In this document: positions 1-37,797 of the stretch, piece after piece
Numbering within the stretch: the stretch's first letter is position 1
How the letters are laid out: each line of letters opens with the position of its first letter
From: Nitrososphaeria archaeon
Lineage (GTDB): Archaea > Thermoproteota > Nitrososphaeria > JACIWG01
Length of the DNA stretch: 37,797 nt
Assembly (NCBI GenBank): GCA_029776125.1
Contig: JARVJS010000079.1
Location: 1 to 37,797 of the forward strand
Direction of reading: 5' to 3'
Position numbers and translations under genes: made by a program
The notes under the pieces: model-generated
Told to the model about the DNA's origin: nothing
Seen by the model: only the letters and a program-made list of their open reading frames with translations
Database searches by the model: none

Positions 1-17
1 ATCATCCTTCTCACTCA

Positions 18-659
18 TTACACTAGCACCTTTATTATTATATCATCCTCTTTTTGAACAAGGTCAACAAACTCCTCTTGGGCTACAAAGAGTGTTAAAA
101 GAAAATTTCTTACAACCTCAATAATGGGCAAGCCTTCGACCATCCTTCTAAAGCTTATAACATGCTCTTCATCCATCAAAGAGATAAGCTTCTTCTTAAA
201 CTCCTTCAACATTTCACCAATGTTCATTAAAAAGGGGTCAGTTGGAAGCTCTAAACTTGCAACAGGAACAAGCGTTTCCTCCCTCTTCATCCTCTTAATC
301 GGAGAAGAGAATATTATCCTTTCTAAAGCAACAATAAGGTCGTCAACAGATGTAGAATAAACTTCATGCCTGTACGGTACATCAATTATTGTCGGAAGAG
401 AAAGTTCTCCACCCTCAAAACCCCTTGAAGCCTGTTTCTCGAAAAGGAAAAATGATTCAACCTGCAACTTATATATGATAGAAGACGATAATGCTACAGT
501 ACCATAAAGTCTAAGATCCTTCTTATAATCTGAATATAGTGTAATAAACTGTTTTAGAAGTTCTGTTATGTTTATTTCCCAAACCCTCCTTTTAGAGATA
601 CCTTCAGTGTCCACTAAAAGCTTTAAGGGAAACTTTGTCAGAGGAGACTTTACACTCAT
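18..659 (-). CDS. scpA: ScpA-like segregation and condensation protein
   Basis: 213 aa ORF overlapping the SMC gene end by 4 nt; kleisin-like N- and C-terminal regions; adjacency to SMC. Confidence 0.75.
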   Translation of the reverse strand: MSVKSPLTKFPLKLLVDTEGISKRRVWEINITELLKQFITLYSDYKKDLRLYGTVALSSSIIYKLQVESFFLFEKQASRGFEGGELSLPTIIDVPYRHEVYSTSVDDLIVALERIIFSSPIKRMKREETLVPVASLELPTDPFLMNIGEMLKEFKKKLISLMDEEHVISFRRMVEGLPIIEVVRNFLLTLFVAQEEFVDLVQKEDDIIIKVLV

Positions 660-3600
660 GCCTTAACCTCCTTAACGGTAATACCAGGAGAATATTCTAC
701 AATATTTGCACTACCACCACGCTGATATACACCAAATATTTTATCAGCTTTAGAAAGTGTCAAATCCTTTAAAGTTATTAGTATAATTTGAGCTTCCTTA
801 GAACGTTCCTTCAAAATCTTTGTTAACCTTTCCAAATTCAACTGATCAAGGTGGGCGTCAACCTCGTCTAGTAAATAGAAGGGTGACTTGTATGCGCTCT
901 GCATCGCTAAAATAAATGCGACTGTTGTAATAGTCTTTTCACCACCACTTAGCATTAGAGACTCTTTAGGCTTTTTTCCTGGAAAACTGGCCATCAGATA
1001 GATTCCTCCTGAGAATATGTCATCAGGATTCTCTAGCTCAAGCCATGCTTCGCCGTCAGTAAGCTCCTTGAAAATGCTTCTTAGGCTACGGTCAATCTTT
1101 TCGAAAGCGTCCATGAACACCTTCTTCTTCTGGCTGTCAATTTCCTCTATCAAAGCAATAATACTTTCCCGCTCCTCCTCAAGCTGATTGCTTCTGATAG
1201 AAAGATTCTTGTAACCTTCAAGAACGTTCTCGTAATCTTTTTCAGCCAAAAAGTTTAGCATAGGCTTAACCTCCTCCATCTCCTGCTGAAGCATCATAAG
1301 AATATCTTCTGAGCCTTCAACATATTCTATTGGAGAACTGTAGCCATATAGCCTTAAAACATTATATTCAGCCTCAAGCTTTTCCCTCAAATTTTCAATC
1401 TTACCACTAATCTGATTTATTCTCAAAGTCGACCTGTTGATCATTTCATTTAAAGAATTAAGCTGTGAAATCTTTTCACTAATTTTTGTGTCATAGTCTG
1501 AGAGAGTCTTTTGCATGTTTATGGATGCTTGATGGAATTCCTCCTCCTTAGATTTTAAATCATCATATTTTTCCCTTAAGCCTTTTAAAAGGCGCCTATT
1601 TTCCTCAATTTTAGACTTGTTAGTTTCATACTCTGTCTTTAACTTTTCAATACTTTTTTTGGTATTATTGTATGATACTAGAACATCGTTTTCAAGCTTA
1701 CTCTTCATCTGCATAAGATTAATATTCATTTCATTGATTAGGTTTGTTAAAGATTGATGCTGACTGTTCAAGTTATTTAGAATACTATTCAATTCAATAA
1801 GCTTCTGTGCTAAAACATTTTCCTCATCACTTTGCAAAAATTTTAAGAGATCTACTCTTTTCAAATTCAATCTATTAATCTTTTCTTCTATCCTTTTAAG
1901 ATAGAAATCAACCTTAGAAAGCTTATTTCTCAAGCTATTGAGCTTCTCCTGATTTGAGGAATATGTTTCAGAATACTTTCTAACAAACTTGATTATTGAA
2001 TCAATTTCACCATGAACTTGGCCCAAGCTTTTAGAAATTTCAGCCTTCTTTTCCAATAGAGCCTTACTTTTTTCATTTAACCTTTCCAGGTCACTCTGCC
2101 TCTTTTCGACAATTCTCTTAAGGTTCACTATTACAGTCTTAAGTTCATTATAGTACTCGTCCGCACCGTAAGATGATACGGCCTCAAGAATTTCTGGAAA
2201 ACCTGAAACGTACCCCAAACCATATGGCTCATATAAGGCACCATCTAATGTAACACATCTAAACCCCTTTCCAGAATATGTTGACGCAGTAGAATTATCT
2301 TCCACCAATAAAGTGTTTTGGAAAAGGAAACTTTTCAGAACATCATAGCCTTCTTTAACATTAACAAAATTTGAAAGGTATCCTAGTACGCCAACACCAT
2401 CAGGAGGATTAGAAAGAGGCATAGGCTTTATCTCAGATAATGTTATTACATTAAATTGTTTTGCACCAATCTTTTTGGCTACCTCAATAAGCTTGTTTAA
2501 TGACTCATGATCTTCGACAACAATTGCATTAAACCATAGACCACAAACTGATTGAACCGGTTTAACATACTTTTCTTCAAAACTTATAAGGTCTTTTACA
2601 AGCCCAACACAACCTTCAACAGCACCAGTTTTGGCAAGAGAAACAAGCCTTTCCAAACCTTCTATATCAAGAACTTCTTCAGCAATCCTACGAACTGCTT
2701 CAGCCTTAACAATGTTCGATTCAACCTCCTCTAATATTTCAATGGAAGATTTTATGGCATCAAGCATCATCTTACGTCTTCTTTCAATATCCTCATAGGA
2801 TTTCGAAAGAGAAACTACTTCAGTGGATTCACTCTGTAAGAGATTGTCTAGGTTTGAAAGTGACTGTTTAAGTTCATTTAATATTGTTGAGAAAGAGTTC
2901 TGTTTGTTTTCGAGCACCTTCACCCTATACGAAAGTTTTGTGTAAATGGACGATATCTTCTCTTTTTTAGCTTTATCCCTTTCTAAGATGGCGTCTATCT
3001 TCTTAATTTTAGTATCAACTCTAATCTTTTGAGACTTTAACCTAGAAATCTTCTTATTCAATTCATTTATTTCTGATGAAATCTTTTTTATTTCTTGCGA
3101 AAGATTTTGTCGTTCACCCTCCTTAACCTTAATTTCGCTCCTCAATTTTTCAAAATTTTGGGAAAGAGCGTTTTTTTCAGCCTCAAGACCTGAAAGCATT
3201 GTTGACAATGTTGAAATATCCTGTTCTATCTCTTGATTTCTTTCTTCAAGAGACTTTATAGAAGATGATAACTCATCTATCTTAGAAAAAGTTGAAGCAA
3301 GCTCCATTTCATAGTTTACGAAAGTCTTTGAAGGATCAGATATTGATGAAAGAAAACGTTCTTTTTCACTCTTTAACACGTCTATTTCAGACTCTAGAAC
3401 AGTTTTATCATATAATCTTTTCTTTAACAGCGTCTTTTCTTCTTCTAGGCTAGAGTTCAAAGAGGAAATGGACTGAGTAAGAAAATTTATGCTTTTGGAA
3501 GTCTTCATTGCATTAAGGCGCCTCACTTCTTCTTCAATGTGACGATATCTTAGTAGTATGTTTCTTGCCTCCTCATTCTTTCTCAAAACATTCCTTATTT

Positions 3601-4192
3601 CCCCAATCCTAGCAAAGGCTATTTCAAGCTTATGCGTTGCCTCTTCAAGATTCTTTAAAGCTTCAGCCTTTTTTTCATCAAATTGTGCCACACCAACAAG
3701 ACCTTCGAGAAGGCGACGGCGTTCGTCCGGCCTTAATTCAGCAACACGATTAATCATACCCTGCAAGACAACATTAAATGCTTCAGGCGAAATTAAGCAA
3801 AGTTGTGTCAGGTTTAGAACCATCTGCTTAGAAACATGCCTACCGTTTATTTTAAACACGGACTCGCCATCCTCTCTAATTTCTCTCGTGAAAGTTACTG
3901 TATCAGCATCTATAGGAATTTCCCTACCAGAGTTTTCAAACTGAACAGAAACAATCGCTTTAGATGCTTTCTCGCCTCCAACACCGCCATCAAATAAAAG
4001 ATTCTTTAAACTTGTTACCCTCAATGTCTTTGGACTGCTTTCACCCAAAGCAAAGAGTATGGCATCAAATATGTTAGACTTTCCAGACCCATTTAATCCA
4101 GTAATTGCAATGAAACCCGGTTGAAGGTTTAACGTAACCTTCTTGTTAAAGGTTTTAAAACCTTCAGCTTCAACCTTCTTTATATACAGCAT
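656..4192 (-). CDS. smc: Chromosome segregation protein SMC
   Basis: 1178 aa; Walker A GLNGSGKSN, long coiled coils, hinge (VEGCVGLVKDLISFEEKYVKPVQSV), signature LMLSGGEKT, Walker B FYLLDEVDAHLD. Confidence 0.97.
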   Translation of the reverse strand: MLYIKKVEAEGFKTFNKKVTLNLQPGFIAITGLNGSGKSNIFDAILFALGESSPKTLRVTSLKNLLFDGGVGGEKASKAIVSVQFENSGREIPIDADTVTFTREIREDGESVFKINGRHVSKQMVLNLTQLCLISPEAFNVVLQGMINRVAELRPDERRRLLEGLVGVAQFDEKKAEALKNLEEATHKLEIAFARIGEIRNVLRKNEEARNILLRYRHIEEEVRRLNAMKTSKSINFLTQSISSLNSSLEEEKTLLKKRLYDKTVLESEIDVLKSEKERFLSSISDPSKTFVNYEMELASTFSKIDELSSSIKSLEERNQEIEQDISTLSTMLSGLEAEKNALSQNFEKLRSEIKVKEGERQNLSQEIKKISSEINELNKKISRLKSQKIRVDTKIKKIDAILERDKAKKEKISSIYTKLSYRVKVLENKQNSFSTILNELKQSLSNLDNLLQSESTEVVSLSKSYEDIERRRKMMLDAIKSSIEILEEVESNIVKAEAVRRIAEEVLDIEGLERLVSLAKTGAVEGCVGLVKDLISFEEKYVKPVQSVCGLWFNAIVVEDHESLNKLIEVAKKIGAKQFNVITLSEIKPMPLSNPPDGVGVLGYLSNFVNVKEGYDVLKSFLFQNTLLVEDNSTASTYSGKGFRCVTLDGALYEPYGLGYVSGFPEILEAVSSYGADEYYNELKTVIVNLKRIVEKRQSDLERLNEKSKALLEKKAEISKSLGQVHGEIDSIIKFVRKYSETYSSNQEKLNSLRNKLSKVDFYLKRIEEKINRLNLKRVDLLKFLQSDEENVLAQKLIELNSILNNLNSQHQSLTNLINEMNINLMQMKSKLENDVLVSYNNTKKSIEKLKTEYETNKSKIEENRRLLKGLREKYDDLKSKEEEFHQASINMQKTLSDYDTKISEKISQLNSLNEMINRSTLRINQISGKIENLREKLEAEYNVLRLYGYSSPIEYVEGSEDILMMLQQEMEEVKPMLNFLAEKDYENVLEGYKNLSIRSNQLEEERESIIALIEEIDSQKKKVFMDAFEKIDRSLRSIFKELTDGEAWLELENPDDIFSGGIYLMASFPGKKPKESLMLSGGEKTITTVAFILAMQSAYKSPFYLLDEVDAHLDQLNLERLTKILKERSKEAQIILITLKDLTLSKADKIFGVYQRGGSANIVEYSPGITVKEVKA

Positions 4193-4255
4193 TCCAATCT
4201 ATACATCAATAGAGTAAGAACATTGTGTTAATAATTTTTTAAAATATTAAGAATT

Positions 4256-5821
4256 TTAAACCTCTTTGTCAAAAGGTTTCAAGACAGCCGGTATTTCATT
4301 CAATATGTCGGATGCGAGAACGTGGAAGCCTCTTTTCTCCACAGCCCTTATCCCCGCATCACCATGAGCATAGGCGGCAGCCACTGCAGAAGAAAAGTAG
4401 TCATTTTCCCATGCAAGGAAGGTGCCTAAGATTCCGGATAATACATCACCACTTCCTCCAACCGCCATACCGGGTGTTGACCAACGATTAACTTTAACCC
4501 TAAAACCATCCGTAATAATGGTATCATGGCCTTTAAGAAGAAGGGTGAAATTATATTTTCGTGAAACGTCTACAGCCACGTCAATACGCTCCCACCACCT
4601 TTCTCCAACAGAAAAACCGAAGACGTACCTAAATTCACCCGAATGAGGAGTTGCGACAACTCCTTCAAGCAATTCGGGACTATCCTTTAATGCCTTAAAT
4701 CCGTCAGCATCAAGAACAACCTTAACCGCACCCTTACACGTTCGTAGAAGCTCCTGCACCATTTCAACAGTTTCATGATGGAGACCTAGTCCTGGACCTA
4801 CAACAACTACATCAGCCTTCACAAGAAGACCTTTTATTAAATCTATATCATTTAATGTGAAGTGAGCATGTTTTGTAGGATATACTATTAGGTCAGGCGA
4901 AATCGGTCTAATAGAAGATGCTACTGATTCAGGGACTATCAGGTATACTAGTCCAGCACCAGTTCTATAGGACGAGAGAGCAGCAAGTGCTGGTGCCCCC
5001 GAGTAGAATTCACATCCTCCAATAATAAGCACCGTCCCATAGTCCCCTTTATGAGAATACGCTTTTCTAGGCTTTATTACACGTCTTAAATCACCTGGTC
5101 CTGTAAAAAACTCAGCTTCCCAAGGTATTCCTATTCCTTCAACAAAAACTTCTCCAGTATATTCACCTTTACCAACAAGACCCTTCTTCATTTTATGAAA
5201 TGTAATTGTATATGACGCCTTAACAGAAGTGCCATGAATTTCTCCAGTAGACGGGTTTAGGCCTGTTGGCGTATCTACTGCAACTACAACCTTCTTAACA
5301 CCATTTATTGCATCGACAATAGATTTTATAGGATCATTTAATACACCTTTTACTCCAGTACCTAATATTGCGTCAACAATAATATCACATTCTTCAAAAG
5401 CCCTTTTCAAGGCTTCGATAGAAGAAGTATCTGTTAAAAAGAATTTTTCAACATCATCCATTTTTTCCAAAAGAAACCAATTTAACCTAGCTTCCTCACT
5501 TCTAATATCAGAGGGACGACCTACAAGTGCAACCTTAATGTTCAAAAGATTGTTTCTCAAATGTCTTGCCACAACAAAACCATCTCCACCATTATTTCCA
5601 GTTCCACATACCACAACAACACTTCTAACATTACCGCCATATTTTTTTAGAATAAAGTCAGCCACCTTCGCACCAGCATTTTCCATCATCAAAAGCCTTG
5701 AAAAACCAAGGCCCACAGCATTTTCTTCAATAGCAGACATTTCTTCCGAAGAAACCTCTTTTGGAGTAAAGAGCCTATAGTAATCAAGTAGATTTTGAAC
5801 CATTACATTTATGGTAAACAT
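4256..5821 (-). CDS. nnr: Bifunctional NAD(P)H-hydrate epimerase / ADP-dependent (S)-NAD(P)H-hydrate dehydratase
   Basis: N-terminal YjeF_N motif CGTGNNGGDGFVVARHL; C-terminal carbohydrate-kinase-like domain with GMAVGGSGDVLSGILG. Confidence 0.95.
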   Translation of the reverse strand: MFTINVMVQNLLDYYRLFTPKEVSSEEMSAIEENAVGLGFSRLLMMENAGAKVADFILKKYGGNVRSVVVVCGTGNNGGDGFVVARHLRNNLLNIKVALVGRPSDIRSEEARLNWFLLEKMDDVEKFFLTDTSSIEALKRAFEECDIIVDAILGTGVKGVLNDPIKSIVDAINGVKKVVVAVDTPTGLNPSTGEIHGTSVKASYTITFHKMKKGLVGKGEYTGEVFVEGIGIPWEAEFFTGPGDLRRVIKPRKAYSHKGDYGTVLIIGGCEFYSGAPALAALSSYRTGAGLVYLIVPESVASSIRPISPDLIVYPTKHAHFTLNDIDLIKGLLVKADVVVVGPGLGLHHETVEMVQELLRTCKGAVKVVLDADGFKALKDSPELLEGVVATPHSGEFRYVFGFSVGERWWERIDVAVDVSRKYNFTLLLKGHDTIITDGFRVKVNRWSTPGMAVGGSGDVLSGILGTFLAWENDYFSSAVAAAYAHGDAGIRAVEKRGFHVLASDILNEIPAVLKPFDKEV

Positions 5822-5887
5822 TAAAGATATTAAAGTTTACTTGAGCTATAAAAATGGAGACTATTGTTTCAAGCTTTGTATGGTAAA

Positions 5888-7288
5888 CTAAAGTTGCCTT
5901 AAATCAGTTTCACATTCAACAATCCTATTAGATAAGCATACTGTGTAAGATGCGATCTTCCAAGTAGTGTCAACAGTTATAAACTCATTAGGTGCATGAG
6001 CTCGTTCACCATGGCCTGGCCCAGTTACAATAACAGGTATCTTTAGAATTCTTGTAAAGAGGTGCATTGGAGCCGAACCTGTGATTAGAGGAATAATGTA
6101 GGGTTTCATGTTCATGTCTGCGTAAGCTTCCTTCGCAACATTTACCACTGGAGCTCTTGGACTTATTTTACTCCAAGTATAACCATCAAGCACATTAACT
6201 TCAACCAGATCAGATAAACCGAGTCTTTCAATAAGAGACTTTAAGCCTTGGATAACATCTTCTGGCTCAATGTTAGGAACAATCCTAAAGTCAATCCTTA
6301 AAGTAGCCTCATTCGGCAAAACAGTCTTAGTACCTGGGCCAACATATCCGGCACTGAAACCATCAACATTAACATTTGGTTTGAAGAAGACAGCATGATA
6401 CCAGTCACGACCGCGCAGTCTAGAAGATTTTATACCATGGGAAGCCATCATTTTGTCAAGTGGAGTACATTCAATAAGCTGATCTAAAAGCATAAGGTCG
6501 TCTGGTGTGGGAAGAACAGCCTTTTCTTCAAGCCAAGGAATTTTGGGCCCAAAATGTGGGTCAATTAGTTCAGAAACAATTTTACTTAAAACAACTGCAG
6601 GATTATAGAAGCCCCTACTGTAGCTTCCGTGAACCTCATATTTGCTTGTACTACATTTTAATTCTATAAAGACTATGCCCTTGTTTCCAAGCTGAATCCT
6701 AGGCTTACCAACCTCAACTTCTGAAGGTAAAGTGAAGAGTGCAGTGTCTGCATCCTTTAGTTCACTCTTCTTGTCTTCAACAAACTTTGGCATGCTTGGG
6801 GAACCAAGCTCCTCCTCTCCCTCAAGTGCAAATATTATGTTCACAGGAGATTCTCCTAGAACATTGATCATAGCTTCAAAGCCTAAAAGAGTTGACATTA
6901 GTGCACCCTTTGTGTTTGTAGCACCCCTTGCAATAATTTTATCTTCTACAATTCTTGCCTCAAAAGGAGGGGAGGACCAGAGCTCTAGAGGACCTGTCGG
7001 TTGGACATCATACATGTTATAAAATATTAATGTTTTATCTTTACCGGAATCAAGCCTACCGTAGACGATAGGGTGGCCGCCATATCTTAATAGGGTTGTG
7101 GTAGCGCCAAGCCTATCTCTAATCCAGTCTCTTAGATATCCTGCAACATCTTCTATACCTTCACCGGTTCCAGAAACACTCGGCATCCTTAGAAGCTTTC
7201 TAACTTCTTCAACAACATAGTCTTTATTTGATAAGATTTTTTCAACAACCTTCCTAAAATCAAATCCTTTAGACATTGCACATACCAA
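5888..7288 (-). CDS. M20 family metallopeptidase (dipeptidase/acetylornithine deacetylase-like); start may be 7276 (MSKGFDF)
   Basis: Motifs YNMYDVQPTGPLELWSSPPFEA, ARGATNTKGALMS, EGEEELGSPS, GPGHGERAHAPNE typical of M20. Confidence 0.93.
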   Translation of the reverse strand: MVCAMSKGFDFRKVVEKILSNKDYVVEEVRKLLRMPSVSGTGEGIEDVAGYLRDWIRDRLGATTTLLRYGGHPIVYGRLDSGKDKTLIFYNMYDVQPTGPLELWSSPPFEARIVEDKIIARGATNTKGALMSTLLGFEAMINVLGESPVNIIFALEGEEELGSPSMPKFVEDKKSELKDADTALFTLPSEVEVGKPRIQLGNKGIVFIELKCSTSKYEVHGSYSRGFYNPAVVLSKIVSELIDPHFGPKIPWLEEKAVLPTPDDLMLLDQLIECTPLDKMMASHGIKSSRLRGRDWYHAVFFKPNVNVDGFSAGYVGPGTKTVLPNEATLRIDFRIVPNIEPEDVIQGLKSLIERLGLSDLVEVNVLDGYTWSKISPRAPVVNVAKEAYADMNMKPYIIPLITGSAPMHLFTRILKIPVIVTGPGHGERAHAPNEFITVDTTWKIASYTVCLSNRIVECETDLRQL

Positions 7289-7318
7289 TACTTAATAAGC
7301 TATATATTGTTATTGTTT

Positions 7319-7924
7319 TTATAATCTTGATGAAAGCTCTTTATCCAAATTCTTTAGCATCTCAAATTTTTTACTATTAATTGACTTTATTCTTTCATCA
7401 AACATGTTATTTCCTTTCGTGTCAATGGATATTATTAGTGGGCCAAAGTTTTCAACCTCTAAAATCCAGAGCGCCTCAGGTACACCAAGGTCAAGCCATT
7501 CTACACCCAAAACTCTTCTAACCCTTTCAGCTGCAACAACTGCACAACCACCAGGAAATATGGCATGGACTGCCTTAAACTTTCTACAAGCGTCAGCAGT
7601 TCTGGACCCCATGCCACCCTTTCCAATAATCATCTTCACACCAGTCCTTTCTATAAAATCGTATTCGAGAGATTCCATCCTCATACTTGTTGTAGGCCCT
7701 ATGGAAACAATGGACCAACCACCGTCAACCTTCTTAACAATAGGACCTGCATGAAAGATTGGGAGAAACTTTAAACTTAAAGGTAAATTTAACCCGTGCT
7801 TCAAAAACCTTTCATGAGCAGCATCTCTAGCCGTTACAAGGACACCGTTCAAGTAGATAATGTCACCCACATTAATTCTTTCCAACACATCATCTTTTAT
7901 CGGAGTATTTATCACCAAACTCAT
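7319..7924 (-). CDS. fumB: Fumarate hydratase class I, beta (C-terminal) subunit
   Basis: GPTTSMRMESLEYDFIERTGVKMIIGKGGMG; 4-nt overlap with the alpha subunit gene. Confidence 0.9.
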   Translation of the reverse strand: MSLVINTPIKDDVLERINVGDIIYLNGVLVTARDAAHERFLKHGLNLPLSLKFLPIFHAGPIVKKVDGGWSIVSIGPTTSMRMESLEYDFIERTGVKMIIGKGGMGSRTADACRKFKAVHAIFPGGCAVVAAERVRRVLGVEWLDLGVPEALWILEVENFGPLIISIDTKGNNMFDERIKSINSKKFEMLKNLDKELSSRL

Positions 7925-8802
7925 AAGACTACACCCCTATAGAGTGGAAGCTCGTAGGTTAAATCGGATTTTATTTTTATCACCCCCCTTCTATGAGCCC
8001 AACATCCAGTCGATATACCAACAGCCAAGGTTGCAGGATGCCGTGCAGAATATTCAACATTAACACCTAAAACTGAAGTTTTACCACCTAACCCCTGTGG
8101 ACCAATTTCGAGACCACAAACCTTATCATATATTATTCTTTCAAGTAATGCAGCCTTAGGATTAGGGTTTGTTGAACCAATAGGCCTTAAAAGAGCCCTT
8201 TTAGACAATAGTGCAGCGGTCTCTACTGTAGTACCAATACCTACACCCAATAGGAATGGTGGGCACGCATTTAATCCATAACCTGACACAACATCTAGAA
8301 CAAATTCTATAACGCCCTTAAATCCTGATGCGGGAGGAAGAACTTTGGCATTCCCTGTCAAGGAAGTACCTCCACCAGCAAGATACAATACTATTTCAGC
8401 ATAGTCGGCATTTGACAAAATATTCCATTCAATCCATGGCAACCTTGTGCCAACATTATTGCCAGTATTCTTTTCCTCAAAGGGTTCAACTACATTAGGT
8501 CTCAATGGAACATCTTCTGTAGCCTTAATCGTTGCAGCCGTCACAGCCTCCTGGAGTACATTTATGTAAGGAAATTTTGTTCCAACATCAATAAAGAACA
8601 TCAGCACACCCGTGTCCTGACATACTGGTACACCCTTTTCTAAAGCAAGCTTAATATTATCAAACATTAGCGAATATATAGCCTTACCCCAGTAGGAGTT
8701 CTCATTTGAAGACAAAGCCTTTAGGGCAGCTAAAACATCATCAGGCAACCTTATTGCAACGGTCTTAATAAATTTAGAGAGAAGCCTAACAAGCTCATCC
8801 AT
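7921..8802 (-). CDS. fumA: Fumarate hydratase class I, alpha (N-terminal) subunit
   Basis: VCQDTGVLMFFIDVG, GSTNPNPKAALLERIIYDKVCGLEIGPQGLGGKTSVLGV. Confidence 0.93.
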   Translation of the reverse strand: MDELVRLLSKFIKTVAIRLPDDVLAALKALSSNENSYWGKAIYSLMFDNIKLALEKGVPVCQDTGVLMFFIDVGTKFPYINVLQEAVTAATIKATEDVPLRPNVVEPFEEKNTGNNVGTRLPWIEWNILSNADYAEIVLYLAGGGTSLTGNAKVLPPASGFKGVIEFVLDVVSGYGLNACPPFLLGVGIGTTVETAALLSKRALLRPIGSTNPNPKAALLERIIYDKVCGLEIGPQGLGGKTSVLGVNVEYSARHPATLAVGISTGCWAHRRGVIKIKSDLTYELPLYRGVVL

Positions 8803-8863
8803 ACCAGAAAAGGAAAATTAATAGAGTATATAAGTTTAAGAAAAAAATTTGGGTTTAGAAACT

Positions 8864-9499
8864 TTATACCTTTAAAACATGTCTTACGAAGGAAAGTTCA
8901 GGCAAAGCGCCTTCAAACGAGATCTTATCATTTATTATAACTTTTGGTACAGCAAACACTTGATACTTGTTTGCAAGGTGAGGAAATTCTGTTGCATCCA
9001 CCATGTCTGCACTAATAAGGTCACTTTCTAGAGCGAGTTTGTGTGCAGTTTCAACGGCCATCGGACAATATGGACATGTTAACGTTACAAAAACTTGAAT
9101 GTGCACTGGTTTCGTTAAAGATTTTAGCATATTTCTTGAATCTTGGGAGAGACCAGAATCTTTTGAAGAAACAATCTTTATAGCATGTAATAGGGAATTG
9201 AATTCATAGCCTCCTGGAAGACCATAGAATCTTATTCCATAATCCCTTTCGCCTTCAACAACAATTGCAGGAATTTTATCAATCTTATATTTTTCAACCT
9301 TATCCTTGTCAGAAACAAAATCGTGAATCTCAAGCCTTACTTTATTAGAAAGTGAGGAAAGCTCTTCAACAAGCTGTCTAGCATCAGCACAAGTTTCGCA
9401 TTCAAACTCCTGTGTGAATAGTGTAAGTTTAACTGGCGCAGGAAGGGTGTCAAAAACCTCTTTTACACGCACTCTTATCCTCTCAGACAATAGGGGCAT
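8864..9499 (-). CDS. Protein disulfide oxidoreductase, two thioredoxin/glutaredoxin folds (PDO-like)
   Basis: CETC motif in the first fold and CPYC in the second fold. Confidence 0.9.
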   Translation of the reverse strand: MPLLSERIRVRVKEVFDTLPAPVKLTLFTQEFECETCADARQLVEELSSLSNKVRLEIHDFVSDKDKVEKYKIDKIPAIVVEGERDYGIRFYGLPGGYEFNSLLHAIKIVSSKDSGLSQDSRNMLKSLTKPVHIQVFVTLTCPYCPMAVETAHKLALESDLISADMVDATEFPHLANKYQVFAVPKVIINDKISFEGALPELSFVRHVLKV

Positions 9500-9543
9500 A
9501 AATTTACCACCAAAGTTTTTTGGAGACGGAGTGCTATAAACTT

Positions 9544-10698
9544 TTAGAAATTGTATACTCCAAAACTTTTAACAGCTTCAACCCATGCTAGAAAATTTTC
9601 AACCTTAGCATCTGAGGTTATAACATTACTTGTAGTCATAATGTATCCACCATCTTTTGCAGCAATTTTTAGACATTCAAGAGTCTCTTCAATAACATAT
9701 TCTTTACCCATACTACCACCTAGTGAACCATCAACGTTACCTATAACACAGACTCTGTTACCATAGACTTCTTTAACCCTTCCGATGTCCATGCCAGCCT
9801 TCTTTTCTAGTGGATGAATTCCGTCCACACCAGCATTAATTATATCCTCTATAATTAATGAAATGTTTCCGTCAGTGTGCTTGATGAAAAAAGCACCCTT
9901 TTTATGAACTTCATCACAAAGGCGTTTAAGGTTAGGTAAGACGAATTCTCTAAAATGCTTTGGTGAAATCATGGGCCCCATTGTTGTAGCATAATCATCA
10001 TTTTCTATTATTGCATCCGCACCCGCGTCTATCTTAGCCTTTGCACGCTCAATGTTGACTTTCAAGTAATATTCTAACCACATTTTTAGTACATCAGGCC
10101 GCCTATGAAGCCAAACCATCATGTGTGTTGAGGGAGAAAAGAATGGTAAAAATGTACCTTGCACAACGGAAAGAATAAATCTTTTATCTTTTAATCTTCT
10201 TGCAATCTTTTCTAAAACTATTACCTCCTGATCAGGCACGTGTACATCATTCCATATACTTTTCAGAAACTCTTTTGCCTCTTCAGGGTCTGTTGGAAGA
10301 AAAGGCTTTTGAACATATAATGAGTTAACCTCAGGCATATATTGTATAGGCACACCATTTACTTCCCAAAGATTTTCACCCTTCTTAATAACCTTACAGT
10401 CTTTTGGAAAATATTCCCACCTTGGGTCAATAAGCCAACCTCCAACCTGATTAACTTCTCTCACAGCATCTAAATCGAACCTTTCAACCAACTCTATATG
10501 GTCTTCAACAGTAAGCAAGTTAGCCCTTTCAACTTCACCCCTAGAGCACATTTCAAGATAAACTCTAGGATTCCTTTGCATCACAGGCCTACCAAGAAGC
10601 TTTTCTAGAACAACACCATTTATTCCAAAAACAAATATAGGAACCCTATCAGGTTTATCACGACACAATGCTTTAAGAAAACGTTCTCTAGAGTTCAA
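9544..10698 (-). CDS. Uroporphyrinogen decarboxylase (URO-D) / corrinoid methyltransferase superfamily protein
   Basis: NSRERFLKALCRDKPDRVP start; HTDGNISLIIEDIINAGVDGIHPLEKKAGMDIGRVKEVYGNRVCVIGNVDG. Confidence 0.85.
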   Translation of the reverse strand: MNSRERFLKALCRDKPDRVPIFVFGINGVVLEKLLGRPVMQRNPRVYLEMCSRGEVERANLLTVEDHIELVERFDLDAVREVNQVGGWLIDPRWEYFPKDCKVIKKGENLWEVNGVPIQYMPEVNSLYVQKPFLPTDPEEAKEFLKSIWNDVHVPDQEVIVLEKIARRLKDKRFILSVVQGTFLPFFSPSTHMMVWLHRRPDVLKMWLEYYLKVNIERAKAKIDAGADAIIENDDYATTMGPMISPKHFREFVLPNLKRLCDEVHKKGAFFIKHTDGNISLIIEDIINAGVDGIHPLEKKAGMDIGRVKEVYGNRVCVIGNVDGSLGGSMGKEYVIEETLECLKIAAKDGGYIMTTSNVITSDAKVENFLAWVEAVKSFGVYNF

Positions 10699-10778
10699 TG
10701 TAAAAGTGTTCGGAACTAATAAATATTTAATCTTTTTCTCTCATTCAAATTTTAAAAATATTAATTGTGAACATAAAT

Positions 10779-11696
10779 TTAAGCATTAAAGACTGTTCTT
10801 AATCCCTCTTCAAGAGAAAGTTTAGGATAAAAGTTCAAAAGCTTTTTAGCCTTAGAAATGTCGGCACAACTGAACCTAATCTCACCTACCCTTTTGGGAG
10901 CAAAAGAAGGTTCCCCATCGAAATTGGCAATAGACATAATCATTTTAGCTAAATCTATAATTTTTACTTCATTTCCTGAGCCTACATTAAATTTTTCATT
11001 AACATGTTTCGTTTTAAAGGAAGCTTCTATTGCATGGCACACGTCATTAACATGAATAAAATCTCTTGTTTGAAGACCATCTCCAAAGATTATAGGCCTT
11101 CGACCATTTTTTAAACAGTTAACAAACTTTGTTATCACACCAGCATATCCGCTAATACCTTGACCCGGGCCGAAGACATTAAAGAGCCTCAAGATAATGT
11201 ACTTTAAACCATTAATTCTAGAATAGAATTCAACAATATGTTCACCCAAAAGCTTACTTAAACCATATGGCGAGAGAGGATTAGTTGGATGATTCTCATC
11301 AACCGGAACCTTTACCGGATCGCCATATACTGCAGCTGAACTTATATAAACAAGTCTTTCAACACCTAAATCAACGCAGACTTTAGTGACAACACTGGTT
11401 CCAACTACATTATTCTCAAAATAAGGTATAGGGTCCCTTAAAGATTCTTCAACATCAATTAAGGCAGCAGCGTGAACCACAATATCACAGCCCTTCATTG
11501 AATCAAAAATTTTATTATAATCTCTAATGTCAGCCAAATGCAATGGAATATTCTTTAAGGACAAGAGTCTAACATTACGTTCCTGGGACCTAGAAAGGTT
11601 ATCTATGCACATAACATTGTAACCGCAACTTTTCAAAAAAACAGCCAGATTTGAGCCGATAAAGCCAGCTCCGCCAGTAATGACGACATTCACCAT
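10779..11696 (-). CDS. NAD-dependent epimerase/dehydratase (UDP-glucose 4-epimerase-like SDR); ORF extends to 11714
   Basis: GGAGFIGSNL Rossmann motif, SAAVYG, YGLSK catalytic YxxxK, HVNDVCHAI. Confidence 0.92.
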   Translation of the reverse strand: MVNVVITGGAGFIGSNLAVFLKSCGYNVMCIDNLSRSQERNVRLLSLKNIPLHLADIRDYNKIFDSMKGCDIVVHAAALIDVEESLRDPIPYFENNVVGTSVVTKVCVDLGVERLVYISSAAVYGDPVKVPVDENHPTNPLSPYGLSKLLGEHIVEFYSRINGLKYIILRLFNVFGPGQGISGYAGVITKFVNCLKNGRRPIIFGDGLQTRDFIHVNDVCHAIEASFKTKHVNEKFNVGSGNEVKIIDLAKMIMSIANFDGEPSFAPKRVGEIRFSCADISKAKKLLNFYPKLSLEEGLRTVFNA

Positions 11697-11822
11697 ACAA
11701 AATGGTATTGTCAAAACTTCTTATAAACTATTAATATATACGAAACTTAGAAAACATCGTTTATTCTGCCTACGCCAAAGATATTAAAGTTAATAAGTCC
11801 TAAAATCAAAATATAACAGAAT

Positions 11823-12149
11823 ATGAAATTGGATAAGGTGGATATGATAATTTTAGAGGCTATCGATGAAACCTTATCAATTTTAGGTGAAAAAGGTAAA
11901 GAGGCAATATACTACTTTTTTGAAAGAGAATATCTTCTTGAAAAGCAAGATATACCATCAAATTTAAGAAAATTTCACGATTGCTTACAAAAAGTCTTTG
12001 GCATTGGAGCAAATGTCCTAGAAAGGCACATCTTAAACATTCTAAAAAATAGAACTGGTATAGAAACTGAAACAGATTCTGAAATGGATTTTGTTGAAAA
12101 ACTGGAGAACCTAAGAATAATTATAAGAAAAAGAATTTCAATGGCATAA
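11823..12149 (+). CDS. Small protein resembling the stand-alone output domain (NOD5-type) seen in Thaumarchaeota-like genomes
   Basis: 108 aa; AIDETLSILGEKGKEAIYYFFER...FHDCLQKVFGIGANVLERHILNIL pattern recognised by eye. Confidence 0.55.
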   Translation: MKLDKVDMIILEAIDETLSILGEKGKEAIYYFFEREYLLEKQDIPSNLRKFHDCLQKVFGIGANVLERHILNILKNRTGIETETDSEMDFVEKLENLRIIIRKRISMA

Positions 12150-12228
12150 TAGTTAAAAGTTAGTAAATTTCAATAAAATTTTCATTCAAGTCTATAAAAA
12201 TTGTTAATTATACAGAAATATGAAGAAG

Positions 12229-12303
12229 CGCCCAGGGCGGGACTTGAACCCGCGACCCTCCGGGTGACAGCCGGAGATACTAACCGATCTATACTACCTG
12301 GGC
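12229..12303 (-). tRNA. tRNA-Asp (anticodon GTC)
   Basis: Reverse strand GCCCAGG...TCCGG CTGTCAC CCGGA...GCGGGTTCAAGTCCCGC CCTGGGC G; 7-bp acceptor, 5-bp anticodon stem, T-arm GGTTCAAGTCC; 75 nt, no intron. Confidence 0.96.
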
Positions 12304-12325
12304 GGACATGCTGGTTTCTGCACAT

Positions 12326-12338
12326 GGTTTATAAAAAT
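12326..12338 (-). promoter_or_regulatory. TATA-box-like element of tRNA-Asp
   Basis: Reverse strand TTTTTATAAACC about 25-35 nt upstream of the mature tRNA 5' end. Confidence 0.5.
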
Positions 12339-12352
12339 TTTTCTTCTATCCT

Positions 12353-12538
12353 TTATACCTCTGAGGCAGGCTTACCAGATTTACCCCAATTCTTTTTCTC
12401 TACATCGTATATTATTACAGTGACATTTTCAGGTTTTATGTTAAGTACTTCACACAAGACGTTCGTCACACCTTCTATTATCTTCTTTTTCTGTTCATCA
12501 GACCTACCAGCCCACATGCTTATCTGAACAACTGGCAA
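12353..12538 (-). CDS. 4-oxalocrotonate tautomerase family protein
   Basis: 61 aa with Pro-1 after Met (MPVVQISMWAGRSDEQKKKIIEGVTNVLCEVL). Confidence 0.88.
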   Translation of the reverse strand: MPVVQISMWAGRSDEQKKKIIEGVTNVLCEVLNIKPENVTVIIYDVEKKNWGKSGKPASEV

Positions 12539-12589
12539 ATTTTTTCACCCAATTTTATAGTGCCAAGTGTGTATTTAATTTTTTAATTT

Positions 12590-13642
12590 TTAATTTAAAA
12601 AAATAGAGTATGAGGATGCATAATATATTCTTCCTTTCCAATCTTCAACTTCTAATACGATAGTATACACACCAGAAGTTTGCATAAACTTTTTAAAATC
12701 GAAGACAATTTCAAAATCTAGGCCCCTTTGAACCCATTTTGTTGCATAAATATATGGCACATCAGTTTGATAGCCTTTATCTAATACCGCACCTAAAAGT
12801 TTTCCGAAGCTGTAGCTTCCATTATAGGGTGTATGCTGTAAATCTTCTCTAGACAATGGGGTAGGTGAGGGATCAAAATAGACTAGAAACATGTATGGTT
12901 TAAGGTTCTGTAAAAACCTTCCTTTCAAACTTACTGTAGTATTTTTTATATTAAATTCTTCCCATTCTATCAGAATGTTTTCAAAATCTTGTACAAGGAC
13001 AACAATTTGACTATTGTATGCAATACCAATATTTACATGCGTATGTGAGGGGTCAAGTATGTTTTTTCTATGTCCCCAGCCAGAGGAAGCATCATTGTAC
13101 ATCATTTCATGTTCTAATTTTGCTAGAAAAGATTTGATTTCTTCATCTGATAGGGGATTAGTTCGACCTAACATGAAAACAGCTGCAACATTTTCTTGAA
13201 CAAAATTTTTTCCGCCAAACAAAGTGTAGCGCATATAAGGTTTCATTCCATTCGTGTCCCAGTGGCTTAAACATAGTATTTTAGCAAGATTTTCAGCATG
13301 GGATTGGGCGGCCATATTATTTCCTAATTCTACAGGCTCAAGGCCATTGTTTACTCTATCATTGTTTATTAGTTCAAGAGCATAATTAATTAAATGTAAA
13401 ACATTCGCTGATTGTATGTCGGATGTTAATGTCTCAGAAGTACCTGTAGTAGTTGATGTGGTATAGAAAGTTGATGTTGTTGACACTACGATGATTGATG
13501 AACTGGTTTCTGTTACCACTGCAGTTTTTTGACGAAAACTTTGGATTTGAGGATTCAAGTACAGGAAATATGCTGCAATAAAGATGAATCCGAATATTAT
13601 TAAGGGCGTAAGCTTGTAAAGTTTAGTTTTATGTTCTTGCAC
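12590..13642 (-). CDS. Membrane-anchored CAP/SCP-domain extracellular protein
   Basis: N-terminal TM, Ser/Thr-rich linker, CAP-like core (INYALELINNDRVNNGLEPVELGNNMAAQSHAENLA...SHWDTNG...GWGHRKNIL). Confidence 0.85.
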   Translation of the reverse strand: MQEHKTKLYKLTPLIIFGFIFIAAYFLYLNPQIQSFRQKTAVVTETSSSIIVVSTTSTFYTTSTTTGTSETLTSDIQSANVLHLINYALELINNDRVNNGLEPVELGNNMAAQSHAENLAKILCLSHWDTNGMKPYMRYTLFGGKNFVQENVAAVFMLGRTNPLSDEEIKSFLAKLEHEMMYNDASSGWGHRKNILDPSHTHVNIGIAYNSQIVVLVQDFENILIEWEEFNIKNTTVSLKGRFLQNLKPYMFLVYFDPSPTPLSREDLQHTPYNGSYSFGKLLGAVLDKGYQTDVPYIYATKWVQRGLDFEIVFDFKKFMQTSGVYTIVLEVEDWKGRIYYASSYSIFLN

Positions 13643-13744
13643 ATAAAAAATATAGTTTTTTAGGATAATATATTTTACATTTTAATTAATTTGAGTTTGT
13701 GGAAAAATTTAAAATACAATTAAAGAATTGTCTATTGAATCTTG

Positions 13745-14860
13745 ATGATGGAAAAGATACTGGTTTCTGGCGACCATTACGATATGGGGTTAGAGTATGG
13801 CAGGATGCTAAGACAGCCTATAAACAAGATGAGAGAAAATTTGGCGGACTTGGGCATGATAAAAGTTATGAGACCAAAAATTGTTCCAAAAAAGTGGTTT
13901 TTAAACACGTTAAAGAAGGATACAGAAAAGTTGATGAAGAATGATATACTTAAATATTATCCTAGACAGTGGGAGCGTTTAAAGGGTATAGCTGATGGTG
14001 CAGGAATAGAAACTTCTATGCTCATTCTTATGATTTCACTTGAAGCGTCCGGATTTAGTCTTGGAGGTTGTACAAGTTTAGGATTGTCCTCTGAAAGGAC
14101 ATTTGAAGGCGAACCGATCCTAGCTAGAAATTTTGATTTTCCAATAGAGTTTACTGAATATCAGGTGGTTGTCGAATCTAGGCCTAAAAATGGGTACGGG
14201 ACTATAGGATGTTCGATAATACCATCCCCCGGAATTTTGGATGGACTAAATGAATTTGGTTTGTCTATAGCATGCAATTTTGCATATTCTCTAGATAGGC
14301 CAACATGCATAATTCCATTATCAATAACACTACAGGAAATGCTAGAAAATTGTAAAAGTGTAGACGAGGCATTAGATTTTCTGAAAGGATGTGAGAGGGG
14401 AGGGTACGGTGCTATTGTCACAATTATGGATATGAGCTCTAATATTAAGGTTATTGAACTTTCACCACATAACTATAGCATTAGAAATGATGGATGCATT
14501 GCAATAGTTACAAATCATTATATTACAGAAAAGATGCAGAAAATTGAGATTCCGAAACAGGCAGTTTACTCAAAAAAGGCGCCTAAAGAGCTTTGGGGAA
14601 AAAGAGTTCATGAATCTAGTGAAAAAAGGTATAGTAGAGTTGAAAGCATTTTAGGAGCATACAGTAAAGTTCAAGAAAATGATATATTTAGAATATTAAA
14701 AGATCATGGTGAAGAAAATCAGCCATCAGATTCAACCATATGCAGGCACACACCATACCATAACACCATAAGATCAACCATTATATACCCTAAAAAGAGG
14801 ATGATAAAAATAGCCTTTGGGAATCCCTGCGAAAAAGGATATCAAAATTTTTCCTTTTAA
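13745..14860 (+). CDS. C45 / acyl-CoA:6-aminopenicillanic acid acyltransferase-like Ntn hydrolase
   Basis: GGCTSLGLSSERTFEGEPILARNFDFP (internal Gly-Cys nucleophile) and downstream Asn/His pattern; ORF opens at TTG 13742. Confidence 0.82.
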   Translation: MMEKILVSGDHYDMGLEYGRMLRQPINKMRENLADLGMIKVMRPKIVPKKWFLNTLKKDTEKLMKNDILKYYPRQWERLKGIADGAGIETSMLILMISLEASGFSLGGCTSLGLSSERTFEGEPILARNFDFPIEFTEYQVVVESRPKNGYGTIGCSIIPSPGILDGLNEFGLSIACNFAYSLDRPTCIIPLSITLQEMLENCKSVDEALDFLKGCERGGYGAIVTIMDMSSNIKVIELSPHNYSIRNDGCIAIVTNHYITEKMQKIEIPKQAVYSKKAPKELWGKRVHESSEKRYSRVESILGAYSKVQENDIFRILKDHGEENQPSDSTICRHTPYHNTIRSTIIYPKKRMIKIAFGNPCEKGYQNFSF

Positions 14861-14918
14861 CAAAAAATTTCGTGTACAGTAAAGTAAATTTATATTATGT
14901 TATCAATAGATTAAAGGT

Positions 14919-15884
14919 ATGGAGATAAAAGAGATAAGGCTGGAGGAACTCGATCCCAAAAAGTTCATAAAAGAGAAAATTGAGGAAATAAGGTCTATTG
15001 TTGGAGAAAATTATGCAATAAATGCACTTTCAGGTGGTGTCGACTCGTCAACAGTCACAATGCTTGGACACCTTGCTTTAGGAGAAAAGCTTAGAACCTA
15101 TTTTATAGACAACGGACTTATGAGAGAAAATGAGCCACAGGAAGTTATAGCCCTATTCAAGAAAATGGGAGTAAACGTTATTCTAGTTGACGCAAAAGAG
15201 AAATTTTTTAATGCCTTAAAAGGCTTAAGAGACCCTGAGGAAAAAAGGGAGGCAATAACTAGAGTATTTTATAAAGAAGTTTTTGGAAAGATTGTGAAAG
15301 AAAATGGAATAAAATTCCTTTTACAGGGAACAAATTACACTGATGTTGAGGAGACTGTTGCCGGGATAAAAAGACAACATAATGTACTCGAGCAGCTAGG
15401 TATTGATACAGAGAAAGAGTTCGGTTACAGAGTTATAGAGCCACTTATACAACTGAGAAAGCCTGCCATTAGAAAAGTGGCTCAAGCCTTAGGACTGCCT
15501 AAAAATGTTTACGACAGGATGCCATTTCCAGGACCTGCTTTAGCGGCCAGAGTAATAGGTGAAGTAACTCCAGAAAGAATTGAGATTATAAGAAAGTGCA
15601 CTAGTATTGTTGAGCAAGAGCTGAAGGATATTAAAGCATTTCAATATCTTGCAATATTGCATGAGGATAAGGTTACAGGAATTATAGGCGGCAAAAGAAA
15701 ACTTGGATTTCAAGTTGAGATTAGATGCTGGGAAAGTTTAGATGCTAAAACAGCTACACCAAAAAGGATACCATACAATATTTTGGAGAAGATAGCTCAA
15801 AGAATAACTTCTGAAGTAAAAGATGTTGTGAGTGTAACATACAATATTACAAGTAAACCACCTTCAACTATAGAGGCAGTATGA
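14919..15884 (+). CDS. GMP synthase-like PP-loop ATP pyrophosphatase (GuaAB family, divergent)
   Basis: SGGVDSSTV PP-loop; RMPFPGPALAARVIGEVTPE; C-terminal NITSKPPSTIE. Confidence 0.85.
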   Translation: MEIKEIRLEELDPKKFIKEKIEEIRSIVGENYAINALSGGVDSSTVTMLGHLALGEKLRTYFIDNGLMRENEPQEVIALFKKMGVNVILVDAKEKFFNALKGLRDPEEKREAITRVFYKEVFGKIVKENGIKFLLQGTNYTDVEETVAGIKRQHNVLEQLGIDTEKEFGYRVIEPLIQLRKPAIRKVAQALGLPKNVYDRMPFPGPALAARVIGEVTPERIEIIRKCTSIVEQELKDIKAFQYLAILHEDKVTGIIGGKRKLGFQVEIRCWESLDAKTATPKRIPYNILEKIAQRITSEVKDVVSVTYNITSKPPSTIEAV

Positions 15885-15888
15885 TATA

Positions 15889-16278
15889 ATGGATAATATA
15901 ATTAAACAGAATATGGAAACTAAAGATTTTGATGAAATCAAAAAAGATGTGCTGAGGGCAATGGTTATACTTCATGGCTCAGCATGGAAATCAGATTTAC
16001 ATGATACACTTTCAACAATATGGAGGCTGAAAAAACTAGATTTAGATGAAATGGTAAAAGCGAGTGAAAGTCTTCCAAAAACTTTAGAAGAACTTAAAAG
16101 CGAAAGGATTCTGCGATGGGAAAAAAGATTAAGGGGAGATTTAAGCAGAAGTGAACCCATAGAGGACACACTATATTATCTAGAAAATGTAAAAGAAGTT
16201 TTAGACAAATTTTCAAGCGACCATATAGTTTTAAAATATCGGAGTAAAATTATGGGCTACAATAGCTTGAAGATGTGA
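15889..16278 (+). CDS. Hypothetical protein, 129 aa, directly downstream of the GuaAB-like gene
   Basis: Open frame 4 nt after the upstream stop, same strand; alpha-helical, possibly winged-helix-like. Confidence 0.6.
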   Translation: MDNIIKQNMETKDFDEIKKDVLRAMVILHGSAWKSDLHDTLSTIWRLKKLDLDEMVKASESLPKTLEELKSERILRWEKRLRGDLSRSEPIEDTLYYLENVKEVLDKFSSDHIVLKYRSKIMGYNSLKM

Positions 16279-16812
16279 TCATTCACTTAACATTTTTAAA
16301 GTACGTAAACATTTTTCACATAAAATTGGTCTTTTGATGTCGACTTCTGATAGACTGTTGGAAAACGACATTAAACAAGCTTTATTCTTGCAATGATTCA
16401 GTCCAAGAAGATGACCTAGCTCATGAGCAGCCTCCTTTAGAACCCTTTCCTTAAAAATTTCTTGACTATCCTCATATCTTCCGAAAGTTAGTCTGAAGAT
16501 TGAGAGTACAGCGCATCCTCTACTAACGTCAGCAATACCAAAAACAAAATTCATTTGCGGAACATATATATCTGAGGCAGTCACACCCATGCATAAGTCA
16601 AAATCCTTTTTAATCCTATAAACCTGCTCAAGCAACATTAGAGCATTAAATTGCCTCCTGTCAGGATTATAAGATGACTCACTTAACGGAAAGCTAATAT
16701 TTAACAAACGCCCCTTTAGAGAATATAATGATGCAGCCTTAAGAAGCTCATTTTCATATAAAAGAGTACGTAATGTGCTACCTAATGGAACAAAGACTAC
16801 CTCTCTCACCAC
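16279..16812 (-). CDS. amzA: Archaemetzincin
   Basis: HELGHLLGLNHCKNKACLMSFSNS...CEKCLRTL: zinc motif plus CXXC pattern of archaemetzincins. Confidence 0.93.
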   Translation of the reverse strand: MVREVVFVPLGSTLRTLLYENELLKAASLYSLKGRLLNISFPLSESSYNPDRRQFNALMLLEQVYRIKKDFDLCMGVTASDIYVPQMNFVFGIADVSRGCAVLSIFRLTFGRYEDSQEIFKERVLKEAAHELGHLLGLNHCKNKACLMSFSNSLSEVDIKRPILCEKCLRTLKMLSE

Positions 16813-16914
16813 AGCCCTAACTTAGTTACATTAACTTATAAAAATTTAAAATTAAATTTTTAACGTTTTATAATCAGAAAAAAGAAAATTTGGGACAATA
16901 ATTTTTAACCATAA

Positions 16915-16925
16915 CATATATAAAT
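16915..16925 (+). promoter_or_regulatory. TATA-like element upstream of alba
   Basis: catatataaat about 41 bp upstream of the ATG at 16966. Confidence 0.45.
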
Positions 16926-16965
16926 GGTCATATCCCTTTCCTAGATGATACTTCGGTGGATAAAA

Positions 16966-17241
16966 ATGTCAGAAACTGACACCATACTGGTCGGAAAAAA
17001 GCCTGTAATGAACTATGTACTCGCATGCCTAACACTTTTACAGAATGGATCGAAGTCCATAACTTTAAAGGCTAGAGGAAAAGCGATATCAAAGGCAGTA
17101 GATACAGCACAAATTCTGATAAAAAGGTTCGCAACTGACGTAAAGGTAAAGAATATTACAATAGACACTGAGCAAGTAAAAGACGCTGAAACAGGCGCCT
17201 CAACAAATGTAAGCTCAATATATATTGAGCTTGGAAAGTAG
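16966..17241 (+). CDS. albA: DNA/RNA-binding protein Alba (ORF opens at 16945; MSETDTILVGKKPVMNYV start preferred)
   Basis: VGKKPVMNYVLACLTLLQNGSKSITLKARGKAISKAVDTA. Confidence 0.95.
   Translation: MSETDTILVGKKPVMNYVLACLTLLQNGSKSITLKARGKAISKAVDTAQILIKRFATDVKVKNITIDTEQVKDAETGASTNVSSIYIELGK
17211..17232. repeat. 22-bp perfect palindrome at the 3' end of alba
   Basis: AAGCTCAATAT|ATATTGAGCTT. Confidence 0.9.
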
Positions 17242-17320
17242 GCGCCGTCCAAAACCCTTTTTTTAAATAAATTCCAAAAATCTTATTTAGCATTAGAATA
17301 TTAGGGTTGGTTGGTTATAT

Positions 17321-17839
17321 TTGAAAACACCAATATGCAATTTTTGTGCAAAAACAGGCGTACTCTGCCCAGAAGATAGTAGGAAGTTGAAGAGTGGGCA
17401 GATTACAGATTTAGATGTAGAATGCTCTGTAAAACTTTCAAAGTTGGCTGAAAAGGATAAAGTTTTAGATAAACTAACTTTTGTTAAAGCTTTAGAATCT
17501 AATGGAGATCTTATACTACTTTTTGGAGGGGGAAACCTTAAAGTTTTAAGGTCAAGCCAAGAAACATTAAAAAAAATAAATGAAACATTTGGGAGAAGGG
17601 TTTGGGTTTTTGAGGCAGACGCTTCAGAAAGAAAGCTTTTAGAGGAAGTATTTTATCCTGTTAGAATTTTAACAGTAAATGTTGTTTGGCTTCCAGATGG
17701 AAGCAAGCTAACAAAAGTAATACTTCCATATAGTAGAAAGGTTATGGAGCAGGTTGACGAGAGGGCTGTAAAAAGGGTTCTTAAAACCTTAAAGGGAATA
17801 GATGTGATGATTGAATATGAACGTAGACAAGCAATTTAA
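17321..17839 (+). CDS. NusA-like KH-domain RNA-binding protein with N-terminal Cys motif
   Basis: TTG start; CNFCAKTGVLCPED; KH-like region (RVWVFEADASERKLLEEVFYPVRILTVNVVWLPDGSKLTKVIL); overlaps the AspRS start. Confidence 0.7.
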   Translation: MKTPICNFCAKTGVLCPEDSRKLKSGQITDLDVECSVKLSKLAEKDKVLDKLTFVKALESNGDLILLFGGGNLKVLRSSQETLKKINETFGRRVWVFEADASERKLLEEVFYPVRILTVNVVWLPDGSKLTKVILPYSRKVMEQVDERAVKRVLKTLKGIDVMIEYERRQAI

Positions 17840-19118
17840 AAGGTATTATGCCAAAGAAGTATCTAACCTATCAGAGGGAACAGTAAGCATTGTAAGGGGA
17901 TGGGTGGAAGATATTAGGCCTTTAGGAAAACTTACTTTTATTACAGTAAGAGATAGGACAGGTTTAGCTCAGATAGTATTAAACAAGAATATCGTCGGCG
18001 ATGAAACCTTTAAGTTAGGAGAAAACCTTTCAAGACAGAGTATAATAGAGGTGCTAGGAAAAGTTCAGAAGAGCAAGTCACAGAATGTGCCGATGGAGAT
18101 CCTTGCTGAAAAACTTGTAGTACTTTCTAGATCGAAACCACCCTTTCCAATAGATCCAACAGGCAGAGTCTTCTCAAGCCTAGATAAAAGGTTGGACGCA
18201 AGAGCGTTAGACCTAAGAAATCCTCAAGTAATGGCAATATTTAAGATAAGGCACACAGTCTTGAAATCAATAAGAGAAACATTCTATAATCTAGGATTTA
18301 TTGAAGTAAATACACCAAAGATAATAGGTCAAGCAGCAGAAGGAGGAGCAAATCTATTTAAGTTATCATATTTTGAAAAGAAAGCATATCTTGCGCAGAG
18401 TCCCCAACTCTATAAAGAACAGCTAACAATGTCTCTTGAAAAGGTTTTTGAGATAGCACAATACTTTAGGGCAGAGAAGTCTAATACATTAAGACACGTT
18501 TGTGAATTCACAAGTCTAGACATGGAGGCAGCATACATGGACGAATTTGATGTTATGGACGTAGCAGAAGAGGTAGTATACAATGTTATAAAAGATGTTG
18601 AAAAAGAGAATGCTGAAGAAATAGAGATTTTGAAAGTTAAACTGCCAAAAATTGAAAGACCGTTTAAAAGAATATCCTATACTGAGGCGATAGAAAAGCT
18701 TAAAGAGAAGGAGAGCATAGAATGGGGTGAAGACCTACAGACAAAGGATTTAAGAATTCTTGGAAGAATCTTTAAAGAATTCTATTTCATATACCATTGG
18801 CCCCTTGCAATAAAACCATTTTATATCGAAAGATTAGATGATAAACTTTCAAAATCATTTGACCTAATGTACGGTTATCTTGAACTTGCATCAGGAGGAA
18901 AAAGAGTCAGCAGTAGAGAAGAGTTAGAAAGAAGACTTATAGAACAGGAACTTGACCCAAAAGACTTTGAATACCACCTTAAAGCCTTCGATTATGGAAT
19001 GCCACCCCATTCTGGATGGGGACTTGGTGTGGACAGACTTCTAATGGTAGTGACAGGAAGAAACAATATTAGAGAAACTATCCTCTATCCAAGAGACCCG
19101 AAAAGGCTTGTTCCATAA
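17817..19118 (+). CDS. aspS: Aspartyl-tRNA synthetase, archaeal type
   Basis: OB fold GWVEDIRPLGKLTFITVRD; FLAQSPQLYKEQL-like (YLAQSPQLYKEQL); YGMPPHSGWGLGVDRLLM...RETILYPRDPKRLVP. Confidence 0.93.
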   Translation: MNVDKQFKRYYAKEVSNLSEGTVSIVRGWVEDIRPLGKLTFITVRDRTGLAQIVLNKNIVGDETFKLGENLSRQSIIEVLGKVQKSKSQNVPMEILAEKLVVLSRSKPPFPIDPTGRVFSSLDKRLDARALDLRNPQVMAIFKIRHTVLKSIRETFYNLGFIEVNTPKIIGQAAEGGANLFKLSYFEKKAYLAQSPQLYKEQLTMSLEKVFEIAQYFRAEKSNTLRHVCEFTSLDMEAAYMDEFDVMDVAEEVVYNVIKDVEKENAEEIEILKVKLPKIERPFKRISYTEAIEKLKEKESIEWGEDLQTKDLRILGRIFKEFYFIYHWPLAIKPFYIERLDDKLSKSFDLMYGYLELASGGKRVSSREELERRLIEQELDPKDFEYHLKAFDYGMPPHSGWGLGVDRLLMVVTGRNNIRETILYPRDPKRLVP

Positions 19119-19121
19119 AGA

Positions 19122-20303
19122 TTATAGTGCTTTAAAGTTTTCAGTCCACGTGATATAGGCTCTTAACATTTCTTGCGAAACACTAGGACGTCTATACCTT
19201 AAAACTTCCTTGAAATCTTGCATCCTAATCTCACGAGGTTGAGCATTTTTATCTACAGCAGCACCAGATTCAAAAAGTTCCGATACAACCCTAAGTTGCA
19301 CGGACTGACATATGTCACGAATATCACTGCCAGAATAGCCTTCAGTAAGCTTAGCAAGCTGATTCAAGTCAACAGAAGAATCCAGCTTTAAAGGTGCAGT
19401 ATAAAGTTTAAACATTTCAAGTCGAGCCCTAAGATCAGGAAGTGGAACATATATTCTCTTCTGAAAACGTCTCAAAAAGGGTGAATCAAGAGACCAAGGT
19501 TTATTCGTTGCACCTATAACATAAAGTTGTAGAGTTTTACCTTTATCCATTATACCATCCATTTCCTTCAAAAACTGGTTCCTAACTCTAACCTCTCCAC
19601 CGACCTCTTGAGAACGAGTACCCAAAAGGGAGTCTAATTCATCAATAAATATTATTACGGGGCCATTATCGTCCAAAAGCCTTCTAGCATAACTGAAGAG
19701 CTTAGAAACATTCTTTTCCGCCTCACCAAGCCATTTAGACATTATGGAGGCAGCGTCTACAGTTATAAAATAGCCTTCTATCTCACTAGCCGCTGCAGCA
19801 GCCAACATGGTCTTACCACATCCGGGGGGGCCATACAAGAGTATACCTCTAGGCCAACCCAATGGGAATAAGTCAGGCCTTTTCACTGGAAAGATTATGG
19901 ACTCCTTTATAGCCTTCTTTGCATCATCTAATCCTATAACTTCTTCCCACCTAACATTAGGCTTCTCCTTCATAACAAGGTCATCGAACGTTGCCTTTAG
20001 AGTTTCAACTCCCTTTGAAGCCTGAACAGTTTGAGTTACTGGATTATCTGAGCCATCGGATGAAGTGGAACCTCTTGCAGCCTGTAAAGCTTTAACACGC
20101 TCCTGATAGGCTGCAGCACGCTCCAAATACATTTTATTCAGCTTATAGTCTGGATAAAGTTGAGCCAATTTTATCAATGTGGCAATAGCCTTTTGATAGT
20201 ATGTTATGGCAGTAGCATAAGAGCCTTGAGAATCCATTTTAATAGCTTGTGAGGCATAATAGTATGCTGATTCTTCAAGCTCTTTAGCAGCCTGATAACT
20301 CAA
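19122..20303 (-). CDS. cdvC: CdvC: MIT-domain AAA+ ATPase (Vps4-like) of the Cdv/ESCRT division machinery
   Basis: N-terminal MIT-like helices (YYASQAIKMDSQGSYATAITYYQKAI), Walker A GPPGCGKT, Walker B IIFIDELDSL, arginine fingers SPFLRRFQKR. Confidence 0.95.
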   Translation of the reverse strand: MSYQAAKELEESAYYYASQAIKMDSQGSYATAITYYQKAIATLIKLAQLYPDYKLNKMYLERAAAYQERVKALQAARGSTSSDGSDNPVTQTVQASKGVETLKATFDDLVMKEKPNVRWEEVIGLDDAKKAIKESIIFPVKRPDLFPLGWPRGILLYGPPGCGKTMLAAAAASEIEGYFITVDAASIMSKWLGEAEKNVSKLFSYARRLLDDNGPVIIFIDELDSLLGTRSQEVGGEVRVRNQFLKEMDGIMDKGKTLQLYVIGATNKPWSLDSPFLRRFQKRIYVPLPDLRARLEMFKLYTAPLKLDSSVDLNQLAKLTEGYSGSDIRDICQSVQLRVVSELFESGAAVDKNAQPREIRMQDFKEVLRYRRPSVSQEMLRAYITWTENFKAL

Positions 20304-20305
20304 AC

Positions 20306-21142
20306 CTATCCAACCTCCTCGATGTGGATCTTACCAGAGGCCGCAAGCCTAAATATTGATTGCTCAACCTTGTCAACAGGAACACCCAAAGAGGAAGCGA
20401 TTTCAACAACATTATATGAGCCTTTAATTCTAATTTGTTCTAAAACACGATTATCCAACACAGCCTGCTCAGGATTTGGAGGGGGAGCATTTAATAGTGT
20501 AGCCTTAAAAGGTTCCTCCTCGTCATCGCCAGAAGCAAGCAAAGCAATATTCTGTATCCTTTCAAAAGAAGGCTCACCCTGCAAAGATTCTGGAAGAGGC
20601 TCTTCAAGAGAACTTATCTTTTCCTCAACATATCTTTTTGCAGACTCAAGAATTTCTTCACCACCACTAACATCCAATACAATAGAACTGTCTGGAGTAA
20701 TCTGCTGAAGACTTGACATAGTTTCAACAAGAACATCATTAATCTCCTTCATCGTACTTTCAAGCTGAGGCATTATACTGCTTAATTCTTCACCTATCTT
20801 TTTAACAACCTTAAATGCAGAGGAAACCTGCATAATAATGTCGCCAGTATCACATATGCTCTCTAACCTAATAGAAATCTGTGTAAGTGCAAGCTCACTC
20901 ATTGTAACAACCTTAATAACACGTTTTATTTCAGCATGCTCAGTAGCATAAACTTTTGCCCTAACCCTATCCTTAGCTTCCAAAGCCTTAACAGTCAAAT
21001 TAAAAAGCTTATCCTTTCTACTTTCAAGACGCCTCTTAATATTATCAAGCTCCCTCCTATGAAATTCTATACTTCTAATAGATTCAAGAATACGATCTCT
21101 CAGAGGTTTATCTTCATTTACCTTCCAAAACCTCCAACTCAA
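20306..21142 (-). CDS. cdvB: CdvB: ESCRT-III-like protein with C-terminal winged-helix domain (ORF opens at 21154; TTG at 21142 preceded by GGTGAT preferred)
   Basis: Snf7-like helices, Pro-rich MIM2-like NAPPPNPEQAV, C-terminal wH LEQIRIKGSYNVVEIASSLGVPVDKVEQSIFRLAASGKI; next to cdvC. Confidence 0.9.
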   Translation of the reverse strand: MSWRFWKVNEDKPLRDRILESIRSIEFHRRELDNIKRRLESRKDKLFNLTVKALEAKDRVRAKVYATEHAEIKRVIKVVTMSELALTQISIRLESICDTGDIIMQVSSAFKVVKKIGEELSSIMPQLESTMKEINDVLVETMSSLQQITPDSSIVLDVSGGEEILESAKRYVEEKISSLEEPLPESLQGEPSFERIQNIALLASGDDEEEPFKATLLNAPPPNPEQAVLDNRVLEQIRIKGSYNVVEIASSLGVPVDKVEQSIFRLAASGKIHIEEVG

Positions 21143-21152
21143 AACAATCACC

Positions 21153-21217
21153 AAAAAAATTTTTGATGAAGACGGTTACCCAAACCTGGGAGCCCAGGTT
21201 TAAGCAAACCGTCTTCA
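21153..21217 (-). terminator. Nested inverted repeat followed by T7 tract between cdvB2 and cdvB (attenuator/terminator/processing element candidate)
   Basis: Arms 21167-21177/21207-21217 (TGAAGACGGTT/AACCGTCTTCA) enclosing 21182-21190/21193-21201 (AAACCTGGG/CCCAGGTTT); reverse strand then reads ATCAAAAATTTTTTT. Confidence 0.7.
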
Positions 21218-21227
21218 ACCCTCAAAT

Positions 21228-21866
21228 TTAAGTGAAGGCGGATTCTCCTGTTGGAACACCAGTTGGAAGTTCTGGGAATCTTTCTTTCATTCTCTGTTCA
21301 GCTACAGCTGAAGCTTCAGCCAGGATCTTTTCAGCATCTTCATTGGCTGCCTCAAAGTTTAATGTTGTACCACTGACCTGGCCAGCGTCAACTAGTATAC
21401 TGCTCAGTAGACTACTTATTTCGTTAATTTCTCTTTCAGCCTCAGGTAATACACTTATTATTCCAGATTTAACACTCCTAATTACGGCCATTGCAGGAGC
21501 CAATGTTACAACTATGTCTCCAAGTTCTGTTACAGTGTTAAGCCTAAGCACAATCTGTTCTAGAGCAAGCTTTGATGAAGTAACCATCCTAAGCATCTTT
21601 CTAATTTCAGCAAGCTCATTAGCAAACACACTGGCATGTTGAGTATCATGCTTTTGAATTGATGAGACAACCTTGTTAAAGATAGCGGCATCCCTCTCCT
21701 TCAACTTTGTAGCCATTGCATCGAGTCTAGCTATTTGAGTCTGTATAGCACGTATAGCATCTTCAAGCCTTGGCTTTAGTGGACCAGAAGGCCTTATAGC
21801 CTCTCTAACCCTATCACCCATTCCAGGTTTCTGTTCCTTAACCCACTTTTCTTCAAACTTAGACAT
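21228..21866 (-). CDS. Second ESCRT-III-like CdvB paralog lacking winged helix
   Basis: ESCRT-III helices homologous to the downstream cdvB (shared ...EIRKMLRMVTSSKLALEQIVLRLNTVTELGDI-type region); C-terminal MIM2-like RFPELPTGVPTGE. Confidence 0.9.
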   Translation of the reverse strand: MSKFEEKWVKEQKPGMGDRVREAIRPSGPLKPRLEDAIRAIQTQIARLDAMATKLKERDAAIFNKVVSSIQKHDTQHASVFANELAEIRKMLRMVTSSKLALEQIVLRLNTVTELGDIVVTLAPAMAVIRSVKSGIISVLPEAEREINEISSLLSSILVDAGQVSGTTLNFEAANEDAEKILAEASAVAEQRMKERFPELPTGVPTGESAFT

Positions 21867-21915
21867 TTTTTACCACTGGGTCTTAATCTTCAGACATTCT
21901 CCTATTATTTTGTAT

Positions 21916-21959
21916 GTTACTGAAGAAAAAGTAACCTTGGTGACAGGTGATAAGGTTAC
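21916..21959. promoter_or_regulatory. Overlapping dyads in the cdvB2 / TrmB-like regulator divergent intergenic region
   Basis: GTTACT(21916-21921)..AGTAAC(21930-21935) and GTAACCTT(21931-21938)..AAGGTTAC(21952-21959). Confidence 0.65.
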
Positions 21960-23165
21960 ATGATAGGATCAAATGACGAGTATATTTCGTTACAGGAGTT
22001 TGGGTTAAGCGAGTATGAGTCAAAAGTTTACACAACACTCTTAAAAAACGGTAGAATGAAGGTTAAGGATATCTCACTGAAGTCTGGAGTTCCTAGAACA
22101 AAAGCATATGGTGTTGTAAAGTCTTTGTCAGAAAAGGGACTTGTAGAATTTTCAGGAAAAGAGCCACTATACTGTGTACCAGTACCGCCAGAAGAAGTCC
22201 TATCAAAAAGGCTAGAGGATGAAAAGAAGAGGTTTAAGAAGATGGTTTTAGTTTACAAAAAACTTGAGGAGCTAAAAAATGAGACAAAGCTTCCAACAGA
22301 TATTGAAGAAAGAAAGTATACAGTATACAGTATGAGAACATTCCAAAAAAGGTTGAAGGAAATATTAGAAAATACTTCAAAAAACGTTTACGCGTGCCTA
22401 AACTGGTGGGGACTAAACGTACTCTCAGAACACGTAGAGAAAATAAACATTCTTTCAAAGGAAGCGAACGTGAAAATTATTGTAGGATTATATAATGACG
22501 ACAAGATTATAGAAAAATTTGATTCAACAATAGACATTAGAGTCACTGGAAAAAGCATTGACGTAAACATAATATTATTTGATGAGAAAACAACAGTACT
22601 GTTGGAAGAATCTGGAAAAATAACTGAAATAAATAACATGGAAGTATGCAAACTTGCAAAAGAGATTATTATAGAGAAGTATTATAAGAAATCACTTTCA
22701 TGGAAAAAGGCTTATCAGATAATACAATTGGGAGGAGAGGACTTGATAACATTATATTCTGGAGAAGAAAAGGTTTATGAAGCATTTGTTCAAGCAGTCG
22801 CAGAAACAGTATTCGACGAAGAGAAAGTTTATCAGATAGGGGAAAGATTTGTAGAAAACCTTACAATGATGCTTCAGCTAGACCTATTCAACAAGGGATT
22901 CGAGGTACAGCAACCAATAATTTCAGCACTAATTTCAGAAAGCCTTGGAAAAGATTCTACAACAAGATTCGATCAGCTAACAAGACTATACACTCTCGAA
23001 GCACCGATGGCGTCAAAAGGTCTACCGGCAACAGTCTGGTTCTTTGCACTAGCAGGATCGGCAAAAAGAAGTGAAATGACATTTAAGATACTGCAGAACA
23101 CTGGAATACAGGCTGAAGGAAAACATATTATACAGGCGAAGATAGAGAAAAAACCATTAACCTAA
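21960..23165 (+). CDS. TrmB-like transcriptional regulator with extra C-terminal domain of unknown function
   Basis: N-terminal LQEFGLSEYESKVYTTLLKNGRMKVKDISLKSGVPRTKAYGVVKSLSEKGLVE; PLD-like effector region; about 150 aa uncharacterised C-terminus. Confidence 0.8.
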   Translation: MIGSNDEYISLQEFGLSEYESKVYTTLLKNGRMKVKDISLKSGVPRTKAYGVVKSLSEKGLVEFSGKEPLYCVPVPPEEVLSKRLEDEKKRFKKMVLVYKKLEELKNETKLPTDIEERKYTVYSMRTFQKRLKEILENTSKNVYACLNWWGLNVLSEHVEKINILSKEANVKIIVGLYNDDKIIEKFDSTIDIRVTGKSIDVNIILFDEKTTVLLEESGKITEINNMEVCKLAKEIIIEKYYKKSLSWKKAYQIIQLGGEDLITLYSGEEKVYEAFVQAVAETVFDEEKVYQIGERFVENLTMMLQLDLFNKGFEVQQPIISALISESLGKDSTTRFDQLTRLYTLEAPMASKGLPATVWFFALAGSAKRSEMTFKILQNTGIQAEGKHIIQAKIEKKPLT

Positions 23166-23381
23166 CTACTTTGAAAGATAAGACCATAATATAATCGTAA
23201 CGTCCATTATAAGAGCGCCAGCAATGCCTGAAAGAAATGCTCCAGCAATCTTTGGGTCACTAAAAAGTTGAGGCAATACTGTGGCGAGAAAATCTATCAA
23301 GGAGGGGGAAACAAGGTACGCGATAAAACCTATAGCAAACCCGAGAAGCGTGAAACCAGCTAATATGGTAAACCTACCCAT
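23166..23381 (-). CDS. Small membrane protein (71 aa, two predicted TM helices)
   Basis: MGRFTILAGFTLLGFAIGFIAYLVSP...AGAFLSGIAGALIMDVTIILWSYLSK. Confidence 0.6.
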   Translation of the reverse strand: MGRFTILAGFTLLGFAIGFIAYLVSPSLIDFLATVLPQLFSDPKIAGAFLSGIAGALIMDVTIILWSYLSK

Positions 23382-23430
23382 ATATTACACCATCTTCTGG
23401 TATGAGAAAATAATATATAAAATTTTATTG

Positions 23431-23480
23431 GCAAAAAATAAAAAATTGTGGGTGAAGGCTACCCTTCTATGATAGCCTTC
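23431..23480 (-). terminator. Hairpin plus T-rich tail at the 3' end of the surface-protein gene
   Basis: gaaggcta (23454-23461)/tagccttc (23473-23480); reverse strand continues ACCCACAATTTTTTATTTTTTGC. Confidence 0.6.
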
Positions 23481-25629
23481 TTAACAAAATTGCTACTTCA
23501 ACAACCAAGGTTATGGCTGCAAGTATACCGATGATGATAAGGAATGTTGAAATGTCGCCGACACTTGACTTTACTTGTGACACAGTAGCATCTTGTGCAT
23601 TCTTTATAGAGGTCTGTATGCTGTTAGCGTTGTCTGAAATGGACTTGCTCAATGTGTTACCTAAGCTGTTAATCTGGCTTGAGAGGCTGTTAGCGTTGTC
23701 GGAGATAGACTTACTTAGAGTATTACCTAAGTTTGTGATCTGGCCTGATAGAGTATTACCAAGGTTGCCTACACTTGTTGTCAATGTTCCAATAGCATTA
23801 TTTACACTTGTGAAGCCCTTAGACATTGAGTCAGATAATGTTGCGAGGTCACTCTTTACACTAGAAATGTCGTTTCTAATGTTCTGTATACCTTGTGTGA
23901 GGGTAGTCTTAATAGTATCAACAGTGTTAGATAATGTAGCAAGGTTATTCAACACAGTCTGAGTGTCGGGTGAAACACCTGTTACAGTGAATAGCAAGAA
24001 TGATGGCTTAAGCTCGCCACCAGCATACAGTGAGAAGACATGTAGACCTGGAGTGAAACCTGCTGCAACAAACTTTAGCTCGAGGTCACCAGTACTATTA
24101 CAGTATACACTGCTTGGACAGTCCCAGTTCTGTGGATCAACGCCGAGAAGACGGTTGTCAATGTTTGGTGTATAGCCTACAGTTGGATCAAGACCAGTAC
24201 CTAACACGGTAACAAGAGAGCCATCGTTAGCAAATGTTGAAGGAACAATCTTCAAAGTTGGAAGAACCTTAAATTCTTTCCAAGCAATCTCTGTACCAGA
24301 TATGTCAGAGGTTTCCTCACCAAGGTATGTGTCTACAGCCGTAACATTGTGCAAACCACCATAGGTGTGTGGCACTGTGAACTTTACTGTAACATTAAAC
24401 TGCCCGTCTGCACCAGTGGTAGCGTTAGCCATCCAATAGTATGTTCCATCACCTAGTTCAATTTCAAACCAGTATATGAATACAGCAATCTTTGCTGGGA
24501 AACCGTATGCCTTTGCAGTAACAACAGTACCAACAGGACCTTCTTTAGGATCTAGCACAAGTGTTGGAACGACATTGATATAGAATACGAACCTGAAATT
24601 GTTAGCATCCTTTAATAGGATGTAGTGGGATTCCATCGAGGTTACCGGTATAGTTACTGTTGTGTTAAAGAAGCCTGTACCATTAGCCATTACGGAGCCA
24701 AGATACTTTGAACCATCAAACCATATTGTCACATTACCTGGATAGAAGTAGTTTCCTGCAATAACAAGCTCATCAAAGACACCCACTTTAACATGGTACC
24801 AAGAACCAAAGTCTGTTTCATTTCCAAATATGTAGCCTTCGTCAGCAAGAACATTGTCTACTTGAAGGAGACCTCTGGGATACTCTTCCCAATCAAATGA
24901 GTAGGTTTCGGCAGTCTTATTATCAACAGCATAGAACGTTATAACTTCAATGAAATCTTCTATTGGCCACTGATCAGAATCAACCAGAATCTTTAAGTCA
25001 GGAGCGTTCATGCTGTAGACGAACTGGCCCTTCTCGTTTGTTGGATAAAGATTCCTTATAACAACATCCTCATGTTCTATTGGGTCATAGTAGCTTAGGT
25101 TAACATAGTTGTTTGCTGAGAAGGCATAGCCTTTAAGTGATATGGCTCTTCCAGCAGGACCCCAGCTTGGAACAACCTCAAATGCTGCTGTTACAATGAT
25201 AACGTTGTCTGTTACTGCAACGGAGGTTGCACTACCGTCGAAGGCTTTAACATAGTATTCTCCGCCGGCAATGTCCTTTGGTATGGAACCATTAACCCAA
25301 CCGTTACCTATCGAATAGCTGTCCACAGTTTTACCTGGACCAAAAAGGTCTGCGACCTTAAATGTTGGAGTGTATTTGAAGTCTCCTGAAGAAATTTGTG
25401 AGAAGCCGTCTTTGCTCCATACCAGATAGAACTGTCCACCCGAGAATGTTACTCCACCAAAGTACAGGTGTACGGTTCCACCTGCTGGAACTTCTGTTGG
25501 TGCACTTGGTGCTAGTGTGGTTTCAATTAGAATATAGCCTGTTGATGCCTTTACTGCTAGTGGAAAGAAAACTGCGAATATTGTTGTTAGTAATAGTGCT
25601 AGGATAAATGTTGCCTTTATTTTACTCAT
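23467..25629 (-). CDS. S-layer-like, C-terminally membrane-anchored surface protein with Ig/IPT-like repeats and coiled-coil stalk
   Basis: Signal peptide MSKIKATFILALLLTTIFAVFFPLAVKAS; repeated xPxxGPxGxxVxxxxxGF modules; hendecad repeats; C-terminal TM STFLIIIGILAAITLVVEVAILLRRLS. Confidence 0.85.
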   Translation of the reverse strand: MSKIKATFILALLLTTIFAVFFPLAVKASTGYILIETTLAPSAPTEVPAGGTVHLYFGGVTFSGGQFYLVWSKDGFSQISSGDFKYTPTFKVADLFGPGKTVDSYSIGNGWVNGSIPKDIAGGEYYVKAFDGSATSVAVTDNVIIVTAAFEVVPSWGPAGRAISLKGYAFSANNYVNLSYYDPIEHEDVVIRNLYPTNEKGQFVYSMNAPDLKILVDSDQWPIEDFIEVITFYAVDNKTAETYSFDWEEYPRGLLQVDNVLADEGYIFGNETDFGSWYHVKVGVFDELVIAGNYFYPGNVTIWFDGSKYLGSVMANGTGFFNTTVTIPVTSMESHYILLKDANNFRFVFYINVVPTLVLDPKEGPVGTVVTAKAYGFPAKIAVFIYWFEIELGDGTYYWMANATTGADGQFNVTVKFTVPHTYGGLHNVTAVDTYLGEETSDISGTEIAWKEFKVLPTLKIVPSTFANDGSLVTVLGTGLDPTVGYTPNIDNRLLGVDPQNWDCPSSVYCNSTGDLELKFVAAGFTPGLHVFSLYAGGELKPSFLLFTVTGVSPDTQTVLNNLATLSNTVDTIKTTLTQGIQNIRNDISSVKSDLATLSDSMSKGFTSVNNAIGTLTTSVGNLGNTLSGQITNLGNTLSKSISDNANSLSSQINSLGNTLSKSISDNANSIQTSIKNAQDATVSQVKSSVGDISTFLIIIGILAAITLVVEVAILLRRLS
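23621..23752. repeat. 66-bp imperfect tandem direct repeat (22 aa = 2 hendecads) in the surface-protein stalk
   Basis: ctgttagcgttgtc... begins at 23621 and again at 23687. Confidence 0.85.
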
Positions 25630-25645
25630 ATTTTCACCTTAAGCG

Positions 25646-25672
25646 TTTCAAGTTTGAAATGTGTATTTAAGT
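25646..25672 (-). promoter_or_regulatory. Promoter region of the surface-protein gene: TATA-like plus dyad
   Basis: Reverse strand CTTAAATACAC then TTTCAAacTTGAAA, with GGTGA ahead of the ATG at 25629. Confidence 0.45.
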
Positions 25673-25858
25673 TTTGTGGACAAATTGTCTATATCCTGTG
25701 CTTATAAAGACTTTACTTTTCGAGTCTATATTATTTTTGATTTATTTTTGCTGTTGTTTGGTAAAAATGTTTGTCTTTTATACTATAGGCTTCTTTTTTT
25801 GCTTTTTTGGAACCGTTTTGTTTATATTTTACCTTTTCTATAGGTTGTGTGGTTAGGT

Positions 25859-26317
25859 ATGAAAAGACTGGATGATTTGGATTTAAAGATTTTGGACGAG
25901 CTTAGCGAGAATGCCGGTATATCCATTCCTAAGTTGGCGAAGAAGCTTGGCGTTAAGCAGTCTAAAGTCTACAGTAGGGTTAAGAGACTTTTTAGAAGAG
26001 GGGTTATTAAGAGAATGACCATTGAAGCGAATGAGGAGGCTCTTGGTTTAAATGTCCAAGCGTTTATTGGAATCAATGTAGAGTCTTTGGAGAGGGAGAA
26101 GGTTGTTGAAGAGATTGCTAAGGTGCCGGAGGTCGTCTCTGTTGCTGAGGTTACTGGAAGATTTGACCTTATTGTTGAAGCGCATGTGAAGAGTTTAGAG
26201 GACTTGTATAGTGTTGTTTCTAAAAAGATTGCTGTATTAGCTGGCGTAAGCCACACTGAAACGTTCATACAACTTAAAAAGAGGGAGGGTGTAAGAAAGT
26301 ATTCGATGATAAAGTAG
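25859..26317 (+). CDS. Lrp/AsnC family transcriptional regulator
   Basis: DDLDLKILDELSENAGISIPKLAKKLGVKQSKVYSRVKRLFRRGVIKR plus C-terminal RAM domain (VTGRFDLIVEAHVKSLEDLYSVV). Confidence 0.93.
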   Translation: MKRLDDLDLKILDELSENAGISIPKLAKKLGVKQSKVYSRVKRLFRRGVIKRMTIEANEEALGLNVQAFIGINVESLEREKVVEEIAKVPEVVSVAEVTGRFDLIVEAHVKSLEDLYSVVSKKIAVLAGVSHTETFIQLKKREGVRKYSMIK

Positions 26318-26414
26318 TAATGTTAAAAAAAGTGGATTTGAGGAATTTTAGAAAAAAATTTTTAGCTTAAAAAATATTTTTTAGGCTGTTCATTTATGGT
26401 TCTGTTGAAGAAGG

Positions 26415-27098
26415 TTGAATAGGCTGTTTAGGTTTGAGGACCCCAAGATAATGGAATTATTTGATAAGAGGTTCATTTCTAGTATTTTTAAGAAGATTAG
26501 TGTTTTAGAAAAATGTGTTAGTAGAGTTGAGGAGGCATCTGGGTTAAGGTTTCCAGAATATTATATTGAACCTATTCTCCCAGTCTATTTTGATAATAGT
26601 GGTGGGATTGCAGTATACTATGCTAGGACTATACCCTATGTGGCCCCTAGTGGACTTGATATTGTTATACAGGTTTCTGCTGCAATGCTAAAGTATGGTT
26701 CAAAATCTTCTATTGAAGCCATACTCGCACACGAGTTCCTCCATTACCTAGACCTTGTTAGAAGGATTTCAAAGTTTGAGATAGTTTCTGACGAAGTTAG
26801 AGGAAGCGTCTTTGAAACATTATATAGTGATTTAGAGAAAATTATTAAGCCAGAATATGTGTATGCTGACAGGAAATTAGTAAGAACTCTTAAGAAAAAG
26901 TTTGCAGACGGATTTGAGGACGAGAAGTTGAAGGAGAAGACACTTTCTGACTGGATCAATAAGGGTAAGCCAATTATTCAATTATCGCCAGAAGAAAACA
27001 TGGTTAGGATTCCAGTGAGCACTATTTTGACCTCAAAATTTGATCCAATACTCCTTTTAAGGATCAGGGAGATCGAGAAAAAGGCGGGTCTAGCATAA
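26415..27098 (+). CDS. Putative zinc metalloprotein/peptidase (HEFLH) of unknown family
   Basis: AILAHEFLHYLDLVRR; TTG start; stop overlaps the next start by 1 nt. Confidence 0.65.
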   Translation: MNRLFRFEDPKIMELFDKRFISSIFKKISVLEKCVSRVEEASGLRFPEYYIEPILPVYFDNSGGIAVYYARTIPYVAPSGLDIVIQVSAAMLKYGSKSSIEAILAHEFLHYLDLVRRISKFEIVSDEVRGSVFETLYSDLEKIIKPEYVYADRKLVRTLKKKFADGFEDEKLKEKTLSDWINKGKPIIQLSPEENMVRIPVSTILTSKFDPILLLRIREIEKKAGLA

Positions 27099-28735
27099 TG
27101 ATAGAAGATGATGTGAGAAATAGTATTCTTAAAATAGTTTTTAATGAATACGGTAGAGATAATGTGCTAGCGGCATGCATTTACGGTTCACATGTTGCAG
27201 GCTACGCTAGGCCAGACAGCGATTACGATATCATAGTAGTATTGAGAAACTATGCTGCAAAAATTGGGTACAAGTACATTAGAGAACCTATATTGGCATC
27301 CATACTAGCAGTTGAAAAGAGAATATTGTATGATGACGCCAAAAAGTCTTCGCTTGGAGAATTTGTGGTTGGAAGATTCCTTAATATTTACGAACCTCTT
27401 GTTGGTAAAGATCTTTTGGAAGAAGTTGAAATAGAATATAAGAAGAGGGTAATACTTGAAATATTAAGTGAGTTCAATGGAAAGTTTCAGCCCCTGATGA
27501 ACGTAATAAGGTTTCCACTAAAATACTTTCTTTTTGAAAAGCTTAGACGGAGAATGCAATTTTATCCACCAGCAGTATACAGTTACACTAAAACATACGG
27601 GGGAGCGCTTAGAGAAAAAAATATTGAATTTAGTCTGGAAGGCTTCAGAAGAGCGGCACTTCAACTTGTGAAAGAGAAATGCTGTATTGCCTTCAAGGAC
27701 GACATCGTATGGATTTCTGACCCGAACTCCTTTAATAGGATAAGTAAAATAAAGGCTATAGTTGAGGAGACTAAAAGGGACATAACATCCTATGCGACAC
27801 ATATATACTGTGGGAGGGTGGGAGTTTCAATAATATTGGAGGAGCTAAAATCTAAGATTGAGAGACAGGGGAAGGTTGAACTTTTAAATGACCTAAAATA
27901 CCCTTCAAAATACCTAAACGTTCCTGAGGGAATAGTTATTGTTAACGAAAAAGATTGGATTAAGAGAATGGTAGAATGCCTAGAATTAGGAGACGACTAC
28001 AGTTATAGGGTTGAAAAGATAGGAGGGTATGGTATAGATAAGATAGTTAGTGTTGCAAGAAAGTATGTTTTTATGTCAAATGGGAAAGTCTTTAATGTTG
28101 TAGTTAAAAGGTTCAGAGATCCTAGAAACATAAAATGGGCTGTACTTGCGTTAGCTACACTAGCGGACATAAGATTTGAAGTACTACCATTAAAGAGGAT
28201 GGCTAACGAGTATACGAATAATTTAGAATTCAAGAGATTTGGTTTTAATGTGCCGAAAATTCATGCTGTAGACTTGGATAGAATACAGCTTATAACAGAG
28301 TATATTGAAGGAGAAAATGTTAGCACATTATTGAAAAATGGTGAGTTTGAAGTTTTAGAGAAAGTTGGAGAAGAAATTGGAAGACTTCATTCTAAAGGAT
28401 ATGCTTTAGGGGATGCAAAACCGGATAACATGATTGTTTCCAAAGATGATAAAATATTTTTCACGGACCTTGAGCAGGCTAAAGTAGGTGGAGAAATAGT
28501 TTGGGATATTGCAGAATTCATAAATTATAGTCTGGCATTCTCCTTTGACGCAGAATATGCTTGGAAGATCGCTAATATTTTTTCGAAAGGATACCTAAAG
28601 TATGGTAGGGCTGAAGATTTGAGAAAAGTGGGTGATAAAAAATATAGTCTAATCTTTAAACCTTTTATTACACCACAGGTTTCTAAAAGTATCCTTTTAG
28701 GAATAGAGGAAGCAATAAATGATGCTAGCGCTTAA
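27098..28735 (+). CDS. Fusion of N-terminal nucleotidyltransferase-fold domain with C-terminal Bud32/RIO-like kinase domain
   Basis: [20 protein letters not shown] (GSx..DxD) and [34 protein letters not shown]. Confidence 0.82.
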
Positions 28736-28904
28736 ACTTTGTATAACCACATCTACCACATGTTAGCCTATCCTCATGTTCAGCCAGAAAGACGCCTCTA
28801 CCACATTTAGGACAATCAACACGCTTAGAAACAATTTTACCGTCTTGAATAACATAAAGATTCCAGACGCCTTTCAATTCCCTCTTAGACCCTTTTTCAC
28901 TCAA
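28725..28904 (-). CDS. rps27ae: Ribosomal protein S27Ae (eS31), 59 aa; not in the supplied ORF list
   Basis: Manual translation [62 protein letters not shown] start; two CXXC. Confidence 0.95.
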
Positions 28905-28906
28905 AC

Positions 28907-29269
28907 CTACTTACCACCTTTTTTAGCCGCAGCCTGTTTTTGCGCAGCCTTCTTACTCGCAAGCTCCTTTTTAACCTTTTCACGCTCTTCTTTAGAAAGT
29001 AAACGGACAAAGAGATGCTTTGGAAGCTGCCTTTTTGCATCATCAACCTTCTTGTACACGTATGCAAGAATTTTTGCATCACGAACGCCAGAAGAAGTAG
29101 AAATCTTTATTGGAAAGACAAGATTTTGATCGACATTCAGTTCTTTTGCAATAATTTCTCTAACCTTCTGCCTAGATGCGAGATGCGCCTGCCCATGAAA
29201 CATGGCCTCAACTTCCACTCTTCCAAGTAGTTGATTCTCAAACTTGTTTAGTATAGTATATTCTGCCAT
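28907..29269 (-). CDS. rps24e: Ribosomal protein S24e
   Basis: Archaeal eS24 pattern ([28 protein letters not shown]); adjacent to S27ae. Confidence 0.95.
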
Positions 29270-29330
29270 AGTGACCTATCGAGGGTCTGCAAATGGAGTA
29301 AATTAAACTTTTTTACAATTAAATCTATTA

Positions 29331-29858
29331 TTACGATAGGATATTATCTTTTGACAGACTCATTGAAGAAAAGATTCTTTCACAAAATGCTTTAATCCTT
29401 TCCTCTACATTCACTACCACAAGACCTTCATCAGGCTGTCCATATAGTACACATGAGCCCTTAGGGGAAAAGATTATGGCTACAAGGGCAAGAAGATCTT
29501 CTTCACCTTCAACAAAAATTCTCACAGGCTTTTCTGAACATAATGATGCCTTAAACGCTTCTATACTTTCTTCAGTGATACATCCTCTAGGATTACTGAC
29601 ATGAAATTCTACCTTGTGAGCGGGGTTTGAAGCCTTCCTTGGAAGCCTTTTCTCTTTTACATCAACAATCTGAATATCTGGAACTATGTTTATGGAAAGC
29701 ATGAAATCGAGTGTAGCATCTCCAACTGAAACAAGAAGATTACAGTCTTTAATTTGAGAGATTACTTTTTGAGCCTTATAAGAGTCATTTTTTATTAATA
29801 GACCTAAAGGTTTTTTCAGTTCCTGAGCTAGTTCTTCATTTAATAGCCACACATGCAC
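29331..29858 (-). CDS. GTP-dependent dephospho-CoA kinase (DUF359 family)
   Basis: VSVGDATLDFMLSINIVPDIQIVDVKEKR, FVEGEEDLLALVAI, YGQPDEGLVVV. Confidence 0.92.
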   Translation of the reverse strand: MHVWLLNEELAQELKKPLGLLIKNDSYKAQKVISQIKDCNLLVSVGDATLDFMLSINIVPDIQIVDVKEKRLPRKASNPAHKVEFHVSNPRGCITEESIEAFKASLCSEKPVRIFVEGEEDLLALVAIIFSPKGSCVLYGQPDEGLVVVNVEERIKAFCERIFSSMSLSKDNILS

Positions 29859-29860
29859 AT

Positions 29861-30058
29861 TTAGCTCACTTCGATAGCGTAGCGGCCGCTGGCCTTCAAA
29901 TTTAATATCTTTGCAATCTGAGACTTTTCAGGGTCTAAGATAATGATAAGACCAGACCATTTTGTCGTCAGGTCCGTGGAATTACATATTGGACAAACCT
30001 TTCCAGTTGTTAAAGCCTTACACTTTCTACATGCAAGTTCCTTTGGCATAGGCTTCAC
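29861..30058 (-). CDS. spt4: Transcription elongation factor Spt4 / RpoE''
   Basis: ACRKCKALTTGKVCPICNSTDLTTKWSGLIIILDPEKSQIA. Confidence 0.95.
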   Translation of the reverse strand: MKPMPKELACRKCKALTTGKVCPICNSTDLTTKWSGLIIILDPEKSQIAKILNLKASGRYAIEVS

Positions 30059-30609
30059 CCTTCAACTTTAGCCTTTTTTACATCTTCTTCAATCCATTCT
30101 AGTGCGCCAAGGAAAGGTTGCCTACATGTTATGCCAATCTTTCCAATAGATTCACCACGTGAGAGGCTAACGGCTGTTATTCTTGCACGAATTCTTGAAC
30201 CAACTTTCAATATACGCTTTGTCTGTGAAGCAGTTATTACACCTCTTTTGGTGTCACTAGTAACGTAATCATCTATAATTTGGGAAATATGCAATAGTGA
30301 GTCAGTTGGACCTATTCTTACAAAGGCCCCGAAGTCTGTAACTTCGACAACCTCGCCTTCAACAACCTCCTGGACCTTTGGATAAAAGGTTAGAACCCTA
30401 AACGAAACCTGATGATATGAGGCACCATCTCCGGGGACAATCTTTCCAATAGGGTCTGGTTTAACTTCATTTAAAAGAATAATGTATCCTAGCTCGGGTA
30501 TAATCATACTTTCGTACTTTTTCTTTAAAATTTCTTCTGCAACTTCCTTTAAAGGCCTTCCGAACTGATCGGGAGGAATTCTTACAACATCCTCTAACTC
30601 AACTAGCAT
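30055..30609 (-). CDS. rpo7: DNA-directed RNA polymerase subunit Rpo7 (RpoE')
   Basis: MLVELEDVVRIPPDQFG...S1 domain GEVVEVTDFGAFVRIGPTDSLLHISQI. Confidence 0.95.
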   Translation of the reverse strand: MLVELEDVVRIPPDQFGRPLKEVAEEILKKKYESMIIPELGYIILLNEVKPDPIGKIVPGDGASYHQVSFRVLTFYPKVQEVVEGEVVEVTDFGAFVRIGPTDSLLHISQIIDDYVTSDTKRGVITASQTKRILKVGSRIRARITAVSLSRGESIGKIGITCRQPFLGALEWIEEDVKKAKVEG

Positions 30610-30697
30610 GAACAAAATGATCAACCTCTAAAACTTATCACGCATAAACCACAAATTCTATAGAATATTAACCTTTCCAAAGAATTAAGTCCAAATG

Positions 30698-31078
30698 TTA
30701 ACATAATACAACCTTATCATTTGAGAGGGTTATGCATTTAAGTTTTTCTCTAAAAAGTCTTTCTCTAAGTTTACGATCCATTGTCGCCACCCAAACTTCA
30801 GACCGCCCCCTTGCATACGAGACTATTCTATCGTCTACAGAACCAACCTTCGGAGTCTCAACAACCTTCATTTTTTCGTCCACAAACTTTAAAGCTAATA
30901 GTGCAAACTTAGACTTCTTAACATGCTTGGAAAAGGATAGCCTAGAAAGTTCTTCAACAACACAGTCAGGTACAACAAATAGTACAGGGTCTAATAACCT
31001 TATAATGTCGTCTATTATATGGGAAGACTTTTCCGCTAAAGTCATTATAAAACTTGTATCAAAAACTACTTCAAACAA
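30698..31078 (-). CDS. PIN-domain protein (FCF1/UTP23-like)
   Basis: FDTSFIMTLAE, conserved acidic residues, VATMDRKLRERL; position in aIF2-gamma operon. Confidence 0.85.
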   Translation of the reverse strand: MFEVVFDTSFIMTLAEKSSHIIDDIIRLLDPVLFVVPDCVVEELSRLSFSKHVKKSKFALLALKFVDEKMKVVETPKVGSVDDRIVSYARGRSEVWVATMDRKLRERLFREKLKCITLSNDKVVLC

Positions 31079-31085
31079 TTTGCAT

Positions 31086-32324
31086 CTATTCTATTATACC
31101 AGAACCTATGAGCCTCCACCTATCACTTACCCTCCTAGCTATAGCAACTCTAGCGCCTGGAAGTGCAGCAACAGGACGACGGAGCTTGACTTCAATGGTA
31201 TCGGACCTTGCCGAGGAAACGATACCTACAGTAACGGCAGTCCACACATTCAAACGTAACATTTCATTCATGACAATCTTTGTTACCGGAACCTCTTCCT
31301 CAAGACCTACAACCTTCTTAAAAAGGTTCACTTTCAAGCTCAGTGAATCGTATACTGGAAGGTCATAGTCAGTAGCACATACTACCGAGCCCACGAGGGA
31401 ATCGCTTTTAGTTAAAGATGGATCTAAATTTGTCCCTATGGCTACAAGACCGCCGCTTGTCACCTTATCCACTAACCCCGCACTAGTACTTAGAGACTTT
31501 ATGACAGTATTAATTGGAGTATACTCATTCTTTTCTTTATCTAGAATTCCCGGTAAAATTTTTATTTCATCGCCAACCTTAAACTGTCCTTGTATAAGTG
31601 ACCCACCAAGTACACCCCCCCTTAGGTCCATAAGGTCTGTGCCAGGCTTATTAACATCGAACGACCTAAGAACCTGCATTAAAGGCGGAGCGTTCAGATC
31701 TCTTACTGGAGTAGGGATATGCCTTTCTATTGCTTCGATAAGCGCATCAATATTTAATTTGTATGCAGCAGAAACCGGAATAATTGGAGCATTTTCTGCT
31801 ACAGTACCCTTAACAAAATTTTTTATAGCCAGATAATTTTCTCTAGCACGTTTATCGTCAACAAGGTCGACCTTATTTTGGACTATAACAATATTCTTTT
31901 TACCAAGCATATCGAGAGCGGCAAGATGCTCAGATGTTTGAGGCTGGGGAACCTTCTCGTCTGCGGCTATAACTAATATTGCACCGTCCATTAGAGCGGC
32001 ACCTGATAACATGTTAGCCATCAGACTTTCATGCCCAGGACAGTCAACAAAACTTACAACCCTAACAAGCTCAGCTGGAGAATTACAGGATGAACATGTT
32101 GGTAAGGTACTATAGTTTGATGGAGGAGAACATTTTGGGCATTTGTAGATTGCAGCATCAGCGTATCCAACACGAATTGTGATCCCACGCTTAAGCTCTT
32201 CACTATGCGTACTAGCCCACTTACCTGTCAAAGCCTGAACTAAGGTTGTTTTACCATGGTCAACATGCCCTGCTGTACCAATGTTTACTTCAGGCTGGCG
32301 TGGGATCTTATACAAGTGATTCAC
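31086..32324 (-). CDS. eif2g: Translation initiation factor aIF2 gamma subunit
   Basis: EVNIGTAGHVDHGKTTLVQALTGKW, DCPGHESLM, NKVDLV; Cys4 knuckle CPKC..CSSC. Confidence 0.97.
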   Translation of the reverse strand: MNHLYKIPRQPEVNIGTAGHVDHGKTTLVQALTGKWASTHSEELKRGITIRVGYADAAIYKCPKCSPPSNYSTLPTCSSCNSPAELVRVVSFVDCPGHESLMANMLSGAALMDGAILVIAADEKVPQPQTSEHLAALDMLGKKNIVIVQNKVDLVDDKRARENYLAIKNFVKGTVAENAPIIPVSAAYKLNIDALIEAIERHIPTPVRDLNAPPLMQVLRSFDVNKPGTDLMDLRGGVLGGSLIQGQFKVGDEIKILPGILDKEKNEYTPINTVIKSLSTSAGLVDKVTSGGLVAIGTNLDPSLTKSDSLVGSVVCATDYDLPVYDSLSLKVNLFKKVVGLEEEVPVTKIVMNEMLRLNVWTAVTVGIVSSARSDTIEVKLRRPVAALPGARVAIARRVSDRWRLIGSGIIE

Positions 32325-32329
32325 CTATT

Positions 32330-32695
32330 CTAGGATTTTATTTCTTCTGCTTCAGCTGGCAAGAGTACAGCATTTATTTGATAAATGTCTTCTGTTACAG
32401 TATTACCTCTAACAAGCTTTCTACGCCTCTCACCTGGCCTGACCTTTTTTAAACCTACACCTTTCGTAAGCAATGCATACTTTTTAACTCCACCCGGAAT
32501 ATCAGCTCGCATAGGAAAACCCGCCTTGTCGGAGCCGCCTGTTATCTTGATTTTCCCGTTGACGCCCAAGACTGAGCCATCTATTATATCATTTATTTTT
32601 AGACCTAGAAATGGTGCAGCCTGCTGGTCTTTAACTTCATATACTGTAGATTTTCCGGTTTTTGGATCAGATAGTACTATTTTAAAGTTGGCCAT
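32330..32695 (-). CDS. rps6e: Ribosomal protein S6e
   Basis: MANFKIVLSDPKTGKSTVYEV...GFPMRADIPGGVKKYALLTKGVG. Confidence 0.96.
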   Translation of the reverse strand: MANFKIVLSDPKTGKSTVYEVKDQQAAPFLGLKINDIIDGSVLGVNGKIKITGGSDKAGFPMRADIPGGVKKYALLTKGVGLKKVRPGERRRKLVRGNTVTEDIYQINAVLLPAEAEEIKS

Positions 32696-32768
32696 ATTTT
32701 ATTGCTCACTACCACAGAGCAGAACAATGGTATGTTATAAAATTTTGATTTTTATATTCGCTCACCCT

Positions 32769-34550
32769 TTAAAGGAATATGAAGGAAGAATCTTTAGATC
32801 TTTTTATTTTTATTATTTCATCTAAAAGTCTTCGTTCTTCTTCACTTAATTTTTCCAAATACTTTGTTTTCAAAAGTTTTACATCGTTGACAGATGGCGA
32901 AGAATAGAGTATATCCCCTTCATCAAATGTTCTACCAACAAAGGCTTCTTTAATTGATACTGCGACCTGTTGACCTTTATAGGCTATGTCAAGACTTTTA
33001 CCCCTATCCTGTATACCGCTAACAACACCAACAGGCTCACCATCTTCTCTCATAAGCGGAAAACGTTTAAGCCTACCTTCCATCACTTCGACACCAAATA
33101 TTGCAGGATTACTCCTCCTGAACACGTAACCTTTTAAAACCTGTATTTTACACGGTAAAATAAGTGAACCGAATTCGGCAGACTCTCTCCTTAACCTTTC
33201 ACTTTCAACCCACTTCAAGTAACCATCTATCATATTAAATATTACAGGATCACTAAAGGTTTTGATACCTTTTGCAATAATAAGTTCTTCAGCATCAGGA
33301 TAAACTTTGACATGAAAATGCAATATAGCACCTAAAAGGGGGTCTCTCTCCGCAACTGTAATCGCTTCGATTACATCCCGCTTAGATACGGGGCCTATAT
33401 CTGCTAAACGAACAGGAATACCTTTTTTTCTAAGAAAGTTTACTATAGCTTCAAGTGAACCAAGTGCGTCAGCCTTAACAATCACACCAAGCTCATCCTT
33501 CAAAAAGGTTAAATCTTTAACTTCACTTTCAATCTGAATTTTTACTTCTTCAAACTTTGACATATCCTCTAAGCCGATAAACCTAGAGCCGGCCAAAACA
33601 CCGTCAAGTTCGGGTGAAACAATCTTAACACCAGCAGCAGCATAAACTTCACTTACATGATTAAATTTGTCCATAGGATCACGCATTTCATCTAAAGGCT
33701 TAGGCATCAAAAGAGCCCTTACACGTATCAGATGTGCACCATCCCTCTTCAACATCACAAGGGAATCATTTACTTTTAAAACACCTTCAATAAGGATGGC
33801 GTCTGCGGTAACACCCAAACCAACCTCCTCCTTGACCTCAAGCACTATACCGGATGGTGTACCAAGCTTATATGCGAGCTGAGAACTCATATAATGCTGT
33901 GTCAGCCCAACAATTATAGAGAGAAGTTCGGGAATACCTTCACCAGTTTTTGCACTAACAGGCACTATAGCAATTTCCTTAGTAAAATTTTTTACCCTAG
34001 AATAGAGATCAGACCTAAATCCAAGCTGTGAAAGGCTTCCCACAACAGTATAGAGTTGACGTTCCAGAATTTCTATAACCGAAGGAGATTGAATTTTAAG
34101 GGATTCTGTTACAAATGATGTAGGACCAGGTTTCCAGCCACTTATCATGTCAATTTTATTTAAGGCGACAACAAATGGAACACGCCTTTCTCTCAAAATA
34201 TTTATGCTTTCAACAGTCTGAGCTTCAACACCTTTCATTACGTCCACAACAAGTATAGAGAAATCTGCTGCAGAGCCACCCCGTACCCTAAGATTCGAGA
34301 AAACTTCATGCCCTGGTGTGTCTATTACCAACAGTCCAGGAACCTTGATTTCACCACCAACCTTTGATAATAGTGGACCACAAATTTCAGTTAGAGTTTC
34401 TTTAGGAAATATACTTGCACCAATATGCTGTGTTATACCACCGCTTTCCCTAGCTTGAACAGCGGTCTTCCTAATTTTATCCAATAGAGAAGTTTTTCCG
34501 GAATCCACGTGCCCTAATACAACCACAATAGGTTGCCTTAATCTATTCAA
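32769..34550 (-). CDS. infB: Translation initiation factor aIF5B (IF-2-like)
   Basis: RQPIVVVLGHVDSGKTSLLDKIR, DTPGHEVFSNLR, NKIDMISGW. Confidence 0.97.
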   Translation of the reverse strand: MNRLRQPIVVVLGHVDSGKTSLLDKIRKTAVQARESGGITQHIGASIFPKETLTEICGPLLSKVGGEIKVPGLLVIDTPGHEVFSNLRVRGGSAADFSILVVDVMKGVEAQTVESINILRERRVPFVVALNKIDMISGWKPGPTSFVTESLKIQSPSVIEILERQLYTVVGSLSQLGFRSDLYSRVKNFTKEIAIVPVSAKTGEGIPELLSIIVGLTQHYMSSQLAYKLGTPSGIVLEVKEEVGLGVTADAILIEGVLKVNDSLVMLKRDGAHLIRVRALLMPKPLDEMRDPMDKFNHVSEVYAAAGVKIVSPELDGVLAGSRFIGLEDMSKFEEVKIQIESEVKDLTFLKDELGVIVKADALGSLEAIVNFLRKKGIPVRLADIGPVSKRDVIEAITVAERDPLLGAILHFHVKVYPDAEELIIAKGIKTFSDPVIFNMIDGYLKWVESERLRRESAEFGSLILPCKIQVLKGYVFRRSNPAIFGVEVMEGRLKRFPLMREDGEPVGVVSGIQDRGKSLDIAYKGQQVAVSIKEAFVGRTFDEGDILYSSPSVNDVKLLKTKYLEKLSEEERRLLDEIIKIKRSKDSSFIFL

Positions 34551-34613
34551 AGAAAATCACACCTACACACTTACAACTATTCCATAAAAATGGGATTATA
34601 TAATAATTTTAAT

Positions 34614-34811
34614 CTATGATTTCTTAGCAGTTCTTTTAGGATGCTTATCAGTCCATTTTAACTTTCTAGGATCCCTTTTTAGAACCAGCATATTCTTTCT
34701 ACATTTTGAAGAACAAAACCAGAGCATTGTACCATCATTCCTTACAAAGGCTATACCAGTACCCATTTCTATTGTAGAACCACAAAATGAACACTTTTTC
34801 TGGAATGACAT
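34614..34811 (-). CDS. rpl24e: Ribosomal protein L24e
   Basis: [34 protein letters not shown]. Confidence 0.96.
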
Positions 34812-34818
34812 ATTAGGG

Positions 34819-35043
34819 TCACTTTATCTTCTTTGCCTCGAGTTCAGTGTCTCTTAACATTACAATGTCCCCAATTCTAACAGGACCCTTAACGTTTCTA
34901 GTTAAGATCCTATTCTTGTCCCTACCCTCTAAAATTTTGACCCTCACCTGTGTAACTTCTCCAGCAACACCAGTCCTACCTACTATTTGAACAACTTCAG
35001 CAGGTGTCGGCTTTTCTTCAGTTTTCACAGACATACTAGACAC
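34819..35043 (-). CDS. rps28e: Ribosomal protein S28e
   Basis: [49 protein letters not shown]. Confidence 0.96.
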
Positions 35044-35052
35044 CTAAAAATT

Positions 35053-35460
35053 TTATGATTGAGGTTTAAGCTTTGAAACAGACTTTATTAGATCGTCTAA
35101 AAGTGGAGCAGTTTCACCTGGTTCAATTATGCAGACTGAAGCAGCCGGAACATCTATTCCAACAGCAGCACCAAGCTGACTCTTACTTGAAACGTAAACG
35201 TATGGTATCTTTTTTTCTTCACATAATATTGGAAGGTGAGCTACAATTTCAGGTGGATCTACATCTTCAGCTATAACTACTAGTTTGGCAACACCACGCT
35301 CTACACTTTTTGTAACCTCATTTGTACCCTTTTTAACCTTACCTGATTCAGAGGCTCTTCTTAATATTTCGTAAACAGAATCCATAATTTCCTTTGGAGT
35401 TTCAAATTTCACATAGTACGCCTTCCGACTAGACTCATCCTTTCTGGCCGACATAGTCAT
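35053..35460 (-). CDS. rpl7ae: Ribosomal protein L7Ae (ORF extends to 35499)
   Basis: [55 protein letters not shown]. Confidence 0.96.
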
Positions 35461-35522
35461 CAAGTCCCTAAAACCTCCATTTAACCAGAATATAAACATA
35501 ACCTTTAATAAATTTTCTTAAG

Positions 35523-37268
35523 CTATCTTGTGGAAAAGTACAATTTTACAATGTTATCCTGCTTACTATCAATTCTAGCAAAACCTTCACGTTCTAACTG
35601 AACTATTGAGCCAACAGGTTCTTCAGCCAAACCTTTTTCCCCAAACCCTTCGATCAATTCCCCATTAGGTGTAATCATCTGAACTTTTACACACTCTGTT
35701 ACTGGAACCCAATGTATGAGTGGCGCATCAAGCTTTTTTGCAGTCTCAATATCAAAACTATGCACCCTAGCTTCTGCATAAGTAAACTTTAAATTAAATT
35801 CTGTAAGGTTAGCAAAACCCATTAGTCTAAAGACATTAAATTTTTTGATTAATTCAAGGTCATTCTTACTAATATAAACTTTTAATACACTGTTTTCTGG
35901 AATTAGACTTATACTCCTATAACCCATAGAATCAACATTAGGATGCTTCCTCAAAACAATTTTCCGTTCCTCACCAAAACCTCTTATAGCCAGGACTATC
36001 GGATTAAACACAGCAAAATATCTAGGAGCTATTGGGTCAACAATCTTCTTATTTATAGAATATAAAGTTGTCCAGCTTATTGTTGCATCAACAGGTTTAA
36101 TGTTGACTTCATAAATTATCTGTCTTATAGTTTCAGGAAGAATGCCACGCCTTCTTAGGGCTTTAAAGGTTGCAAGCCGTGGATCATCAAATCCACTATA
36201 CAGGCCTTTGGCTATACCCTGCATAATCTTAGATTTACTTAAAACGCCCCCTTCAATTTTGAGTCTTCCATAATGTATTGCTGTAGGATAGACCCATCCG
36301 AGGTAAGAGTACATGTATTTTTGGCGAACCATGTTGGTATAATGTTCTTTTCCTCTAATAATGTGTGTTACACCCATCAAATGGTCATCAAGACCTGCTG
36401 AAAAATTGTAAAGAGGCCAAACCCTATACTTAGAGCCAACACGCGGGTGAGGATGTCTTCTTGTATCAACTATCCTTAATGCAGGCCAATCCCTTACTGC
36501 TGGATTAGGATGGTTTAAATCAGTTTTTATTCGAAGAACAGCTCGGCCTTCACCAAAAGTGCCGTCTAGCATCTTATCAAAACGTTCAAGATTTTCTTTT
36601 ACAGAAAGACTTCTACAAGGACAAGGCCTTTTTTCGACCAAAAGCTTCTTAAACGCTTCACCTTCACATGTGCAAACGTACGCACCTTCAACTTCAATAA
36701 GCTTTCTGGCATATTCATAATATATTGGTAAGCGATCACTTTGAATATATTCCTCATCCCATTCACACTTTAACCATCTTAGATCATCCTTAATTGATTC
36801 ATAGAATGGTAACGAAGCCTTCTTTAGCCTGGGATCTGTATCCTCAAACCTTAAAATAAACTTACCACCATACATTCTCGCGTAATCATGTGATAATATT
36901 ATTGCTCTTGCAGAACCGAGATGGAGCACACAATCAGGGTTCGGAGCAAAACGTGTAACAACTTTTCCATATTTTTCAACTTCAGGAAGTGGGGGTAAAA
37001 TTTTTTCCTCCTTCTTTGGTTGAGCATGCCTTTCTCCAAAAGAATATTGGGATAAAAGATTTTTTTGATCTTCTAAACTCAGGCTATTAATTTGCTCAGA
37101 AATTTCATTTACTATTTTAACCAGATTTCTAGCATTAGACTTTAATTCAGGCCTTTCGCCGAAAACTTTACCTAGTACAGCTTGAGGATTACACTTGCCC
37201 CCAAACTTTACAGCATTTTCTAGAGCATATTTTCTTATAAGTTCTTCAATTTCTTTTTCCTGGAACAA
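35523..37268 (-). CDS. gltX: Glutamyl-tRNA synthetase, archaeal type
   Basis: VVTRFAPNPDCVLHLGSARAIILSHDYARMYGGKFILRFEDTDP; VLSKSKI. Confidence 0.97.
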   Translation of the reverse strand: MFQEKEIEELIRKYALENAVKFGGKCNPQAVLGKVFGERPELKSNARNLVKIVNEISEQINSLSLEDQKNLLSQYSFGERHAQPKKEEKILPPLPEVEKYGKVVTRFAPNPDCVLHLGSARAIILSHDYARMYGGKFILRFEDTDPRLKKASLPFYESIKDDLRWLKCEWDEEYIQSDRLPIYYEYARKLIEVEGAYVCTCEGEAFKKLLVEKRPCPCRSLSVKENLERFDKMLDGTFGEGRAVLRIKTDLNHPNPAVRDWPALRIVDTRRHPHPRVGSKYRVWPLYNFSAGLDDHLMGVTHIIRGKEHYTNMVRQKYMYSYLGWVYPTAIHYGRLKIEGGVLSKSKIMQGIAKGLYSGFDDPRLATFKALRRRGILPETIRQIIYEVNIKPVDATISWTTLYSINKKIVDPIAPRYFAVFNPIVLAIRGFGEERKIVLRKHPNVDSMGYRSISLIPENSVLKVYISKNDLELIKKFNVFRLMGFANLTEFNLKFTYAEARVHSFDIETAKKLDAPLIHWVPVTECVKVQMITPNGELIEGFGEKGLAEEPVGSIVQLEREGFARIDSKQDNIVKLYFSTR

Positions 37269-37269
37269 T

Positions 37270-37797
37270 TTACCTACTCCTACTTGAGGCCTCCATTGTC
37301 AAATTTATTAACATGTCCCTAGCCCTAGATTTTGGAAAAGTTTGGAGAATGGATATTGCCTTTTCTGATAGCAGCTTAGCTTCAAATCTAACCCTTTCAG
37401 GAGCGCCAGATGATATAATTATGGATAAGGCATCATTTATTTCTGCATTTGAAGCCTTACGATTGCCTAAGATTGATAAAAGTTTAGACCTTTCACTTTC
37501 AGAAACACTTTCTAGCACATATCTTATAACTAAGGTTTTCTTCCCCTCTCTAATATCATTCCCAACAGGTTTACCTGTTACTAAAGGATCTCCAGTTATA
37601 GCAAGAACATCATCAACTAGTTGAAAGCATAAGCCATATAGTCTACCAAACTCCTTCAATTTTTCTATAGAAGAATCATCTGCACCACCTAGGACAGCAC
37701 CTATTATAGTACAAGCTTTAAACAAGGATGAAGTCTTCAATTCTATAAGATGGTAGTATTCCTCTTTAGAAGGAAACACTTTTGACTCAGCAATTTT
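37270..37797 (-). CDS. Polyprenyl (geranylgeranyl) diphosphate synthase, 5' end cut by the window edge
   Basis: LYGLCFQLVDDVLAITGDPLVTGKPVGNDIREGKKTLVI (second Asp-rich region and KT motif). Confidence 0.93.
   Translation of the reverse strand, partial: KIAESKVFPSKEEYYHLIELKTSSLFKACTIIGAVLGGADDSSIEKLKEFGRLYGLCFQLVDDVLAITGDPLVTGKPVGNDIREGKKTLVIRYVLESVSESERSKLLSILGNRKASNAEINDALSIIISSGAPERVRFEAKLLSEKAISILQTFPKSRARDMLINLTMEASSRSR

Follow-up and report, generated by a model that had tools for sequence, protein, structure and literature searches.

A conserved stem-loop and U-tract between two ESCRT-III genes of an archaeal division operon, a candidate partial 3'-end-forming element

Results

A stable nested stem-loop separates cdvB2 from cdvB

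In the window, the whole 37.8-kb stretch of DNA analysed here, a cdvB2-type ESCRT-III gene is followed on the same strand by cdvB and cdvC, and the short gap between the two ESCRT-III genes holds a strong nested stem-loop with a run of seven U behind it (Table 1). Our preferred explanation, held tentatively at close to an even chance, is an operon-internal partial 3'-end-forming element of the aCPSF1/U-tract type, where the hairpin would protect the cdvB2 mRNA and read-through would supply cdvB and cdvC. The most likely predicted effect of the hairpin and U-run is a larger output of cdvB2 than of the genes behind it.

The arms of the 51-nt stem-loop are exactly those given in an earlier note on this DNA, and both pairs of arms are 100% complementary. 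RNA folding showed the stretch between the nested arms to be paired as well, mostly through G-U pairs plus C-G, so that the whole forms a single, nearly unbroken stem of about 22 bp closed by a 4-nt loop. The hairpin starts 10 nt past the cdvB2 stop codon TAA (21230-21228); this distance, the U7 tract, the GGTGAT site and the TTG start codon of cdvB (21142-21140) all agree with the same note. The U7 tract lies 7 nt after the 3' end of the hairpin (11 nt in the relative G004). The gap from the cdvB2 stop to the cdvB TTG measures about 83-85 nt, and its layout is identical in the five genomes of the family.

A 106-nt segment containing the hairpin folded at -37.8 kcal/mol (z -4.9), with none of 200 shuffles reaching as low an energy, and the cdvB2-cdvB gap alone (83 nt folded) gave a z of about -6.9. 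Using overlapping 60-nt pieces from both strands of the window, whose energies have a mean of -7.5 and a standard deviation of 3.7, we found the hairpin to be the most stable segment at -35.5 kcal/mol, followed by one at -25.8.

Table 1 Features of the division operon and of the gap between its two ESCRT-III genes.
Feature	Positions	Strand	Description
cdvB2-type gene	21228-21866	-	ESCRT-III, CdvB1/B2 family; upstream of the hairpin
Nested stem-loop	21167-21217	-	outer 11 bp, bridging G-U/C-G pairs, inner 9 bp, 4-nt loop (fold)
Outer arms	21207-21217 with 21167-21177	-	TGAAGACGGTT/AACCGTCTTCA
Inner arms	21193-21201 with 21182-21190	-	AAACCTGGG/CCCAGGTTT
Weak second stem	21148-21169	-	UCAUCAAAAA/UUUUUGGUGA, 21169-21160 with 21157-21148; overlaps U-tract and Shine-Dalgarno site; same genus only, weak in G004
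U7 tract	21153-21159	-	candidate archaeal termination/3'-end-forming signal; invariant in five genomes
GGTGAT	21147-21152	-	Shine-Dalgarno-like site of cdvB; GGTG invariant in five genomes
cdvB	20306-21142	-	ESCRT-III core and C-terminal winged-helix-like end; TTG start
cdvC	19122-20303	-	Vps4-like AAA ATPase; MIT, AAA and Vps4_C domains

Genes of the operon and their neighbours

Profile and sequence matches uphold the gene identities first proposed from the open reading frames, with the reverse-strand order cdvB2, hairpin, cdvB, cdvC. The protein encoded upstream of the hairpin is nearest to CdvB1/B2 (NF041005, 199 bits, under the curated cut-off of 350). Among solved sequences, the product of the middle gene matches CdvB2 and CdvB, and it reaches the last residues of the CdvB model with 60 bits, under the cut-off of that model. 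Its C-terminal end, which spans the last part of the CdvB model, appears winged-helix-like; no broken-winged-helix CdvB has been reported from Thaumarchaeota (PMC8970359), and the relatives of the window carry the label Nitrososphaeria.

Divergently from cdvB2 runs a gene for a TrmB-family regulator (21960-23165, forward strand), which is retained next to cdvB2 in families f1, f4, f5, f6 and f8 and is therefore a candidate regulator of the division operon. A dyad, GTAACCTT...AAGGTTAC (21931-21959), lies between the start of the trmB-like gene and cdvB2; it is nearly kept in the genus and degraded in G004. The cdvB2 leader (21867-21930, GTAACATAYARAATAATA...AGACYCAGTGGTAAAAA) is unusually conserved family-wide and does not carry the strong promoter motif of the lineage. 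Elsewhere in G002 and G003, a second cdvB2-like gene, 80-82% identical, was found (L108:2506-3141 and L109:2168-2803), representing either a paralogue or bin contamination; no such hairpin accompanies it in these two genomes.

The stem-loop is conserved beyond its coding surroundings

The family sample comprised five genomes of uncultured archaea (G000-G004), probably all metagenome-assembled, three of them being so titled. A search for the same structure in relatives, suggested in the earlier note, recovered the hairpin in all five genomes, once in each and always in the same place. G000 and G004 agree at 44 of 45 aligned positions of the stem, plus one single-base gap, in an alignment read by eye from which the shortened apex of G004 was left out. 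At fourfold-degenerate sites, the identity between the same two genomes is 49% for cdvB2 and 31% for cdvB (near saturation). The binomial probability of 44 identities in 45 positions is 5e-13 at an identity of 0.49 and 5e-4 at 80%, the identity of the cdvB2 coding sequence. Such near identity, next to fourfold sites of which only 31-49% agree, indicates strong selection on the hairpin, and this selective conservation at a fixed position throughout the family supports the view that the element is functional.

In G004 the apex is shortened and the spacing of the arms is altered by several bases, but the stem remains. The U7 tract is kept there too, although the spacer leading up to it has diverged. 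In a background of 775 kb of G004, based on naive ORF-based gene calls and with rRNA and tRNA set aside, no other gene-gap hairpin with 14 or more pairs folds at as low an energy as this one (-26.0).

These observations bear on the idea that the structure arose by chance or is neutral, for instance as the remnant of a recent repeat or insertion. Its absence from the sister families would agree with such an origin, which we nevertheless regard as extremely improbable, as it is contradicted by the conservation of a single-copy hairpin whose neutral surroundings have largely diverged between G000 and G004. We also rejected a repeat or mobile element, the hairpin being single copy in its own genome and in the relatives. 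One 21-nt match, in G003:C29, sits in unrelated sequence that reads as coding.

Sequence changes point to pairing on the cdv-sense RNA

Three pair types vary one-sidedly between the genomes, each change leaving the cdv-sense RNA with a G-U or A-U pair. Read from the opposite strand, the G-U forms would be A-C mismatches, so the changes agree with pairing in the cdv-sense RNA. The fold is also stronger on this strand than on the antisense strand in four of the four species tested. No pair had changed on both sides in this comparison, which is limited to five closely related sequences. A DNA operator, or a buried promoter for cdvB-cdvC, is very unlikely to account for the element: it would suit the perfect dyads and a gap immediately upstream of cdvB, but the arm spacing shifts by several bases in G004, the arm changes give wobble pairs on the sense RNA only, and our promoter model finds no match within the hairpin.

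The sequence of the hairpin, including an internal UGCUU segment, is more conserved than the pairing of the stem requires, a hint that a protein or another RNA may recognise it. A binding platform whose protein or small-RNA partner switches read-through, for example through the cell cycle, would explain this invariance; it is still quite improbable, given that the hairpin has no Rfam match, that the conservation comes from five related genomes only and that the partner is hypothetical. We give slightly more room, though still little, to a lineage-specific switch, recognised by protein or RNA, that would vary over the cell cycle how much transcription passes from the cdvB2-type gene into cdvB-cdvC. 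It too would explain the sequence conservation beyond pairing, and, if true, would mean that the order or dosage of ESCRT-III subunits is controlled at the RNA level. No Rfam family reached its curated gathering score for the hairpin; the microRNA and snoRNA matches were sub-threshold and attributed to chance.

Sister families share the gene order and T-runs

Beyond the family, the order of divergent trmB-like gene, cdvB2, cdvB and cdvC holds in families f1, f4 and f8. Families f5 and f6 show the same order, with a middle gene that tblastn did not recognise as cdvB. The gap after cdvB2 contains no comparable stem in f4, f5, f6 and f8 (z about +1.8 to -2.0), and T-runs of 5 to 8 are present in it in the same four families. 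A covariance model, run over 400 genomes of the class, gave convincing scores in the five family genomes only. Six marginal matches (E 0.01-0.07 per genome over the 400 genomes) were discarded, as the flanks examined contained no ESCRT-III, CdvC or TrmB gene. In the f4 genomes (L014, L015, L016 and L018), a TTGT...GACAA...GTATAT-like motif recurs after a T-rich run in the cdvB2-cdvB gap; in this family it may serve cdvB as an operator or promoter.

Termination signals and promoters of the lineage

Archaeal U-tract terminators do not strictly require a hairpin, and the stem therefore needs a reason of its own, be it protection, pausing or protein binding. In G004, where gene ends face an opposite-strand gene, T6 runs occur in 4-5% of the 20-nt bins lying up to 40 nt past these ends, against 0.47% of bins inside genes. 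This roughly tenfold density is expected if U-tracts end transcripts in the lineage. T7 is rare in the short same-strand gaps of this genome.

The archaeal termination factor aCPSF1 requires a tract of U4 or longer at the 3' end, its thaumarchaeal orthologue has been reported to behave similarly towards U-tracts, and a single U4-tract gives intermediate termination efficiency with it (PMC8716108). The gap studied here lies in a co-directional cluster and contains such a tract, and aCPSF1 (TIGR03675) scores over its cut-off in four of the five genomes (G000, G001, G003 and G004), the search in G002, a genome 77% complete, giving no match over the cut-off. These are the features expected of an operon-internal terminator. 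Points that count against our preferred explanation include the sequence conservation beyond pairing, the fact that the U7 is a single tract, and its ability, within the genus, to pair with the A5 preceding it.

A BRE/TATA promoter motif, AAAAGCTTTTATAA, was learned from the upstream regions of G004. It has no site inside the hairpin, and no promoter could be recognised in the cdvB2-cdvB gap, so cdvB and cdvC should depend on read-through; a promoter missed in the gap is possible, as this motif also gives low scores to one quarter of the genuine upstream regions. A nearby match, AAAAATTTTTTTGG, was dismissed because a transcript from it would begin within cdvB and because G004 lacks it.

The earlier note had proposed a partial terminator or RNA-processing element. 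Conservation, U-runs, aCPSF1 and a gap in which no promoter could be recognised all fit this proposal. A classic hairpin terminator is a poor description of the element, as its U-tract lies 7-11 nt from the stem.

Discussion

In the mechanism that we favour, RNA polymerase arriving from upstream of cdvB2 would meet the U7 tract, where part of the transcripts would end. aCPSF1 would recognise the U-tract and cleave, and the stem-loop left at the new 3' end would shield the cdvB2 message from 3'-to-5' decay; the stem-loop may add pausing. Transcripts that read through would provide a lower-level supply of cdvB and cdvC, with a presumed effect on dosage. A cis-acting RNA element would thus uncouple the first ESCRT-III gene from cdvB-cdvC.

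Processing or segmental stability without termination is a less likely alternative, in which a transcript of the entire operon is later cut within the AU-rich stretch, leaving a stable cdvB2 message, with the stem acting as a barrier to decay or as a landmark for an endonuclease. A strong stem right past the cdvB2 stop, followed by an AU-rich stretch, is what it predicts, and the puf operon offers a precedent for segmental mRNA stability (Klug 1987, as cited in PMC8625941). However, a U7 that stays invariant while the G004 spacer diverges is more than generic cleavage in AU-rich RNA calls for, and U-runs mark gene ends in the lineage.

Translational control is rather unlikely. In this case the stems would hide the cdvB Shine-Dalgarno site, leaving translation low, coupled to ribosomes from cdvB2 or dependent on an opening factor, and within the genus the second stem can indeed pair across that site. 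This helix is A-U rich, though, and absent from the fold at 60 C; in G004 it amounts to no more than a weak alternative of 4 bp, in contrast to the conserved main stem and U7.

Division by ESCRT-III calls for the ordered assembly and departure of several related subunits. If the 3'-end-forming element acts as we propose, a conserved RNA element between two ESCRT-III genes would put part of subunit control at the level of transcript 3'-end formation. The hairpin also offers a small, well-defined system in which to ask whether archaeal termination, or the stability of 3' ends, owes anything to stem-loops. A term search of PMC10017037 found nothing on ESCRT-III stoichiometry.

Several known systems resemble this arrangement in part. 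Bacterial intrinsic terminators likewise have a G-C-containing stem and then a U-run, which is directly adjacent in them; here a spacer of 7 nt (11 nt in G004) intervenes, for which reason we rejected a terminator of this type, and a terminator scan of the window did not list the hairpin. The intercistronic hairpin of the Rhodobacter puf operon (Klug 1987, cited in PMC8625941) also separates genes whose products the cell needs at unequal levels, but it is bacterial and works through mRNA stability, without the archaeal U7 signal. In Pyrococcus furiosus, poly(T) terminators lie behind the first archaellin gene, arlB0 (PMC10665913); there, too, a T-run parts a first, polymer-forming structural gene from the genes downstream, although a term search of the paper's text found no mention of a hairpin, and the machinery and the phylum are different. 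Operon-internal transcription termination sites (ioTTS) of Methanococcus maripaludis tune the stoichiometry of archaeal operons (PMC10450193), and share with our element a U-rich signal in an operon gap, products that may be needed unevenly and the presence of aCPSF1. Those sites have been described in transporter and ribosomal/RNAP operons (PMC10450193), whereas the candidate element described here sets a strong conserved stem-loop before the U-tract and lies among division genes.
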